Assembly (NCBI GenBank): GCA_903857865.1
Contig: CAIOGO010000010.1
Coordinates: forward strand, 124,001-188,000
Direction of reading: 5' to 3'
Source of the DNA: an uncultured bacterium
GTDB taxonomy: Bacteria > Bipolaricaulota > Bipolaricaulia > UBA7950 > UBA9294
DNA: 64,000 bases
In this document: piece by piece, positions 1-64,000 of the stretch
Layout of the letters: the number at the start of each line of letters is the position of its first letter
How positions within the stretch are numbered: position 1 is the first letter of the stretch
Translations under genes and position numbers: made by a program
The notes under the pieces: generated by a model
The model's input: only the letters and a program-made list of their open reading frames with translations
The model's database searches: none
Told to the model about the DNA's origin: nothing

Positions 1-1
1 T

Positions 2-595
2 CTCGGCGACTTAGGGGAATCCGAGATACGAGATCTTGTTTCCGGAAACCTGTATCCGGGAGACGACAGCCTAGACAGCCGAGCAAGGGACAGGGAGTTT
101 GAGCTCTTCATTGCCGCATTAGGGCGGCGTTCAGGGTTGACCACTCGATTGGCAGAGCCAGACGTCCTCTTCGACACGGGTCAGCTGACCTTCTCTGTCG
201 CCGCAAAGCGGCTGAGTGGCTCGGGGGGAGTCGAGAAGAACCTGTCGAAGGCGGCAAAGCAGATTGCGGGTGCGAATGTCCCTGGCCTGGTTCTCATGGA
301 CGTATCGCGGATTCTGGATCCTACGGGGACCCTTGTTGTGCATTGGAGGAATGCCCAGCATGTCGTTGGCGGTCATTTGGCGGCCTTCATCCATAGCGAG
401 CACAACCAGGCGCTTCAGAGACCCAGGAGCGATCTTGCGTGTGGCGTCATTCTTCGGGCAGTGTTCCCTCTCATCTCAGAGGGCTTCAGGTACGGAACGT
501 TCGAGACGTGGCATGCAGTCGTCACAGCCTGGGGAGACGCTAACCTGACGAATTGCCTGCTAGAGCGGTTGCTGAGAGGGGCAGAAGGAACCTAG
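2..595 (+). CDS. PD-(D/E)XK-nuclease-like hypothetical protein, 5' end cut by window
   Basis: The reading frame is open from base 2 and ends at 595, so the N-terminus lies outside the window; the TTG at 137 is internal to this frame. About 197 residues are visible. Around residues 35-65 there is an acidic helix (DREFELFIAAL) followed by EPDVLF, a turn, and FSVAAKRLS. That order resembles a PD-(D/E)XK nuclease core in which the ExK motif reads A-A-K. Downstream the pattern of a KAAKQI helix, then a hydrophobic strand ending in MDVS, also fits this fold. No neighbouring methylase or partner is visible. I do not recognise the exact family, and a missing ExK glutamate would make nuclease activity doubtful. 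The gene is next to a transposase remnant, which suits an accessory region. Confidence 0.6.
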   Translation, partial: LGDLGESEIRDLVSGNLYPGDDSLDSRARDREFELFIAALGRRSGLTTRLAEPDVLFDTGQLTFSVAAKRLSGSGGVEKNLSKAAKQIAGANVPGLVLMDVSRILDPTGTLVVHWRNAQHVVGGHLAAFIHSEHNQALQRPRSDLACGVILRAVFPLISEGFRYGTFETWHAVVTAWGDANLTNCLLERLLRGAEGT

Positions 596-664
596 GGCCT
601 TGACCTCGCCTACAGACGCTCTTCGCGCGGTGAGTGCAGATGCGTGGCCGGTGGGGGAGCACGC

Positions 665-693
665 TTTTCGGTCGCCCAGGCTCGGTGTATACT
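665..693 (+). promoter_or_regulatory. candidate sigma70-type promoter
   Basis: TTTTCG at 665-670, a 17-nt spacer, and TATACT at 688-693. Transcription would start near 700 and run towards the small frame at 790. The -35 box is poor. Confidence 0.3.
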
Positions 694-789
694 TGGTCCA
701 GCAGAGGGTTGCGGGCATTACGCAATGCGGAGCAGGGTAGCCCTAGCGACATCACTGGGACTCGGAAAGCGAGATCAGAGGTGGTAGCT

Positions 790-954
790 ATGGTGAAACA
801 AATGCTCAGTTGGGCCAGGAGACTGGCACCTGCTGCCCTAGTTGTGGCTGGCTGGATTGCGTTCGTAGGCGGCATCTGCACGCAGATGGCATGGCTGAAG
901 GTCGCTCTGCTGTCGGTCGCTAGGGTCCTGCCCACAGCCCTCTGTATCTGCTGA
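790..954 (+). CDS. possible small hydrophobic membrane peptide (54 aa)
   Basis: An ATG at 790 is preceded at about 7 nt by an AGGTGG ribosome-binding-like sequence and about 100 nt upstream by a candidate promoter. The product would be 54 residues: a basic N-terminus (KQMLSWARR) followed by two hydrophobic stretches (about residues 12-27 and 33-50) separated by a short turn with one cysteine. This would suit a small helical-hairpin membrane peptide. I recognise no family. The frame is short and lies in an otherwise non-coding stretch of an accessory-looking region, so it could be chance. Confidence 0.3.
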   Translation: MVKQMLSWARRLAPAALVVAGWIAFVGGICTQMAWLKVALLSVARVLPTALCIC

Positions 955-1101
955 GCGTGTGGTAGCGCGCGGACTCAGGGTTGATACCTGCGGACACGAC
1001 ATGCCCGAGTACTCGCCGTGCGCTGCGTAGCTCGCCGTGACCCTACTGTGGATCAGCGGTCGAGCGATGTGACAGCCACTCCAGGCAACGGGGTCAGATC
1101 T

Positions 1102-1302
1102 TCACTCTTGGTGTTTCTCGTTCTCAGCAATGCGCTTCTCGATCATGCTGATGGTCGAGTAATGGAGACCGAGGAAATCAGCTACTGCCTGAAGCGTGTA
1201 CTCGTGGGCGCGGGTGGCTGCGTGGATCTGCCGGTCACGTGCCTTCTTGTCTCGTCCCTTGGAGAAGAGCTTTTCAAGACTCGGCCGGGTGGCGAGCCGT
1301 GA
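1102..1302 (-). pseudogene. 3' remnant of a REP-associated tyrosine (Y1) transposase
   Basis: On the minus strand a frame ending with TGA at 1104-1102 encodes the typical C-terminal tail of REP-associated (Y1, IS200-like) transposases: a RPSLEKLFSKGRD stretch, a basic RDRQIHAA helix, and a helix-turn-helix written YTLQAVADFLGLHYSTIS. The similarity fades upstream of about 1302, where the frame becomes low-complexity, and no HUH (His-hydrophobic-His) motif or catalytic tyrosine region is present. Only about 65 residues survive, so this is a decayed fragment, not a working gene. The palindromes at 1405-1438 and 1478-1512 lie on its 5' side and could be related REP-type elements. Confidence 0.7.
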
Positions 1303-1404
1303 CCTCGTCCACAGCGCAACGCCCCCACCGGCGCTGGCCCTGGCCGCTTGCGCAATGGAAACGTCATGGTCACGCCTGCGTATCGCCCTGCCGAGCAGGC
1401 GCTA

Positions 1405-1438
1405 GCTGTCCGCGCAGCGGGCCATCGGCGCGGACAGC
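1405..1438. repeat. GC-rich imperfect palindrome (11-bp stem)
   Basis: Arms 1405-1415 and 1428-1438 are perfect inverted repeats around a 12-nt loop. There is no T-run on either side, so it is more like a REP-type palindrome or mRNA 3' stem than a classical terminator. It lies between mnmE and the transposase remnant. Confidence 0.5.
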
Positions 1439-1477
1439 CGCAGTCTGCGCAGACCGAGCGAACTTGCGCAGACCCTA

Positions 1478-1512
1478 GCCGCTTGCGCAGCCGCCCATAG
1501 AGTGCAAGCGGC
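1478..1512 (-). terminator. stem-loop immediately after the mnmE stop
   Basis: A 9-bp perfect stem (1478-1486 with 1504-1512) starts one base after the mnmE stop codon and encloses a 17-nt loop. No U-tract follows on the minus strand. It may act as a weak terminator or 3' stabiliser, or be a REP-like element. Several TGCGCA palindromes lie in the adjoining 60 nt. Confidence 0.4.
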
Positions 1513-2874
1513 CTATTTCCCAACGCAGAACCGCGAGAAGATCTGCTCGAGAATCGACTCCGAGAGATCGATCCCCTGGAGTTCCCCGGCCGCATGGAGC
1601 GCTGCGCGGAGCTCTTCGGCCGCGATGTCGGCCGTCACCCCAGACTCGAACGCAGCGGCGGCTCGGTCGAGGGCCTCGGCCAACCTCCGCAGGAGATCGC
1701 GCTCCCAGGTGTCGAGAAGCAGCACCGTGTTGCGAGATGGGACACCGCCGGAGACGAGGAGCCCGAGAATCCTCTCCCGCAACTCCAGAAGACCTTGTCC
1801 GTCACGCGCCGAGACGTCGAGCGTGTCGATCGCCGTCCCGGGCAAGGCCGAGCTGCCCAGGTCGTCGCGCAGGTCGCTCTTGTTGCGAACGACAATCGTC
1901 GGCACGCCCCAATCGCGCAGGAGAAGCTCCCGATCGTCGTCCTCTAGGGCGACGCTGCGATCGAGGAGGAGAAGGACGAGGTCGGCGCGCTTCGTCGCGG
2001 CCTCGGCGCGCCGGACGCCTTCGGCCTCCACCTCGTCCGTCGGCACTCGCAGTCCAGCCGTGTCAATCAGGCGGACGGGAATCCCGCCGATCGACGCCAC
2101 TTCCTCCACGGTATCCCGCGTCGTGCCGGGTGTCGGCGCCACGATCGATCGTTGTTCGGACAGCAGCGCGTTCAGGAGTGTCGACTTGCCCACATTCGGG
2201 CGCCCGATGATGGCCACGGTGAGGCCTTCGCGCACGACGCGCCCCTGCTCGCCGCGCGCGCGCAGCTGCGCCGTCCGTTCCGCAAGGGCTTGCACGCGCG
2301 GCAGGAACTCATCGACGTTGACGTCAAGATCCGGGAAGTCGATGTCCACTTCCAGGTCCGCGAGGAGCGCCTCGAGCGTCGTGCGCAGACTCGCGATGTC
2401 GTTGGAGAAGCGGCCGCCAAGTCGGTCGACGGCGGCTTCGAGGCCTAGCGCGGTCTGTGCCCGCACGATGTCGAGCACCGCCTGGGCCTGATCGAGGGAG
2501 ATGCGCCCGTTGAGAAAGGCCCGCTGGGTGAACTCGCCGCGCTCCGCAAGGCGGGCTCCCGCCCCGAGGACTGCGTCCAGCACGGCACGCGCAGCCGCGA
2601 TCCCGCCATGGCAGCTGAACTCGACCACATCTTCGCGCGTGTACGTCCGCGGCGCTCGCAGGACGGAGACGAGCACCTCGTCCACGATCTCGTCATCGAC
2701 GACGACGTGCCCGTAGTGAATCGTGTGGCTCGGCTGGGCGGAGAGCGCAGCGCCTCGCGGAGAGCGGAACGCGCGGTCGGCGATGAGGATGGCGTCCGGT
2801 CCGCTCAACCGGACCACGGCGATTCCGCCCTCCCCCATCGGCGTGGAGATGGCGGCCATCGTGTCCCCGAGCAC
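1513..2874 (-). CDS. mnmE: tRNA uridine-5-carboxymethylaminomethyl GTPase MnmE
   Basis: With MnmG, MnmE modifies U34 of certain tRNAs at the wobble position, using GTP and a folate cofactor. The 453-residue product has the expected order. First comes an N-terminal folate-binding domain (GGIAVVRLSG; a GEFTQRAFLNGR segment near 115). Then follows a helical domain holding an inserted G domain with P-loop GRPNVGKST (near 226), a PGTTRDT switch, DTAG and NKSD. The C-terminus ends in FCVGK, the conserved family ending with its functional cysteine. The GTG start at 2874 shares one base with the khpB stop (TAGTG), implying translational coupling; an ATG at 2859 is an alternative. It is the last gene of yidC-khpB-mnmE, an order common near bacterial origins, but rpmH and rnpA are absent here. 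Confidence 0.97.
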   Translation of the reverse strand: MLGDTMAAISTPMGEGGIAVVRLSGPDAILIADRAFRSPRGAALSAQPSHTIHYGHVVVDDEIVDEVLVSVLRAPRTYTREDVVEFSCHGGIAAARAVLDAVLGAGARLAERGEFTQRAFLNGRISLDQAQAVLDIVRAQTALGLEAAVDRLGGRFSNDIASLRTTLEALLADLEVDIDFPDLDVNVDEFLPRVQALAERTAQLRARGEQGRVVREGLTVAIIGRPNVGKSTLLNALLSEQRSIVAPTPGTTRDTVEEVASIGGIPVRLIDTAGLRVPTDEVEAEGVRRAEAATKRADLVLLLLDRSVALEDDDRELLLRDWGVPTIVVRNKSDLRDDLGSSALPGTAIDTLDVSARDGQGLLELRERILGLLVSGGVPSRNTVLLLDTWERDLLRRLAEALDRAAAAFESGVTADIAAEELRAALHAAGELQGIDLSESILEQIFSRFCVGK

Positions 2875-3350
2875 TATTCCCCGCCTGACTCGGGACCCGA
2901 CTCCGGCTCCATCACGACGCGTCGTCCATCCCCCACGCCGATACTGTAGGTTCGCACACCAGGGTAGTTGGCCAGCGTCTCGTGGATCATCCTCCGCTCG
3001 TGCGCCGGCATCGCATTCAGTTGGACTCGCTTGCGTTCGCGCACGACGTCCTCGGCCTTCGATAGAGCGAGGCCAATGAGCTCCGCGCGGCGGCGTTTCA
3101 CGGCTCCATTCGCGTCGAGGACGATCTCGAAGTCCGCGCCCATCTTGCGGTGGACGGCGCCGCGCAACAAGTGCTCCAACGCCGCCAGGACCGGCCGCTC
3201 CTCGGGCAGCGTGAGCACGTTCCCGACGAGATTGACGTACAGCCCGTCGTTGCCCTCCGAGTCGATCTCGAAGAGAACGTCCTCCTCGAGCATGCCGAAC
3301 ACGGCACGGAGAAAGGTCTCAGCTTCCTTCCGGGCTTCGTCCGGGATCAT
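2874..3350 (-). CDS. khpB: KhpB/Jag-type RNA-binding protein (KH plus R3H domains)
   Basis: This is a 158-residue protein of the Jag/KhpB family, which binds RNA and is usually encoded next to yidC. The start is taken at the ATG at 3350 (MIPDEARKEAETFL), which overlaps the yidC 3' end by about 30 nt; a longer upstream frame only adds low-complexity sequence. The middle has the glycine-rich beta strands of a KH-like domain (NDGLYVNLVG). The C-terminal half has an R3H domain: the VQLNAMPAHERRMIHE stretch contains the R-x3-H signature near residue 124, and a GVRTYSIG strand follows. The N-terminal Jag_N domain seen in longer homologues is reduced or absent. It probably helps coordinate envelope protein insertion or cell-wall growth; that role is inferred from the family. 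Confidence 0.9.
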   Translation of the reverse strand: MIPDEARKEAETFLRAVFGMLEEDVLFEIDSEGNDGLYVNLVGNVLTLPEERPVLAALEHLLRGAVHRKMGADFEIVLDANGAVKRRRAELIGLALSKAEDVVRERKRVQLNAMPAHERRMIHETLANYPGVRTYSIGVGDGRRVVMEPESGPESGGE

Positions 3351-4884
3351 CGCCGTCCCCCAACTCGAGGTCGCCCTCCGAGGTTGCGGCTGTGAGGCGG
3401 TCGGATCGGGCAAGCTGACGATTGACCACGGCCTGCTGAGCCGCCTGCGCCCCCGTGGTCAAGAGATAGTACAACCACAGACCCGCTGGGAACCGCCACA
3501 GCAGGATGGCCATCAAGACGGGGAAGACGTAGCCGAAGTACTTCGTCCCCGGCGCGCCGTCGGAACCGGTCTGCGGGGTGAGCTTCCACTGCTGCACGAT
3601 CATGATCGCCGTCGTCAGGATGACGAGGATGAAGTACGGATCGTACAGGCTGAGGTCGGGCATCCACAGGAACCCGGGAGAGAGGTGGATCCGCTCGCCC
3701 GCATAGAGGATCGCACGCCAGATGATGAAGATGATCGGCAGCTGGATCACCATCGGCAGGCATCCACTCATGGGGTTGATGCCCTCTTTCTTGTACAGCT
3801 CCATCAGGCGCTGCTGCAAGAGCTGCTTGTCGTCCTTGAACCGCTCCTGAACCCGCTTCATCTTCGGCTGCAGGCGCTGCAGCTTGGCCATGGAGTGCAT
3901 CTGCTTGTTCATCAACGGGTACAACAGGACGCGCGACAGAATCGTGAACAGGATGATGGCCCAGCCGTAGTTTCCCGTCGCGCGGAAGAGGATGTCAATG
4001 AACTGGATGACGGGGATCATCAACCGCGCGCCGACGCCGGGCCGATCCAAAGCCTGCAGGCCGGCTTCCTGCATCAGGAGGAATCGGCGGCGACCGCCGT
4101 AAAGCATGCTCTTCGCGCTCGTCTTTGCCTGTGGCTCTGCGGTGAAGGCAAAGCCGAAGTGCTGCGAGCCCGACGCCGTTCGTTCGAACGTCGGGAGCAT
4201 CGTGGCGCCCGCCCCCGGCGCGAGGAAGAACACCGTCTGCTTGTCCATCAAACCGACGCCGCCGAACGTTTGGTACGACTCGCGGGCGAGCAGCAGCGTC
4301 CCTGGCTGCCCGTCAAACAAGTACGTGATCTCCAGTCCGCCGGCCTTCTGGACATAGTTGCCGACCGTCATCTGCACCTGAGCCGCGGCGGCCGTCGGGT
4401 TGTTGACAGAGAGCTCGAACCCGATGGTGTAGACAGCGTCGGGGGCAATGGTGTAGCGCTTCTCGATCGCGGTCCCGGCCACGCTGCCCTGGAAGACGGC
4501 GCGGAAGACGCCCGTGGCCTCGTCAACGCCAACGTCGATGAGTTGGTAACGCCCCTCTCGTTCGCCATTCACGGAGAGGGCAAACGGGAAGACCGCGTCG
4601 GCGACGTACTGACGCGCGAACGTCTTCACGTTCGTCGTCGTGCCGGGGACCAGTTCGGAGACCGTGGAACCGTACGGCGCAAACGACAGGAAGGCGGACT
4701 TCATGACCCCACCCTGCTCCGAGAGGATGATTCGAGCAAGAGGCGTCGTCACCTCGATGTCGAGGAATCCATCGCGCGGCGGCAGCTTCTCGAACGTGAT
4801 GTCGCGCGGTGCTGCAACCGCCGCGCAGGACAATATGGCCAAACCAAGACACACCCATCCCAAAACGATTCGGCGCTTTCCCAC
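3319..4884 (-). CDS. yidC: membrane protein insertase YidC
   Basis: YidC inserts and folds inner-membrane proteins alone or with SecYEG. The 521-residue product is of the long, diderm type. It has an N-terminal signal-anchor helix (IVLGWVCLGLAILSCAAVAA) and a periplasmic beta-supersandwich domain of about 280 residues. The conserved insertase core then begins at about residue 300 (NYGWAIILFTILSRVLLYPL) and includes the coiled C1 region with KMKRVQERFKDD, GCLPMVIQLPI, and the last helix pair (FPAGLWLYYLLT). The start is a GTG at 4884 with GGAGG five bases upstream, chosen over a much longer frame that would cross the divergent riboflavin promoter. A promoter fits at 4902-4930. The C-terminal tail is acidic, unlike the basic tails of YidC proteins that bind ribosomes strongly. 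Confidence 0.95.
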   Translation of the reverse strand: MGKRRIVLGWVCLGLAILSCAAVAAPRDITFEKLPPRDGFLDIEVTTPLARIILSEQGGVMKSAFLSFAPYGSTVSELVPGTTTNVKTFARQYVADAVFPFALSVNGEREGRYQLIDVGVDEATGVFRAVFQGSVAGTAIEKRYTIAPDAVYTIGFELSVNNPTAAAAQVQMTVGNYVQKAGGLEITYLFDGQPGTLLLARESYQTFGGVGLMDKQTVFFLAPGAGATMLPTFERTASGSQHFGFAFTAEPQAKTSAKSMLYGGRRRFLLMQEAGLQALDRPGVGARLMIPVIQFIDILFRATGNYGWAIILFTILSRVLLYPLMNKQMHSMAKLQRLQPKMKRVQERFKDDKQLLQQRLMELYKKEGINPMSGCLPMVIQLPIIFIIWRAILYAGERIHLSPGFLWMPDLSLYDPYFILVILTTAIMIVQQWKLTPQTGSDGAPGTKYFGYVFPVLMAILLWRFPAGLWLYYLLTTGAQAAQQAVVNRQLARSDRLTAATSEGDLELGDGDDPGRSPEGS

Positions 4885-4901
4885 AATGACCTCCAGAACA
4901 G

Positions 4902-4930
4902 AGAGTACCCGCCCCGCCCAGAGCGCGCAA
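4902..4930 (-). promoter_or_regulatory. yidC promoter
   Basis: On the minus strand TTGCGC (4930-4925), a 17-nt spacer, and TACTCT (4907-4902). The expected start near 4895 leaves a very short leader that still includes the GGAGG at 4890-4894. It is back to back with the rib promoter. Confidence 0.55.
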
Positions 4931-4935
4931 CTCCG

Positions 4936-4964
4936 TTGAACAGGGCATTCGGATGCACTACACT
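4936..4964 (+). promoter_or_regulatory. ribE operon promoter, nearly leaderless
   Basis: TTGAAC at 4936-4941, a 17-nt spacer, TACACT at 4959-4964. The ATG of ribE follows 11 nt after the -10 box and has no Shine-Dalgarno sequence, so the leader would be only a few bases. There is no room for an FMN riboswitch. Confidence 0.6.
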
Positions 4965-4975
4965 CGGGCTCGCCC

Positions 4976-5566
4976 ATGTTCACAGGAATTGTGCAAGCGA
5001 CAGGCTCCGTGGTGCGAATCTCGGCCACCGCCATCGAGGTCGCCCTCACGGGCGACCTGCGCCGCTCCCTCGCCGTGGGAGGGAGCATCGCGGTGAACGG
5101 CGTGTGTCTGACAGCTCGCGAGGTCGGCGCGAGCTCGTTTTCGGCCGATGTCTCTCGGGAAACGTTGTCGCGAACGACGTTTGGGACCCTTCGCGCCGGG
5201 ATGGCGGCCAATCTGGAGCTACCGTTGACCGCGGACCGCGGATTCGACGGGCACTGGGTGCTGGGGCACGTCGACGCCGTCGGGCGGATCCGCAGTCTTC
5301 ACCGGGAGAAGGAGGCATGGACCCTCATCGTCTCCTTCCCGCCCGCGGGGCATCGATACGTTGTCGACAAGGGGTCGATCGCCGTAGATGGCATCAGCTT
5401 GACGCCGTTCGATGTCCGCGAGGACAGCTTCCGCTGCGCCATCATCCCCGAGACGTTCGAGAAGACGTGCCTTCGCGAACGGCGGGCGGACGATCCGGTG
5501 AACTTGGAGTACGACATTCTGGCGAAGTACGTGGAGAGGATGATGCGCGATGTTCGTGCCTATTGA
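4976..5566 (+). CDS. ribE: riboflavin synthase alpha subunit
   Basis: This enzyme dismutates two molecules of 6,7-dimethyl-8-ribityllumazine to riboflavin, the last step of riboflavin synthesis. The 196-residue protein starts [12 protein letters not shown], the hallmark N-terminus. It shows two lumazine-binding barrel repeats: the first includes [12 protein letters not shown] and SRETL, the second [12 protein letters not shown] and PETFEKT. Length matches the family (about 200). There is no Shine-Dalgarno sequence before the ATG. The 3' end overlaps ribBA by 17 nt, so translation is probably coupled. No ribD is visible in the window; the deaminase/reductase must be encoded elsewhere. Confidence 0.96.
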
Positions 5567-6749
5567 AGAGGCGATCCGCCGCTACGCCCGAGGAGAGATC
5601 CTCGTCCTGGTGGACGACGAGAACCGCGAGAACGAGGGCGACCTCGTGATGGCGGCCGAACACGTGACGCCCGACGCGGTCAACTTCATGGTCACCTACG
5701 GGCGCGGCCTCGTCTGCGTCCCGGTCACGGAGGAGCGAGCGCGAGAGCTTGTCCTCGCGCCGATGTGCGTGGAGAACACGGCCGTCCACGGCACGCACTT
5801 CACGGTGTCGGTCGACGCACGGCACGGTATAGCGACCGGGATCTCGGCCTTCGACCGCGCGCAAACGATCCGGCTGCTCATCGAGGAGGACACCCGACCG
5901 GACGACCTCGCGCGTCCGGGCCACATCTTCCCACTCATCGCTCGCGACGGCGGTGTCCTGCGCCGCGCCGGGCACACCGAAGCCACCGTCGACCTCGCTC
6001 GACTCGCCGGCCTGAAGCCGGCGGCCGTCTTGTGCGAGATCCTGAACGACGACGGAACCATGGCTCGGCTGCCGGAACTCGAGACGTTCGCGAAACAGCA
6101 CGACCTGGTGATCGCCAGCATCGCGGACCTCATCGCCCATCGCAAACGCACCGAGCACCTCGTGTGCCGCATGGCCACGGCCGAACTTCCGACGGCGTAC
6201 GGCAACTTCCGCATCATGAGCTACACCAGTCCGGTGGAGGACGGAGAGCACGTCGCACTCGTGCGCGGCGACGTCGCTGGGAAAGAGAACGTGCTCGTCC
6301 GGGTGCACTCCGAGTGTCTGACCGGCGACGTCTTCGGCTCGTATCGGTGCGACTGCGGGGCGCAATTGGCTCGGGCTCTGGACATGATCGACAAGGAGGG
6401 TCTCGGCGTTGTGGTCTACATGCGCCAAGAAGGCCGCGGCATCGGGCTTCGGAGCAAGCTCTGCGCCTACGAGCTGCAGGATCAAGGCCTCGACACCGTG
6501 GAAGCCAACGAGCGGCTCGGCTTCGACGCCGACCTGCGTGACTACGGCATCGGAGCGCAGATCCTCTGCGACCTCGGACTCACGTCGATTCGACTCCTGA
6601 CGAACAACCCGAAGAAGGTCATCGGCCTCTCGGGGTACGGGCTGACGATCGTCGAGCGGGTGCGCATCGAGATCACGCCGAACGACTACAATCGCGAGTA
6701 TCTGCGGACCAAGAAAGAGAAGATGGGACACCAGCTGGACAAGGTCTAG
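5550..6749 (+). CDS. ribBA: bifunctional 3,4-dihydroxy-2-butanone-4-phosphate synthase / GTP cyclohydrolase II
   Basis: This supplies both branches of riboflavin synthesis: dihydroxybutanone phosphate from ribulose-5-phosphate, and the pyrimidine precursor from GTP. In the 399-residue product the first 200 residues are the DHBP synthase ([12 protein letters not shown] acidic metal loop; [11 protein letters not shown]). The second half is GTP cyclohydrolase II with the zinc cysteines in [17 protein letters not shown], then RQEGRGIGL and the LLTNNPKK end. Both halves keep their key motifs, so the fusion looks fully active. The gene begins inside ribE and is followed 26 nt later by ribH. Confidence 0.96.
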
Positions 6750-6775
6750 GAGACGAACGGGGACGGGAGGACGCG

Positions 6776-7243
6776 ATGGGGAAGGTATTCGAAGGCAAGT
6801 TGGATGGGAGCGGACTCCGCATCGGCATCGTCGCGAGCCGCTTCAACCATCTCATCACCGGGCAGCTCCTGGATGGAGCTCTCGACCGGCTCCGCCGATC
6901 GAACGTCCCGGAGAAGTCGACCGACGTGTGCTGGGTGCCCGGCGCGTTCGAGGTGCCCCGAGCGGTCAAGGAAATGGCGACGACCGGAAGGTACGACGGC
7001 ATCCTCGCCCTCGCGGCGGTGATCCGCGGCGCAACGCCCCACTTCGAGTACGTGGCGAGCGAGATCAGCAAGGGGATCGCACGCATCAGCCTCGAGGCCG
7101 ACGTCCCGGTGACGTTCGGCGTCATCACCGCGGACACAATCGAGCAAGCCATCGAGCGAGCGGGAACCAAGTCCGGGAACAAGGGGGCTGACGCCGCCGA
7201 GGGCTTGATCGAGATGATCAGCGTCCTGCGACAGGTCCGATGA
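6776..7243 (+). CDS. ribH: 6,7-dimethyl-8-ribityllumazine synthase
   Basis: Lumazine synthase condenses the ribitylamino-pyrimidinedione with dihydroxybutanone phosphate. The 155-residue product has the expected layout: GLRIGIVASRFN at the N-terminus with the substrate-stacking Phe, WVPGAFEVP, the AVIRGATPHFEYV loop with the catalytic His, and PVTFGVIT followed by the GNKGADAAE phosphate-binding stretch. Length is typical. It overlaps hisS by 4 nt (ATGA), so the rib genes and hisS are probably co-transcribed, an unusual pairing with no obvious metabolic reason. Confidence 0.96.
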   Translation: MGKVFEGKLDGSGLRIGIVASRFNHLITGQLLDGALDRLRRSNVPEKSTDVCWVPGAFEVPRAVKEMATTGRYDGILALAAVIRGATPHFEYVASEISKGIARISLEADVPVTFGVITADTIEQAIERAGTKSGNKGADAAEGLIEMISVLRQVR

Positions 7244-8496
7244 GCTACGACCGAGTCCGGGGAATGTACGACATTCTCCCCGACGAGATCCCTTGGTGGA
7301 GACTCGCCGAGGAGGCGGTGCGTGAAATCGCGCGTCGCTGCCACTACCACGAGGTGCGTTTTCCCGTCGTGGAGCCAACCGAGCTCTTCTCGCGCGGAAT
7401 CGGCGAGTCCACCGATGTAGTGACCAAGGAGATGTACACGTTCCCTGACCGGAAGGGGCGCAGCCTGACGCTGCGGCCGGAAGGCACGGCGTCGGTCGCC
7501 CGGCTCTACCTCACCCACGGGCTCGCGGCCAAAGCGCCATTCCAGAAGCTCTTCTACCTCGGACCGATGTTCCGCTACGAGAAACCGCAGAAAGGGCGCA
7601 ATCGTCAGTTCCACCAGTACGGCATCGAGGTCCTCGGAGTTCTCGATCCCGTGGTGGACGCCGAGGTCATCGGATTCGCCTGGTCGCTGATGGAGCACCT
7701 CGGCCTCGGCGGTCTGCGCCTGCGCCTCAACTCGATCGGCTGCTCCGAGGATCGCGCCACCTATCGCGAGATCCTGCGCGAGTTCTTCGCTCCGTCGGCC
7801 GATCGGATGTGCGCCGACTGCCGCCGCCGGCTCCTGGAGAACCCGCTGCGAATCCTCGACTGCAAGGAAGAGATCTGCCAGCCACTCATCGCGGGGGCGC
7901 CGGGCAGCATGGACTCGCTCTGCCCCGAGTGCGCCGGCCACTTCGCCGCCGTGCGCCAGTGGCTTGACCGGCTCGGTCTCCGCTACGACATCGACCCCCG
8001 CCTCGTGCGCGGCCTCGACTACTACACGCGAACGGTGTTCGAACTCGTGTCGTCCGACCTTGGAGCCCAAGATACGCTCCTCGGCGGCGGGCGTTACGAC
8101 GACCTGATCGAGATGCTCGGCGGCCCGCCCACTCCCGGAATTGGGTTCGCCGGCGGATTCGAACGCCTCGTCTTGGCGCTCCAGGAACGAGGCTGCAAGC
8201 CGCCCATCGAGCGCCTCGACCTGTACCTTGTGCCCTTCGGGGACGAGGGGCGTCGGGCGGGCCTTGCGCTCGCCGGGACTCTGCGGAAACGCGGCGTGTC
8301 CGTCGACCTTGACGTACGCGGACGCAGTCTTCGGAAACAGCTCGAGGCGGCGAACGAGATGAACGCGCGGCACGTGCTCGTCTTGGGCGACGAGGAGGCC
8401 CGGACCGGACGCGGCAAGGTGAAGGAGATGGACACGGGCGTCGAGCGGGAGTCTTCTCTCGACGTCGATGCCCTCATCACAGTCCTCGGAGGCTGA
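7240..8496 (+). CDS. hisS: histidine-tRNA ligase
   Basis: HisRS charges tRNA-His. The 418-residue protein has the class II core: the opening VRGMYDILPDE; motif 2 in PMFRYEKPQKGRNRQFHQ; the HisRS-specific LVRGLDYYTRTVFEL signature near residue 250; motif 3 in PGIGFAGGFERL; and a C-terminal anticodon-binding domain (about residues 325-415). A cysteine-bearing insertion (CADCRR, CKEEICQ, CPEC, residues 188-230) resembles the zinc-ribbon-like insert of some bacterial HisRS proteins. It starts within ribH and is followed after 12 nt by the adenosine-specific kinase-like gene. Confidence 0.96.
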   Translation: MSYDRVRGMYDILPDEIPWWRLAEEAVREIARRCHYHEVRFPVVEPTELFSRGIGESTDVVTKEMYTFPDRKGRSLTLRPEGTASVARLYLTHGLAAKAPFQKLFYLGPMFRYEKPQKGRNRQFHQYGIEVLGVLDPVVDAEVIGFAWSLMEHLGLGGLRLRLNSIGCSEDRATYREILREFFAPSADRMCADCRRRLLENPLRILDCKEEICQPLIAGAPGSMDSLCPECAGHFAAVRQWLDRLGLRYDIDPRLVRGLDYYTRTVFELVSSDLGAQDTLLGGGRYDDLIEMLGGPPTPGIGFAGGFERLVLALQERGCKPPIERLDLYLVPFGDEGRRAGLALAGTLRKRGVSVDLDVRGRSLRKQLEAANEMNARHVLVLGDEEARTGRGKVKEMDTGVERESSLDVDALITVLGG

Positions 8497-8508
8497 ACGG
8501 AGACGAGA

Positions 8509-8991
8509 ATGGACCTTAAGATTGTGCCCATGGAGAACCCCGACGGGTTGAACGTGATCCTCGGGCAGAGCCACTTCCTCAAGACGGTCGAGGATCTGCA
8601 CGAGGCGCTGATCAACTCGGTGCCCGGGATCCAGTTCGGCCTTGCCTTCTGCGAGGCGTCCGGCGACTGCCTCGTCCGCCACAGCGGCACCGAGCCTACC
8701 CTGGAGGCACTCGCAGTGCGCAACGCTGCGGCCATCGGCGCCGGGCACTCGTTCCTCATCGTGCTCGGGAACGCGTTTCCGATCAACGTCCTCGCCTCCG
8801 TCAAGGCCACCGTGGAGGTCTGCTCGATCTTCTGCGCCACGGCGAACGCTCTTGAGGTCGTGGTGGCGGAGACGCCGCAGGGACGTGGAATCCTCGGCGT
8901 CATCGACGGCGCCGCCCCGAAGGGCGTGGAGGGCGCGGACGGGGTGGCGTGGCGCAAGGGATTCTTGAGGAAGATCGGGTACAAATTGTAG
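8509..8991 (+). CDS. adenosine-specific kinase-like protein (DUF355 family)
   Basis: The 160-residue product matches from memory the small family typified by Pyrobaculum PAE2307, described structurally as an adenosine-specific kinase. Family features I can see are the N-terminal GLNVILGQSHFLKTVEDLHEAL, the GLAFCEASGDCLVRHSGTE loop, a GAGHSFLIVLGNAFPINVL strand-turn, an IFCATAN segment and the PQGRGILGVIDG loop. The family is mostly archaeal and thermophile-associated. Biological role is uncertain; a part in nucleotide or tRNA metabolism beside hisS is only a suggestion. An ATG at 8509 follows a weak GGAGACG ribosome-binding site. Confidence 0.8.
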   Translation: MDLKIVPMENPDGLNVILGQSHFLKTVEDLHEALINSVPGIQFGLAFCEASGDCLVRHSGTEPTLEALAVRNAAAIGAGHSFLIVLGNAFPINVLASVKATVEVCSIFCATANALEVVVAETPQGRGILGVIDGAAPKGVEGADGVAWRKGFLRKIGYKL

Positions 8992-9001
8992 CGGAGGATC
9001 G

Positions 9002-11836
9002 ATGAAGCTCAGACTACGCGGCGACGCAATTTGGAAGGGGCTTTTCCGCGTTGTCCGCTACCGGACGGTGTGGGTCGCCGCTGTCATCGCGGTCCTCGCC
9101 GCCTTCGCCTACATCTACACGCGCGACGTGCCGCTGCGAAGCTCGTACTTCGATCTCCTGCCGAAGAACGACCCGCTCATCCTCGCGTACCAAGAAAACC
9201 AGATCTACCTCGCCTCGACGGATTCGGTCGTACTTCTCCTCACGCTTCGCGATTCGGAGGGCATGACTCTCGACGAACGTAAGGCGACTCTGCTCCAGGC
9301 CGCGGAAGCGATCGCACGGCCCCTGCGCGCCGATCCGGAGTTCAAGTCCGTGATCTACCTCATTGAGCCGGCGCCCGCCATCCCCGACCAGTACGTCGCG
9401 CTGTGGCGCCTCGACAGAGAGAGTCTCGCCAAGATCGAGGACAGCGTCGCTCTCGTCCGCGAGTCGTTCGGACAGACCGTCGCGAGCGTCCCGACGGACG
9501 TGAACCTCGCCGGGGTGTACCACGCCACGAGCTCGATGGTCGACGACGTCGTGGCCGGCGGCTTCTCCTTCGCGAGCGGCGGCACGCCCCCCGATCTTTC
9601 GAGCCTCCTTACCCTCAACCAGGCTGTGCTCGCGGGCACCGACCGTCTCTCGGAGTTCCCGCGAATGACCGAGGCGGTGAGTCAGATTGCCGACCTGCTC
9701 GCGCCAACGGCTCAAGTCGCGCGCGAAGGGATCCCGTTCTTCTCCCGCGACGCGACGAGTCTCCTCATGAGCGCGTTGCCGCAACAAGCGGCTCAGGTGA
9801 GCGTCGCGTACTGCCGGAAGGTCCAAGAGACCCTCCAGAAGGACCTTGATCAGGTGGATCTCGCCGTGCTCGGGGTGACGGTCGGCGTCGCAGGCTCGTA
9901 CTCGTTGATCGCCGAGACGAACGACGTTGTTAGCCGCGACATGCAACGCACGGGGCTGATCACGGCCGCCGGCGTGATGGTCGTCTTTCTCATCTCGTTC
10001 GGCTCCGTCCTCTACAGTCTGATCGCCACGATTCCCCTCCTCGTCGCGCTCCTGTTCACGTCCGTGTGGACGAAGGGCGCGCTCGGAGGCTTCAACCTCC
10101 TCACCACGTTCGTTCCCTCGCTCATCCTCGGAATGGGTGACGACTTCGCCATTCACCTCATCTCGCGCTACACCGAGGAACGCAGCCACGGACTGACGTT
10201 CAGCAAGTCGTTGTTCATCATGCTGGCTCGCAAGGGGCCGGCCATCTTCCTCGGCGCCACGACGATCTTCCTCGTGTTCCTCGGCCTCCTCACCGCGCGT
10301 TCCCGCGCCCTGTTCGAGTTGGGCGCCATCGCCAGCGTCGGCATCATGCTCGCCATTCTCAGCGCCCTCGTGCTCATTCCGACGTTGCTGACGTTGTCAA
10401 GATTCCTGCGCGGCAGACGGCGGCGACGAGAGAAGGTCGCCGCGCTTTCCCCCCACTTCGCTGGCTTCTTCCGGGCGTTGACCCACCCCGTCGGGGCCAC
10501 AGTGGTCGTGGTGGTCATTGGCTGCGTCACCGGGCTCGCCCTGTACCTCGCCACCGGCGTGCGCTTCCAGTTCTCGTCGAACGACCTTGTCCCACGCACG
10601 CAAAGCAACGAGAACCTCGACAAGATCCTCACGTCGTTCGAACTCGGCGGCGCGAACGCGCAGCTCGGCACAAGCTTCCTCTTCTTCGCTAGGACGGAGG
10701 GAGAGATGGCGGAGTTGGGGCGCCGCCTCGCCGTGCACCCGCTCGTCTTGGCCGTAGACTCGGCAGTGCAGTACCTGCCGGCGAACCTTGCAGAGCAGCA
10801 GGCGGCGCTGCGCGAGGTGAACCTGACGGCCTACGCGGACCAGCTCGCCGCGCTCGATCGAAGCCTCGCGGCACGCGACGAGCTGCTTCTAGAAACCCGC
10901 ACCCTCTTGACGCGGTTGACCCTCGTGCAGTACGCAGCAACTCTGAATGGCTACGCCAAACTCGGTTTCCAGGCCTCCGAGGCCGAGGGCCAGCTCCTCG
11001 AGATTCAGACCGCGCTGCGCACGATCGACGTGCCCTCGGCGCGCGTTGCGACGCAGGAGCTCGAGTCTGCCGTCCGGTCGCTCGACACCCGGCTGGCCGG
11101 CGTTCGCGACCTTCCGCCCGCCGAGACGCTCCTACGCGACATTCTCCGCAGCCTCCCCGCCGAGATTAGGACACGCTACTTGACGGAAGACGGCCGCTAC
11201 ATCGTGCGCGCCCGCATGAGCCCCAACCTGTACGGCCGATCGAACCTGATCGGGTTCATCCAGTTCGCGGACTCGATTTCGTCCGACTATTTCGGCGTCC
11301 CGCTCGTCGTCCGCGACCTGGAGAGCGTGATGAAGCGCGACTTCTTCATCTCGACCGCCTTGGCCGCCCTTCTCATCTCGTTCATCGTGTGGCGGTCCTT
11401 CCGCACGCTGCCCAAGACGCTGCTCGCGCTCTCCCCCGTGATCCTCGGCTACGTGTGGATGCTCGGCGGGATGAGGCTTCTCGGCGTCCACTTCAACTTC
11501 ATCAACATCACGATCTCGCCGCTCCTCATCGGCCTGGGGATCGAAAGCGGCGTGACGCTCCTCTTTCGCTACAAGGAAGAGCAAGAGAAGGACCGACACG
11601 ACGCCATGGTCCGCGCCGGAGCGACGACGATCGTCGCTATTCTGGCCTCCATGTTCACGACGATGCTCGTTTTCGCATCGCTCCTGCTCGCGCGCACGCC
11701 GGGGTTGCGTTTCCTCGGGACGTGCGCCCTGCTCGGCATCGGGTTCTCGCTCCTCATCACGATCGTCTTCATCCCCGCCGCCACGGCCCTCACGCATCCG
11801 GGCGAACGCGCGAGGAAGGGGACCGCGACCGACTGA
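9002..11836 (+). CDS. RND/MMPL-family membrane exporter
   Basis: The 944-residue protein has the two-fold RND layout. A first helix (residues 23-40) is followed by a periplasmic domain of about 270 residues. Next come a six-helix bundle (about 315-470) containing the sterol-sensing-like segment GMGDDFAIHLISRY, a second periplasmic loop with long coiled helices (about 560-760), and a second bundle (about 780-935) with GLGIESGVTLLFRYKEE. The paired GD/GIES acidic helices are the proton-relay positions of MMPL/HpnN-type transporters. Substrates in this family are lipids, hopanoids or other hydrophobic molecules; which applies here is unknown. It follows the previous gene by 10 nt with GGAGG upstream. 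Confidence 0.9.
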   Translation: MKLRLRGDAIWKGLFRVVRYRTVWVAAVIAVLAAFAYIYTRDVPLRSSYFDLLPKNDPLILAYQENQIYLASTDSVVLLLTLRDSEGMTLDERKATLLQAAEAIARPLRADPEFKSVIYLIEPAPAIPDQYVALWRLDRESLAKIEDSVALVRESFGQTVASVPTDVNLAGVYHATSSMVDDVVAGGFSFASGGTPPDLSSLLTLNQAVLAGTDRLSEFPRMTEAVSQIADLLAPTAQVAREGIPFFSRDATSLLMSALPQQAAQVSVAYCRKVQETLQKDLDQVDLAVLGVTVGVAGSYSLIAETNDVVSRDMQRTGLITAAGVMVVFLISFGSVLYSLIATIPLLVALLFTSVWTKGALGGFNLLTTFVPSLILGMGDDFAIHLISRYTEERSHGLTFSKSLFIMLARKGPAIFLGATTIFLVFLGLLTARSRALFELGAIASVGIMLAILSALVLIPTLLTLSRFLRGRRRRREKVAALSPHFAGFFRALTHPVGATVVVVVIGCVTGLALYLATGVRFQFSSNDLVPRTQSNENLDKILTSFELGGANAQLGTSFLFFARTEGEMAELGRRLAVHPLVLAVDSAVQYLPANLAEQQAALREVNLTAYADQLAALDRSLAARDELLLETRTLLTRLTLVQYAATLNGYAKLGFQASEAEGQLLEIQTALRTIDVPSARVATQELESAVRSLDTRLAGVRDLPPAETLLRDILRSLPAEIRTRYLTEDGRYIVRARMSPNLYGRSNLIGFIQFADSISSDYFGVPLVVRDLESVMKRDFFISTALAALLISFIVWRSFRTLPKTLLALSPVILGYVWMLGGMRLLGVHFNFINITISPLLIGLGIESGVTLLFRYKEEQEKDRHDAMVRAGATTIVAILASMFTTMLVFASLLLARTPGLRFLGTCALLGIGFSLLITIVFIPAATALTHPGERARKGTATD

Positions 11837-11973
11837 GACTCCACCGGCGCACCACCGGCGGCAGCCCGTCGGGCGACGCCTTCACACGCTTGCCATCGCC
11901 GAATCGCGATCTCTCCACGCGCCTCCCCTACGGTGAGGTCATAGCTCTGCGGACGAGAGGAGACGAAAACCAC

Positions 11974-12339
11974 ATGCAGGACAACGGAGAGGATAGAAGG
12001 CGGCGACCGATACGACTCGAATGGCTGCTCTCGCGGGTCGATCACGTGGCAGCGTGGATCTCAGCCGCGATCATGGTCCTCTACATCGTGAGCGGATACG
12101 GAATGACCCAGGCCGCCCGCGCTCAAACGCTCACCGGAGGCCTGATGACGCCGGGGCGGGCCTTCACGTTGCACAACAACCTCTACATCCCACTCCTGAT
12201 CACGTTCGCCTTCCATACGTTCATGGGTCTGCGCCGCGTCCTGATTCGGACCACAAGACGCAAGCTCGTCGCGGGGTGGATGACTGCGGGAATCGGAGCC
12301 GTGGCGCTCGCCTACTTCGCGCTTCTCGGGGGAGTCTAG
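11974..12339 (+). CDS. small three-helix membrane protein, cytochrome b-like
   Basis: The start is the ATG at 11974, after a GAGGAGA ribosome-binding site; upstream sequence in this frame belongs to the antecedent gene. The 121-residue product has a charged N-terminus and three hydrophobic helices at about residues 26-44, 60-84 and 99-120. Helix 2 carries histidines about 17 residues apart (LHNNLYIPLL to FHTFMG) and the loop before it is basic. That spacing resembles di-haem or quinone-binding membrane anchors (cytochrome b561, DUF4405 or SdhC-like), but partner histidines in the other helices are lacking, so haem binding is only possible. No reductase partner is adjacent. Confidence 0.7.
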   Translation: MQDNGEDRRRRPIRLEWLLSRVDHVAAWISAAIMVLYIVSGYGMTQAARAQTLTGGLMTPGRAFTLHNNLYIPLLITFAFHTFMGLRRVLIRTTRRKLVAGWMTAGIGAVALAYFALLGGV

Positions 12340-12382
12340 CGGCCGCGGCTCCGACGCGGACGGCGCCGAGATGAAAGAAGGA

Positions 12383-12410
12383 AGGGCCACGGGCGGATGC
12401 CCGAGGCCCT
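12383..12410. terminator. bidirectional terminator between convergent genes
   Basis: A stem of 12 positions with one A-A mismatch (12383-12394 with 12399-12410) and a GGAT loop. On the minus strand it is followed by a pyrimidine-rich CCTTCCTTCTTTC run. It separates the small membrane protein gene from the TatT-like gene. Confidence 0.65.
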
Positions 12411-12433
12411 AGCGCTTCAGATGAGAATGAAGT

Positions 12434-13345
12434 CTAGAGGTGCGTCTGAACTTCGGCGAGCAGCTTCCGCGCGTTGTCTTGCGCGTAGGCGTTCATGAGC
12501 GGGTACTTGGTGCCGATCGGCTCGGCAAGCACGGCCTGAAGCACGGCAGCAGCCTCGGCCCACATGTCCTTCTCCATGTAGTAGAACTCGGCGATGAACG
12601 TGCGGTTCTCAAAGTACTCGTTCGCTCCAACGAGCGCGGGCTGGCAGTCGCCGCAGGCGCTGCAGACGGGTTCGGTCACGACGTGGCAGAGGAATTGGAG
12701 CGCCTTATCCATGTCCTTGCCGATCGGAAGGCCGGACCAGTAGGCGCCGAGCGAGCGGTACGAGCCGCCGGCAACGTAGCCTGGATCCAGCTCGAGAGTG
12801 CGCTCGGACATCGCCTGCGTCTTCGCCGGCACGCCGGCGAACACAGCCGCGAGCGCGTTCTTCTGCGACACGCGCAGCCAGTTGGCCGTCGCCCAGTAGA
12901 GGGCGGCGACGTCGGTCTCGGCCTTGGCGGCGTCGACGAAGCCCTTCTTCTCGAGTTCGGCGAACGCGGGGTTCATGCGCAGGCTCTTGAGTCCCCAGTG
13001 CTTGCCCCTGAGGTAGGTCGCCTCGTTCGTCTCGGGGGTGTAAAACACGTTCGCCAGGGTGTAGTACGCCTGAGACAGCTTCGTGACGACGTCCTTCAGG
13101 CTGGCGTCGACGACGAATTTGCCTACATCTTCTTCGTTCTCTTCGTTCAGGGCGTCGGTCACGCCGAGCGCCGAACGCAGGGTGCTGATGACCTCGAGCA
13201 GTTGCTCGCGCCCCGCGTCGGTGTAGGTCACAGCGATGTTGTCGTTCTGGAAAAGGGCGAGCGCCTCGCCAAGCGTCATCGCAAGGCCGCTCGCGCCGAT
13301 CGCACAGAGGGTAACCAGCGCGAGCCCAAGAATCTTCTTCATCAT
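12434..13345 (-). CDS. secreted TatT-like (TRAP-associated TPR) protein, paralogue 2
   Basis: The start is the ATG at 13345, six bases after a perfect AGGAGG (13352-13357). The 303-residue product has a Sec signal peptide (MMKKILGLALVTLCAIGASG) and a helical body. Sequence landmarks are KLSQAYYTLANVF, HWGLKSLRMNP, ETDVAALYWATANW, RTLELDPGYVAGGSYRSLGAYW. These resemble the TAtT/TatT component family of Treponema-type TRAP systems (TPR-like, periplasmic). A cysteine cluster, C-x9-C-x2-C-x2-C, sits near residues 200-215. The upstream gene encodes a clear paralogue. No TRAP permease or DctP-like protein is in the window, so a transport role is uncertain. Confidence 0.75.
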   Translation of the reverse strand: MMKKILGLALVTLCAIGASGLAMTLGEALALFQNDNIAVTYTDAGREQLLEVISTLRSALGVTDALNEENEEDVGKFVVDASLKDVVTKLSQAYYTLANVFYTPETNEATYLRGKHWGLKSLRMNPAFAELEKKGFVDAAKAETDVAALYWATANWLRVSQKNALAAVFAGVPAKTQAMSERTLELDPGYVAGGSYRSLGAYWSGLPIGKDMDKALQFLCHVVTEPVCSACGDCQPALVGANEYFENRTFIAEFYYMEKDMWAEAAAVLQAVLAEPIGTKYPLMNAYAQDNARKLLAEVQTHL

Positions 13346-13382
13346 GTTGGACCTCCTAGATAGAGTCCGCATCCTCATCGTC

Positions 13383-13455
13383 CCGGCCTTGCCGGTTCCA
13401 GCATTGCTGGTTCCGGCCTCGCCGGCTCCGGCATTGCCGGCTCCGGCCGCGCCGA
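13383..13455. repeat. array of five 15-bp units, each a mini-palindrome
   Basis: Units at 13383-13395, 13398-13410, 13413-13425, 13428-13440 and 13443-13455 each consist of a 5-bp stem and 3-nt loop, separated by 2-nt linkers. Four have perfect stems. Three are CCGGC/GCCGG and one is CCAGC/GCTGG, where both arms changed together so pairing is kept. The fifth is degenerate at one end. The array lies between the two TatT-like genes and would be transcribed with them on the minus strand. Confidence 0.85.
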
Positions 13456-13469
13456 TCTTGGCACCGAGC

Positions 13470-14414
13470 CTAGAGATGCTTCTCCACGTCCGCGAGGAGC
13501 TCGCGGGCCAGGACCTGGTCGAACGCGTTGTACAGCGGATAGAGATCGCCGACCAGCTCGTCGAGGATGCTCTGGAGCACGCGGGCAGCTTCGGTCCACT
13601 CGGACTTCTTCATCAGGTAGTACTGCGCGAAGATGAGGCGGTTTTCGAAGTACTGGTTGCAGTCGGGATCGAACGGGCACACGGCGCACTCAACGCAGGT
13701 CGCGGGTTCGGTGAGCACCGGACAGAGGTAGGACAGCGCGCGCGGCAGGTCTTGCCGATACTGGATCAGGGGTAGCGACGGCAGGCTGCCCCAGAATGCG
13801 GCGAGCGAGCGGTACGCGCCGTACGAGATGTACGCTGGGTTGATCTCGAGCGCTCGTTCGATCAACGCTTGAAGCTTCGGGGGATCGTTGCGGAAGACGG
13901 CGCCAAGAATGTCGGACTCGTCTTTGCGCGCCCAGTTGCCATACGTCCAATAGAGGGCCGCGACGTCGGTCTCCTGTTTGACCGCGTCGGCGAATTTGTC
14001 CCCGGATGTCTCGATCTGAGCGAACATCGGGTTCATCCGCAGGCTCTTCAGCCCCCACAGCTGCCCTCTGTCGAAGGCTGTCTTCGCCCCGTCCTCGCCG
14101 TGCAGGAACACGTCGCCGAGCGTGTAGTACGCCTGCGACAGCTTGTTCGCCAGATTCTTCTGCTCGACCGGGATGGCGAGCGCCGTGTAGTCGTCCTCGC
14201 TCGTCGGGTCGAACGAGGCCGTCACTCCCACCGCGTCCTCGAGAGCACTAATCGCGGTCTCGAGCGCACCGCGCCCGGCGTCGTCGTAGGTAATGGCCAC
14301 GTCCCCGTCGTCGGGAATGAGCGCCAGGGCGGCATCGAGCGCCGCGTCGGCCCACGCGAGGGGAGCGATCGCGAGGCAGATGATGCCAGCAAACAAAGCC
14401 ACTCGGTTCACCAT
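13470..14414 (-). CDS. secreted TatT-like (TRAP-associated TPR) protein, paralogue 1
   Basis: The start is the ATG at 14414 with AAGGAGG nine bases upstream (14424-14430). The 314-residue product has a signal peptide (MVNRVALFAGIICLAIAPLAWA) and the same landmarks as its downstream paralogue: KLSQAYYTLGDVF, LWGLKSLRMNP, ETDVAALYWTYGNW, RALEINPAYISYGAYRSLAAFW. It also has a cysteine group (C-x9-C-x2-C-x2-C-x4-C) at the equivalent place, followed by a shared EYFENR/QYFENR segment. The conserved cysteines suggest disulfides or a metal site. The duplication is old: the body is conserved but many positions differ. The pair is probably co-transcribed from the promoter at 14449-14477. Confidence 0.75.
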   Translation of the reverse strand: MVNRVALFAGIICLAIAPLAWADAALDAALALIPDDGDVAITYDDAGRGALETAISALEDAVGVTASFDPTSEDDYTALAIPVEQKNLANKLSQAYYTLGDVFLHGEDGAKTAFDRGQLWGLKSLRMNPMFAQIETSGDKFADAVKQETDVAALYWTYGNWARKDESDILGAVFRNDPPKLQALIERALEINPAYISYGAYRSLAAFWGSLPSLPLIQYRQDLPRALSYLCPVLTEPATCVECAVCPFDPDCNQYFENRLIFAQYYLMKKSEWTEAARVLQSILDELVGDLYPLYNAFDQVLARELLADVEKHL

Positions 14415-14448
14415 TCGGGTCCCCCTCCTTGCCTCTCGAATGGCCCTG

Positions 14449-14477
14449 ACTATAGCCGATCGCTTGAAGCGCTCAAA
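14449..14477 (-). promoter_or_regulatory. promoter of the TatT-like gene pair
   Basis: On the minus strand TTTGAG (14477-14472), 17 nt, TATAGT (14454-14449). The expected start near 14442 gives a leader of about 28 nt that includes the strong ribosome-binding site. Confidence 0.5.
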
Positions 14478-14493
14478 CTCGGGCACGGGTCGG

Positions 14494-14522
14494 TTGGCGG
14501 CCATCCGCGGCTGTGCTATCCT
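14494..14522 (+). promoter_or_regulatory. ferredoxin gene promoter
   Basis: TTGGCG at 14494-14499, 17 nt, TATCCT at 14517-14522. It gives a leader of about 25 nt with AAGGAGG at 14543-14549. Confidence 0.5.
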
Positions 14523-14554
14523 TCCGCCACCTCATCGATAGGAAGGAGGAGTCG

Positions 14555-14737
14555 ATGTCCAAGCCCGTTGTCGATCAGGACATGTGTGTTGGCTGCGGTC
14601 TTTGCGCCCAGGTGTGTTCGGACGTCTTCGAACTGAAGTCGGACGGCAAGGCCCACATCATCAAGGGCGCCGATTACGATGACGACTGCGTCCAGGACGC
14701 CGTCGATCAGTGCCCGGTCGGAGCGATCAGCGAGTAG
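14555..14737 (+). CDS. single [4Fe-4S] ferredoxin, Thermotoga-type
   Basis: A 60-residue soluble electron carrier. The ATG at 14555 follows a strong AAGGAGG; a longer frame upstream crosses the promoter. Cluster ligands are C-x2-C-x2-C in CVGCGLC and a distal Cys-Pro in CPVGAIS. Two further cysteines (AQVC and DDDC) sit where Thermotoga maritima ferredoxin has a structural disulfide, so this is likely the same one-cluster fold with a disulfide. It is monocistronic, with its own promoter and a hairpin after the stop. It may serve many oxidoreductases; no partner is adjacent. Confidence 0.93.
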   Translation: MSKPVVDQDMCVGCGLCAQVCSDVFELKSDGKAHIIKGADYDDDCVQDAVDQCPVGAISE

Positions 14738-14746
14738 AGTTGTCGG

Positions 14747-14820
14747 ACGCGGAGAGCCCCGCGGCTCGAAAGCCGCGCGTTCTCCGCGTTTGGCTTGGTC
14801 GCGCCCGCCACCGGGCGGGC
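14747..14820 (+). terminator. two hairpins after the ferredoxin gene
   Basis: The first hairpin pairs 14747-14755 with 14781-14789 (9 bp) and inside it 14760-14766 with 14771-14777 (7 bp, CGAA tetraloop). A short T-containing stretch follows. A second hairpin pairs 14803-14809 with 14814-14820. The first is a plausible terminator for the ferredoxin gene. Confidence 0.55.
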
Positions 14821-14830
14821 CGGCGGCTCA

Positions 14831-14859
14831 TTGTCTCCAACTCCCGTCAAGGCTAGGAT
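14831..14859 (+). promoter_or_regulatory. patatin gene promoter
   Basis: TTGTCT at 14831-14836, 17 nt, TAGGAT at 14854-14859, then GGGGAGGTGG just before the ATG at 14877. Confidence 0.5.
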
Positions 14860-14876
14860 GATGCCGGGGAGGTGGC

Positions 14877-15755
14877 ATGGCAAAACCGACGATCGGACTT
14901 GCTCTGTCAAGCGGCGGAGCGCGTGGGGCGGCACACATCGGCGTCCTTCGGGTTCTCGAGGAGAACGGCATCGTCCCCGATGTCATCGCCGGGACCAGCA
15001 TGGGCGCCTACGTCGGCGGAGCCTACGCGTCGGGAGCCTGTCTCGATGACTTGGAAGCTGCGTGGCGTTCCATGTCGGTCCTGCGAGCGGCAAAGACTCT
15101 TCTCCCGACGATCCCTTGGTCGGGATGGACGTCGGGCGGCGAGATTGTGCGCACCTTGCGGCGAACGTTCGGTGACCGCCGCATCCAGGATCTCGACCGC
15201 CCCTTCGCGGCGGTGGCGACCGATCTGGAGTCCGGGACGCCCTACGTCATCACCGAGGGGAGCCTTGTCGACGCCGTGCGAGCCAGCCTCTCGGTGCCCG
15301 GGTTGTTCACGCCCGTTTGGCTGGACGACCACCTGCTCGTCGACGGCGGCGTCTCGGACCCTCTGCCGCTCGACGTCGTGCGCGAGATGGGCGCCGACAT
15401 CGTCATCGCCATCGATGTCCTCGTCGACCCGGCGGAAGTCCACATGTCCGGTCTCCCGTACTTCGGGACCAAGGAGCGGCAGCTCGGAGTCGCCAAGAGT
15501 CCGCGTCCCGACGCGAGCTGCGCGCGCAGATACCACCCGAGCGTCTTCTCGGTCCTGTTCCAGATGTCGACCGTCTTCCAGAGGCGACTGTGCGATCTTG
15601 CTTTGGCCTCCTCCCCCCCCGACGTCCGCGTGAGGCCCGACTTCTCCGCGGATCCGCCCACCTACAGCCGCGTCGGCTGCGGAATCGAGGCCGGAGCGGA
15701 AGCAGCTCGACGTGCTCTCCCCGCGATCCGGCAGGCGATTGCCGCGGCCGGATAG
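14877..15755 (+). CDS. patatin-like phospholipase (RssA/YlbK type)
   Basis: The 292-residue serine acyl-hydrolase has all patatin landmarks: the glycine-rich oxyanion loop SSGGARGAAHIGVL near the N-terminus, the nucleophile motif GTSMG with Ser41, and the DGG motif carrying the catalytic Asp156. There is no signal peptide, so it is probably cytoplasmic or membrane-peripheral, acting on phospholipids or lysophospholipids. The region after residue 195 is variable and rich in Arg and Pro. It has its own promoter and a GGAGGTGG ribosome-binding site, and is followed 13 nt later by the EamA transporter. Confidence 0.9.
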   Translation: MAKPTIGLALSSGGARGAAHIGVLRVLEENGIVPDVIAGTSMGAYVGGAYASGACLDDLEAAWRSMSVLRAAKTLLPTIPWSGWTSGGEIVRTLRRTFGDRRIQDLDRPFAAVATDLESGTPYVITEGSLVDAVRASLSVPGLFTPVWLDDHLLVDGGVSDPLPLDVVREMGADIVIAIDVLVDPAEVHMSGLPYFGTKERQLGVAKSPRPDASCARRYHPSVFSVLFQMSTVFQRRLCDLALASSPPDVRVRPDFSADPPTYSRVGCGIEAGAEAARRALPAIRQAIAAAG

Positions 15756-15768
15756 GCCACGCCTGGAC

Positions 15769-16677
15769 ATGGCTGGCCGCTCCTCGCTCTACACAAAGAT
15801 CGCCATCGGAGTTGTCGCCGTCTCGTCCGGCGCCGTCCTTGTTCGGCTCGCCGCTGGGGTGTCTCCGCTCGCCGTGGCCGCGTGGCGTCTCGTCCTCGCG
15901 TCCGCGATCCTGGTCCCGATCGCCCTAGCGCAGGGCAAGCTGCGCGCTCTCAAGCGGAAGGACCTGGCTCTCGGGGTGCTCAGCGGCGCGGCCCTCGCCG
16001 TCCACTTCGTCCTCTGGATCTCGTCGCTCGGCCTCACGTCGGTGGCAAGCTCCGTCCTCTTCGTCAGCACGCACCCGATCTTCGTCGGCGTGGGCGGCGC
16101 GCTTTTCCTCCGTGAGCGAGTCAGCCGTTGCCTCACTGTCGGCATCGCGGTGACTCTCGCCGGCGGAGTCCTCGTGGGCTTTGGCGATCTCCATCTTGGC
16201 GCGTGGACAGGCGACCTCCTCGCGCTCGGTGGCGGTCTGTTTGCCGCTGTGTACTTCCTCATCGGCCGCCGCCTGCGCCCTCACGTATCCCTTGTCGATT
16301 ACACGGCCATCACCTACGGTACGGCGGCCATCCTCACGCTCGCGGCGTGCCTCGTCTTCCGCGTCCGCCTCGTCGGGTTCGCTCCGCCGACCTACCTATG
16401 GCTGGCGCTCCTCGCGATCGGCCCTCAGCTCATCGGGCACAGCACGTTCAACTGGGCCTTGCGGCACCTCCCGGCGGCCAAGGTGTCGATCCTCATTCTC
16501 GGGGAGCCGGTCGGCGCGGCCGTCCTCGCGTATCTTGTCTTCGGCGAGACGTTGACGTGGCTTGGAGCACTCGGAGCCGCGATCATTCTCGCCGGCATCA
16601 CGATCAGTCTTCGCGACAAGAAGGAGGTCACCGATGGAACGAAGTCGGGGGCGGGAGAAGATCGAGTGGGCGGCTAG
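15769..16677 (+). CDS. EamA/DMT-family transporter
   Basis: The start is the ATG at 15769, after the patatin stop; the frame extends upstream only as a shadow inside that gene. The 302-residue protein has about ten hydrophobic helices in two EamA repeats, each about 135 residues; the second begins near residue 150 (GDLLALGGGLFAAVYFLIGRRLR). Marker segments are VAAWRLVLAS, SSVLFVSTHPIFVGVGGALFLRERVS, HSTFNWALRHLPAAKVSILILGEPVGA. The family exports or imports small metabolites such as amino acids and nucleotide sugars; the substrate cannot be told. Its 3' end overlaps ahcY by 44 nt. Confidence 0.9.
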   Translation: MAGRSSLYTKIAIGVVAVSSGAVLVRLAAGVSPLAVAAWRLVLASAILVPIALAQGKLRALKRKDLALGVLSGAALAVHFVLWISSLGLTSVASSVLFVSTHPIFVGVGGALFLRERVSRCLTVGIAVTLAGGVLVGFGDLHLGAWTGDLLALGGGLFAAVYFLIGRRLRPHVSLVDYTAITYGTAAILTLAACLVFRVRLVGFAPPTYLWLALLAIGPQLIGHSTFNWALRHLPAAKVSILILGEPVGAAVLAYLVFGETLTWLGALGAAIILAGITISLRDKKEVTDGTKSGAGEDRVGG

Positions 16678-17842
16678 TCACATGCCTCTCCTCGGGGAGT
16701 TGCGCCGCGAGTTCGCGGTGGAGCAGCCGTTCCGCGGGCGCCGCATTGCCATGAGCATTCACCTCGAGGCCAAGACAGCGTGCCTCGCCGTCCTCTTGCG
16801 CGACGGCGGAGGGCGCGTGGCGGTCACGGGCAGCAACCCGCTCTCGACGCAGGATGACGTGGCCTTGGCTCTCGCCGAGGAAGACGGAATCTCGGTGCAC
16901 GCAAAGAGAGGAGTCTCGCCAGAGGAGTACACGGACCACCTTCGCCAGACTCTCGCAGTGCGCCCGGACCTGGTGCTCGACGACGGCGGAGACCTGGTTG
17001 AAGTCCTTCACGAGGACGGCACGCACGGCATCCACGGAGGGTGTGAGGAGACGACGACCGGCGTGGCCCGCCTGCGCCGGCGGGCGAGCCGCGGCGAGCT
17101 CGCCTTCCCGATGTTCGCGGTCAACGACGCACGGATGAAGTGCCTGTTCGACAATCGCCATGGAACTGGCCAGTCGGTCTGGGATGCCATTCTCCGCTCG
17201 ACGAATCTGCTCGTCGCCGGAAAGAACGTCGTTGTCGCCGGCTACGGTTGGTGCGGGCGCGGCATCGCCCTTCGCGCCCGCGGCCTCGGCGCCCGCGTCA
17301 CGGTGACGGAGATCGATCCGGTGAAGGCACTCGAGGCCACGATGGACGGGTTCTCCGTTGCCCCCATGCGTCAGGCGATCCGAGAGGCCGACTTCGTCAT
17401 CACCGCCACGGGGTGCATCGACGTGGTGTCCGCAGACGACCTCGCCGTGGCCAAGGACGGCGTGCTTCTCTCCAACGCCGGGCACTTCAACGTAGAGATC
17501 AACCTCGACGACGTGCGCCGCCTAACGCGAAGGTCCCGACGCGTCCGCGACGGCATCGACGAGCACACGCTCCACGACGGCCGGCGGGTGTACCTGCTCG
17601 GGGAGGGTCGCCTCGTCAACCTCGTGCTCGGCGACGGGCATCCGGTGGAGATCATGGACATCTCGTTCGCGCTTCAGGCTCTCACCCTGCGGCACATCGC
17701 CTCTCGCCCGACACTTCCTCCTGGAGTCTATGCCGTCCCGGAGGAAGTGGACCGCGACGTGGCGCGCCGCCGTCTCGCTGCGGTCGAAACGTCCATCGAT
17801 AAGTGGACGGAAGCTCAGCGGGTCTACATGAGCGGCGCGTGA
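16634..17842 (+). CDS. ahcY: adenosylhomocysteinase
   Basis: It hydrolyses S-adenosylhomocysteine to adenosine and homocysteine, regenerating methyl donors. The start is the ATG at 16634, six bases after AAGGAGG and inside the EamA gene. The 402-residue protein is the short form. Landmarks are MSIHLEAKTACLA, the VTGSNPLSTQDDVA region, GCEETTTGVARL, NDARMKCLFDNRHGTGQS with substrate and NAD-linking residues, and a Rossmann GYGWCGRGIA. The C-terminal tail EAQRVYMSGA is what would reach the neighbouring subunit. Two decayed copies of the last about 90 bp follow the stop. An adenosine-handling gene elsewhere in the window may use its product. Confidence 0.95.
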   Translation: MERSRGREKIEWAASHMPLLGELRREFAVEQPFRGRRIAMSIHLEAKTACLAVLLRDGGGRVAVTGSNPLSTQDDVALALAEEDGISVHAKRGVSPEEYTDHLRQTLAVRPDLVLDDGGDLVEVLHEDGTHGIHGGCEETTTGVARLRRRASRGELAFPMFAVNDARMKCLFDNRHGTGQSVWDAILRSTNLLVAGKNVVVAGYGWCGRGIALRARGLGARVTVTEIDPVKALEATMDGFSVAPMRQAIREADFVITATGCIDVVSADDLAVAKDGVLLSNAGHFNVEINLDDVRRLTRRSRRVRDGIDEHTLHDGRRVYLLGEGRLVNLVLGDGHPVEIMDISFALQALTLRHIASRPTLPPGVYAVPEEVDRDVARRRLAAVETSIDKWTEAQRVYMSGA

Positions 17843-18052
17843 CCGTCGACGTGGCGCACCGCCGTCTCGCCGCTACTTCCACCCTCATCGACGAATGGAC
17901 GGAGGCCCAACGTTCGTACATGAACGAAGGCGGCGCGTGACCGCTCGAATCCCGCCCCGACCTGGGAACTCAGCGGGGCGCAAGCGCACGCCGTCTCGCC
18001 GCCACGTCCACCCACATCGACGAGGGGACGGAAGCTCAGCGGGCGTATCGGG
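17843..18052 (+). repeat. two degenerate tandem copies of the ahcY 3' end
   Basis: After the true ahcY stop at 17842 the sequence repeats. Bases 17843-17940 again read DVAHRRLAATSTLIDEWTEAQ and end in a GGCGCGTGA like that of ahcY. That copy is open from a GTG at 17839 that overlaps the ahcY stop (33 codons). A third, shorter and frame-shifted copy lies at about 17978-18052 (RRLAATSTHIDEGTEAQRAY). The copies differ at many bases, so the duplications are not recent. The rest of the gap up to 18128 holds only the candidate ctpA -10 box. Confidence 0.8.
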
Positions 18053-18099
18053 AGGTCGGTATCGAGGTGCGGGCTCTACCGAGCGCGGGCCGTCGCGAG

Positions 18100-18105
18100 T
18101 ACAAT
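18100..18105 (+). promoter_or_regulatory. candidate -10 box for the S41 protease gene
   Basis: TACAAT at 18100-18105, 23 nt before the ATG pair at 18129. No convincing -35 box is placed 16-18 nt upstream. Confidence 0.35.
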
Positions 18106-18128
18106 CCTCGCAAAGCGGGGTGAGTCAC

Positions 18129-19301
18129 ATGATGCGAACCATCGTACGAAGGGCCCTTGCAGTGTTGGTTCCGACCCTCCTGGTCGTGTGTGCGGTCAGC
18201 ACGGGCGGCTCGCAACAGCAGACGCCCGCCGACCTGTTCGACCCGGTCTACCAGATCTACCAGTACGTCGAGAGCTACTTCTACAAGCCCGAGCTGATCG
18301 ATGACCAGAGCGCCCTCTACGGAGCCATGAAGGGCCTTGTCGAGCAACTCGACGATCCCTACAGCGAGTTCCTCGACCCGCAGGATCGCCAGCAGTTCGA
18401 CGAGAGCCTCGAGGGAGAATTCAGCGGCATCGGGATCGAGATCTCGATCAAGGACAGCGTGTTGTCGGTCGTCACCCCACTCGTCGGCACTCCGGCGGAG
18501 GCGGCTGGCATCATCGCCGGAGACCAGATCCTCGCCATCGACGGCGAGAGCACCGAGGGCTTCACGTTGACCAAGGCCGGCGTGCGCATCCGCGGCGAGA
18601 CCGGGACGTCGGTGACCCTCACGATCCGCCACGAGGACGGGACGATCGTCGACATCCCCATCGTGCGAGCGACCATCACCATCGACCCCGTCACGAGCGA
18701 TACGCTGGCCGATGGGACGATCGCCTACATCCGCATCCTCCGATTCGAGTCGGAGACCGTGGCCCTACTCGACGAGGCTCTCGGGACATTCGACCTCGAG
18801 GCGATGACCGGACTCATCCTCGACCTTCGCAATGATCCGGGGGGCCTGATGACCGCGGCCACCTCCACGGCCGGCCGCTTCGTCGACGAGGGGATCGTGT
18901 TGCGCACAAACGATCGCCTTTCGGGCGAGAAACTCTATTGGTCGAAGGGGAACCGCGTGCCGAACCTTCCTCTCGCCGTGCTCATCAATCGCGGTAGCGC
19001 GAGCGCGTCAGAGATCGCGGCCGGCGCGATTCGAGACAACAACATGGGCATCCTCATCGGTCAGACCTCGTATGGCAAGGGAGTATTCCAGCAGTTGATC
19101 GACTTCCCCGACGGCTCGGCGCTCAAGATCACGGCTGGCGAGTACTTCACGCCGGCCGGACATGTGGTCAACAACGTCGGGCTGACCCCCGACATCGTGG
19201 TCGAGGAGGACGGGGATCCCGTTGCCGTCGCCGTGCAGTGGATCCAAGACCACGCCGGCACGGTCATGCCGATCGACCTCGGCGTTGCCGTCACGCCATG
19301 A
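18129..19301 (+). CDS. ctpA: S41-family carboxyl-terminal processing protease
   Basis: The 390-residue protein is a periplasmic serine protease of the CtpA/Prc type. The start is the ATG at 18129 (a second ATG follows directly) with GGGGTGA upstream. It has a signal peptide (residues 1-25 approximately, ending before GGSQQQ) and an N-terminal helical region with YGAMKGLVEQLDDPYSEFLDP. A PDZ domain at about 90-170 follows (GIGIEI, GDQILAIDG), then the S41 catalytic domain with LDLRNDPGG, the GSASASE serine loop near residue 290 and the general-base lysine in TSYGKGVFQ. It overlaps gpsA by 4 nt. Its likely job is trimming or quality control of envelope proteins. Confidence 0.93.
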   Translation: MMRTIVRRALAVLVPTLLVVCAVSTGGSQQQTPADLFDPVYQIYQYVESYFYKPELIDDQSALYGAMKGLVEQLDDPYSEFLDPQDRQQFDESLEGEFSGIGIEISIKDSVLSVVTPLVGTPAEAAGIIAGDQILAIDGESTEGFTLTKAGVRIRGETGTSVTLTIRHEDGTIVDIPIVRATITIDPVTSDTLADGTIAYIRILRFESETVALLDEALGTFDLEAMTGLILDLRNDPGGLMTAATSTAGRFVDEGIVLRTNDRLSGEKLYWSKGNRVPNLPLAVLINRGSASASEIAAGAIRDNNMGILIGQTSYGKGVFQQLIDFPDGSALKITAGEYFTPAGHVVNNVGLTPDIVVEEDGDPVAVAVQWIQDHAGTVMPIDLGVAVTP

Positions 19302-20290
19302 AGTTCGCTGTCCTCGGCACAGGAGGATGGGGAACAGCGTTCTCTCGACTTCTGGCGAACGCCGGCCACGAGACGACGTTGTGGGCTCGCGATCCTGCGC
19401 AAGCCGAGGCCATCGCCCATGCGCGGGAGAACGTGAAGTACCTGCCCGGGGTGCGGCTTCCTGAACGTGGGCTCACGGTGACCCACGATCTGAAGGCGGC
19501 ATCGTGTGGCGATGCGCTGTTCCTCGCGGTCCCGTCGTTCGCTATGGACGACACGTGCAAACGGATCGCACCGTTCCTCACCCATCGCCCCGTCCTCGTT
19601 AGTCTATCCAAAGGGCTCGACCGCGCGTCCGGTCAGACCATGTCGGAAGTCATTCGAGCTCGCATCCCAGGAGCGGCCGTGTTCGCACTCTCGGGTCCGA
19701 GCCACGCCGAGGAGGTCGGGCGCGACATGCCGACCGCCGTCGTGCTCGCGGGCGAAGATCAGGATCTCGGTCGCAAGCTCCAATCCGCCGCCGGGACGAG
19801 TCGTTTCCGCATCTACCTGTCGAACGACATCCGCGGCGTGGAGCTCTGCGCCGCCGTGAAGAACGTCATCGCCATCGCGACGGGGATCTCGGATGGGCTG
19901 GGTTACGGCGACAACAGTCGCGGGGCGCTGATCACCCGCGGTCTTGCCGAAATGGTGCGGTTCGCGCGATCGCTCGACGTCCGCGAGTCGACGTTCTTCG
20001 GACTGTCGGGCCTCGGGGATCTCGTGGCGACGTGCACGAGCCTGCACAGCCGGAACCGCGCTGTTGGGGTTCGGCTCGGCCGCGGCGAGCCTCTCGAAGC
20101 CATCCTGAAGGACATGGTGATGGTGGCGGAAGGCGTCTTTGCGACGCGCATCGTTCGCGACGTGGCGAGAACGCGAGGAATCGAGATGCCGATTACCGAG
20201 GCCGTCGATCGCCTCCTCGAGGGAACCGTGGACGCGCTGTCGCTCGTCGACGAGATCATGACCCGCGAACCTAAGGCCGAGGGACACTAG
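19298..20290 (+). CDS. gpsA: glycerol-3-phosphate dehydrogenase [NAD(P)+]
   Basis: GpsA reduces dihydroxyacetone phosphate to sn-glycerol-3-phosphate for phospholipid synthesis. The 330-residue enzyme begins with a Rossmann motif GTGGWGTAFSRLLANAGH. It has VSLSKGLD, the SGPSHAEEV signature, the catalytic lysine segment ELCAAVKNVIAIATGISDGLGYGDN, and the GLSGLGDLVATCTS stretch. It begins inside the S41 protease stop (ATGA), so coupled translation is likely. Its glycerolipid role fits the following flavoprotein, which may act on lipid chains. Confidence 0.96.
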   Translation: MKFAVLGTGGWGTAFSRLLANAGHETTLWARDPAQAEAIAHARENVKYLPGVRLPERGLTVTHDLKAASCGDALFLAVPSFAMDDTCKRIAPFLTHRPVLVSLSKGLDRASGQTMSEVIRARIPGAAVFALSGPSHAEEVGRDMPTAVVLAGEDQDLGRKLQSAAGTSRFRIYLSNDIRGVELCAAVKNVIAIATGISDGLGYGDNSRGALITRGLAEMVRFARSLDVRESTFFGLSGLGDLVATCTSLHSRNRAVGVRLGRGEPLEAILKDMVMVAEGVFATRIVRDVARTRGIEMPITEAVDRLLEGTVDALSLVDEIMTREPKAEGH

Positions 20291-20295
20291 GTTCC

Positions 20296-21516
20296 ATGCA
20301 ACGATTCGACGTGATCGTCGTCGGAGGAGGGCCGGCAGGCGCGGTCACGGCGCGCGTCGCCGCGGCCGCCGGGGCCTCGGTGCTCGTGCTCGAACGGCGC
20401 GCGCGTATCGAAGAGCCCTCGGCGTGCGCCGGTCTCATCAGCCCCCGGACCTTGTCTGTCCTCGGAGCCTCGGAGGCTTGCGTGATCCGGCGCCTCCGCA
20501 GCGTCACGTTCCACGCGCCGGGCGGCGGCAGCCTCTCGGTGCGCGCCACATCCGATCGCGCCCTGGTGGTCGACCGCTCGGTGCTTGAGCAGGAACTGCT
20601 CGCGCGCGCGGCGGAAGCTGGCGCCGACGTACGTCTGGGGGCGACGGCCACCGGCTGGCGCGACGGCATCGTTCGCTTCGATTCCCCCGGCGGGGAAGGG
20701 GCCGCTTCTTGTGCCGTGCTCGTCGGCGCCGATGGTCCCGAGAGCCAGGTGGCGTCGTGGTCCGGCGTTCGGGTCGCCTCCGGCGAACTGCGCGCAATTC
20801 AGGTCGAGATCGAACTTCCGCCCGGGGAGGTGGACAACGTCCACGTGTTCGTGGGTCGACGCGTCGCGCCCGGCTTCTTCGCCTGGTCGATTCCCGCACA
20901 GGACAGGCGCTTTCGCGTCGGCCTCGCCGTCGGCACCGGCGTGGATCCGGCACCGCACCTGGAGGCGCTCCTCGCGGCCCGCTTCCCGGAGGGCCGCATC
21001 GTGTCCCGAGTCAAAGGCGTGATCCCTCTCGCCCCCGGGGGGCGCATCGCCGGGGACGGCGTGCTGCTGGTAGGCGACGCGGCCGCTCACGTGAAGCCTC
21101 TTTCGGGCGGTGGGCTCTACTTCGGCGGCCTGTGCGCCCGCGCCGCCGGCCGCGCCGCAGCCGCCGCGGCCGCCACCGGCGACCGGCTCGCGCCGTTGCG
21201 CCACTACCAAGACGCATGTCGGCAGCTCATCGGCGCCGAGACGCGATTCGGAGCCACGGTCCGTTCCATTCGGGATGCCCTCGACGACGAAGAATGGAAC
21301 AACGTTCTCGCGATCCTCGACGACCCCGACCTCCTCGCGCTGGTCGCCGAACGCATCGATCTGGACCACCTACGTCACATGGTCCCCCACGTCGTGGGCC
21401 ATCCGCGCCTGTGGCGGACCCTCCTTCGTCTCTGGGAAGTCGTTCGCGCTCACGCAGGGGATGCTTCTGCAAGCGACGTCCTCGGCGTTGCCCCACCCCA
21501 CGACGAGTTCCTATAA
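20296..21516 (+). CDS. geranylgeranyl-reductase-family flavoprotein
   Basis: The 406-residue FAD-dependent oxidoreductase has the dinucleotide-binding GGGPAGAVTARVAAAAGASVLVLER and a cysteine in the EEPSACAGLISPR loop, as in the GGR family, where this cysteine is important. A second FAD motif is GVLLVGDAAAHVKPLSGGGLYFGG. The PxPS/GGGL pattern separates this family from squalene monooxygenases. Family members saturate isoprenoid chains or modify other lipids; the substrate here is unknown. It lies 5 nt after gpsA and is followed by an O-antigen-ligase-like gene, so a role in envelope lipid or polyprenol processing is plausible but inferred. Confidence 0.85.
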   Translation: MQRFDVIVVGGGPAGAVTARVAAAAGASVLVLERRARIEEPSACAGLISPRTLSVLGASEACVIRRLRSVTFHAPGGGSLSVRATSDRALVVDRSVLEQELLARAAEAGADVRLGATATGWRDGIVRFDSPGGEGAASCAVLVGADGPESQVASWSGVRVASGELRAIQVEIELPPGEVDNVHVFVGRRVAPGFFAWSIPAQDRRFRVGLAVGTGVDPAPHLEALLAARFPEGRIVSRVKGVIPLAPGGRIAGDGVLLVGDAAAHVKPLSGGGLYFGGLCARAAGRAAAAAAATGDRLAPLRHYQDACRQLIGAETRFGATVRSIRDALDDEEWNNVLAILDDPDLLALVAERIDLDHLRHMVPHVVGHPRLWRTLLRLWEVVRAHAGDASASDVLGVAPPHDEFL

Positions 21517-21517
21517 T
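21488..21517 (+). promoter_or_regulatory. promoter giving a leaderless transcript
   Basis: TTGCCC at 21488-21493, 18 nt, consensus TATAAT at 21512-21517. The ATG of the next gene is only 6 nt after the -10 box, so transcription would begin at or next to the start codon. It lies within the 3' end of the upstream gene. Confidence 0.55.
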
Positions 21518-21523
21518 CGCGCC

Positions 21524-23629
21524 ATGACGAAGGGAAAGGTCACGAAGAAGACGGCAAGCGTCGCGCGCCCGGGGCTCAGCACCGACCGCATCCTGGTCTA
21601 CGGTCTTGCGTTCACGCTGTTCGCGCTGCCGCTCTTCATCCTGCCGAATGCGACCGAGTACGGGTACACGAAGACAATCCTCGCGATCGTCCTCACCTCG
21701 ATCCTTGGCATCCTGTGGGGAATCGATGCGTGGCGCAAGGGGACGTGGGCCGTTCGCATCCCGTGGATCACGTGGCCATTCCTTGCGTTCGTCGCCGCGT
21801 CACTCTTCTCGCTCCTCGGGGCGACGAACGGCCGGTTCGTCGTCCAGAGTCTCGTCCTTCTCGTCGTCTTTTTCTTCCTCCTCGTTCTCACTTCGAACGC
21901 GGCGCGGGAGAAGCGCGACGTCACGCTCCTCCTCGGGTCGTTCCTCGTGTCGGTCTCCCTCGTCTCGCTCTACGGCCTCCTCCAGTACGCGGGCGTCCTC
22001 GCCGGCCCCGGCGCGGGCAAGGGATTGGGACAGGTCATCTCGACCCTCGGCAACAAGGAGTACATCGCGGGCCTTCTCGCCTACATCCTCCTCCCGGCCG
22101 TGATCCTCATCTTCCGCCTCCGCTCCACCCTCGTGCGGCTCGCCGCCCTCGTGCTCATTGCCTTCAACTTCGGGGCGCTCATGCTGTTGGATCAAGCCGG
22201 CGCAAACGTCGCGCTCATCGCTGCATTCCTCGCCGCCGTCATCGGGTGGCTCATCTTTCGTCCCGTGGAGCCCCTTCGAAGAGCTCGTGCGTGGATCCTC
22301 GCCCTGATCCTCGTCGTCGGCCTCGCCTACCTCGTCGAGGCGCCATCCGGACCTCTCAACTCGGTCGTCGGACTCTCGGCGGACGGGACGTCGTGGATCG
22401 GGACCGTTTGGCGGCAGAACTCGGGCGCCACTCGAACGTGGGACTGGTGGATCGGGCTCGAGATGTGGAAGGAAAGCCCGTGGGTCGGCGTAGGTCTCGG
22501 GAACTACAAGCTCGAGTTCCTTCCGTACAAGGCTCAATTCCTGCAAACCCCGCGGGGAGCGAACTACGACTTCTACATCCCCCGCGCCGCGCAGGCCCAC
22601 AACGAGTACGTTCAAGTGCTGGCGGAGGTCGGCGTGTTCGGGTTGGCGGCCGTCGCCGCGTTCCTCATATTCCTCGCAACCTCGCTCCTCAGCCGCCTCC
22701 GGCGCAATGCAGACGAGGGAGACCGACTCGATCTCATTCTGTGTTCTGCTGGACTGGTGGCCGTCGTCGTCCACGCCCTCGTCAGTTTCCCCGCCCACCT
22801 TCCCACCTCAAGTCTCGCGGCGATTCTCTTCTGCGGCTTGGCGCTGTCTCCGGCGTACGGAGATCGCGCGACGGCCAGCTTCCGCGTGCGCGGGTGGAAG
22901 CTTCGCGCCGCGGTGGTCGTCATGGCGGTCGCGGGTACTGCCATCTCAGTCGTCGCCGTCCGCGACCTGGCGTCGAACGCCCTCATGAAGGAGGGGATCG
23001 AACAGCTCCAGCTCGGCCAGACCGAGGCAGGCAAGGCGACGCTCGAGCGCAGCCTGCGCCTCGACTTCGCGCCTCACATGACGTACTTCTACCTCGGCAT
23101 GGCCGACGCCCGACTCGGCAATCTCGAGGCCGCTCTCCGGAGCCTCGAACGTTGCCAGACGAGGTTCCTCGAGGAGAACACGTATCTCATCTACGCCGAG
23201 TTGGCGGCCAACGCGGGCAAGACGGCGGTGGCCCGAGAAGCGATCGCCACGTTGCTCGCGACGCGACCTGCCCCGGACATCGAGCAGCGGGCGCGTTACG
23301 TGCGCGCGATCGTCTCTCTCCGCGATGGGGACGCTCAAGCAGCGAGCGTGGAGCTCGAGAATCTCGTCCGCGATGCTCCGGACTTCGAGGCAGCACGCAT
23401 CGCGCTCGCGAACGTGCTCCTTGCCCGCGGCCTACGGGACGCCGCGGCGAGCGAGTACACACGAGCGCTCGCGATCGTCGAAGGGAAGCTGGCGGCCGCT
23501 GAGAAGACGATCGCGTCTGCCACCCGCATGGCGGCCTCCGCGTACGGCGAGCTCCGCTCGACGATCGCCACGCTACGTTCGGAGCGGGACTCGATCCTCG
23601 AGCGTCTCAAGCCGCTTAGGGGTTCCTAG
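21524..23629 (+). CDS. O-antigen-ligase-like membrane protein with C-terminal TPR domain
   Basis: The 701-residue product starts at the ATG at 21524 with no ribosome-binding site but a TATAAT box just upstream. Residues about 25-455 form some eleven hydrophobic helices, and a Wzy_C-type motif is present near residue 350 (RAAQAHNEYVQVLAEVGVFGL), as in O-antigen ligases and bactoprenol-linked polymerases. Residues about 485-701 are TPR-like helices (GQTEAGKATLERSLRLD, HMTYFYLGMADARLGNLEAAL), probably periplasmic. Proteins of this layout transfer or polymerise surface glycans, or glycosylate proteins. No other glycan genes are adjacent, so the donor and acceptor are unknown. Confidence 0.85.
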   Translation: MTKGKVTKKTASVARPGLSTDRILVYGLAFTLFALPLFILPNATEYGYTKTILAIVLTSILGILWGIDAWRKGTWAVRIPWITWPFLAFVAASLFSLLGATNGRFVVQSLVLLVVFFFLLVLTSNAAREKRDVTLLLGSFLVSVSLVSLYGLLQYAGVLAGPGAGKGLGQVISTLGNKEYIAGLLAYILLPAVILIFRLRSTLVRLAALVLIAFNFGALMLLDQAGANVALIAAFLAAVIGWLIFRPVEPLRRARAWILALILVVGLAYLVEAPSGPLNSVVGLSADGTSWIGTVWRQNSGATRTWDWWIGLEMWKESPWVGVGLGNYKLEFLPYKAQFLQTPRGANYDFYIPRAAQAHNEYVQVLAEVGVFGLAAVAAFLIFLATSLLSRLRRNADEGDRLDLILCSAGLVAVVVHALVSFPAHLPTSSLAAILFCGLALSPAYGDRATASFRVRGWKLRAAVVVMAVAGTAISVVAVRDLASNALMKEGIEQLQLGQTEAGKATLERSLRLDFAPHMTYFYLGMADARLGNLEAALRSLERCQTRFLEENTYLIYAELAANAGKTAVAREAIATLLATRPAPDIEQRARYVRAIVSLRDGDAQAASVELENLVRDAPDFEAARIALANVLLARGLRDAAASEYTRALAIVEGKLAAAEKTIASATRMAASAYGELRSTIATLRSERDSILERLKPLRGS

Positions 23630-23669
23630 TTCCCCTTGCGGAGTCCCCGTACCTACTCGCCAAGCGAGC

Positions 23670-23711
23670 AAGGACCCGAGGCCTCCTTGCGACAAAGGAG
23701 CAAGGGTCCTT
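23670..23711 (+). terminator. hairpin after the Wzy-like gene, overlapping the secA promoter
   Basis: An outer stem pairs 23670-23677 with 23704-23711 (8 bp) and an inner stem pairs 23683-23688 with 23695-23700 (6 bp). The secA -35 box lies across the inner stem and the -10 box starts at the last base of the outer stem. Confidence 0.5.
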
Positions 23712-23716
23712 ATACT
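23687..23716 (+). promoter_or_regulatory. secA promoter
   Basis: TTGCGA at 23687-23692, 18 nt, TATACT at 23711-23716. The ATG of secA follows after 11 nt, so the leader would be only a few bases and there is no Shine-Dalgarno sequence. Confidence 0.5.
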
Positions 23717-23727
23717 GACCGCTTGCC

Positions 23728-26319
23728 ATGGCCCTTGACAGCATTCGCCGCGCGATCGACTTCCTTCTCGGACAGACGAACGCCCAGCAGCTCCGGCGCT
23801 ACGACGGGGAGCTCGCCCAGGTCAATCGTCTGGCCGACGGCATGGCCGCGCTCAGCGATGTAGAGCTCAAGGCAAAGACGGCCGAGTTCCGCGCGCGTCT
23901 GACCGCTGGCGAGTCGAAGCACGCCGTGCGGCCCGAGGCGTATGCTGTTGCGCGCGAGGTGGCAAAGCGCACCGTCGGTATGCGTCCGTTCGACGTCCAG
24001 ATCGTCGGAGCGTTGGCTCTCGACGAGCATCGCATTGCCGAGATGCAGACGGGAGAAGGGAAGACGCTCGTTGCCACCCTTCCCGCCTACCTCAACGCGC
24101 TGGTGGGGAACGTCCACATCGTCACCGTCAACGACTACCTCGCGAAGCGCGATCGCGAGTGGATGGGGCCGATCTACGAGTTCCTCGGGCTCTCGGTCGG
24201 CCTGTTGCAGGAGGATACGCCGCCTCCGGACCGCCAGATCGCTTATGCGGCCAACATCACGTACGGGACGAACAACCAGTTCGGCTTCGACTACCTGAGG
24301 GACAACATGGTCCTCGCGGCGAACGAGAAAGTGCAGGGATCGCTTGACTTCGCCATCGTCGACGAGATTGACAACATCCTCATCGATGAGGCCCGCACGC
24401 CACTTATCATCTCGGGCTCGACCGCCGATGCCTACGACCTGTACAAGAAATTTGCGTCCCTCGCGCGGCGCTTCCGCCGCGACGAGGACTTCGAGATCGA
24501 CGAGGAATCCAAGCGCCTCACCCTGACCGATGAGGGCATCCACAAGGCGGAGCGTGAACTCGGCGTGGAGAACCTCTTCTCTCCCGACCACGTCGAAACT
24601 CAGCACTACATCGAGAACGCATTGCGCGCGCTCCACATGTTTAAAGTGGAAGAGCAGTACATCGTCAGGGAAGACCGCGTCATGATCGTCGACGAATTCA
24701 CCGGCCGCCTCATGCCCGATCGACGGTACTCGGACGGCCTACATCAGGCGCTGGAGGCGAAAGAGGGTATCACGATCCAGCGCGAGTCGCAGACGCTTGC
24801 CCAGATCACTCTTCAACACTACTTCCAGCTCTACAAGGGACTCTGCGGCATGACAGGAACCGCGAAGACCGAGGAGGAGGAGTTCAAGCAGATCTACGCG
24901 CTCCCGGTCCTCGTCGTCCCGCCCAATCGGCCGCTCCGTCGCGACTCGAAGCCTGACACGTTGTTCCGAACGCGCAAGGCAAAATTCGAAGCGGCCGCCG
25001 ACGAGATCGCTCGTCTCCACGAGCAAGGCCGTCCCGTCCTCATTGGGACGAATTCCATCGACGTGTCGGAGCTGGTCTCCCACCTGCTGAAAGCACGCAA
25101 GCTGCCGCACCATGTCCTGAACGCCAAGTACCACGAGAAGGAGGCTGAGATCGTCGCTCAGGCCGGCCAGCGGGGCATCATCACCGTCGCCACGAACATG
25201 GCGGGCCGCGGCACGGACATCAAGTTGGGCGACGGCGTCGCCGAGCTCGGCGGCCTTCACGTACTGGGCTGCCAGCGGCACGAGTCGCGGCGCATCGACA
25301 ATCAGCTTCTCGGACGGGCAGGACGCCAGGGTGACCCGGGCTCCTCACAATTCTACCTCTCGCTCGAGGATGACCTCCTGCGCGTGTTCGGCGGCGAGAC
25401 GATCGGCGCGGTCATGGATCGCCTCGGGATGAAGGAAGGGGAAGCGATCGAGCACAATCTCCTGACGGGTGCGATCCGCCGCGCGCAGAAGCGCGTGGAA
25501 GGCCGCAACTTCGAGATCCGCAAGCGCCTTCTTGAGTTCGATCTCGTCCTAGCCAAGCAACGCAACGCCATCTACTCGCTGCGAGATCGGTTCCTGCTTC
25601 CGTCCCGCGACGGCGGCCGGCTGCCGGAGACCGCCGAGGCCGACCTGGATCTGTACTTGCACGACCTGTTCGAGGAGTTCGCCGAGCGCCTCATCGCAGC
25701 CCACGCCGGGAAGGCCCGGCCGGCCGGCGAATGGAATCTCGACGGGCTCGCCCGCGAGCTTGCCGTCTTCCAGCCATTCGATGTCGCGTCGCTCGATGGG
25801 ATCGCCCTCTCCGACCTCGTCCCGCGGGCCATCGGCCACCTCGATCAAGCGCTCATCGAGCAGAAGGCGCGCCTCGGCGCCCCCTTCCCCCTCGTCGCCC
25901 GCTACTTGATCCTCACCTCGCTTGACGAGGCGTGGCGCACGCATTTGTACAACCTCGACGACCTCAAGGGCGGCATCGGGTGGACGGCGTTCGGCGGCAC
26001 CGATCCGCTCGTGGCGTTCAAGCGCGAGTCGTTCGTCCTCTTCCAGGAGATGCTCGCACAGACCGCCGAGAAGATCGTACGCATCCTGCTCAATCCTCGA
26101 CTCACGATCGCGCAGGAGGGCGCACCGGATGCAAAGACGGCGCCCACGCGCTCGCTGCGCTTCGAGCGGCCCGACGTGTCTCAGACGGCGCCGACACCAC
26201 GCGCCGAGCAACCCGGGGCAAGGCGCCCGGTGAAGGCCGTCGTCGTTCCGGGACGCAACGACCCGTGCCCGTGCAGCTCCGGTAAGAAGTACAAGAAGTG
26301 CTGCGGACGTCCACAGTAG
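23728..26319 (+). CDS. secA: protein translocase ATPase SecA
   Basis: SecA drives preproteins through SecYEG. The 863-residue protein shows the N-terminal helix, Walker A in MQTGEGKTLVATLPAYLNAL (Lys112), the VDEIDNILIDEARTPLIISG segment, the preprotein cross-linking domain, GMTGTAKTEEEEF, the second nucleotide-binding domain with TNMAGRGTDIKLG and RIDNQLLGRAGRQGDPGSS, the helical scaffold and wing. It ends in a zinc-binding SEC-C tail, CPCSSGKKYKKCCG, needed for SecB or ribosome contacts in other bacteria. Length is usual. There is no Shine-Dalgarno sequence; the transcript appears nearly leaderless. SecG is encoded at 31826-32056. Confidence 0.97.
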   Translation: MALDSIRRAIDFLLGQTNAQQLRRYDGELAQVNRLADGMAALSDVELKAKTAEFRARLTAGESKHAVRPEAYAVAREVAKRTVGMRPFDVQIVGALALDEHRIAEMQTGEGKTLVATLPAYLNALVGNVHIVTVNDYLAKRDREWMGPIYEFLGLSVGLLQEDTPPPDRQIAYAANITYGTNNQFGFDYLRDNMVLAANEKVQGSLDFAIVDEIDNILIDEARTPLIISGSTADAYDLYKKFASLARRFRRDEDFEIDEESKRLTLTDEGIHKAERELGVENLFSPDHVETQHYIENALRALHMFKVEEQYIVREDRVMIVDEFTGRLMPDRRYSDGLHQALEAKEGITIQRESQTLAQITLQHYFQLYKGLCGMTGTAKTEEEEFKQIYALPVLVVPPNRPLRRDSKPDTLFRTRKAKFEAAADEIARLHEQGRPVLIGTNSIDVSELVSHLLKARKLPHHVLNAKYHEKEAEIVAQAGQRGIITVATNMAGRGTDIKLGDGVAELGGLHVLGCQRHESRRIDNQLLGRAGRQGDPGSSQFYLSLEDDLLRVFGGETIGAVMDRLGMKEGEAIEHNLLTGAIRRAQKRVEGRNFEIRKRLLEFDLVLAKQRNAIYSLRDRFLLPSRDGGRLPETAEADLDLYLHDLFEEFAERLIAAHAGKARPAGEWNLDGLARELAVFQPFDVASLDGIALSDLVPRAIGHLDQALIEQKARLGAPFPLVARYLILTSLDEAWRTHLYNLDDLKGGIGWTAFGGTDPLVAFKRESFVLFQEMLAQTAEKIVRILLNPRLTIAQEGAPDAKTAPTRSLRFERPDVSQTAPTPRAEQPGARRPVKAVVVPGRNDPCPCSSGKKYKKCCGRPQ

Positions 26320-26396
26320 GTGGCGCAGAAACGCCCACGAGCCAGCCCTCGGCTCCTCTTTCATCCCGGTTCCCCTCGCAAGCGGATGCCCACGCG

Positions 26397-26425
26397 TTGA
26401 CAAGGAGCGACCGCTTCTCTATGAT
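26397..26425 (+). promoter_or_regulatory. heat-shock operon promoter
   Basis: A consensus TTGACA at 26397-26402, 17 nt, and TATGAT at 26420-26425. This is the best match to the sigma70 consensus in the window, as expected for a repressor-controlled promoter. Confidence 0.8.
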
Positions 26426-26451
26426 TAGCAGACAGAGCTGGGAAGTGCTAA
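26425..26451 (+). promoter_or_regulatory. CIRCE operator for HrcA
   Basis: TTAGCAGAC at 26425-26433, nine bases, AAGTGCTAA at 26443-26451. This matches CIRCE (TTAGCACTC-N9-GAGTGCTAA) at 14 of 18 arm positions. It begins on the last base of the -10 box and covers the transcription start, so HrcA would block initiation of the hrcA-grpE-dnaK-dnaJ operon. Confidence 0.85.
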
Positions 26452-26473
26452 CCGAGAAGGAGGAGCCCCTCGA

Positions 26474-27538
26474 ATGCCGCTCCCGGAGAGGCAACGACTG
26501 ATCCTGAAGGAGGTTGTGGACCGGTACATCCGGCTCCGCGAACCTGTCTCCTCGCGGATGATCCTCGAGGATTACGGGCTCGCCGTCAGTTCCGCCACCG
26601 TACGGAACGACATGAACGACCTCGAACGCCAGGGGTACATTGCCAAGCCCTACTCCTCCTCGGGGCGCATCCCAACGGAGAAGGGATACCGTTTCTTCGT
26701 CGAGTGGCTGCTGGACCTGTCAGAACTGGCCAAGAAGGAGCACTTCGACATCATCGAAACGTTCGAAGCCCGCGTTCTCGACATGGGCGAAGCTATGCGA
26801 CACGCCGCCTTCTTGCTCGGAAGCATGACGCACTACGCAGCGTTCGTCATCCCGCCGCGCCTGGAAGCAGCGTGCCTCGAACGAGTCGTCCTGGCACGGA
26901 TGTCCGACCGCACAGCATTCCTCGTCATCGTCTCCGACACGGGCATCGTCGAGCAGGGACTCATTCCCCTCGAATCCGCCACGACGGAGGCCGAGATCGA
27001 GAGCATGATGCGGACGATCAACCGGACACTGCGGGGTGCGAACCTCGAGGAGGTTCGGCGGATGGCGACCGCCGAGAAGGCCACAGAGGACTGGCACGAA
27101 CGGCCGGAACGCCAAGCCCTGGACATCGTCACCCGGCTTCTCGAGGCGCGGATGGGTCCACGAGGGGTCGTCGATGGCCTCCTGCACCTTCTCGATGCCC
27201 TGCAGGACCTTGTTCCACAGGAGGCAATGGCCAGATTCTCCCGTCTCAGTCGGACAATCCAGGATGAGGAGGCGCTCCCCAGCGCGCTGGAGAGGGCGCG
27301 TGCCGGGCGCCGCGGGATCGTCGTGAATGTCGGCGACCTGCCTCTCGAAGGACTCGAGAACTGGAGCGTCGTGAGCTGCGACTACGGACCGCACAGCGGC
27401 GTCCTTGGCGTGATCGCTCCTATATGGATGGACTACGGACGCGCTATGTCGGCGGTGACGTTCGTGGCTAGCCGCCTCGAGGCTCTGCTCGTGGCCGCGC
27501 GATCTCGAGGACAGGAAGGAAACGCCCATGCTGCCTGA
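26474..27538 (+). CDS. hrcA: heat-inducible transcription repressor HrcA
   Basis: HrcA represses chaperone operons by binding CIRCE. The 354-residue protein has an N-terminal winged helix (PLPERQRLILKEVVDRYI, SSATVRNDMNDLERQGYI, SSGRIPTEKGYRFFVEWLL) followed by the GAF-like dimerisation domain and the C-terminal strand GPHSGVLGVIAPIWMDYGRAMSAV. The ATG at 26474 follows an AAGGAGGAG ribosome-binding site. A CIRCE element lies just upstream, so the operon is self-regulated. It overlaps grpE by 11 nt. Confidence 0.96.
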   Translation: MPLPERQRLILKEVVDRYIRLREPVSSRMILEDYGLAVSSATVRNDMNDLERQGYIAKPYSSSGRIPTEKGYRFFVEWLLDLSELAKKEHFDIIETFEARVLDMGEAMRHAAFLLGSMTHYAAFVIPPRLEAACLERVVLARMSDRTAFLVIVSDTGIVEQGLIPLESATTEAEIESMMRTINRTLRGANLEEVRRMATAEKATEDWHERPERQALDIVTRLLEARMGPRGVVDGLLHLLDALQDLVPQEAMARFSRLSRTIQDEEALPSALERARAGRRGIVVNVGDLPLEGLENWSVVSCDYGPHSGVLGVIAPIWMDYGRAMSAVTFVASRLEALLVAARSRGQEGNAHAA

Positions 27539-28087
27539 AGAGACAAGACAGGACCCGATGGCCGACGCCGCCGCGGCCCAGCCGGACGGGGCGCAGGTCG
27601 TCGAGGTGGACCTCCGTGCCCAATTGGCCGCGAAGGACGATGAGGTCCGTTCGCTCGTCGATCGCTTGAAGCGTCTCCAGGCCGAATTCGAGAACTACCG
27701 GAAGCGGATCCTGCGCGATCTCGCCGCCGCCGAGGAGCGGACGTCCGACCGGGAGATTGTTGCCTTCCTGCCGCTGTACGACAACCTGGCGCGCGCGTTC
27801 TCGGCGTACGCTAGGGATGCAGATGTCGGCGCGTTCGTGTCCGGCACGGAAAGGATCTTCGGTCAGTTCGCACAGCTTCTTGATCAGAAGGGCGTGCGGC
27901 GCATTGCGGCGATGGGGGAGCCATTCGATCCTTCGCTCCATGAGGCCCTTCTATCCATTCACAGTCAGAAAGAGAAGAACGTAATTCTTGAGGAATTCTC
28001 CCCCGGATATGTTCGCGGTGACCGGACTCTGCAACCCAGCACGGTCACGGTAAGCCAAGGTCCGGCGCAGGAAGAGAAGGAGGAACA

Positions 28088-28091
<4 letters not shown>
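27528..28091 (+). CDS. grpE: nucleotide exchange factor GrpE
   Basis: GrpE releases ADP from DnaK. The 187-residue product has a disordered acidic start, a long coiled helix (residues about 25-75, with [19 protein letters not shown]) and a C-terminal beta domain with a family-typical [21 protein letters not shown]. An N-terminal choice between the ATG at 27528 and one at 27558 is open; the first has AGGAAGG upstream. It shares ATGA with dnaK. Confidence 0.95.
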
Positions 28092-29941
<1,850 letters not shown>

Positions 29942-29966
29942 CATCTGCCGATGGTGGGAGGTCGGT

Positions 29967-31076
29967 GTGGCGAAACTAGACTACTACGAGATCCTCGGGG
30001 TTCCGCGCGACGCGATCGAGGCGGACATCAAGAAGGCGTACCGCCAGAAGGCGAAGGAGCTTCACCCCGATCGGAACCCCGAGGATCGCAAGCGCGCCGA
30101 GGAGGAATTCAAGCAAGTCGCCGAGGCCTACGAAGTCCTCTCCGACTCACAGAAGCGCGCGCAGTACGACCGATACGGCCACGCCGGCCCCGATCAGGGC
30201 TTCACGTTCGGCGACACCGACCTCCGCCGCGCCCGCGATGCGTACCGCGAGTTCGGCTTCGGAGGGTTCGACAACCTGTTTGACCTCTTCTTCCGCCAGG
30301 GAGCCCCACAGGGCGCCTCGCCGCGAGCGCGCGGATTCGCGGGCGAGAGCATCGAGTATCGGCTGCGCATCACGCTCGAGGATGCCGCACACGGCACGAA
30401 GATGACGCTGACCGTGCCACGCCTCGTCGCCTGTTCTGTGTGCTCGGGGAGCGGCATGGAGCCGGGTTCCAAGAAACACGCTTGTTCGGCGTGCAAGGGG
30501 CACGGCCAGATCGAGCACCGTCAGCAGAGCTTCCTCGGAAGCTTCGTCAACGTCCGCACGTGCCCCGAGTGCGGAGGGCAGGGCGAGATCGTCGAGAAGC
30601 CGTGCCCCCGCTGCCATGGCCACGCTCGAGTGAAAGAGAAGAGTAAGATCTCCATCTCCGTACCGGCAGGCGTCGATATGGGATCCCGCCTGCGGCTCAG
30701 GGACCAGGGGAATGCCGGCATTGAGGGGGGACCGAACGGCGACCTCTTCATCCTCATCGAGATCATCGCGCATCCGCAGTTCCGCCGCGATGGTCGCGAC
30801 ATCCTCTCCACAATCTCCGCGTCCTACCCACAAGCCGCGTTGGGCAGCAAGCTCAAGGTGCCGACGCTGTGGGGTGAGGAAACGCTCTCGATCCCGGCCG
30901 GCACCCAGCCGGGCAGCGAGTTCCGCCTCCGCGGCAAGGGCATGCCGAGCGTTCATGGAATGAACGGGAAGGGAGATCACATCGTGGAGGTCTCGGTCGA
31001 TGTGCCGACCAAGCTGACATCCAAACAGCGTCAGGCGCTCGAGGAGTTGGCCAAAGCGTTGGATCCGACCCGTTAG
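29967..31076 (+). CDS. dnaJ: chaperone protein DnaJ
   Basis: The start is the GTG at 29967 ([12 protein letters not shown]) with GGGAGG five bases upstream; the longer frame upstream runs inside dnaK. The 369-residue protein is a type I Hsp40: J domain with the HPD motif at about residues 32-34, a Phe/Gly-rich linker ([16 protein letters not shown]), four zinc-finger repeats of the CxxCxGxG type ([24 protein letters not shown], and CPRCHGHA, whose last Gly is Ala), and the C-terminal substrate domains. It closes the HrcA-regulated operon. Confidence 0.96.
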
Positions 31077-31083
31077 CTCTGAG

Positions 31084-31695
31084 CTAGTAGCTCTCGAGCT
31101 CACCGTCCCTCAACAGGGCCGCGAGGACAGCGACCATCCTCTCGACGGCGCGCCGCCGGTGGCTGATTCGGTTCTTCTCCGCCAAGGGAATCTCGGCCAA
31201 CGTTCGCGCCTCTCCATCGGGCACAAAGAGGGGATCGTAGCCGAATCCGCCATCTCCCGTCAGCCGTTGCGCAATCCTCCCCGACAAGATGCCGGAGGTC
31301 ACGAAGGCTTGCCCATCCGGGAGGCAAAGAGCGGACACCGCGACGAATCGCGCGCGGCGGTCCACCGTTCCGTGAAGCTTGTCGAGCAGAAGGGCGTTGT
31401 TCCTCGCGTAGTCCACGGGCTCGCCGGAGAACCGTGCCGACCTCACGCCGGGCGCCCCGCCGAGGGCGACGACTTCCAGGCCGGCATCCTCGGCTAGAAC
31501 GGGAAGCCCAACCTCAGCGCAGACGCTGCGCGCCTTGAGGAGCGCGTTCTCAAGGAACGTTTCTCCCGTCTCTTCCACGTCCGAGAACCCGAGGTTCGAC
31601 CCCGTCAGGAGATCGAGGCCGCGAACTTGCTGTAGAAGATCCCGCAGTTCGCGAATCTTGCCTTCGTTCTTCGTTCCCAGAAGCAGTCGATTCAT
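31084..31695 (-). CDS. rdgB: dITP/XTP pyrophosphatase (RdgB/HAM1)
   Basis: It hydrolyses non-canonical purine nucleoside triphosphates (ITP, XTP) to monophosphates, cleaning the nucleotide pool. The 203-residue protein has the N-terminal LLGTKNEGKIRELRDLL, the acidic-metal segment LAEDAGLEVVALGGAPGVRSARFSG, the GYDPLFVPDG loop and the NRISHRRRA signature. The usual DDSGL reads EDAGL here. It is convergent with dnaJ, seven bases apart, and lies downstream of secG on the same strand. Confidence 0.94.
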   Translation of the reverse strand: MNRLLLGTKNEGKIRELRDLLQQVRGLDLLTGSNLGFSDVEETGETFLENALLKARSVCAEVGLPVLAEDAGLEVVALGGAPGVRSARFSGEPVDYARNNALLLDKLHGTVDRRARFVAVSALCLPDGQAFVTSGILSGRIAQRLTGDGGFGYDPLFVPDGEARTLAEIPLAEKNRISHRRRAVERMVAVLAALLRDGELESY

Positions 31696-31825
31696 GATCG
31701 CAAGGACGAGGAGAGCGCGTCGGTGGCCGCCACGGTCTCTCCACAGCGGCGCTCTGCACGGACCGGCACGTCAAGACCTCGGAAAGGTAGATCGAGATGC
31801 CGGACGTCAGCTCGTGAGATCTCGT

Positions 31826-32056
31826 CTAGAGAATCGAAAGGAGGAACCCGATCGCCATGAACACGGACGCGAGAACGACCGTGAGCGTCCGCTTCGGATC
31901 CCTGACTTCGTCGCGCCCGAACACGGTGCTCGACATTCCCGATCCGAACGCGCCGCCCATGCCCGAGTGCTCGCTCATCTGCAAGAGGACAATCCCCATC
32001 AGGGCGAGACAATCCGCGAAGAAGAGCACCTCAAGGACAACCTTCAATGCTACCAT
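31826..32056 (-). CDS. secG: preprotein translocase subunit SecG
   Basis: SecG is the small accessory subunit of SecYEG. The 76-residue product starts at the ATG at 32056 and has two hydrophobic helices (residues 3-24 and 56-75) around a loop with the family-typical GIVLLQMSEHSGMGGAFGSGMSSTVFG. Length is normal. A promoter fits at 32088-32116. The 130 nt between its stop and rdgB hold nothing I can identify; many bacteria have a tRNA-Leu after secG, but none is seen here. Confidence 0.93.
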   Translation of the reverse strand: MVALKVVLEVLFFADCLALMGIVLLQMSEHSGMGGAFGSGMSSTVFGRDEVRDPKRTLTVVLASVFMAIGFLLSIL

Positions 32057-32087
32057 GGCACCTCGACCGACCTCCGAATGATGCGCT

Positions 32088-32116
32088 ATTGTAGCGGGTC
32101 CCGCAGTGCGCCTCAA
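32088..32116 (-). promoter_or_regulatory. secG promoter
   Basis: On the minus strand TTGAGG (32116-32111), 17 nt, TACAAT (32093-32088). It diverges from the pyrG promoter 10 nt away. Confidence 0.6.
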
Positions 32117-32125
32117 CAGCCGGGG

Positions 32126-32154
32126 TTGCGCGCCAGAGGACCCTCTCATATGCT
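32126..32154 (+). promoter_or_regulatory. pyrG promoter
   Basis: TTGCGC at 32126-32131, 17 nt, TATGCT at 32149-32154; the leader of about 25 nt includes GAAGGAG before the TTG start. Confidence 0.55.
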
Positions 32155-32184
32155 ATCCCAGCAGCGTGAAGGAGCGGATCTGCG

Positions 32185-33807
32185 TTGCAGAAGTTCATTT
32201 TCGTCACGGGGGGAGTGCTATCCGGGCTCGGAAAGGGCGTCGTCGCAGCCTCCATCGGTCTGCTGTTCAAACTTCAGGGGTACCGCGTTAGCCTTCAGAA
32301 GATCGATCCGTACGTCAACGTCGACGCCGGCACCATGAGTCCGTACGAGCACGGCGAGGTGTTCGTCACGCACGACGGCAAGGAAACGGACCTCGACATC
32401 GGTCGGTACGAGCGATTCGTCAACGAGCGTCTGTCGGCAGCCCACTACATGACGACGGGGCAGGTCTACTGGAACGTCATTCGCCAGGAACGCATCGGCG
32501 CCTTCCTCGGGAAGACGGTCCAGGTCATCCCTCACATCACCGACGAGATCAAACGGCTGATCCGAAAACCCCTTCTCGAGTCCGGAGCGGAGATCGGCGT
32601 CGTAGAGATCGGCGGAACGGTCGGCGACATCGAGAGTCTCCCGTTCCTCGAGGCTGTTCGCCAGATGAAGGACGAACTGCCGGGCGATGACACGTTCTTC
32701 GTCCACCTGACGCTCTTGCCGCACCTGTCCACATCGGATGAGATCAAGACGAAGCCGACCCAGCACAGCGTGAAGGAGTTACGCGGAATCGGAATCCAAC
32801 CGGACGCGATTGTCGCCAGAACCGAGCTCCCACTGCCCGACTCCGTGAAGCAGAAGATCGCGCTCTTCTGCGACGTCCCGCAGGACAACGTCATTGAGGA
32901 CCCTGACCTGCCATCGAGCTACCACGCCCCCATCTGCCTGCACGAGAACGGCCTCACCCGCTGCATCGCCGCCGGGCTGAGGCTGGAGGAGAGAGAACTC
33001 GACCTGTCGGAGTGGGCGAGACGCGTCGACGCAATGACGACGGCGGCGGACCGAGTCCGCATTGGAATTGTCGGCAAGTACGTCGAACTCAAGGATTCGT
33101 ACATCAGCATCCGCGAGTCCTTCACTCACGCCGCGATCGCCGAGGGGGTCGACGTGGCCCTCGAGTGGATCTCGTCCGAAGCGATCGCAGAGCAAGGTGC
33201 GGACAGTCTCCTCCGCAACGTGGACGGGCTTCTCGTGCCTGGGGGATTCGGAGATCGTGGCATCGAGGGCAAGATTCAGGCCGTAGGCTACGTCCGCAAG
33301 CATCAGGTGCCGTGCTTCGGCCTTTGCCTGGGAATGCAGTGCATGGCGATTGAGTTCGCGCGGGACGTTCTCGGGCTCAGGTCGGCGAACAGCAGCGAGT
33401 TCGATCTGGACACGCCCGACCCGGTCATCGCTCTACTCGAGGAACAAGAACGCGTGGTGCAGAAGGGCGGCACGATGCGTCTTGGCGCGTACGAGGCGAC
33501 CCTCCGATCGGGGACAATCAGCCGAGAGAGCTACGGCCAAGACCACATCGTAGAGCGGCACCGCCATCGCTTCGAGTTCAACCCGACCTATCGCGAGCGC
33601 TTCGAGCGCGCCGGGATGCAGATTGCCGGAACGTCCCTCGACGGGAAGTTGGTCGAGATCATCGAACTCCCAAGCCACCCGTGGTTCGTAGGCGTTCAAT
33701 TCCATCCGGAATTCACGTCTCGTTTTCTCTCCCCGCACCCCCTATTCCGCAGTTTCGTCCGCGCATGTCAAAGCTCAAAGCCGTCCTCGCCGCGTTCGTC
33801 GTCGTGA
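32185..33807 (+). CDS. pyrG: CTP synthase
   Basis: CTP synthase aminates UTP with glutamine-derived ammonia. The start codon is a TTG at 32185 with GAAGGAG upstream. The 540-residue protein begins QKFIFVTGGVLSGLGKGVVAASIG (amidoligase P-loop), with VEIGGTVGDIESLPFLEA and the GYRVSLQKIDPYVNVD segment. The class I glutamine amidotransferase domain (from about residue 290) has the nucleophile in CFGLCLGMQ and the HPEF triad end. The last 14 codons (SSKPSSPRSSS) overlap lptC in another frame and look like a read-through tail. Demand for CTP links it loosely with the pyrimidine genes at the right end. Confidence 0.96.
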   Translation: MQKFIFVTGGVLSGLGKGVVAASIGLLFKLQGYRVSLQKIDPYVNVDAGTMSPYEHGEVFVTHDGKETDLDIGRYERFVNERLSAAHYMTTGQVYWNVIRQERIGAFLGKTVQVIPHITDEIKRLIRKPLLESGAEIGVVEIGGTVGDIESLPFLEAVRQMKDELPGDDTFFVHLTLLPHLSTSDEIKTKPTQHSVKELRGIGIQPDAIVARTELPLPDSVKQKIALFCDVPQDNVIEDPDLPSSYHAPICLHENGLTRCIAAGLRLEERELDLSEWARRVDAMTTAADRVRIGIVGKYVELKDSYISIRESFTHAAIAEGVDVALEWISSEAIAEQGADSLLRNVDGLLVPGGFGDRGIEGKIQAVGYVRKHQVPCFGLCLGMQCMAIEFARDVLGLRSANSSEFDLDTPDPVIALLEEQERVVQKGGTMRLGAYEATLRSGTISRESYGQDHIVERHRHRFEFNPTYRERFERAGMQIAGTSLDGKLVEIIELPSHPWFVGVQFHPEFTSRFLSPHPLFRSFVRACQSSKPSSPRSSS

Positions 33808-34511
33808 CGGTGGCCGTCACCTTGCTCTACACGCTGGCCCCACGTCCCACCGCCGACGCCCCGCAACCCACTGAGGCAACAGGACTCGTGATGCGCGGCT
33901 ACGACGACGGCAATGTGACCTGGGAGACCCAGGCCGGACGCGGGCAGATTGACTCCGCCGCCGGCCAACTGACGGGCGTCGTCTTGCGCGTGTTCGACGG
34001 AGCGTCGACTCTCGAGGTTAGCGCAGATCAGCTGGCGCAGGAAGCTGGAAGCGTCACGCTGACCGGAGACGTTCGCGCGGAGACCAAAGAGGGTCTCAGG
34101 ATCTCGTCCGAGCGGATGACGTGGCGTGAGGACGAGCGTGCGCTCGAATCGGCGGCCACACTGCTCACACTACGAGGGGACGAGCTCCGAGCCGACGGGC
34201 TCACGTACAACGCGAGAATTCAGCACGGAACGCTCGTCGGCGTTAGGGCGACTCTGGCGCGCGAAAAGCCTCTCTCCGTGTCGAGCGACGAGGGGGAGAT
34301 CACGCGCGAGGAGATCCGCCTTCTGGGCAACGTTCGGATGACTTCGGAAGACGAGACGCTCCGACCCGACGCACTCGAGGCAACGGCGTCCGGACCAGGT
34401 CTTGCGATGACGGCAGACTCGCTCGTCCTCTCTCCGGACGGACTCACGGCGCGCGGCAACGTGTCGATCGACATCCAGTTCGCACCGCAAGGAGAGGATG
34501 ATGGGGCTTGA
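33765..34511 (+). CDS. lptC: LPS-export periplasmic protein LptC-like
   Basis: The 248-residue protein has one N-terminal membrane anchor (residues 4-23) and a periplasmic repeat of beta strands with the OstA/LptC pattern (GQIDSAAGQLTGVVLRVFDG, ADQLAQEAGSVTLTGDVRAETKEGL, GEITREEIRLLGNVRMTSEDETL, TADSLVLSPDGLTARGNVSI). Such jelly-roll proteins bridge lipopolysaccharide from the inner-membrane LptBFG to LptA. It begins inside pyrG and overlaps lptB by 14 nt, which makes the assignment stronger. lptA, lptF and lptG are not in the window. Confidence 0.85.
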   Translation: MSKLKAVLAAFVVVTVAVTLLYTLAPRPTADAPQPTEATGLVMRGYDDGNVTWETQAGRGQIDSAAGQLTGVVLRVFDGASTLEVSADQLAQEAGSVTLTGDVRAETKEGLRISSERMTWREDERALESAATLLTLRGDELRADGLTYNARIQHGTLVGVRATLAREKPLSVSSDEGEITREEIRLLGNVRMTSEDETLRPDALEATASGPGLAMTADSLVLSPDGLTARGNVSIDIQFAPQGEDDGA

Positions 34512-35208
34512 AGGACGCGAGTTGGTCAAACGGTACGGAGGGCGCGCCGTGGTGGACCGGCTGAGCCTCGTCGTCGAGCCCGGCCAGATCGTGGGCCTCC
34601 TCGGCCCGAACGGTGCCGGCAAGACGACGACGTTCAGCCTCATCATGGGGTTCATGAGCGCCGATCACGGGTCCGTCCTCCTCGATGGCGCGGACATCTC
34701 CAACCTACCGTTCTATCGGCGCGCCCGCCTCGGGATCGGCTACCTGCCGCAGGAGCCGTCCGTGTTTACCAAGGCCACGGTGCGACAGAACCTGGAAATG
34801 GCGCTCGAAGATGCCGCTTCCCCCGCGGCGCACCGGGACCGCCTTCTCGAGGAGTTCCACCTCGCCTCGCTCGCCGATCAACTCGCGGGGTCCCTCTCCT
34901 CGGGAGAGCGGCGACGCCTTGAGATTGCGCGGTCGCTCTCGAAGTCGCCCCGCTACGTTCTCCTCGACGAGCCGTTCTCGGGCATTGATCCGATCTCAAT
35001 CGCCAACTTGCAGGCCGAGATCCGCTCGCTGAAAGAACGCGGCATCGGAATCATCATCACCGACCACAACGTCCGCGATACTCTGACCATCACGGATTTC
35101 GCCTACCTCATCGACCGGGGCAAACAGGTGACAGCAGGGACGCCGCCTCAGGTGGTCGCCGATCCCGCGGCACGTCGTGTCTACTTGGGGGAGACGTTCC
35201 AGCCCTAG
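34498..35208 (+). CDS. lptB: LPS-export ABC transporter ATP-binding protein LptB
   Basis: The 236-residue ATPase has Walker A GPNGAGKTT, the LptB-like LSSGERRRLEIARSL signature, Walker B YVLLDEPFSGIDPIS and the switch ITDHNV. The phrase IGYLPQEPSVFTKATVRQNL is typical of LptB. It powers lipopolysaccharide extraction from the inner membrane. It follows lptC with overlap and ends four bases into the convergent lgt gene. Its presence supports a diderm cell with LPS or an LPS-like glycolipid. Confidence 0.93.
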   Translation: MMGLEGRELVKRYGGRAVVDRLSLVVEPGQIVGLLGPNGAGKTTTFSLIMGFMSADHGSVLLDGADISNLPFYRRARLGIGYLPQEPSVFTKATVRQNLEMALEDAASPAAHRDRLLEEFHLASLADQLAGSLSSGERRRLEIARSLSKSPRYVLLDEPFSGIDPISIANLQAEIRSLKERGIGIIITDHNVRDTLTITDFAYLIDRGKQVTAGTPPQVVADPAARRVYLGETFQP

Positions 35209-35981
35209 ACGTTCTGCGTCCTCGTGTAGAGCCTGCGGCGCCAGATGAGTACGCCGAACACCACGATGAGAATCGCACTCACGAGGTGTGGCGCACGAAT
35301 CGGCCCGAGGTAGAGGTCGTCGCCCCGCGTGAGGCTCACGACCGAGCGAGCGATCGCATAGAGGATGAAGTACATCGCGGTCGTGAAGCCATCCCGATAC
35401 CCGCGCTTCCGGGTGGCCCACAGGTAGGCGAAGATTGCCAGGTCGAGGATCATCTCGTAGATCATGGCGGGATGCGTCGCCATGCCCGGGTAGGCCATGC
35501 CCGCAGGGGAGTCGGCCGGGAAGTGGATGCCCCATGGGAGGGTGGTCGGTACGCCGTACGCATCGCCGTTCATCAGATTCCCAATGCGCCCGATCGCCTG
35601 GCCGAGGACGAGACTTGGCGCCATGGCATCGGCGAGACCCCAGAACGAGACTCGTTTCCACCGCGCGAAGAGGAGCACCGCCAACACGCCCCCGAGGACG
35701 CCTCCGTGGATGGCAAGCCCGCCCTCCCAGATCTTGAACACGTCGAGCGGGTAACGCCCGTAGTAGTCAAGCCGGAAGACGACGTAGTAGAGGCGCGCTC
35801 CGATCAGAGCCACGGGGATCGTAAGGAGAAGGAGATCGAGCAACGACTCCATCGTCAAGGCGATCCCCTTGCGTCGGACTTCCTTCCACAAGAGGTAGAA
35901 GCCCACGGCAATGGCGATGATGTACATCAGGCCGTAGTAGCGGATCGTGATCGGTCCTAGTTGAACTAAGATCGGATGCAT
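35205..35981 (-). CDS. lgt: prolipoprotein diacylglyceryl transferase
   Basis: Lgt attaches diacylglycerol to the lipobox cysteine of prelipoproteins. The start is the ATG at 35981 (MHPILVQLGPITIRYYGLMYI) with a GGGGG-rich ribosome-binding site; a longer frame upstream would run through the lnt promoter. The 258-residue protein has about seven helices, the conserved GARLYYVVF region and the signature GRIGNLMNGDAYGVPTTLPWG. Lnt is encoded divergently, so the two lipoprotein-maturation steps are neighbours. Confidence 0.95.
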   Translation of the reverse strand: MHPILVQLGPITIRYYGLMYIIAIAVGFYLLWKEVRRKGIALTMESLLDLLLLTIPVALIGARLYYVVFRLDYYGRYPLDVFKIWEGGLAIHGGVLGGVLAVLLFARWKRVSFWGLADAMAPSLVLGQAIGRIGNLMNGDAYGVPTTLPWGIHFPADSPAGMAYPGMATHPAMIYEMILDLAIFAYLWATRKRGYRDGFTTAMYFILYAIARSVVSLTRGDDLYLGPIRAPHLVSAILIVVFGVLIWRRRLYTRTQNV

Positions 35982-36008
35982 GACGCCCCCTTCGTCTCCC
36001 CGTATGAT
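35980..36008 (+). promoter_or_regulatory. lnt promoter
   Basis: ATGACG at 35980-35985, 17 nt, TATGAT at 36003-36008. The preferred lnt ATG at 36019 is 10 nt after the -10 box. The -35 box overlaps the lgt start codon. Confidence 0.4.
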
Positions 36009-36013
36009 TCGGA

Positions 36014-36042
36014 AGTATATGGCATGGAAGAACTGGAGCCAA
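36014..36042 (-). promoter_or_regulatory. lgt promoter
   Basis: On the minus strand TTGGCT (36042-36037), 17 nt, TATACT (36019-36014). It overlaps the 5' end of lnt, so the two promoters face away from each other through shared sequence and polymerases may compete. Confidence 0.5.
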
Positions 36043-37533
36043 TGGTTGTTCCCGCTCGCCTCGGGCGCGCTCGCGGCGGCGGCCATGCCCGGACTGGATG
36101 GGACTTTTCTCATCCTCGTCGCCCTCATCCCACTCCTCCACGAGATATCGAGCGGGCGCGGATTCAGGGCCGGGATCCTGTTCGGCGTGGCCTTCTTCGC
36201 CACCGACCTGCGCTGGGTCCTGACGCTCTACCGCTTCACCCCCCTCGTGGTCCCAGGGTTCGTCCTGATGGTGATCTATCTCGCCCTGCCCGTCGGGCTC
36301 CTCGGGTTCGTCCTCGCGCGCCTTCGTCGCCGCTGCGGGGACGTGCGTTGGGCGCTTGCCGCGGCCGCCGGATTCGCGCTCTTAGAGTTCCTGCGCTCGC
36401 TTGGCCCGCTCGGCATCTCCTTCTCTTCGCTGTACCTGTCATTCCACCGCGTCCCAAGCTTCGTCCAGCTAGCGGCCTTCCTGGGACCGTACGCCATCAC
36501 GGCGGCGATCGTCGGAGTCAACGCGTTCCTCTACGCCGTGCTGCGAAAGCGAGACGCGCGATTCGCTCTCGGCGCGCTCGCATCCGTTGCGCTGCTCGTG
36601 GCTCCCTCACTCGTCCCCGTCGCGCCCGACTCCGGCTCTCGCGAACGCGTGGCGGTCATCTCGTCGCTCGTCGAGCAGGAAGCGAAGCTTGACGCCCGGA
36701 ACTTGCCCGTGTTGTTGGCGCGCTACGGGGCGCTCGCGGATCGAGCGGTGGCCACGGATCCGGATCTCGTTGTCTTCCCAGAGTCGTTCCTCCCCGCGTA
36801 CATCCTGCGCAACCCGCCCGTTCTCGCCCGCCTCGCGGCCGTCGCACGCGAGGGCGGGACGCGAGTTCTGTTCGGAACTGGAGACGTGCGACAAGGCGAC
36901 CTGTACAACTGCGTCGTCTTGCTCGACCGGACAGGAGACGTCGTCGCCTTCTACGACATGATGCACCCGGTACCGTTTGGGGAGTACATCCCAGGCCGAG
37001 GAGCGTGGGAGGTTCTCGGGATGGGGCCGCTGATGGACTCCTTCCTTCCCTCCGACCTCCGTGCGGGCAGGGATGAACCCCCGATCGAGCGCATCGCAAC
37101 CCCGATTTGCTTCGAGTCGACGTTCCCCGGCGGGTCGCGAGCTTTAGTCCGCCGCGGCGCGACGCTCATCGTGACGGTCACCAACGACGCGTGGTTCAGC
37201 CTGAGTTCCCAGCGAGACGCACATTTCGCCTTCGCCGTGTTCCGCGCGGTAGAAAACCGGCGGTGGATGATCCAGTCGGCCAACGGAGGCGTGTCGGGCG
37301 TGGTCTCTCCCTCCGGGCGAGTCACCGCATCCACGCGAGACGAGGACGTCGTCGTCGGAGAGGTATTCGAGCGCAGCGACGTCTCCGCCTACACGCGGTG
37401 GGGCGATCTGCCCGCGCTGTGCGCGTTCGGCCTCACGATCCTCATTGCAGTCCCGCGGGGTCGCAGCGCGCCGAGCGAGAGAGGCCGGCGCGCGTCGCTC
37501 CTCAGGAAGAAGGCGAAGGCGACGCGAACCTAA
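36019..37533 (+). CDS. lnt: apolipoprotein N-acyltransferase
   Basis: Lnt adds the third acyl chain to lipoproteins in diderm bacteria. The product is about 504 residues from the ATG at 36019 (MAWKNWSQWL); an ATG at 36004 would add five residues but overlaps the -10 box. There are six or seven N-terminal helices (to about residue 210), then a nitrilase-like periplasmic domain: catalytic Glu in VFPESFLPAY, Lys region near HPVPFGEYIPGR, and the nucleophile Cys in PICFESTFPGG. A last helix follows at about 470. The catalytic triad order is intact. Confidence 0.93.
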   Translation: MAWKNWSQWLFPLASGALAAAAMPGLDGTFLILVALIPLLHEISSGRGFRAGILFGVAFFATDLRWVLTLYRFTPLVVPGFVLMVIYLALPVGLLGFVLARLRRRCGDVRWALAAAAGFALLEFLRSLGPLGISFSSLYLSFHRVPSFVQLAAFLGPYAITAAIVGVNAFLYAVLRKRDARFALGALASVALLVAPSLVPVAPDSGSRERVAVISSLVEQEAKLDARNLPVLLARYGALADRAVATDPDLVVFPESFLPAYILRNPPVLARLAAVAREGGTRVLFGTGDVRQGDLYNCVVLLDRTGDVVAFYDMMHPVPFGEYIPGRGAWEVLGMGPLMDSFLPSDLRAGRDEPPIERIATPICFESTFPGGSRALVRRGATLIVTVTNDAWFSLSSQRDAHFAFAVFRAVENRRWMIQSANGGVSGVVSPSGRVTASTRDEDVVVGEVFERSDVSAYTRWGDLPALCAFGLTILIAVPRGRSAPSERGRRASLLRKKAKATRT

Positions 37534-37541
37534 AACGTAAA

Positions 37542-37570
37542 GGGGAACGAGAGACGCCGTCTCGTTCCCC
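37542..37570. terminator. bidirectional terminator between lnt and the lipoprotein gene
   Basis: A perfect 11-bp stem (37542-37552 with 37560-37570) and a 7-nt loop. On the minus strand it is followed by TTTACGTTTT, a good U-tract; it would end transcripts from both convergent genes. Confidence 0.8.
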
Positions 37571-37611
37571 CCTGTTCGCGTTCGGAGGTCTTCCGCTCTC
37601 TTTGCGGCGCC

Positions 37612-38940
37612 CTACCGCTTGGACGCCGGAGAAGTGTTGCTGCCGAGTTCGGTCAACGCGGGGTCGGTGATGGTGCCGGTGGCGAAGGTCACCTTGTAGA
37701 GCTGGAAGTTCCCCAGGCCGTCCTCCTTCGCGTAGACGATGCCGCTTCCATCCTCGAGCCAGTACGGGCAGAACTCATCATCCGTCGTGGTGATGTCAGA
37801 GTTCGGTACGCCGACTTCAGCAACGTACGCTTCCAGCGTCTTCGCGTCCGACCCGTCGGAGTGCATGACGAAGATGTCGATCTGGCCGCCCAGAGACGCT
37901 TCTGCAGCGTACGCGATCTTCGTTCCATCGGGAGACCAGACGGGACGCGAGATGCCAGCCCCGGTTGGGAGCCCCAGCGGCAGCAGGAGCCCAGCGATCG
38001 CCGGAGAGGCGTCCCCGTCGCGCCCCAAACCATCCTTGAGGATAGCGGCATGGCCGTCATGCCACTTCCAGATCGCACTGCCGCCGTCGGCCGTACCGCT
38101 GTCGTCATCCGAATCCGATACAAAGAGAATGTCGTCGCTGACCGGAGAGCACGATGGCGCGATTGCCCACGACGGCGACTGGGTCGTAAGCTTCTCCGCA
38201 CCGGTCCCGGCCGCGGTCACCGTGTAGATTTCCCACGTGGTGAGAGAAGGCGTCTGCGCTGCATTCGACGCGTACGCGAGGGTCGAAGCGTCAAGCGACC
38301 ACGACGGCTGAACTTGATTGGAGAGCGTCTGGGTCGTCAGCGGCGTCCGGCTGGTCCCCGTGACCGTCATCGTCCAGATGTTCCAGCGGAGCCCATCCTC
38401 GGCGGCGTAGGCGATCCGATCCCTCGCCCCGCGAACCAGATCAGGGAACAACTCGTCGTAGGCTGAGGCGAACACCGCCCCCTGATTGGTCCCATCCGCC
38501 TTCATTCGATAGATGTCGAAACTGGAGCCACGGTTCGCGGCGAACGTGATCATGGCCGGACCAATGACCACAATCCCGTTGGTCATGCCAATCCGCCCGT
38601 CCGTGTCCGTCACCGTCAGCACGGCGGTGTACGTGCCCGCCACGATGTACGTGTGATCGATCGGCGAAGAGACGGCGACGCCGTCTTCCGTCGTGCCGTC
38701 ACCGAAGTCGAGCGTGAAGCTGGCGATAATGCCGTCCGGGTCAGTGGATCCGGAAACGTCGAACCACACGACGACCGGAAGCTCCGTGTCGCCGCCGTTA
38801 TCGATCACCATCAGGGCGATGGGACCCTGTCCGAAGAATCCCCTGCAGGCGGATAGCCCGATCAAGAGACTGCCCAGCAGGAAGACCGCGATGGCGAGCT
38901 TCCCTGCGCTGCGCCGGGCTGCCGTTCTCTCCCGTGTCAT
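37612..38940 (-). CDS. secreted lipoprotein with PKD domain and TolB-like beta-propeller
   Basis: The start is the ATG at 38940 with AAGGAGG eight bases upstream. The 442-residue product has a lipoprotein signal peptide with a lipobox (LIGLSAC, Cys about residue 31). A PKD domain follows at about 40-125 (VWFDVSGSTDPDG, FTLDFGDGTTEDG, HTYIVAGTYTAVLTVTD). After it come at least five WD40/PD40-type blades (ITFAANRGSSFDIYRMKADG, PSWSLDASTLAYASN, SRPVWSPDGTKIAYAAEA, IDIFVMHSDGSDAKTL). It is expected on a membrane surface, perhaps binding protein or glycan. It has no partner gene on its strand; the sigma-factor operon is transcribed divergently. Confidence 0.85.
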   Translation of the reverse strand: MTRERTAARRSAGKLAIAVFLLGSLLIGLSACRGFFGQGPIALMVIDNGGDTELPVVVWFDVSGSTDPDGIIASFTLDFGDGTTEDGVAVSSPIDHTYIVAGTYTAVLTVTDTDGRIGMTNGIVVIGPAMITFAANRGSSFDIYRMKADGTNQGAVFASAYDELFPDLVRGARDRIAYAAEDGLRWNIWTMTVTGTSRTPLTTQTLSNQVQPSWSLDASTLAYASNAAQTPSLTTWEIYTVTAAGTGAEKLTTQSPSWAIAPSCSPVSDDILFVSDSDDDSGTADGGSAIWKWHDGHAAILKDGLGRDGDASPAIAGLLLPLGLPTGAGISRPVWSPDGTKIAYAAEASLGGQIDIFVMHSDGSDAKTLEAYVAEVGVPNSDITTTDDEFCPYWLEDGSGIVYAKEDGLGNFQLYKVTFATGTITDPALTELGSNTSPASKR

Positions 38941-39153
38941 CGTAATGACCTCCTTCAGCGTCCAGCTCCCCCTACGTAGGCGTCGGGAAGCCGAGAAACC
39001 TGTCCTCATAGTCTATGCCTGCACGCCAATCGCGCTCCCAGACGCTGGGTCACCTCAGGCGGAGGGTTCGTCCTCCAAGAAGGTGACCGGTGTCGACCCG
39101 AAACCAACCCGGCCCCACCGTGTATATTGAGCACCGAGGAGGACGACGGGATC

Positions 39154-39702
39154 GTGTACCGGACGCAAGACGAGGTGAGCCTGTTGCGCGCGTCGCTCGA
39201 AGGGGAAACCGCGGCCTGGGGAGAGATCGTGATGAGGTACAAGGACGCAGTGTTCGGTCTATGCCTCGGGTTCTTGAGGAACCGCGCCGATGCCGAAGAC
39301 ATCACCCACGACGCATTCATTCGGGCCTACGTGAACCTACGCCGCTACAACTTGGAGCGAAAGTTCTCGACGTGGGTCTTCACGATCGCGGCCAACCTGT
39401 GCCGCAATCGCCTTCGCTACCGCCGGAACCATCCGGTGATGGAAGTCGATTTCGAGTTGGAGGGAAGTGCGGACCCGGCGCGAACCGTGGCCCGCGAGGA
39501 AAGGCAGGTCCGCGTGCGGACAGCGCTGAACTCGCTTCCGTATGCGTATCGGACGCCGCTCGTTCTGCGATTTTACAATGACCTCTCGTACAAAGAGATC
39601 GGGGACATCCTGGCCATTCCGGAAGGAACCGTGAAGACCAGGATTCACAGAGGCAAAGCCATGTTGAAGGAGATGTTGGACAAGGAGCGTGATCCCTCAT
39701 GA
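39154..39702 (+). CDS. ECF-type RNA polymerase sigma factor
   Basis: The 182-residue protein is a sigma-70 family factor with only regions 2 and 4. Region 2 spans residues about 20-90 (RYKDAVFGLCLGFLRNRADAEDITHDAFIRAY, then FSTWVFTIAANLCRNRLR). Region 4 spans about 115-172 (LPYAYRTPLVLRFYNDLSYKEIGDILAIPEGTVKTRIHRGKAML). A GTG start at 39154 has GAGGAGG 11 bases upstream; a TTG at 39127 would add nine residues but lacks a ribosome-binding site. A TATATT box lies at 39123-39128. It shares ATGA with the next gene, a membrane protein that probably restrains it. Confidence 0.93.
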   Translation: MYRTQDEVSLLRASLEGETAAWGEIVMRYKDAVFGLCLGFLRNRADAEDITHDAFIRAYVNLRRYNLERKFSTWVFTIAANLCRNRLRYRRNHPVMEVDFELEGSADPARTVAREERQVRVRTALNSLPYAYRTPLVLRFYNDLSYKEIGDILAIPEGTVKTRIHRGKAMLKEMLDKERDPS

Positions 39703-40319
39703 CTCTCGACGCACGCGATCCATTGGACGAGTTGCTTCGGGAAACGCTCCGCCAGGACGTCGCAGCCGCCGCAGATTCGTTGGGGAGACTCGAGGAGCGA
39801 GTCATGGAGAGTCTCGGCGAGCGACTTCCCAAGCGCGGCATCCTCGGCAACCTGAAAGCGTTGGCCGCCCCCACACGCGGCGGGCGGTGGGGGCAATTGG
39901 CCGTCGTGGGAGCTACCGCTGCCGCTTTCCTTCTGGTTGGAACTCTACTTGGCGACCGGCTGCCGTTCGGTCGGCACAAGGAGCCCCTATTGCTCGGGGC
40001 AGTTCCCGCGGCCGCCACGAAGAGCGTCGCGTCGCGATCGTCGGCCGAGAACGGCGTCCTATTCATCCTTCCTGCCCTCAACGCGCGAGTGGTCTCCGTC
40101 GTGGGCAGCTTCAGCGAGTGGGAGCCTGTGCCGCTATCGGATGACGACGGAGACGGTATCTGGACGACGGAGATCCCGCTCCCCCCGGGCCGCTACGAGT
40201 ACGCCTTCATCATCGACGGCCGTTGGTGGGGGCAGGATCCCTCGGCGGATGAGTACATCCGAAGCTTCGGTGAGTACAGCTCTGTGCGCTACGTCGGAGG
40301 AGGAGGTGACGGCGCATGA
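39699..40319 (+). CDS. membrane-anchored CBM48/E-set protein, probable anti-sigma partner
   Basis: The 206-residue product has three parts. First is a cytoplasmic N-terminal region of about 65 residues, mostly charged helix (PLDELLRETLRQDVAAAADSLGRLEERVMESLGERLP). Next is one transmembrane helix (about 69-88, VVGATAAAFLLVGTLLG). Last is an outer domain (about 118-200) with the isoamylase/AMPK-type carbohydrate-binding pattern: VVSVVGSFSEWEPVPLSDDDGDGIWTTEIPL and RYEYAFIIDGRWW. Translation is coupled to the sigma factor by ATGA. The layout of a cytoplasmic helix, one membrane span and an outside sensor suggests an anti-sigma factor. No zinc anti-sigma motif is present, so this is an inference from position and topology. 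Confidence 0.75.
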   Translation: MTLDARDPLDELLRETLRQDVAAAADSLGRLEERVMESLGERLPKRGILGNLKALAAPTRGGRWGQLAVVGATAAAFLLVGTLLGDRLPFGRHKEPLLLGAVPAAATKSVASRSSAENGVLFILPALNARVVSVVGSFSEWEPVPLSDDDGDGIWTTEIPLPPGRYEYAFIIDGRWWGQDPSADEYIRSFGEYSSVRYVGGGGDGA

Positions 40320-41017
40320 GAGGACGTCGACCCATCGCTCTCGTCGCAGCGTTGGCGTGCATCGCGGCCCTAGGCATCGCGACGGCCGCGGTGACGCTCG
40401 ACGACTTCGGCCGCGTCCTCGCCGCAATTCCCATCGTGAACGAGGCGCGCGTCATGGCGGCCTTCGAGCTCGGCCTCAAGAGCAGCTGCTGCGGGTTTCC
40501 CGTGAGCGAGACGTATCGACTTCTCGAACGGCTGGCCGCCGTGTCGGGTTCAGCTGCGGACAAGGAAGCCATCGTGCTCGCGATCACCCAGGCAATCGAG
40601 CAGGGAATTCCCGTGGACAGCCTCCTGAACAAGGCGTTTGAGGGTCTGGCGCGAGCAGTCCCACTCGCGCCCCTTGGGCAGCTTCTCGAGCAGCGTCTTC
40701 GGCTCCTCTTGGAGAGTCGGGACCTCTTCTACTCGAGAGGCATCTTCCGCGCGTCGCCGGGCGCGTCGGTGGCCGCCGGAGCGACGGCTCTCCAGCCCTC
40801 GCAGTTCGATGGCCTGTTGTCGAACTTCGGCGACGCCCTCGGCGACTATCTCGAGAGCGGGGGCAGCCCGTTCGAAGGTCAACAGATCTATGACGGAGTG
40901 CACGAACGCCTGACGCAGCTCAGCGGGACCGTGCTCACCACGAGCGATGTCGATCTCGTCTTCAGCCGCATCGAGCCCACGGATTTGACGCAGGTCGTAC
41001 TTGCTGCGCTACGTTGA
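40316..41017 (+). CDS. secreted hypothetical protein in the sigma-factor operon
   Basis: The 233-residue product has a signal peptide (RRPIALVAALACIAALGIATAA). A mature helical body follows with a vicinal cysteine pair (KSSCCGFPVSETYRLLERLAAV, near residue 58) and repeated short helices. I recognise no family. It starts in the ATGA overlap with the CBM48 gene and is followed 38 nt later by the large PKD protein, so it belongs to the same operon. The region from about residue 155 is rich in Ser and Gly. It may be an outer accessory protein of the same system. Confidence 0.7.
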   Translation: MRGRRPIALVAALACIAALGIATAAVTLDDFGRVLAAIPIVNEARVMAAFELGLKSSCCGFPVSETYRLLERLAAVSGSAADKEAIVLAITQAIEQGIPVDSLLNKAFEGLARAVPLAPLGQLLEQRLRLLLESRDLFYSRGIFRASPGASVAAGATALQPSQFDGLLSNFGDALGDYLESGGSPFEGQQIYDGVHERLTQLSGTVLTTSDVDLVFSRIEPTDLTQVVLAALR

Positions 41018-41055
41018 TGGAAGACATGGACAAGGGAGTTCTAGGGAGGGAGATC

Positions 41056-43404
41056 ATGAACGCAAGAATGTGGCGAACGGGGACGATCCTCGTCCTCCTC
41101 CTGTCGCTGGTCACGCTGGCGGGGTGGGGTCAGGGAGTGGCGCCGAAAGGCATCATCCCCACGCCTCCCGAGAGTACAGCATTGCAGGTCAACATCTGGG
41201 TCGACCGCGGCGCGTACGCCGTGGGCGAGTCGATCACCATCCACTACAGCGTGAACAAGCCGGCCTACGTCTACATCTGGGACATCACGCCCGACGGGCA
41301 GGCGAACCAGTTCTTCCCAAACAGTTTGCCAGGCGGATCCAACAACTACGTGACGGCCGGGGAGCACACCGTGCCGGGCAGTTGGCAGGTCGCGCCGCCC
41401 CTCGGGACGGAGTACTTGCAGATCTTGGCGACAACGTCGCCCGTCGATCCCTTCGCCGCGTTTACCGGGGATCCGCAGGCTTTGCAGGCGCAGGTCCAGG
41501 CCCAAATCCTCGGGATTCTGCCCGTTACGGAACGGACCTGGAACTTCACCAGCTTCGACATCGTGCAGGGCTCGGTCCCTTCGTACGGTAGGCTCAGCAT
41601 CACGTCGACTCCAGCCGGAGCCTCGATCTACATTGACGAGGAGTACATCGGCTACACGCCCCGCTCAGTGTACGTTCCGGCGGGCTTCCGCCGCCTCGCG
41701 TTGGTCATGCCCGGCTACCAGACGTGGCAGAACTCAATCTACGTGATCGGCGGCCTCACGAGGACGATCAACGTGAACCTCGTCGCGTCGGCGCCGTCCA
41801 ACCGACCGCCGGTGTCAGTGTTCGTGTACACGCCGACGACGCCCGCCGTCGGAGAGTGGGTCCAGTTCAATGGGTCAGCCTCGACGGACGCGGACGGCTC
41901 GATCTCGACGTATGCCTGGAACTTCGGGGACGGCTCGACGGGGACTGGATCGGTGATTTGGCATCGCTTCCTCTCGGGTGGCAACTACAACGTCACCCTC
42001 ACGGTGACGGACAACCGCGGCGCATCCGTACCCAGCAGTCAGACGGTGCGGGTCGGATCGGCGAACCAGCAGCCTGTCGCGGCATTCTCGAACGACCCGA
42101 CGATCGGGACACCCGGCGGATGGATGCAGTTCGACGCCTCGGCGTCGTATGACCTGGACGGAGCCATCGGCTCGTACGCATGGAGCTTCGGCGACGGCGC
42201 AACGGGCACGGGATCCGTCATTTGGCACCGATACACGTCTGTCGGAAGCTACGTCGTCTCGTTGACCGTAACCGACAACCTCGGCGCACCAGGCGTCTTG
42301 ACGCGCACGATCCAGGTCGGATCGACCAATCTGCCGCCTTCAGCCATCTTCACGGTGTTGCCGGCCTCGCCGTCCGTCGCCGCATGGGCGCGATTCGACG
42401 CCACGGCCTCCACGGACCCCGACGGCTCGATCGTGTCGTACCAGTGGACCTTCGGCGATGGAGCGACGGCAACCGGGAACATCGTCTACCACCAGTTTAC
42501 GACTGCGGGAACATTCCCCGTCACCCTGATGGTCACCGACAACGGCGGCACCACGAATTCCACGACGCAGCCCGTGCAAGTTGGAACGCCGATGCAGGCG
42601 CCGGTGGCCTCGTTCACGTTCTCGCCCTCGTCCCCGATCGTCGGGTCTCCCGTCGTGTTCAACGCCTCGTCCTCGTACGATCCGGATGGGGTGATCGTGT
42701 CGTACCAGTGGGACCTCAACGGAGACGGCACGGTCGATACGACTGGAGCCACGGGGCAAGTCACCTACTCGAGTCCGGGCACGGCCCTCGTGCGGTTGAC
42801 GGTCACGGACAACAGCGGGCTCTCCACGTCGACAACCCAGACGATCGTCGTGTCGCTATCGGGCGGTGGGTCCTCGGGCGCGCCGGCGATGGGAACGACA
42901 GCGGGGTTCTTCGTGTGGGGCAGTGACACGTGGCACGTCACCGTGAATGCCGGAGCCGGATGGGCCACACCGCACAACTATCGAATCGAGCTGCGCACGG
43001 ACGGTCAGTTCGCCGGTCTGAATGAGGTATGGAGTGGCGGCGTCGCCCCGTTGGGCATCATCCCGACTCCGTCCACGAGCGGCAAGACGATCATCCTCGA
43101 AGGCTCGATCCAGACCGGATCGGTGGACTACACGTTCACCATCCCCGGGTCGACGACGATGTGGATGAGCTTCAAGATGGATCAGAACGGCGACGGCACG
43201 CTGGAGGAATCCACGAGTTTCGTGTACCTGCGCTATCGAATGGTCCACCCGCCGGCCAATCCGTTCGTCGTGGGACTCCCGAGCGGAACGAGCGGCAGCC
43301 TCATCCCGTCGCTCAACTTCCGGATCGGGACCGCTCTAACGTATACGGAGACGACGCGGTTCGTGTTCTGGTCGACAACGATCGGCGCACTCGAAAGCCT
43401 CTAG
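41056..43404 (+). CDS. large secreted protein: DUF4384, PEGA and four PKD domains
   Basis: The start is the ATG at 41056 (MNARMWRTGTILVL) with GGGAGGGAG upstream. The 782-residue product has a signal peptide (about residues 1-27) and a DUF4384 domain at about 40-170 (VNIWVDRGAYAVGESITIHYSVNKPAYVYIWDI). A PEGA domain follows at about 182-245 (GRLSITSTPAGASIYIDEEYIGYTP). Four PKD repeats occupy about 255-340, 345-430, 437-520 and 525-612; each has F-x-ASxSxDxDG and WxFGDG or WDLNGDG and an LTVTDN end. A C-terminal domain of about 165 residues follows. It is probably at the cell surface. The operon's sigma factor likely controls it. The four repeats are similar enough at DNA level to allow recombination. 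Confidence 0.88.
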   Translation: MNARMWRTGTILVLLLSLVTLAGWGQGVAPKGIIPTPPESTALQVNIWVDRGAYAVGESITIHYSVNKPAYVYIWDITPDGQANQFFPNSLPGGSNNYVTAGEHTVPGSWQVAPPLGTEYLQILATTSPVDPFAAFTGDPQALQAQVQAQILGILPVTERTWNFTSFDIVQGSVPSYGRLSITSTPAGASIYIDEEYIGYTPRSVYVPAGFRRLALVMPGYQTWQNSIYVIGGLTRTINVNLVASAPSNRPPVSVFVYTPTTPAVGEWVQFNGSASTDADGSISTYAWNFGDGSTGTGSVIWHRFLSGGNYNVTLTVTDNRGASVPSSQTVRVGSANQQPVAAFSNDPTIGTPGGWMQFDASASYDLDGAIGSYAWSFGDGATGTGSVIWHRYTSVGSYVVSLTVTDNLGAPGVLTRTIQVGSTNLPPSAIFTVLPASPSVAAWARFDATASTDPDGSIVSYQWTFGDGATATGNIVYHQFTTAGTFPVTLMVTDNGGTTNSTTQPVQVGTPMQAPVASFTFSPSSPIVGSPVVFNASSSYDPDGVIVSYQWDLNGDGTVDTTGATGQVTYSSPGTALVRLTVTDNSGLSTSTTQTIVVSLSGGGSSGAPAMGTTAGFFVWGSDTWHVTVNAGAGWATPHNYRIELRTDGQFAGLNEVWSGGVAPLGIIPTPSTSGKTIILEGSIQTGSVDYTFTIPGSTTMWMSFKMDQNGDGTLEESTSFVYLRYRMVHPPANPFVVGLPSGTSGSLIPSLNFRIGTALTYTETTRFVFWSTTIGALESL

Positions 43405-43421
43405 ACTTCTAAGATACTCTC

Positions 43422-43455
43422 AGAAGCGGGGCCGCCGTGGCCCCGCTTCTCTTTT
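43422..43455 (+). terminator. strong terminator after the PKD gene
   Basis: A perfect 12-bp stem (43422-43433 with 43439-43450), 5-nt loop and CTTTT tail. It ends the sigma-factor operon. Confidence 0.85.
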
Positions 43456-43460
43456 CGCGC

Positions 43461-43490
43461 TTGCCGGCTCGCGGAACCAGGCGCTATGAT
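43461..43490 (+). promoter_or_regulatory. promoter giving a leaderless transcript
   Basis: TTGCCG at 43461-43466, 18 nt, TATGAT at 43485-43490, then an ATG at 43498 only 7 nt later. It lies directly after the terminator. Confidence 0.55.
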
Positions 43491-43497
43491 CTCGACC

Positions 43498-44841
43498 ATG
43501 AACGAGCGATACCTCGCCGTGGATTGGCTCTTGGATCACGCGACCATCGATCGTGAGGGGTTCTTCGACCGCTCGTCGTTCTCCGCGTTCGACGCCGTCT
43601 TCGTGGATCCCACAGCACTCCCCCGCCATTGGACGGACGGAACCGCGCCAGGCTCCGATGGAACGCGCAGGACGGATCCCGAGAGAGATCGTGGGTTTGG
43701 CCGCACGATGGCCGGATGGATGTCGAAGCGCCGCGAAGAAGCGGACGACCTGTTGCGGCGACGCGGAGGACTCCTCATCTGCCGCCTCTATCCTCGCGGA
43801 GAAGCCCTGGAGATCGGGACTCCCGGAGTCCCCGCCGAGCGCGTTGATCGCTACACATGGCTACCGCACGTCGCTCTGGTCGATCGGCAGCATCAGTTTG
43901 CGTTCCCCGCCAACGGACGATTCGTGGCGCGCCGCGGACAGGACGTCATCGTCGAGCGCAGCGGGAGTCCGTTCGAGGAGTACCTACGCACGTTCGAGGA
44001 GCGGATCTCCTACAGCGCCGTGTATCAGGACCTCCTCTCCACTCCCCTCGAGCGATTCGCGACCGTGCTGGCGCGCAATCGCGTCGGCGATGCCATCGCC
44101 CTCGAGATCCCGGTCGACGAGGGCTGCCTGGTTCTCCTTCCGCCCTTGGAGGGTGTCTCGCCTTCTCGCGAAGCTGACGTCCTCCTCGAGTCGGTTCGCT
44201 CCGCTGCGGCGCGGTCGGCGTTCGTCGCCGAGCCGGACTGGCTGCCCGCGTATGCCCTGCCGGGAGAAGAGGCGCTCGCCGACGAGCTCGCCGGTCTGGT
44301 AGAGCGGCGCGACACCCTGCAAGCAAAAGTGGAAGAGATCCAGGGCAAGCTCGAGGAGAAGACGCGGTTCAAGCGCATGCTCTACGGGAAGGGGCGAGTT
44401 CTGTTCGACCGCGCGGCCGCCGACGCCTTTCAGGAACTCGGATTCGAAGTCGAACCCAGGGGCGAAATCTGGCGAGTGGCATGCGAGGAGGGGAACGCGC
44501 TCGTAGCCATGGAGGCTTCCGAGGATGCGCGAATCGGGCTCTCCGCGTATCGCCGATTGCACCGCGAGATGGACCGCGCGATCACGGAAGGCGAGGACCC
44601 CATGAAAGGGATCCTCATCGTCAGCGGGTCGCGCGAGTTGGATCCAAGACGCAGGCCGACGCAGTTCTCCGCCGAGGTGCTTCGTGGCTGCGAGGCGCAC
44701 GGCTACTGCCTCCTGTCGTCCTACCAACTCCACAAGATGCTCCTTCGCGCCCTTGCGGAGAAGAGCAAGAAGACGCTCGGCGGGCTTAGGCGACTCCTCC
44801 TCGAAACGGACGGGGAACTGAGAGAAGCGGGAGAGGCGTGA
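43498..44841 (+). CDS. hypothetical protein with coiled coil and restriction-endonuclease-like C-terminus
   Basis: The 447-residue product is taken from the ATG at 43498 (MNERYLAVDWLL); an ATG at 43486 lies on the -10 box and is unlikely. Residues about 75-180 resemble no domain I know. Residues about 262-295 form a coiled coil (LVERRDTLQAKVEEIQGKLEEK). The following region (GKGRVLFDRAAADAFQELGFEVE to the end) follows the order of a PD-(D/E)XK-type fold: lead helix, a strand-turn-strand, LVAMEAS in place of the E-x-K motif, then KGILIVSGSRELDPRRRPTQFS and a terminal helix pair. The catalytic lysine is missing. It overlaps mraY by 4 nt. A binding rather than cutting role is possible. Confidence 0.65.
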   Translation: MNERYLAVDWLLDHATIDREGFFDRSSFSAFDAVFVDPTALPRHWTDGTAPGSDGTRRTDPERDRGFGRTMAGWMSKRREEADDLLRRRGGLLICRLYPRGEALEIGTPGVPAERVDRYTWLPHVALVDRQHQFAFPANGRFVARRGQDVIVERSGSPFEEYLRTFEERISYSAVYQDLLSTPLERFATVLARNRVGDAIALEIPVDEGCLVLLPPLEGVSPSREADVLLESVRSAAARSAFVAEPDWLPAYALPGEEALADELAGLVERRDTLQAKVEEIQGKLEEKTRFKRMLYGKGRVLFDRAAADAFQELGFEVEPRGEIWRVACEEGNALVAMEASEDARIGLSAYRRLHREMDRAITEGEDPMKGILIVSGSRELDPRRRPTQFSAEVLRGCEAHGYCLLSSYQLHKMLLRALAEKSKKTLGGLRRLLLETDGELREAGEA

Positions 44842-45833
44842 TCCCGAGTCTTGTCGCATCGCTCCTCGTCTGTCCGTTGACCGCGCTCGTTTCGTGGGGG
44901 TTCGCCGACTGGATGAGGCGGCGGAGCCTCGGGCAGCCCATCCGGGAGGAAGGCCCTGCCCACCACCGCGACAGGGCGGGAACGCCGACGATGGGCGGCC
45001 TGGTCTTCCTCACGATCTGGGCAGCCACTGTCGGGGTCCTCACCCTCTGGGTTCCGCTCGGCGGAAGAGGGGGATTCATTCTCGTCTCCGGACTCGCCAT
45101 GGCCTCCATCGGCGCAGCGGACGATCTCGTGAAGCTCGGACGCAAGAGATCCGTCGGCCTCTCGGGATGGCAGAAGATCGGACTCACCGCCGCCGTCGCG
45201 GCCGGGCTGTTCTTCGCGTTTCCCGCCGCGATCGAATCCGCGCTCCGGGTGCCCTTCTCCGGTGCGATCGTGGCGTTGCCGCACTGGGCTCTGTTCGCCC
45301 TGGTCGTGGTGGTCTTCCTCGCGGCCACGAACGCCGTCAACTTCACCGACGGCCTCGACGGCCTCGCGGCTGGCATCGTACTCCTGATCCTGTTGGGATT
45401 CCTCGTTCTTGCACCCGGCGCCGACCTCGCGCTCGTCCTCCCGCTCGTCGGCGCGCTCGGCGGCTTCCTGTGGGTGAACGCGCACCCCGCACGCCTCTTC
45501 ATGGGCGACGTGGGGTCGTTCGGGCTTGGCGGCATCTTGGCGGCTGTCGCCCTGTCTCAGGGGACGGCGTTCCTCTTCCCGATCCTTGCCGGAGTACCGG
45601 TCTTGGAGGTTATCGCCGTGATCCTCCAGGTGACGAGCCTGCGCCTCTTCGGCCAGCGTCTGTTCCGCATGAGCCCGCTGCACCACCACTTCGAAGCGTC
45701 GCCGGGCGCTTCGGTGCGCCCGCACCTCTTGCCGGCCTGCGAGTGGCCCGAGACGAAGGTCGCCGTCCGTTTCTGGATCGCGCAAGGGTTCTTCGTCGGG
45801 CTCGCCGTGGTGGCATCTCGACTCGGCCATTAG
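44838..45833 (+). CDS. mraY: phospho-N-acetylmuramoyl-pentapeptide transferase
   Basis: MraY makes lipid I by moving phospho-MurNAc-pentapeptide to undecaprenyl phosphate. The start is a GTG at 44838 that overlaps the stop of the preceding gene. The 331-residue protein has about ten helices and the family motifs DRAGTPTMGGLVF, ASIGAADDLVKL, NAVNFTDGLDGLA, LFMGDVGSFGLGG and PLHHHFE. The last separates it from WecA. It is unusual that it is alone, without murF or murD next to it; the wider cell-wall cluster must be elsewhere. Confidence 0.94.
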   Translation: MIPSLVASLLVCPLTALVSWGFADWMRRRSLGQPIREEGPAHHRDRAGTPTMGGLVFLTIWAATVGVLTLWVPLGGRGGFILVSGLAMASIGAADDLVKLGRKRSVGLSGWQKIGLTAAVAAGLFFAFPAAIESALRVPFSGAIVALPHWALFALVVVVFLAATNAVNFTDGLDGLAAGIVLLILLGFLVLAPGADLALVLPLVGALGGFLWVNAHPARLFMGDVGSFGLGGILAAVALSQGTAFLFPILAGVPVLEVIAVILQVTSLRLFGQRLFRMSPLHHHFEASPGASVRPHLLPACEWPETKVAVRFWIAQGFFVGLAVVASRLGH

Positions 45834-45888
45834 GGCAACTGGAAGGCAGGGGTGTTCAAGAACTGCGAGTGCTGGGTGACTCGCCTGG

Positions 45889-45967
45889 TACCGGAGGAGG
45901 GACTTGTAACCCAGGCCGCACTCCGTGCGGCTTGGGAGTTCGCCCCCGCGGACGTCGCGAACTCCGG
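45889..45967 (-). repeat. tRNA-Leu 3'-end duplicate with structured spacer
   Basis: Bases 45889-45906 repeat exactly the 18 bases at 46030-46047 (the 3' end of tRNA-Leu), and the match goes on for six more bases after a single inserted base. On the minus strand this copy ends in a CCA that the real tRNA gene lacks. Bases 45962-45967 could pair with 45891-45896 as a 6-bp acceptor-like stem. Inside are a 12-bp hairpin (45911-45922 with 45926-45937) and a 9-bp inverted repeat. No tRNA D-arm or anticodon arm is present. Confidence 0.6.
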
Positions 45968-45990
45968 AGGATCAAGGTGGCTCCCAAAGT

Positions 45991-46029
45991 ACAGAGAGCA
46001 AGGGGTCCCACAGGCCCCCCTGCTCTCTG

Positions 46030-46030
<1 letters not shown>
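45991..46030 (-). terminator. hairpin directly after tRNA-Leu
   Basis: A perfect 10-bp stem (45991-46000 with 46021-46030) with an inner G/C-run pairing. It directly abuts the 3' end of tRNA-Leu on the minus strand and is a likely terminator or processing signal. Confidence 0.6.
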
Positions 46031-46115
<85 letters not shown>

Positions 46116-46255
46116 ATTCGTGCGCGGAGTGTAGGGGCGGCGGCGAGGGCTGTCAAGCAATCGGATGAAGAATAGGCCTTCTTTTCGGCATTCTAGGCCT
46201 GAGCGTCGAGCAGTCACATCCGGGCTGGCCTCCGGGGGGCAGGACAAGGCTGGAC

Positions 46256-46284
46256 TTGGCTCCCTGTGTGATATCGGTTACACT
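46256..46284 (+). promoter_or_regulatory. promoter of the CRP/FNR-family regulator
   Basis: TTGGCT at 46256-46261, 17 nt, TACACT at 46279-46284. Transcription would begin near 46291. The leader of about 90 nt contains a 7-bp GC-rich stem around 46296-46330 and a GGGAGGGGG ribosome-binding site. Confidence 0.55.
46266..46283 (+). promoter_or_regulatory. candidate CRP/FNR-type operator, possibly autoregulatory
   Basis: GTGTGA at 46266-46271, six bases, TTACAC at 46278-46283. It is an inverted repeat with one mismatch per pair set and resembles the CRP site TGTGA-N6-TCACA. It lies between the -35 box and the -10 box of the regulator's own promoter, where binding should repress. Confidence 0.45.
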
Positions 46285-46382
46285 GCGGACTCTTGACCCC
46301 GCCCACTGGGTGATGGAGGGGCGGGCAAGAGGGGACACGCGCATCGAGCTTCGTGCAGGCAAGTGTCGGGAGGGGGTTCGGT

Positions 46383-47057
46383 ATGGTTGAACTGAACGAG
46401 TTCCGCATTTTCTCCGATCTCAAGGACAAGGAACTAGAGAAGCTACGCGAGACCGTCCGAATGATCCAGTACGGACGCGGCGAGATTATCTTCCAGGAGG
46501 GAGCGCCCGCTTTCGGTTTCTATCTCGTCTTCGACGGCATGGTGAAGCTGGTCAAACGAAGCATGCGCGCCAAGAGCCAGATCCTCAAGATCGTCGGCCC
46601 GGGAGAGATCATCGGGGAGACGACGCTCTTCGACAAGGGAAGCCACAATGCCTACGCCAAGACGCTCGACCCGGTGACGGTCGGGTTCATCGAGCGGGGA
46701 GACTTCTTCTACTTCCTGGAGCGACACCCGAAGACGGTCTTCCGCGTGTACGAACGGTTGTCCGAGGAGCTCAAGGCATTCCAGAACAAGCTCGCCGAGC
46801 GGTCCTACTCGTCGAGCAAAGAGCGCCTCGCTCGACTCATACTTCACCTTGGCCGTAGTGGAGTCGAGCTCTCGCGCGCCGAGCTCGCGGAAATGGCCGG
46901 CGTCTCATCCAAGACTGCCATCCGCACGCTGAGCGAACTGGAGAGCCGAGGCATCATCGCAATCGAGAGCCGCAAGATCCGCATCCTCCGTGAGGAGTAC
47001 TTGCAGAAGATCATCGAGCCCTTCTCGTCGAACCTCAATCCGAGCCTGATCATCTAG
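46383..47057 (+). CDS. CRP/FNR-family transcription regulator
   Basis: The 224-residue product has an N-terminal cyclic-nucleotide-binding-like beta barrel ([54 protein letters not shown]), the dimer helix (near 110-140) and a C-terminal winged helix ([30 protein letters not shown]). No FNR-type cysteine cluster is seen. The recognition helix reads S-S-K-T-A-I-R, with Lys where CRP has Glu181, so DNA specificity may differ from CRP. The barrel lacks the full cAMP RxS contact. The ATG at 46383 follows GGGAGGGGG. A histidine kinase and response regulator come next. Confidence 0.92.
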
Positions 47058-47145
47058 ATCTGTCTGCGCCGCCAAGGGGAAGAACGTCTGCCCCACAGGT
47101 GACGGATGTCCTTTCGCGAAGTGGCCGGAGTTCATACGGTCAACG

Positions 47146-49023
47146 GTGGCACGTGTCTCCGCGAGGCACAACTACGCCAAGGAAGGTCCGCCGTTGGCAA
47201 ATGGGTTGAACCCGACTGAACGGGCGATTGTCGTCGCGATCACCTTCGTCATCGCCGTGGTACTGAGCTTCACGCTCGACAAGGCGGGCGTGCCCGCATT
47301 CCCTTTGGTCGCGGTAACGTTCGTTGTCCCCCTTGCGTTGGGTACGAAGGTGCTCAGACTTCGCGCCGGGCTCTCTTTCGCATTCGGAATGGCGGCAGTC
47401 CAAGTCGTCCTTCTCATTCTCTTGGGCGAAAGCAACCCCGGCGGCCTTGTCGCTCTCTGCACGGGCGACCTTGCGCTCGGCGCGATCTTCGGAACGCTGA
47501 ATCAGCGCAAGCAGAGCCGGACCGCAAGGTGGCGGCGGGCGAGCGCTCTCAAGGAGCGGCATGACAAGGAGACCTTCGAACCGGCGCTCAACATCTACCA
47601 CTTCATCGACCGGGAAGGCACCGTGCTACGGCGCAATGAGGCATCGAGAACCGCCATCGGGCACCTCACGAGACGTTCGCTCCAGCTTTCGGAGTACGTC
47701 CACCCAGAGGACACGGACCGCATGAAGGCCGAGCTCATCCGGCTGTTCGAACGCGAGGAGATCCGCGGAGTGAAACTGCGTTTCATGTCGGAGGAGCGGA
47801 AGGCCTTCCCCGTCGAGCTCCGCGGCACGCGAATCACGGATCGCCTCGCCGTCCTGGAGGCACGAGATCGCAGCCGCGAAGACGAGCTCGAGCGCAGGAT
47901 GATGGAGACGGAGGCGCGGTACCGCATTCTCATCGAGAAGGCCATTGACACGCTCGACTCGGGCATCATCATCACGGACCCACGACAGGAAGTCGTATGG
48001 GCCAACGCCACCACCGGGCACTTCTTCGGCATCGACAGGGACCGTTTGATCGGCGTGGAGGCGAAGCGTGCCAGATCGCGGTACATGGGCGTGTTCGAAG
48101 AAGCCCAGTCGTTCTCCGACGCGGTCGAAAAGGCCGTCGAATCGAACGAACGCATCGAGTCGATGACCTGCCATGTCCGCCCCTCCCTAGGGCGCGAGGA
48201 ACGCGTCCTCGAGTATCGGTCGATCCCCATCGAGACGGGCGGTCGCATCGACCACTTCATCGACGTCACGGAGCTGAAGCGCCTGGAAGCAAACTTGCGC
48301 GAGAATACGGACAACCTGGAGAAGTCGAACGAGAAGCTGGAAGAGTTCTCCCACGTCGTGTCGCACGACCTGAAGGAACCCCTGCGCACGATCGAGGCGT
48401 TCAGCGGGTTCCTTCTCGAGGACTATCACGACAAGCTCGACGAGGAGGGCGTCGACTATCTCAACACGCTGAAGCGAACGTCGGCTCGCATGCGCCAACT
48501 GATCAACGATCTCCTGAGTCTGGCGAGCATCCACATGGACACGGCGTCGTTCGAGCGCATCAACACCCAGCGCGTCCTCGAGGAGGTCCAGGAAGACCTC
48601 GAAGTGCGCCTCCAAGGCGTGAACCTGCAGGTTGCCGACGACTTGCCGCCCGTCAAGGGAAGCAAGGTACGGATCCACGAGCTGTTCAGCAATCTCATCG
48701 TGAACGCCATCAAGTACAACGACAAGGCTCTGCCGACAGTTCGCGTCGGGTGGCAAAGAGAAGCGAGGAACAATGGAACGGTGACGTTCTTCGTCGAGGA
48801 CAACGGGATCGGCATCGAGGAGCGCTACCAGGAGCGCATCTTCGGGATCTTCGAGAAACTGAACCCGCGAGAGGACGTCGAGGGAACGGGAGCCGGTTTG
48901 GCGATCTGCAAACGCATCGTGGAAGAGCACGGCGGCAAGATCTGGGTTAACTCGGAAGTTGGCAAAGGAAGCACGTTCTTCTTTACTATCCCAATTGCAC
49001 GAGAGGTGGAATCCAATGCATAA
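47146..49023 (+). CDS. membrane PAS-domain sensor histidine kinase
   Basis: The product is about 625 residues from a GTG at 47146; an internal TTG at 47194 is also possible because no ribosome-binding site is clear. Four hydrophobic segments (about 28-120) form a membrane sensor module of the small-HPP or MASE-like kind. Two PAS-like domains follow (about 145-225 and 265-370, the latter with [19 protein letters not shown]). A coiled helix leads to the HisKA domain with the phospho-acceptor His407 in [13 protein letters not shown]. The HATPase domain ends it ([28 protein letters not shown]). This is the Cph1/phytochrome-like kinase style that pairs with Rcp1-type regulators, as found next door. 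Confidence 0.93.
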
Positions 49024-49450
49024 CCTCGAAAAGATGAAAGTGCTGGTGGTTGAGGACAACCCCAATGACGTTACGATCATCAAGCGAGCCATGCGCAAGA
49101 GCGACGCCAAGTGCGAGCTGTACTTCGCACACGACGGCGAGGAAGCCCTGAACATGCTGTACCGGACGGGGGAATACCAAGACACGCCGCGTCCGGACCT
49201 GATTCTTCTCGACATCAATCTGCCGAAGATCAACGGACTTGAGGTCCTGGGGAAGATCAAGGAGGATGCGCATCTTCGCCGCATCCCGGTGATCGTCCTG
49301 ACGATTTCGGAGCGAGAAGAGGACATGGTCAAGGCGTACGACAGCGGCGCCGCAAGCTACATGACGAAGCCGGTCGATTCGAAGGACTTCGAACGGCTGC
49401 TGCAAACGGTCCAGGACTACTGGCGCATCGCGCAGATCTCCCCCAAGTAG
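49016..49450 (+). CDS. stand-alone Rcp1-type response regulator
   Basis: The 144-residue receiver-only protein starts at the ATG at 49016, five bases after GAGGTGGA and inside the kinase gene. It has [18 protein letters not shown] (acidic pocket), phospho-acceptor Asp66 in [17 protein letters not shown], a Thr/Ser switch in PVIVLTIS and Lys in YMTKPVD. It has no output domain, like Rcp1 of cyanobacterial phytochrome kinases. Overlap with the kinase shows they are a pair. The output target is unknown; the CRP/FNR regulator upstream is a candidate downstream partner only by position. Confidence 0.94.
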
Positions 49451-49814
49451 CGTCGACAGGTTCTGAGGACACTTGTCTGCTTCGGATGCCGCGGCGGTAC
49501 GCGGCGTCCGTCGCCAGCGGCCTCCCTGCGGCGCTCGCCTGGGACCTCGTGATTGCCTGTCGCCCCATATGCTGTCGACGGCTTGTAACAGAGGCGCGAG
49601 GTCGGGACGAAGCCTATCCGACTTCCCCACCGGAACGAGAGCCCGGTGGAACTCGACCCCCGCAGGGAATGCGGCGGAATCGTTCGACGCGACCCCCGGC
49701 AACACAGGCAAAGGATTTGGGGTCACGACCAACGGTTCTTACCCCAGGGAAGGTGGATGAGGTAGCAGGTCCACCTTCCCTTCCCCCCTTTCGGGTACGA
49801 CGCGGGAGAGGCCT
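49451..49814 (+). other. 360-bp gap with no gene; ends in a terminator; possible structured RNA
   Basis: No frame in this stretch looks like a protein. It contains a 9-bp hairpin with one G-U pair at about 49486-49509, a 7-bp hairpin (CCACCGG/CCGGTGG) near 49630-49652, and a strong terminator at 49747-49780. I tested it by eye for RNase P, tmRNA, SRP RNA and cobalamin-riboswitch signatures and saw none. It could be the long 3' region of the response-regulator transcript or a free-standing RNA gene. Confidence 0.35.
49747..49790 (+). terminator. strong terminator
   Basis: A perfect 11-bp stem (49747-49757 with 49770-49780), a 12-nt loop and a pyrimidine tail TTCCCCCCTTTC. It ends whatever is transcribed from the left, about 300 nt after the response-regulator stop. 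Confidence 0.75.
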
Positions 49815-50561
49815 TTAGCCGCCGGCGATGAAACTGTCGTAGACGACGGCCGCCGCCAGGCGCACGGCCGCGCGCTCTTCACCGGTCAACTCCACTCCTG
49901 CGGCAGCGACAATCTGGTCCATCGCCGCCCTCACCGGATCGGCCACGTCGAACGGCGGGCCATCAGCCTCAGAGCGCCCATAGAAGATGATCGCAACGTC
50001 CGCAGAGACGCGCGCCCACGAGGGATTGACCAGCATGCTCCGCACCGCGAACGTCACGGCCATCGCCCACCGCGCCTCATCGTCGGGGGCGTCGCGCAAC
50101 GCGACGTCGAGGGTGTCTTTGAACTGCTCGCCAAGATCGTGGATCGAGGCGAAGAACCCTTGAGCGACCAGGGATACCTCCACGTCTGGCGGCAAGCTCC
50201 CTGTCTCACTCAGGGCCGCGAGGGCCGCCGCAAAGGTCGAGCAGAATCCCTCGCTCCCCACGCGGAGGCGCACGAGAGTCCCGAGCCCTTCCACGTTCTG
50301 GGACGGGATCTGAGTGATCAACTCCTCGTGAAGAACCTGGAGGGCATCGAGGAAGCGCCCGCAGGCTATGCTGAGGCCTGCGGGGACAGCGACCACCGTT
50401 CCCGCGAAGAGGTGGTCGCCGAACGATCGGTAGAGAGCTTCGAGCGGCGCGAACTCGGCGTAGGCATCGGCGAAGTCGCTCCCGAGCTGTGCCTGCGGCC
50501 GCGCCGCGGCAGGCACGGCGACGGCAGCCAAGACGACTAGAGCAACTCCCAGGGCTCGCAT
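49815..50561 (-). CDS. secreted hypothetical protein
   Basis: The 248-residue product starts at the ATG at 50561 (a GTG at 50564 is also in frame); a TATACT box is only 7 nt upstream, and there is no ribosome-binding site. It has a signal peptide (RALGVALVVLAAVAVPAAARP). The mature part is alpha-helical with two isolated cysteines (IACGRFLDAL and GFCSTFAAAL). I recognise no family. It faces the bmpA operon from the opposite strand, so no functional link is shown. Confidence 0.6.
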   Translation of the reverse strand: MRALGVALVVLAAVAVPAAARPQAQLGSDFADAYAEFAPLEALYRSFGDHLFAGTVVAVPAGLSIACGRFLDALQVLHEELITQIPSQNVEGLGTLVRLRVGSEGFCSTFAAALAALSETGSLPPDVEVSLVAQGFFASIHDLGEQFKDTLDVALRDAPDDEARWAMAVTFAVRSMLVNPSWARVSADVAIIFYGRSEADGPPFDVADPVRAAMDQIVAAAGVELTGEERAAVRLAAAVVYDSFIAGG

Positions 50562-50568
50562 CACGATG

Positions 50569-50597
50569 AGTATACCTAGCTTACGGTGCTGCGAGAG
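50569..50597 (-). promoter_or_regulatory. candidate promoter giving a leaderless transcript
   Basis: TATACT at 50574-50569 is 7 nt before the ATG at 50561 on the minus strand. The -35 box 17 nt upstream (CTCTCG) is poor. Confidence 0.35.
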
Positions 50598-50697
50598 CGC
50601 GACCTGCCATGCAGCCAGACAGGATTCGAGGACGCGCTAGACCTTGTCGTCTATTCCCTATCTACGTTTCCCGAAATCCCTGGCGAGTCGCTCCCGT

Positions 50698-50726
50698 TTG
50701 TCAGACGCCAGTAACGCGTATAGAAT
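50698..50726 (+). promoter_or_regulatory. bmpA operon promoter
   Basis: TTGTCA at 50698-50703, 17 nt, TAGAAT at 50721-50726. The leader of about 54 nt holds a 9-base direct repeat (GGTAGAACC at 50729-50737 and 50756-50764) that might be an operator or RNA site. Confidence 0.6.
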
Positions 50727-50786
50727 GAGGTAGAACCGTTGGGCACCGGGATTCCGGTAGAACCAAGGAGATGCAAGGAGGTCGCG

Positions 50787-51956
50787 TTGAAGAGACTACT
50801 CGTAGTCGCTCTCGTGCTGACGCTCGGCCTGTCGGTCGCTGGCTTGGCGGCAGGGAAGGTCGCCGTGGTCCTCGACGTCGGTGGGCGCGGCGATCTGGCG
50901 TTCAACGACATGGGATTCAAAGGGACGGATCAGGCGGCGAAGGATTTCAATCTCCAGATGGTCGAGGTCCAATGCGCCACGGGCGCGGACTACCTGCCGA
51001 ACATGCGGAACCTCGCCCGAACCGGTGAGTATGACCTCATCATCTGCGTCGGCTTCCTGCTCGGTGACGCGCTCGCCGCGGCGGCGACGGAGTTCCCGAA
51101 CCAGAAGTTCGCGATCATCGACGTGGACTACATCACGGGCCCCAACATCATGAACTTCGTGTTCCGTGAGAACGAGATGTCGGCCCTGGTCGGCGCGCTG
51201 GCGGCCATGTCCGCGGCGCAGCACGGCTACACGACGGCTGGCATTGTTCTCGGAATCGAGATCCCGGTGCTGTGGCACTTCGAGGCCGGATTCCGCTTCG
51301 GCATGGATTGGGGCCTCAAGGCCTACGCCGCGCATGAGGGCACGATGCCCGCGGTGAACCTGCTCTACACCTACACCGGCACGTTCAGCGACATTGCGCT
51401 CGGCAAGGCGGCTTCGGAAGCCATGCTCGCGCAGGGCGCGGTCGGCATCTATAACGTCGCCGGCCCGCTAGGCGTCGGCGATCTCGAAGCCGTGACTGAA
51501 GTCCATGACAACGCCGGGACGAAGTACGGTCCTCCGTACTACTACGGCGTCGATGCTGACCAGGACTGGATGGGCAACGGGATGCACGGCATCGCGAGCG
51601 GCATGAAGCGCGTCGACACTGCGTGCTACATGGCCGTCGAGGCCGTCGTCAATGGGACCTTCACGCCCGGCGTGACGAGTCTCGGCCTCGCTGAGGGCGG
51701 AGTCGCAATCAGCAAGGTACGCGACATGGAGGAGTTCATTCAGTACGGCATCGGCGCGGGGCAGATCGCAGCGGCCGACGCTCCGGCCATCACGTACAAC
51801 TGGGTGCAGAATCGGCTGACCGTCGCCGACTGGATCTGGGATGCCGTGGCGCTGCTCGAGCAGGGCATCCTGAACAACTCGATCTTCGTCCCGACGGCCA
51901 GTACGGGCGCTGAGATCGCCACAGTGCGAGCGCAGTACACGCTCGGCGCGCCCTAG
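50787..51956 (+). CDS. BMP-family nucleoside-binding protein
   Basis: The 389-residue product is the periplasmic binding protein of a BmpA/PnrA-type nucleoside ABC importer. The start is a TTG at 50787, five bases after AAGGAGG. It has a signal peptide (KRLLVVALVLTLGLSVAGLAAG) without lipobox, so it is probably soluble. Family landmarks: VAVVLDVGGRGDLAFNDMGFKGTDQAAKDF, DLIICVGFLLGDALAAAATEFPNQKFAIID, FRENEMSALVGALAA and the YYYGVDADQDWMG segment. Family members bind purine and pyrimidine nucleosides. The gene heads an operon with two-domain ATPase and two permeases, and a strong hairpin separates it from the ATPase gene. Confidence 0.92.
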   Translation: MKRLLVVALVLTLGLSVAGLAAGKVAVVLDVGGRGDLAFNDMGFKGTDQAAKDFNLQMVEVQCATGADYLPNMRNLARTGEYDLIICVGFLLGDALAAAATEFPNQKFAIIDVDYITGPNIMNFVFRENEMSALVGALAAMSAAQHGYTTAGIVLGIEIPVLWHFEAGFRFGMDWGLKAYAAHEGTMPAVNLLYTYTGTFSDIALGKAASEAMLAQGAVGIYNVAGPLGVGDLEAVTEVHDNAGTKYGPPYYYGVDADQDWMGNGMHGIASGMKRVDTACYMAVEAVVNGTFTPGVTSLGLAEGGVAISKVRDMEEFIQYGIGAGQIAAADAPAITYNWVQNRLTVADWIWDAVALLEQGILNNSIFVPTASTGAEIATVRAQYTLGAP

Positions 51957-51983
51957 ACCGTGACAGGAAGTTGAACCTCTGAC

Positions 51984-52018
51984 GGGGAGAGAGGGACGAG
52001 GTTCCTCTCTCCCCTTTT
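51984..52018 (+). terminator. intercistronic hairpin (attenuator) between bmpA and its ATPase gene
   Basis: A perfect 11-bp stem (51984-51994 with 52004-52014) with a 9-nt loop and a TTTT tail. A 7-base sequence at 51973-51979 is complementary to 51998-52004 in the loop and could form a pseudoknot or competing fold. The hairpin is only about 20 nt before the next start codon, so it probably reduces downstream expression. Confidence 0.75.
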
Positions 52019-52038
52019 CGTGCACGGATGGAGATCCC

Positions 52039-53646
52039 ATGAATGCAAACGACGCTCCAGCGAATGCACGGGCCGCTGACGGTTACTTCCTCCGCGCCGA
52101 GAACATCACGAAGGTCTACTCGGACGGTACGGTGGCTCTCCGCGAAGCGACGCTGGAGATCCATCCGCGGGAGATCGTCGGGCTCTTGGGGGAGAACGGG
52201 GCCGGGAAGACGACGCTCACGAAAATCCTGTCTGGACTTCTTCCCCCCACCAGCGGCCGCGTGACGTCACCGAAGGGCGTGGTGCGATTCGCCAGCCCAC
52301 GCGAAGCGCTCGACTTCGGAATCGGGATGGTGCATCAGCACTTCGCCCTCGTGGGCACGTTCACGGCAACGGAGAACGTCGCACTCAGCCACGAGCGCCC
52401 GTTCGCGCGCATCCGGCTGGACCAGGCGCGCGAGCGGCTCGAGGGCCTGATGAAGGAAAGCGGCCTCCACGTCCCCCTCGACGTCCCCGTGGAGAAGCTG
52501 GCGGTGGGAGAGCAGCAGCGCGTCGAGATCCTCAAGGTGCTGTCGCGGGGCGTTCGCCTTCTGATCCTCGACGAGCCGACCTCGGTCTTGACCCCTCTTG
52601 AGGTCGACGAGCTGTTCCTCCTCCTTCGACGTCTCCGCGATGCGGGGACGTCGATCATCCTCATCACCCACAAGCTGAAAGAAGTGCAGTCGGTCACGGA
52701 CCGGATCGTCGTCCTTCGCCGCGGGGAACTCGTGGGAGACGTCAAGACGTCGACGGCAACGACCGAGCGCCTCGCCCAGCTCATGGTGGGCAGGGCGGTG
52801 GAGGGGGAATCGACGGCCGTCGAACTGAGCGCGGAGCAGCTACCGCGCGCCGGCGCGCGGTCGAAGACCGGTTCGTCGGGTGAGAGCATCCTTCACGTCG
52901 CCGATCTCGTAGCCAAGGGCAGCACAGGCGATGTCGCCGTCGATGGGCTGTCGTTCGACGTCCACGCCGGAGAGATCTTCGGCATCGCCGGCGTAGAGGG
53001 AAACGGTCAGTCGGAGTTGGTCGAGTGTCTGACCGGGCTACGCCGAGCGGTCTCTGGCATCGCGACCATCAAAGGCACCGACATCCTAGGCAAAGACCCT
53101 CGCGAGATCTATCGCCTCGGCGTGGCACACATCCCGGAGGATCGCTGGCGGCTCGGTCTTGTTCTGCCGTTCACGCTGGCGGAGAACGCGATCCTCGGTG
53201 TGCACCGATGGAAGGAGTTCCGCGGCCCCTTGTCGTTCATGCGCTGGGGCAGGATTAACCGCCACGTCCGCGAGTTGATGGATCGATTCGAGATCCAGGC
53301 GACGGGGCCGAACGCGCCGGCGAAGAGTTTGTCGGGCGGGAATCAGCAGAAACTAATCGTGGGACGCGAATTGGCCAAGAATCCAGCGATCGTCGTCGCG
53401 TCGCAGCCGACGCGGGGACTCGACATCGGAGCAGCGAAGTACATCCGCGACCTTCTCGTCGAGATGCGCAACAACGGACGGGCCATCCTGCTCGTATCAG
53501 CCGACCTCGATGAAGTGCTGGCGCTCGCCGATCGCCTGGCGATCATGTACGAGGGACGGTTCATGACCGAGTGCGCCCCCACGGATCTGAATCGGCAGCA
53601 GATCGGCATGCTCATGGGAGGCGTGGAACGCAAGGAGGTCGTATGA
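52039..53646 (+). CDS. nucleoside ABC importer, two-domain ATP-binding protein
   Basis: The 535-residue ATPase is of the sugar/nucleoside (NupA, RbsA-like) type with two nucleotide-binding domains. The first has Walker A GENGAGKTT, signature VEKLAVGEQQRVEIL, and LLILDEPTSVLTP. The second begins near 290 (LHVADLVAKGSTGDVAV) with the degenerate Walker A GVEGNGQSE, signature LSGGNQQKLIVGREL and ASQPTRGLDIGA. This asymmetry is normal for the family. The ATG at 52039 lies after the attenuator hairpin. The next permease gene overlaps by four bases. Confidence 0.94.
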   Translation: MNANDAPANARAADGYFLRAENITKVYSDGTVALREATLEIHPREIVGLLGENGAGKTTLTKILSGLLPPTSGRVTSPKGVVRFASPREALDFGIGMVHQHFALVGTFTATENVALSHERPFARIRLDQARERLEGLMKESGLHVPLDVPVEKLAVGEQQRVEILKVLSRGVRLLILDEPTSVLTPLEVDELFLLLRRLRDAGTSIILITHKLKEVQSVTDRIVVLRRGELVGDVKTSTATTERLAQLMVGRAVEGESTAVELSAEQLPRAGARSKTGSSGESILHVADLVAKGSTGDVAVDGLSFDVHAGEIFGIAGVEGNGQSELVECLTGLRRAVSGIATIKGTDILGKDPREIYRLGVAHIPEDRWRLGLVLPFTLAENAILGVHRWKEFRGPLSFMRWGRINRHVRELMDRFEIQATGPNAPAKSLSGGNQQKLIVGRELAKNPAIVVASQPTRGLDIGAAKYIRDLLVEMRNNGRAILLVSADLDEVLALADRLAIMYEGRFMTECAPTDLNRQQIGMLMGGVERKEVV

Positions 53647-54803
53647 GCGAACAAGCGGGGCCGACACAGTCCCGCCTCTTGAGAGGCGTCCACCGGACAG
53701 TTACCGGACTTCATCCCGCCCTCGAGTCCATGCTGGCTGCGCTCATCGGACTCCTCGTTGGCGCCGCCCTCATGTACATGTGGGGATTCAACCCGTGGAA
53801 GGCCTACTGGGCTTTGCTCCGCGGCGCCTACGGAGGGTCGTACGAGTGGGCGAGCACGCTCGCCCGCGCGACGCCGCTCATTCTGACCGCGCTGACGTTC
53901 TCCGTGTGCGTTCGTGCGGGCATGTTTAACATTGGCGCCGAAGGCCAGATGTTCATGGGCGCGATGGCGGCTATCTGCGTGGCGCTGTTCAAGATGCCCC
54001 CCGGAATCCACCTGATCGTCGGGCTCCTGTTCGCCCTGATCGCCGGCGCGGCATGGAGCATTGTGCCTGCCGTGCTAAAGATCACCCGCGGGGTATCCGA
54101 GGTCATCTCGACAATCATGTTCAACTGGATTGCGCGGTGGCTCGCCTTGTACATCGCCATCTTCATCCTCGTGGATCCGTCGCGCGCGGAGAAGACGTTG
54201 ACGATCCCGGTGTCGGCGCGGTTCCCGATCCTCGTTCGCGGCACGGACTTCTCGTACTCGTTCTTCCTTGCGATCTTCGCCGCCCTGGTCCTGTACTTCG
54301 TTCTCTGGCACACGACGATGGGGTACGAAGTGCGCGCCGCGGGACTCAATCCGACCGCCGCGCGCTACGGGGGGATCCGCAACAAGCGAACGATGATCGT
54401 AAGTTTCCTCCTCGGCGGCATCACGGCCGGCCTCGCCGGAGCCACCGTCGTCATGGGAATGCCGCCGAGCTATGCAGCGTTCGGCGGGGGAGCATTCCCC
54501 GAGCTGACGAACATCGGCTTCGACGGCATGGCGGTCGCCATGGTCGGACGCAACCACCCGATCGGCATCATTGTGGCGTCGGTCCTGTTCGGCGGTCTCA
54601 ACGCCGGGGGGCGCGTCATGCAGTTCTACGGGTCGAACCCGGTTCCACTCGAGATGGTGCGCATCGTCATGGGTGCAATCGTTCTCGCGATGTCGATTCC
54701 TGAGCTGATTCGGCTGGTCCCGGCGATCAAGAGTCAGGGGGAGCGGCTGATTGCGACGCTTCGACGGCACGGACGGCCCGCGTCCAAGGAGGGATCCGCA
54801 TGA
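53643..54803 (+). CDS. nucleoside ABC importer permease 1
   Basis: The 386-residue protein starts at the ATG overlapping the ATPase stop (ATGA). It has about nine helices and the BPD_transp_2 pattern: TPLILTALTFSVCVRAGMFNIGAEGQMFMGA, RGVSEVISTIMFNWIA, GYEVRAAGLNPTAARYGGI, and TNIGFDGMAVAMVGRNHPIGIIVAS. It belongs to the same family as BSU NupB/YufP. It forms a heterodimeric channel with the next permease. The C-terminal tail is basic and cytoplasmic. Confidence 0.93.
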   Translation: MSEQAGPTQSRLLRGVHRTVTGLHPALESMLAALIGLLVGAALMYMWGFNPWKAYWALLRGAYGGSYEWASTLARATPLILTALTFSVCVRAGMFNIGAEGQMFMGAMAAICVALFKMPPGIHLIVGLLFALIAGAAWSIVPAVLKITRGVSEVISTIMFNWIARWLALYIAIFILVDPSRAEKTLTIPVSARFPILVRGTDFSYSFFLAIFAALVLYFVLWHTTMGYEVRAAGLNPTAARYGGIRNKRTMIVSFLLGGITAGLAGATVVMGMPPSYAAFGGGAFPELTNIGFDGMAVAMVGRNHPIGIIVASVLFGGLNAGGRVMQFYGSNPVPLEMVRIVMGAIVLAMSIPELIRLVPAIKSQGERLIATLRRHGRPASKEGSA

Positions 54804-55693
54804 ACTGGATTGACCTCGTCAGCCTGCTTCGCATCGCGCTCCACGCGATGGTCCCGATCACGCTGACGGCCGTCGGCGAGATCGTCGGAGAGACAGCCGG
54901 GCTGTTCAACATCGGGCTGGAAGGCATCCTGCTCATCAGCGCCTTTGCCGGCGCTCTCGGCGCCGAGGCCGGCGGCCCGGTGGTCGGGCTCCTCGTCGGA
55001 ATGGGCGTCGGAGCCGCCATCGGCCTCGTCTTCGCGGTGATCAACACGTACTGGAAGGGAACCCAGATGATCACCGGTATCGGCATCAACCTGTTCGCGA
55101 TGGGACTCGTCGCGTTCGGGCTGATCCAGCTCGGGGCGCCGGGATTCCACGCTGTGCCGCGAGCCGCTCAGGTCATCAAGTGGAAGACCGCCATGGGTGC
55201 GATGAGTCCGATCATTCTCATCGCGCTCGCAATGCCGTTCCTCATCCACTGGTTCATCAAACGGACGCGCGCCGGACTGATCCTCAAGGCCGCGGGAGAA
55301 ATGCCGGAAGCGGCTGATGTCGCGGGGATCAACGTGAACAAGGTGCGCCTTCTCGCGGCGACGTTCGGCGCTGCTCTGGCTGGATTGGGCGGAGCGTACA
55401 TGAGCGTCGCGTGGATCGGATCCGTGACAAAGGACCTGTCGGCAGGGCGAGGGTTCATTGCTCTGGCGACCGTCGTCTTCAGCGGACTCAACCCGCTCCT
55501 TGCCTTGCTTGGCGGGTTTATCTTCGGCTTCTTCCAGGGTCTCGCCGAGTGGGTGAAGACGCTACCGTCGAAGCCGATCCCGAGCCAGTTCGTGTCCATG
55601 CTGCCGTACATCGTCACGCTGCTCGTCGTGTCGGGGGCCATCGGCCGCGTGCGGTTCCCCAAGGCGCTGGGCGAGCCGTACAAGCGCGAGTAG
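54800..55693 (+). CDS. nucleoside ABC importer permease 2
   Basis: The 297-residue protein overlaps permease 1 by four bases. It has about eight helices and family motifs GEIVGETAGLFNIGLEGILLISAFAGAL, GTQMITGIGINLFAMGL, and LAGLGGAYMSVAWIGSVTKDLSAGRGFIALATVVFSGLNPLLALLGGFIFGF (the last helical coupling segment is typical). It completes the BmpA-type importer. The operon ends here: no further gene follows within 118 nt, and a separate promoter serves the next group. Confidence 0.93.
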   Translation: MNWIDLVSLLRIALHAMVPITLTAVGEIVGETAGLFNIGLEGILLISAFAGALGAEAGGPVVGLLVGMGVGAAIGLVFAVINTYWKGTQMITGIGINLFAMGLVAFGLIQLGAPGFHAVPRAAQVIKWKTAMGAMSPIILIALAMPFLIHWFIKRTRAGLILKAAGEMPEAADVAGINVNKVRLLAATFGAALAGLGGAYMSVAWIGSVTKDLSAGRGFIALATVVFSGLNPLLALLGGFIFGFFQGLAEWVKTLPSKPIPSQFVSMLPYIVTLLVVSGAIGRVRFPKALGEPYKRE

Positions 55694-55701
55694 GGGCGAC
55701 C

Positions 55702-55730
55702 TTGGCTCCGAGGCTGCTAGGATCTATGAT
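55702..55730 (+). promoter_or_regulatory. promoter of the phnD-like operon
   Basis: TTGGCT at 55702-55707, 17 nt, TATGAT at 55725-55730, giving a leader of about 75 nt. Confidence 0.6.
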
Positions 55731-55746
55731 CGAGGCAAGAGGATCA

Positions 55747-55786
55747 CTCGGCGACCGGCGAGGATGTCCTCGCCGCGTGAGCCGAG
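55747..55786 (+). promoter_or_regulatory. hairpin in the leader of the phnD-like gene
   Basis: A perfect 9-bp inverted repeat (55756-55764 with 55767-55775, 2-nt centre) lies inside a second 6-bp stem (55747-55752 with 55781-55786). It lies between the predicted start of transcription and the AGGAGG at 55800-55805. It may control RNA stability or act as a DNA operator. Confidence 0.55.
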
Positions 55787-55811
55787 GGTAGGGCACTACA
55801 GGAGGTGCGTC

Positions 55812-56813
55812 ATGCGTAGGCTTCTCTCTCTGGCGCTGCTCGCGCTCGTCGCGTTCAGCATCGTGGGACTCGCCCAAGTTGGGACCCAGCAAAAGCCCAT
55901 TTACATGTTGCTCCCGCCGTCGACCGACACGACCGTGATCGGGCCGTCGGGGGACGCGATCGCGGAATACATCTTCCAGCAGACGGGGCTGTACGTCGTC
56001 CCGATCGTCGCCTCGGACTACGCCGCTCTCGCCGAGGCCTTCGCTACGGCCGAGGGTGACGTGTTTGGCATTCCGACAAGCTCGCAGTACTGCCAGATTT
56101 ACGCCGCGACGAACGGCGGGATCGTGCCGACGATGGGCGCCGTCCGCAACGGCTACAGCTACTACTACGCCACAATCTACGCGCTCCGGTCGAAGGGCTA
56201 CACGTCGATTCAGGACCTCGCCGGCAAGACGTGGATCTACAACGACGTCGGCTCGGGCTCGGGGTACAAGTACCCGAAGGTGTACCTGCAACAGAACGGC
56301 GTGCAGTGGGGAAGCATTGTTGAGACGGGCGGGCACGTGAACTCGATGGTCGCTCTGCTGCAGGGCCAGGGTGACTTCTGCACTGGCTACGGCTCGCCTC
56401 CGCTCGCTCCCCAGTGCCTGAAGGATCAGGGCATTCGCTGGGAGTGGGGCGACGATCCCGAACTCATGGTCTGGGACTACTTCCACAACGCCCTCGTCCG
56501 CAATGGGCTCGCCTGGCGCTGTGAGGATCTGCGGTTCGCCGTCCTCAACGACTATCCCGACGTATTCACCCAGGTCGGAATCGTCGGCGTCGTCGGCCCA
56601 ATTCCGAACGACTGCCTCGCGTTCGTGGCGGACTTCCCGGCCGACCTGAGGGACCAGATTACCGCGACTCTCGTGCAGCACATCTTGACCCCCGAGGGCT
56701 TCGCGATCTGGAGCAACAAGAAATTCTACCAGTGGTCGGGCATGGAGCCGGTCACGGACAGCGTGTTCGACCTGATGCGCGCGGTCCTCGGCCTCCCGGT
56801 CCCGCAGCGGTAG
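55812..56813 (+). CDS. PhnD-like substrate-binding protein
   Basis: The 333-residue protein is the binding component of a phosphonate/phosphite-type ABC importer. The ATG at 55812 is six bases after AGGAGG. It has a signal peptide (RRLLSLALLALVAFSIVGLAQ) and a family-typical body: YMLLPPSTDTT, GDAIAEYIFQQTGLYVVPIVASDYAALAEAFATAEGDVFGIPTS, then TWIYNDVGSGSGYKYPKVYLQQNG. The last part is the Ser/Gly loop used for the phosphonate group in PhnD, although the usual S-T-S pattern is altered to S-G-S. No lipobox. The true ligand is uncertain, since neighbouring genes are for nucleosides, not phosphonates. Confidence 0.85.
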   Translation: MRRLLSLALLALVAFSIVGLAQVGTQQKPIYMLLPPSTDTTVIGPSGDAIAEYIFQQTGLYVVPIVASDYAALAEAFATAEGDVFGIPTSSQYCQIYAATNGGIVPTMGAVRNGYSYYYATIYALRSKGYTSIQDLAGKTWIYNDVGSGSGYKYPKVYLQQNGVQWGSIVETGGHVNSMVALLQGQGDFCTGYGSPPLAPQCLKDQGIRWEWGDDPELMVWDYFHNALVRNGLAWRCEDLRFAVLNDYPDVFTQVGIVGVVGPIPNDCLAFVADFPADLRDQITATLVQHILTPEGFAIWSNKKFYQWSGMEPVTDSVFDLMRAVLGLPVPQR

Positions 56814-56843
56814 AACCGAAGTCTGTACGAGCAAGATCGGAGT

Positions 56844-56874
56844 GGGGAGAGAGGAGGTCGCCTCCTCTCTCCTC
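56844..56874 (+). terminator. intercistronic hairpin between phnD-like and phnC-like genes
   Basis: A stem of 14 pairs with one G-U (56844-56857 with 56861-56874), a 3-nt loop, and a TTCG tail. Its core, 11 bp, is perfect. It sits 20 nt before the next start codon, as in the bmpA operon, and probably limits read-through. Confidence 0.7.
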
Positions 56875-56893
56875 TTCGTACGGGAATGGTCGC

Positions 56894-57667
56894 ATGGCTG
56901 AACCGCAACTAGTCATCGAGCATGTAACGAAGGTCTACGAACGGGGGGACGTCCACGCGTTGCGTGACGTCTCGCTCACCGTGAACAAGGGCGAGTTCCT
57001 CGTGCTTATCGGGCTCTCCGGCTCCGGCAAGTCGACACTCCTGCGGTGCATCAACCGCCTGATCGAGCCCACCTCGGGCCGGATCCTCCTGGACGGCGTT
57101 GACATCACGCAGGCGAAGGGCGCTGAACTGCGCAAGATCCGGCGGAGAATCGGCATGGTGTTTCAGCACTTCAACCTCGTGAAGCGGTCGTCCGTGCTGA
57201 CGAACGTTCTCGCCGGGCGGTTGGGGTACGCGCCGCCCCTGCCCACGTTGATCGGGCGCTTCCCGCACGAGGACATGGACCGCGCTCGGCAGAGCCTGGA
57301 GACGGTCGGCCTGGTGGAGAAGATGCACACTCGCGCCGATCAGCTCTCCGGCGGCCAACAACAGCGTGTGGGCATCGCACGCGCCCTGATGCAGGAACCG
57401 GAGTTGATCCTCGCCGACGAGCCCGTCTCGGCACTCGACCCGGCGACGGCCAATTCCATCCTTCAGTACCTGGAGGAGATGAACCACAAGCACGGGGCCA
57501 CCGTCATCTGCGCCCTGCACTTCTTGTCGCTCGCCCGGCGTTATGGGACCCGGATCATTGCGCTCAAGGACGGCGCCGTGGTCTTCGAAGGACTGCCGAG
57601 GGAGATCGACAACGTCCGATTCAAGGAGATCTACGGCGAGGACGCCGAAGAGGTGGAGGTTCGCTAG
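56894..57667 (+). CDS. phnC: PhnC-like ABC transporter ATP-binding protein
   Basis: The 257-residue ATPase has the PhnC layout: [24 protein letters not shown], Walker [36 protein letters not shown] (PhnC-typical), signature [15 protein letters not shown], Walker [14 protein letters not shown] and the switch His in [13 protein letters not shown]. It pairs with the PhnE-like permeases that follow. Start ATG at 56894 lacks a strong ribosome-binding site. The next gene begins directly after its stop. Confidence 0.93.
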
Positions 57668-59119
57668 GTGAGTCGCCGCTTCCGCCTGCCGAAGGATCGC
57701 ATCGCCGCGCTCACTGCAGATTGGGGGCTCCTCCTCCTCCTTTCCTACTGCACGTACTTCCTGATCAATCACTGGTACCGAGCGACTCACCATGTCTCCG
57801 CGGTGTACAAGATCCCTTTCCCTGACTACGCTTACGTCGTTGCGGTCGTCGCGACGTTCCTGCTCGCGGTCTTATGGGAGAACCTGGGGACCTCGATCGG
57901 CTGGAAGGGCGTCGGCCTCGCTCACGCCGATGAAGCCCATCGCCCGCTCGGGCTACCACGCCGCGTTGCGCACGTCTTCACCGATCTCGCATCGTGGCTT
58001 CTGACCCTTCTCGGGGCGGCGTTCGCTCTCCTTCCGCTCGCCGGGCTTGCGACGCTCTTCTACGGGATCGCATCCCGAACGGGGCTCACGTTCATCCCCA
58101 CCGTCGTCTTCTGGCCTCTGGGCCCCTGGGGCCGAGCCTTAGGTCTGACCGCCGGCCTCATCCTGGCCTTGGCCGTGATCGGTGTGGCCTCCTGGCGGGC
58201 GGCGCGCGGACTCTGGAGATGGCTGTGGCCGGCGCACAAGGACAAGCACCCATGGACAGACCGCATCGTTCGGTCTTGCGTCTGCCGCGCCGCGGACGTT
58301 GAACAGCCAAGTAGGCGTCGGCGTTGGTGGCAGACGAGTTGGGGCCTCATGGCGCTCCTTCTCGCCGGCCTGACGGTCTACGTCGGCTGGCTCGCGACGC
58401 AGATCAACATCGCCACCCTCATCCGCAGGGCCTCTTCGACCGGCGGCTACTGGCAGAAGCTGGCGACGCCGGACTTCAAGTTCTTTCTTGCCGCCGACCC
58501 CGATCTAGGCGACACGTTGCTGAACGGCATCGTCCAGACGATCTTCATGGCCTTGATGGCGACCCTGTTTGGCTTTGTGCTCGCCTTTCCGCTGTCGTTC
58601 CTCGGCGCGAGGAACATGGTGACAAAGAGCCGCCTGGGATGGGGCGTCTACACGTTGATGCGTGGTTTCTTCAACATCGGCCGATCCATCGAGCCGTTCG
58701 TCATGGCCGTCGTGTTCGCAACCTGTGTCGGGTACGGACCGTTCGCGGGAACCCTTGCACTCTTCGTGCATACGGTCGCCGCGTTGGGGAAGCTCTACTC
58801 TGAGCAGATCGAGGCCATTGACCCCGGCCCCGTAGAGGCCATCACGGCGTGCGGCGGGCGCCGCACGCAGACCTTGCGCTACGGAGTCATCCCTCAGGTC
58901 GTCCCGTCATTCCTCGCCTTCACCCTCTACCGCTGGGACATCAACGTGCGCATGGCGACGATCATCGGCATCGTCGGCGGAGGCGGCATTGGGCGGTTCT
59001 TCAACTACTACAAGAATGAGCTGCGCTGGCACGAGGTCGGAGCGGTCATCGTGATCATCGCCGTTGTCGTGTGGGGCATGGACTACATCAGCGGCCGCGT
59101 GCGGGAGAGGATTGCGTAA
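57668..59119 (+). CDS. PhnE-like permease with N-terminal RDD-like domain (1)
   Basis: The start is a GTG right after the phnC stop. The 483-residue product is long for PhnE (about 260-280). The C-terminal part (from about residue 280) is a normal PhnE permease: FGFVLAFPLSFLGARNMV, ALGKLYSEQIEAIDPGPVEAITACGG, VPSFLAFTLYRWDINVRMATIIGIVGGGGIG. The N-terminal part (about 10-110) looks like an RDD domain: an Arg/Asp start (DRIAALTADWGLLLLLSY), two helices, then WENLGTSIGWKGVGLAHADE, matching the RDD pattern GxSxGKRxxGLRVVD. Two further helices follow before the permease. The fusion is present again in the next gene. Confidence 0.85.
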   Translation: MSRRFRLPKDRIAALTADWGLLLLLSYCTYFLINHWYRATHHVSAVYKIPFPDYAYVVAVVATFLLAVLWENLGTSIGWKGVGLAHADEAHRPLGLPRRVAHVFTDLASWLLTLLGAAFALLPLAGLATLFYGIASRTGLTFIPTVVFWPLGPWGRALGLTAGLILALAVIGVASWRAARGLWRWLWPAHKDKHPWTDRIVRSCVCRAADVEQPSRRRRWWQTSWGLMALLLAGLTVYVGWLATQINIATLIRRASSTGGYWQKLATPDFKFFLAADPDLGDTLLNGIVQTIFMALMATLFGFVLAFPLSFLGARNMVTKSRLGWGVYTLMRGFFNIGRSIEPFVMAVVFATCVGYGPFAGTLALFVHTVAALGKLYSEQIEAIDPGPVEAITACGGRRTQTLRYGVIPQVVPSFLAFTLYRWDINVRMATIIGIVGGGGIGRFFNYYKNELRWHEVGAVIVIIAVVVWGMDYISGRVRERIA

Positions 59120-60315
59120 TGGCGCAGCCACTTCGCTCCGGGGCAGGGGGAGGGCTCGTTCGGACTGCGGCTCGGGTCACACGTGCTTGGAGGCGACTCT
59201 GCATCTTCTCGGTCGATGCCGCTTTCCTTGCCTACCTCTTCGTGATGGGGTCCTTCGTCGTCACCCGCATCGCGTCGGGGACCGGCGTCTACATCCCCAT
59301 CCCCGGCGGGTTTGTCGTCCTCCTGGCGATCGCCGCCGCGGCCGTCTGGGGCTCCCTCGGAGCCTCCGTGGGGTGTAGGCTCGTCGAGTTCCTCAGCGGC
59401 AGACCCTCAGCCCCTGGCGGGAAGGTGCGTACCCGACGGGTTCCCCTGGAGGGTAGAGGGGCTCCTCTCGGCGAATCCGTACGCACTCGTGCCCTTGGCC
59501 GGCCTGGTCCGCAGCCGACGGAGGCATCCGTGCCGTCGCGCTCACCTTGGTACCGGACACTGTGGGGGTGGAGCATCGTCGTCGCCATTGTCGTCACCCT
59601 CGCGGCGGCGACCGCCATTACGCGAGTTGACTTCTCCCGCCTTGCGCAGAGCTTCCCAGACGCGGCGAAGATCCTGCGGCGGCTTCTACATCCGGACCCA
59701 TCGATCCTCGGGGAAGTCGTTCTGCTCACCCTGGTCACCGTCTTCATGGGACTCATGGCGACGCTGCTGGCGATCCCCGTCGCGGCATTGCTCAGCTTCC
59801 TCGCGGCGCGCAACTTGGCCCGCGGCCCGGTGGGCAGCCTGCTCTATACCGTCGTCCGCGCCGCGGCAAGCATCGTGCGTTCGATCGAACCGATCATTTG
59901 GGCCATCGTGTTTGTCATATGGGTGCGCCCAGGCCCGTTCCCGGGCGTGCTTGCGCTCTTCGTGTGCTCGATCGCCGACCTGGTGAAGCTCTACTCCGAG
60001 CAGCTCGAGTCCATCGACCCCGGCCCGACCGAAGCGGTCACGGCCGTTGGAGGGCGCCGTCTTCAGGTTCTCCTGTACAGCATCGTCCCGCAGATCATCA
60101 ATCCGTATCTCTCGTTCACCCTCTATCGCTGGGACATCAACGTCCGCATGGGAACCGTCATCGGCATGGTTGGGGGAGGCGGCATCGGAATGCTGCTCAT
60201 GCAATACGTGCGCGTCAACGAGTGGGAAGAAGTTGGCATGTGCCTTCTGGCGATCATCGCCGTAGTCTGGTCGATCGACACCCTGTCGGCGCGCCTGCGC
60301 GAGCGGCTGAGCTAG
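59119..60315 (+). CDS. PhnE-like permease with N-terminal RDD-like domain (2)
   Basis: The start is the ATG at 59119, overlapping the stop of the first permease by one base. The 398-residue protein again has a normal PhnE part (about 190-398: ALLSFLAARNLARGPVGSLLY, DLVKLYSEQLESIDPGPTEAVTAVGG, YLSFTLYRWDINVRMGTVIGMVGGGGIG). An N-terminal segment of about 95 residues resembles a worn RDD domain (RRLCIFSVDAAFLAYLFVMG, then WGSLGASVGCRLVEFLSG). Between them is a basic, low-complexity linker. It forms a heterodimer with the first permease, as PhnE1/PhnE2 do. Confidence 0.83.
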   Translation: MAQPLRSGAGGGLVRTAARVTRAWRRLCIFSVDAAFLAYLFVMGSFVVTRIASGTGVYIPIPGGFVVLLAIAAAAVWGSLGASVGCRLVEFLSGRPSAPGGKVRTRRVPLEGRGAPLGESVRTRALGRPGPQPTEASVPSRSPWYRTLWGWSIVVAIVVTLAAATAITRVDFSRLAQSFPDAAKILRRLLHPDPSILGEVVLLTLVTVFMGLMATLLAIPVAALLSFLAARNLARGPVGSLLYTVVRAAASIVRSIEPIIWAIVFVIWVRPGPFPGVLALFVCSIADLVKLYSEQLESIDPGPTEAVTAVGGRRLQVLLYSIVPQIINPYLSFTLYRWDINVRMGTVIGMVGGGGIGMLLMQYVRVNEWEEVGMCLLAIIAVVWSIDTLSARLRERLS

Positions 60316-60527
60316 TCGCTGCCCGAGAGGAGGCCTTCGAGGTACTCCTGGATCTCTTCGAGGCCGTACGTCGTCTTCATCACCTTGTAGTCCTCGAGCC
60401 AGGCACTCTCGATCGTGTCGTCACGGCGGATCTCGACGTCGGTGATGTGAAACGCGTCCATCATCGTTCGAGCCTCCTCCTCGATCTGGCGATCCTTCAC
60501 GCGGAAGAGAAACCGTGGGATGTGCAC
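60312..60527 (-). CDS. small hypothetical protein (71 aa)
   Basis: The 71-residue product starts with a GTG at 60527 after a GAGGTGG (60533-60539). It is acidic and helical, begins HIPRFLFRVKDRQIEEEARTMMDAF and ends GLEEIQEYLEGLLSGSD. Its stop overlaps the 3' end of the second PhnE-like gene by four bases, so the two are convergent. I recognise no family. Codon use looks normal for the window, and the size, ribosome-binding site and fit between genes suggest it is real. Confidence 0.6.
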   Translation of the reverse strand: MHIPRFLFRVKDRQIEEEARTMMDAFHITDVEIRRDDTIESAWLEDYKVMKTTYGLEEIQEYLEGLLSGSD

Positions 60528-60602
60528 CTAGACCACCTCGTCCCAAGTATACCCAGCGGGCCGACGAGACATCGAGTGCGGTGCCGAAGGACTCGCCGCC
60601 CA

Positions 60603-60631
60603 TTGATCAGTCGCTGTCGTCGTCCTAGAAT
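60603..60631 (+). promoter_or_regulatory. deoA/pdp promoter giving a leaderless transcript
   Basis: TTGATC at 60603-60608, 17 nt, TAGAAT at 60626-60631, with the ATG at 60640 only 8 nt after the -10 box. Confidence 0.6.
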
Positions 60632-60639
60632 GCATCACC

Positions 60640-61959
60640 ATGGACATCGTCGAGATCATCCGCAAGAAGCGCGACGGCGGTGTGTTGACCCGGGACGAGA
60701 TCGCATTCTGGATCTCAGGAACGGTCTCGGGTTCCGTCCCCGACTACCAGGTTTCCGCGCTCCTCATGGCCCTCTTCTTTCGCGGCATGAGCGACGAGGA
60801 GACGTCCGTCCTAACCGACGTCATGGCGCACTCCGGCTCGATGTTCACTCCGGGCGATCTCGGCGGGTACACGGTCGACAAACACTCGACCGGCGGCGTG
60901 GGGGACAAGACGACGCTTGTCCTCATCCCGCTTCTCGCGGCGGCCGGGCTCAAGGTGGGCAAGCTGTCCGGGCGCGCGCTCGGCCACACGGGAGGGACGA
61001 TCGACAAGCTCGAATCGATCCCCGGCTTCCGCGCGGATCTATCCCGCGACCGCTTCCTTGACCTTGTCCGTCGCACCGGACTTGCGTTGGCCGATCACAC
61101 GACCGACATGGTTCCCGCCGATCGGATCCTATATGAGCTTCGCGATGTCACCGCGACCGTCGACTCCTTACCGCTCATCGTCGCGTCCATCATGTCGAAG
61201 AAGATCGCCGGCGGCGCGCAGGCGATCGTCATCGACGTGAAGACGGGGGCCGGCGCGTTCTTGCCGAAGCTCGAGGACTCGCGCCGCTTGGCGCGGGCGC
61301 TCGTCTCGATCGGCGAGAGACTCGGCCGGAAGATGGCAGCCGTGATCACCGACATGTCTCAGCCGCTCGGCCGAAGGGTGGGAAATGCCATCGAGGTCCG
61401 CGAGGCGATCGACACGCTCAAAGGAGCCGGGCCGGAGGATCTCGCCACTCTGTGCTGTGAGCTGGGCGCCGAGCTTCTCGTCTTCGCAGGAAAGGCTCCG
61501 ACTCGACCCGCGGCCGTCGCCGAGCTGAGGAGGCTCCTGAAGGATGGCTCTGCCCTCGCGAAGTTCCGCGAACTGATCAAGAACCAGGGAGGCAAGGCCG
61601 AGGTTCTCGATCGTCCAGATCTCTTGCCCGCCGCAGCGAAACGAAGCGATGTCCTCGCCGGCGAGGCCGGAACGATCCGCCGCCTGGATGCGCTGCTCGT
61701 CGGTCGCGGTGCGAACGCGCTCGGCGCCGGGCGAACAAAGAAAGAGGACGCGATCGATCCGGCCGTCGGCGTCGAACTCGTGAGGAAGATCGGCGAGCGC
61801 GTGGAGAAGAACGGCGTTCTCGCCATCCTCCACGTCAACGACGAGACGCACGTCGCGGAGGCACGGCACCTGGTGGAGTCAGCCTACGAGATCGACCCAA
61901 GCGAAGCGCCGTGCGCGCCTCCGCCGCTCATCGTCGAACGCATCCTCGGCGCCGCCTAG
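60640..61959 (+). CDS. deoA: thymidine/pyrimidine-nucleoside phosphorylase
   Basis: The enzyme splits thymidine, uridine or deoxyuridine with phosphate into base and (deoxy)ribose-1-phosphate. The 439-residue protein has the phosphate-site segment KHSTGGVGDKTTLVLIPLLAA, the family signature SGRALGHTGGTIDKLESIPGF, and the nucleobase contacts YELRDVTATVDSLPLIVASIMSKKIAGGA. Length and domain layout suit either DeoA or the wider pyrimidine-nucleoside phosphorylase (Pdp). It lies beside the nucleoside importer and opposite cytidine deaminase, which makes uptake and breakdown of nucleosides likely. It is not followed by a gene on its strand before the convergent cdd. Confidence 0.94.
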   Translation: MDIVEIIRKKRDGGVLTRDEIAFWISGTVSGSVPDYQVSALLMALFFRGMSDEETSVLTDVMAHSGSMFTPGDLGGYTVDKHSTGGVGDKTTLVLIPLLAAAGLKVGKLSGRALGHTGGTIDKLESIPGFRADLSRDRFLDLVRRTGLALADHTTDMVPADRILYELRDVTATVDSLPLIVASIMSKKIAGGAQAIVIDVKTGAGAFLPKLEDSRRLARALVSIGERLGRKMAAVITDMSQPLGRRVGNAIEVREAIDTLKGAGPEDLATLCCELGAELLVFAGKAPTRPAAVAELRRLLKDGSALAKFRELIKNQGGKAEVLDRPDLLPAAAKRSDVLAGEAGTIRRLDALLVGRGANALGAGRTKKEDAIDPAVGVELVRKIGERVEKNGVLAILHVNDETHVAEARHLVESAYEIDPSEAPCAPPPLIVERILGAA

Positions 61960-62005
61960 GTATTCTTGAGGCGCGGTCCACGAGGCGTCGCCCTACGGCG
62001 GAACC

Positions 62006-62389
62006 CTACGGTTCGAGCGTGAACGCGTCGGGAAGGAGTTCGGCGATCGTCGTACGCGTGTAGTCCCCCTGAGGGTTCCCCATGAGAACCTCGAGCTTTG
62101 GCGCATGCTCGTGCAGCACCTGCCGACAGGCGCCGCACGGGCGGCAGTGGTCGGACTGGCAGGACACGGCGATCTTCACGAACTCCCGCTTCCCTTCCGA
62201 GATGGCCTTGAACAACGCAACCCGCTCGGCGCAAAGGGAGAGGCCGTTGACGGCGTTCTCGATGTTGACGCCCGTGACCACGGTCCCGTCGGCGCACAGG
62301 AGAGCTGCCCCTACGGGGAACTCCGAGTACGGCGCGTAGGCGAGCCGACGGACGTCGTTCGCCAGCTTCACGAGATCTCGATCGTTCAT
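62006..62389 (-). CDS. cdd: cytidine deaminase
   Basis: The enzyme deaminates cytidine and deoxycytidine to uridine and deoxyuridine, feeding the phosphorylase next to it. The 127-residue product starts at the ATG at 62389 (MNDRDLVKLANDVRRLAYAPYSEFPVG), sharing one base with the upstream stop (TGATG). Zinc ligands and catalytic Glu are in NGLSLCAERVALF and the SDHCRPCGACRQVLHE segment. It is the small homotetrameric type. It is convergent with the phosphorylase gene, 46 nt away. Confidence 0.95.
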   Translation of the reverse strand: MNDRDLVKLANDVRRLAYAPYSEFPVGAALLCADGTVVTGVNIENAVNGLSLCAERVALFKAISEGKREFVKIAVSCQSDHCRPCGACRQVLHEHAPKLEVLMGNPQGDYTRTTIAELLPDAFTLEP

Positions 62390-63234
62390 CAGAAACGGAT
62401 CACCACTCCCACAGCGCCCGCCAATCCTCCGACGTGGAGGTCCCACCATCCAACCCACTCAACCATCGGCTGGACGAGTCTCGCTTCGGCGAAAAGGCGC
62501 AGGAACGGGAAGCCGACTTCCAGGCGCGCGCCGACGTGCGCAGCGAGCGCCGACCAGCGGACGTCATCCAGGTGAAGAGCGGCGAGTGCTGCATCGACGC
62601 CCTCTGCCCACTCCGGCGGAAGTTCGCGGCCGACGTCGACGGTCACCGCGCCGCCGGTCCAGTCGATCCCTGCCGATAGGTTGAGCGCAGCAATGACGAT
62701 GTCGAACCGCTTCACCGCTTCGACGGAGATGGCCCACGCTGAGAGATCGGCATCCACGGTGAAGCGCGCTGTCTCGTCACCCAGTGCAAATTCCTCGTCC
62801 AGGAGCGGATCGGGGATCTCAACCCCCGCCATGTCCGCGATGCCGCGGACGATCCCACTGCTCAGGATCCCGCCGGAAAGCCGCACGCCGTCGACAACGA
62901 CGAACGGAAGCGGGATCTCAATTCCTCCTCCGATCATGGGAATGGGAACCAGCGTGGGGAACGCCGTGAGGCCCGCGTTCACGGCCGCAATCGCGGAGTC
63001 AAAGTCCGCCGCCAGGTCGGCGAGTTCGTCCGGTGGCATGCCTTGGTCGGCGAGAAGGGTGAGCAACTCGTCGGAGGCGCCGTGCAACGCAACGGGGACC
63101 CTCGCAAGGGTCCCCGCGACGTCCAGCGAGACGACCTCGCACCCCAGATCGAAGCCGCCAGCACGCACGCACGCTGCCCCCAGCACGAGGACGAACAGAA
63201 CGATGGCAGCCGCTGCAGTTCCCCTCGATATCAT
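62389..63234 (-). CDS. secreted hypothetical protein, possible outer-membrane beta-barrel
   Basis: The 281-residue product starts at the ATG at 63234, which overlaps the acyl-CoA synthetase stop (ATGA); a GTG-like longer frame exists but is unneeded. It has a signal peptide (SRGTAAAAIVLFVLVLGAACVRA). Many alternating hydrophobic strands follow from about residue 150 (ARFTVDADLSAWAISVEAVKRFDIVIAALNLSAGIDW), and it ends VGVVIRF. The final aromatic residue is typical of outer-membrane beta-barrels. I recognise no family. It is co-transcribed with cdd, so a link with nucleoside uptake across the outer membrane is possible but unproven. Confidence 0.6.
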   Translation of the reverse strand: MISRGTAAAAIVLFVLVLGAACVRAGGFDLGCEVVSLDVAGTLARVPVALHGASDELLTLLADQGMPPDELADLAADFDSAIAAVNAGLTAFPTLVPIPMIGGGIEIPLPFVVVDGVRLSGGILSSGIVRGIADMAGVEIPDPLLDEEFALGDETARFTVDADLSAWAISVEAVKRFDIVIAALNLSAGIDWTGGAVTVDVGRELPPEWAEGVDAALAALHLDDVRWSALAAHVGARLEVGFPFLRLFAEARLVQPMVEWVGWWDLHVGGLAGAVGVVIRF

Positions 63235-64000
63235 CGCCGATCCCAGCCCTCCCATTCCTTCCTCTTCAGCTCGGCGCGCTTGATCTTGCCGCTCATCGTC
63301 TTCGGAAGCTCCGTGACGTATTCGATCGCGCGCGGGTACTTGTACGGCGCCGTGACCTTCTTGACGTGGTCTTGAAGCTCTTTCGTCAGCTCGGCGGACG
63401 GCGCGAAGCCCTTGGCGAGAATGACGAACGCTTTCACAATCTCGCCCCGCTCGCGGTGCGGCGCGGCTACCGCAGCCGCTTCGACGACCGCCGGGTGACT
63501 GACGAGCGCGTCCTCAACCTCGAATGGCCCGATGCGATAGCCGGAGGTCAAGATGACGTCGTCGGCACGACCTTCAAAGAAGAGATACCCGTCCTTGTCT
63601 GCCTTCGCGAGGTCTCCGGTGCGGTACCAGCCGCCGGAAAACGCTTCCTTGTCGAGCTCGGGCGCGTTCCAGTAGCCGTCGAAGATCGCCGGGTTCCCCG
63701 GCTTGAGCGCGATCTCCCCTACCTCGCCCTGCTTAACCAGGTTGCCGCTCTCGTCGATGAGCACGACGCCGGGACCCGGAGACGGAAGGCCCATGGCGCC
63801 GGGCTTCACCGGGAGCCCCGGCAGATTGCAGACAAGGCAGACGCTCTCGGTCTGGCCATAGCCGTCGCGAATGGTCACGCCGAACGCGCGTTTGAACGCC
63901 TCGATCGGCTCGACGTTGAGCGGCTCGCCGGCCGACAGAGCGTCCTTCAAGTAGATCTTGTGTTTCCCCATGTCGGGCACCTGCGCAAAGAGGCGATACT
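63231..64000 (-). CDS. acyl-CoA/acetyl-CoA synthetase (AMP-forming), 5' end outside window
   Basis: The visible 256 residues are the C-terminal half of an AMP-dependent synthetase; the frame is open to the window edge, so the start lies beyond 64000. Motifs: DGYGQTES (A5), GEVGEIALKPG, WYRTGDLAKADKDGYLFFEGRADDVILTSGYRIGPFEVE (A7-A8), and the A10 lysine in PKTMSGKIKRAEL. This pattern is of the ACSM or acetate/propionate-type acyl-CoA ligases (activating short or medium chain acids). It may be the first gene of an operon with the secreted protein and cytidine deaminase. Confidence 0.92.
   Translation of the reverse strand, partial: YRLFAQVPDMGKHKIYLKDALSAGEPLNVEPIEAFKRAFGVTIRDGYGQTESVCLVCNLPGLPVKPGAMGLPSPGPGVVLIDESGNLVKQGEVGEIALKPGNPAIFDGYWNAPELDKEAFSGGWYRTGDLAKADKDGYLFFEGRADDVILTSGYRIGPFEVEDALVSHPAVVEAAAVAAPHRERGEIVKAFVILAKGFAPSAELTKELQDHVKKVTAPYKYPRAIEYVTELPKTMSGKIKRAELKRKEWEGWDRR

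Follow-up and report, generated by a model that had tools for sequence, protein, structure and literature searches.

Phosphonate-phosphite ABC importers of the PhnCDE and PtxABC type (TIGR01097, TIGR02315, TIGR01098) share their core with the system described here, which is encoded in a 64,000-nt stretch of DNA (the window) from an uncultured member of the Candidatus Bipolaricaulota. The two permeases and the ATPase of the window score above the family cut-offs, and its binding protein is a relative of PhnD and PtxB with the S.SG and His core of the pocket. The system departs from PhnCDE and PtxABC in that both permeases have a predicted N-terminal RDD domain, C-P lyase is absent, the genes belong to a nucleoside-salvage operon, and the binding protein does not reach the equivalog cut-offs of TIGR01098 and PhnD. 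The system further differs from MetNI, the model for product-controlled import, in having a membrane domain on the permease, the regulatory domain of MetNI being soluble and located on the ATPase; MetI-type importers are members of the same permease superfamily (PDB 3dhw and 6cvl were matched).

Described RDD proteins (PF06271), among them SppI/YteJ of B. subtilis, a Halobacillus RDD protein and VanZ-RDD, are stand-alone or fused to VanZ, whereas here the domain lies ahead of an ABC permease. Common to both are the Arg/Asp of TM1, a G.S.G(K/R) motif that follows TM2 and, for many proteins, an HD..(S/A)GT motif at the end. Mce importers have lipids or sterols as substrates. The Mce-associated RDD of Actinomycetales, Mas1B (PMC1810536), is the nearest described case to an RDD-PhnE fusion: there, too, RDD is tied to the locus of an ABC-type importer, but its carrier is a separate Mas protein rather than the permease. 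The role of RDD has been called unknown in recent work (PMC12419801). SppI RDD inhibits a protease through partner binding (PMC7568657) and may serve, by analogy, as a precedent for RDD as a partner-binding inhibitor. The original prediction was made with no described RDD-PhnE importer known to its author. A search of the covered literature library for RDD-PhnE or RDD-ABC permease fusions likewise found none; PMC12419801 announces an RDD survey that may cover them.

Two PhnE-type ABC permeases, of 483 and 398 aa, are encoded within positions 57668-60315, as originally predicted, by abutting genes on the same strand, 3' of phnC. PhnE1 (57668-59119) has a GTG start immediately following the phnC stop; the longest ORF for PhnE2 begins at 59071, and its likely start is the ATG at 59119, which yields the 398-aa protein. 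The motifs quoted in the prediction, LGTSIGWKGVGL in PhnE1 and LGASVGCRLV in PhnE2, are both present. Both permeases exceed the TIGR01097 PhnE equivalog cut-off of 216.7 bits, the match being confined to the C-terminal part of each protein (Table), and each has an N-terminal surplus of 140-215 residues.

Table. Features of the window and tandem PhnE loci of the same phylum; locus handles mark coordinates that refer to another locus.
Feature	Coordinates	Strand	Evidence or remark
BmpA-like nucleoside-binding lipoprotein family (PF02608), upstream BMP-type ABC transporter	50739..51956	+	Pfam Bmp E=8e-38; conserved neighbour
NupA-like two-domain ABC ATPase, BMP-type transporter	52039..53646	+	E=1.6e-123 to NCBIfam double ATPases of the sugar/B6 type; equivalog cut-offs not reached
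NupB-like permease	53571..54803	+	BPD_transp_2 E=2e-40; true start probably downstream of 53571
NupC-like permease	54800..55693	+	BPD_transp_2 E=8e-35
PhnD-like periplasmic substrate-binding protein	55809..56813	+	PF12974 E=5.8e-25; family alignment A4; matches PDB 5jvb, PtxB, PhnD
PhnC-type ATPase	56894..57667	+	TIGR02315 333.6 bits, cut-off 266.1
PhnE1 predicted N-terminal RDD domain	57668..58309	+	Pfam RDD res. 10-121; A3 E=1.4e-12; hydropathy, residues
PhnE1 type-I ABC permease domain	58310..59119	+	TIGR01097 258 bits, res. 224-482
PhnE2 predicted truncated N-terminal RDD domain	59119..59550	+	A3 E=6.5e-13 (59164-59385 of the window); Pfam RDD no better than E=0.064
PhnE2 permease domain	59551..60315	+	TIGR01097 257 bits, res. 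146-397
Pyrimidine-nucleoside phosphorylase (DeoA/Pdp type)	60640..61959	+	TIGR02644 519 bits, cut-off 409
Cytidine deaminase	62006..62458	-	TIGR01354 135 bits, cut-off 113.65
Tandem PhnE, L070	3896-5488		
Tandem PhnE, L071	7144-8715		
Tandem PhnE, L072	7550-9148		
Tandem PhnE, L073	7171-8736		
Tandem PhnE, L078	5548-7140		

Taken by themselves, the window proteins point only weakly to RDD. With hmmscan, PhnE1 residues 10-121 match the Pfam RDD profile at E=0.0013 and 19.5 bits, and the N-terminus of PhnE2 alone reaches E=0.064 and 14 bits, the cut-off being 24.1 bits. In a search of the whole 2.24-Mb genome, PhnE1 is the sole Pfam RDD match and scores 24.0-24.4 bits, thus at the cut-off. Among relatives, the best PhnE fusion matches the same profile with E=2.4e-13 over model positions 6-137, and E is below 0.01 for 26 of 36 PhnE1 and 17 of 33 PhnE2 N-termini. 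One PhnE2 (L042) exceeds both Pfam cut-offs within one ORF, with 46.8 bits for RDD and 49.4 bits for BPD_transp_1. For a further profile (A3) we took 31 fused N-termini from relatives and left out the window. In the window's own genome it finds exactly two matches, the N-termini of PhnE1 and PhnE2, whose scores of 45.1 and 50.5 bits compare with maxima of 9.3 and 6.2 bits, respectively, among 2000 composition-preserving shuffles of each N-terminus. For window PhnE2, it is solely this profile of relatives that shows the homology to RDD. When aligned to each other with hhalign, the PhnE1 and PhnE2 N-terminus profiles give E=4.8e-29; against canonical RDD domains of other genomes they give E=3.9e-14 and 1.1e-14, respectively, with 98% probability.

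These data bear on the alternative that the N-termini are ordinary PhnE helices whose likeness to RDD arose by chance. The Pfam scores of the window proteins, at or below the cut-off, would agree with it; the shuffle control, the profile search and the profile-profile comparisons contradict it, as does the absence of the segment from PhnE of the other phyla sampled, and we regard this alternative as refuted, with practically no probability left to it. Altogether, the resemblance of both window N-termini to RDD, as judged from these comparisons, is more than chance, and the RDD segment originally predicted for both permeases stands in spite of the marginal Pfam scores in the window.

A profile search for a solved RDD structure found none, and an AlphaFold model of PhnE1 made from a shallow 8-row alignment, restricted to sequences of the window and its related loci, was of poor quality (pLDDT 44) and served for helix positions only. 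In the alignment of fused N-termini, the Asp of TM1 is invariant (69 of 69 rows, 36 PhnE1 and 33 PhnE2) and the FG.S.G motif is near-invariant. An Arg seven residues ahead of this Asp is found in 30 of the 36 PhnE1 and 16 of the 33 PhnE2 rows; conservation is lower for the HD-type Asp at the C-terminal end. Window PhnE1 has R11, D18 and D198, an FG.S.G-type motif at about residues 73-84 and four hydrophobic segments in its extension, one above the typical RDD domain. Window PhnE2 has R26, D33 and the LGASVG motif but only two hydrophobic segments, a linker taking the place of the typical third segment and of the HD motif, with loss of the second Asp. The N-terminus, the loop following TM2 and the linker are rich in Lys and Arg and loop 1 is not, a charge pattern that fits a location inside for both the N-terminus and the linker to the permease. 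Since four and two segments both make an even number of passes, the N-terminus of the permease domain would stay inside, the usual topology of PhnE. The third segment is short in most relatives, and we therefore take it to be re-entrant or interfacial, in agreement with the conserved intramembrane RDD site placed on the cytoplasmic face by an independent analysis (PMC12419801).

The pattern of conserved residues also bears on the possibility that RDD is an ion or proton antiporter domain tying import to an ion gradient. The Halobacillus RDD protein showed Na+(Li+,K+)/H+ antiport (PMC5996927), the one study that supports the originally stated link between RDD and transport of small solutes. However, antiport depended on D154 near the C-terminus and on further residues but did not require the TM1 Asp (PMC5996927), whereas in the fusions it is the TM1 Asp that is invariant; the C-terminal HD Asp and its partner residues are gone from window PhnE2, and the HD motif is replaced or missing in many relatives. 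In addition, SppI, which has all six residues, gave no salt or alkaline phenotype (PMC7568657). Because residues essential for antiport are so often missing here, RDD is more likely to be an accessory or regulatory element than a transporter itself. Coupling of import to an ion gradient seems very improbable.

Pfam RDD matches occur in 52 of 100 genomes of the phylum, above the cut-off in 42. Nearly all sit in PhnE frames; four are stand-alone among the matches listed. In families f1 and f4, RDD is present on PhnE1 and PhnE2; in family f6, half an RDD is found on PhnE1 and none on PhnE2; families f3 and f9 have a single-chain PhnE-PhnE tandem without RDD (Table). The tandem chains are 521-532 aa long and lie outside the nucleoside operon. 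As read from these genomes, the fusion is phylum-wide and present in both paralogues across several Candidatus Bipolaricaulota families. When the RDD profile was run on 160 sampled outside genomes, none of the 22 with PhnE scored; not one of 1021 plasmid records matched by PhnE spans 80% of a fused query, and none of ten outside RDD matches, mostly in long frames, examined for PhnE has one. Beyond these samples, fusions may still occur. In a permease-domain tree that took in two outside rows only, PhnE1 and PhnE2 are sister groups (93/76; the joint group has moderate support), separate from the tandem chains and from outside PhnE, with f6 PhnE2 falling within PhnE2. The simplest reading would be a single fusion followed by duplication, with later loss in f6. 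The truncation in window PhnE2 and the reduction or loss in f6 imply that RDD is not essential everywhere.

PhnE proteins with other additions were encountered outside the phylum. In genome G239, from another phylum, a PhnE that has two extra N-terminal helices, not detectably RDD, lies directly upstream of a pyrimidine-nucleoside phosphorylase (L158, 6587-8886); a possible half-RDD on the deoA-adjacent PhnE of this genome failed the shuffle control. A 519-aa PhnE on a Chloroflexota plasmid (CP069395.1; L164, 4280-5839) has a weak DUF5683-like N-terminal membrane segment and a long insert ahead of the permease core, and a PhnE of genome G175 (L160, 6872-8050) has a large insertion between the first helices. 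Other phyla may be swapping other small membrane domains onto PhnE.

These observations are relevant to the main rival of a regulatory role, namely that RDD does no more than stabilise the heterodimer of permeases through additional helices, as a wing or an anchor, with neither binding nor regulation. Truncation is tolerated (two helices in window PhnE2, half the domain in f6 PhnE1, none in f6 PhnE2), and unrelated N-terminal helices on other PhnE, such as the Chloroflexota segment, suggest that a small membrane unit of whatever kind may suffice. Plain wing helices, however, would need neither a membrane Asp kept in every row of the alignment nor the near-invariant FG.S.G. We therefore consider a purely structural role rather unlikely, although it is the strongest of the competing explanations.

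Upstream of the importer genes lie those of a BMP-type transporter, and downstream deoA and the gene for cytidine deaminase (Table). Of 31 RDD-PhnE loci, 23 have a BMP-type permease nearby, 18 have deoA, and 28 have at least one of the two, counts that are limited by contig ends. deoA is the downstream neighbour in these 18 loci and is found elsewhere in about a third; cytidine deaminase is often part of the operon. Neither a BMP-type permease nor deoA was found near PhnE in the five tandem loci without RDD from the same phylum or in three f6 loci. As the loci are related, the counts are not independent, and the operon association partly reflects shared ancestry and not repeated independent events. 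In some loci the inserted genes encode two BtpA-family proteins and a PfkB kinase whose closest matches are ribose-1-phosphate kinases; in genus g16 (L066, 1986-4878) the ribose-1-phosphate-kinase-like PfkB gene and two adjacent BtpA-family genes are in the operon. A conserved 288-aa protein without a Pfam or NCBIfam match (minus strand, 62389-63255 of the window) is encoded in nine loci, where cytidine deaminase and an acyl-CoA ligase flank it.

The PhnD-like protein has an invariant His176, and the S-T-S-G/His motif of an oxyanion pocket is conserved in its family; the presumed pocket reads GSGSGY (S-G-S-G) in the window and mostly GSTSGY in relatives. The C-P lyase protein PhnJ was found in none of 100 phylum genomes, making classical phosphonate breakdown by C-P lyase unlikely. 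The window's own genome has PstC/A and Na/Pi phosphate importers; G038 and G041 are without Pst and PHO4 but have a Na/Pi transporter. The operon, the PhnD/PtxB pocket, the absence of PhnJ and the other phosphate importers favour a nucleoside-derived, probably phosphoryl-bearing substrate, which we propose with modest confidence. Alternatively, the system could be an ordinary phosphate, phosphite or phosphonate transporter, present in a nucleoside operon by chance or supplying phosphate for phosphorolysis. Its pocket resembles those of phosphonate, phosphite and arsenate binders, and nucleoside phosphorylase uses up phosphate. Against this, PhnJ is missing throughout the phylum sample, a role as sole phosphate importer is disfavoured by the Pst and Na/Pi systems, and the operon link is widespread, the PhnE-deoA pair being found also in the unrelated L158 genome. 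An ordinary transporter of this kind thus appears unlikely, slightly more so than the structural explanation above.

Our preferred reading, to which we assign a probability of about 45%, is a type-I importer for a nucleoside-derived phosphoryl compound, with RDD domains as ligand- or partner-binding modules that tune import. PhnD, PhnC, PhnE1 and PhnE2 would form a type-I ABC importer whose channel is made by two non-identical permeases, each with an RDD domain fused ahead of its first PhnE helix; the sequences show this arrangement of domains, and show also that both paralogues have it and that the phylum conserves it. From within the nucleoside-salvage operon the importer would bring in, for example, a nucleotide or a pentose phosphate, beside a BMP-type transporter taking up nucleosides, a role and a substrate suggested by the PhnD-type pocket and by the operon. 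As accessory membrane modules, the RDD domains would flank the permease core on both sides, each having a site that opens to the cytoplasm and is built around the invariant membrane Asp. Most likely, a small ligand or a partner would bind at this site and import would be tuned in this way, as by a shutdown upon product build-up. In a more specific and rather doubtful version, the paired RDD domains would be a cytoplasm-facing sensor or docking site through which a salvage product or a salvage enzyme gates uptake. If true, product control would here be exerted in a new way, by a domain fused to the permease and embedded in the membrane, and RDD would have its first assigned role in an ABC importer. 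As for the suggested distinct class of ABC importer, the domain architecture is indeed distinct and phylum-wide, but the PhnC/PhnD/PhnE core is otherwise ordinary for its family.

Widespread as RDD is among membrane proteins, in this phylum it is attached to one defined machine, an ABC importer with RDD on each of its two permeases and with its genes in a metabolic operon, and this makes its role directly testable. The phylum-wide, two-paralogue RDD-PhnE architecture confirms and extends the earlier observation and hints that in Bipolaricaulota the PhnE family may have been adapted to nucleoside-derived nutrients rather than phosphonates.
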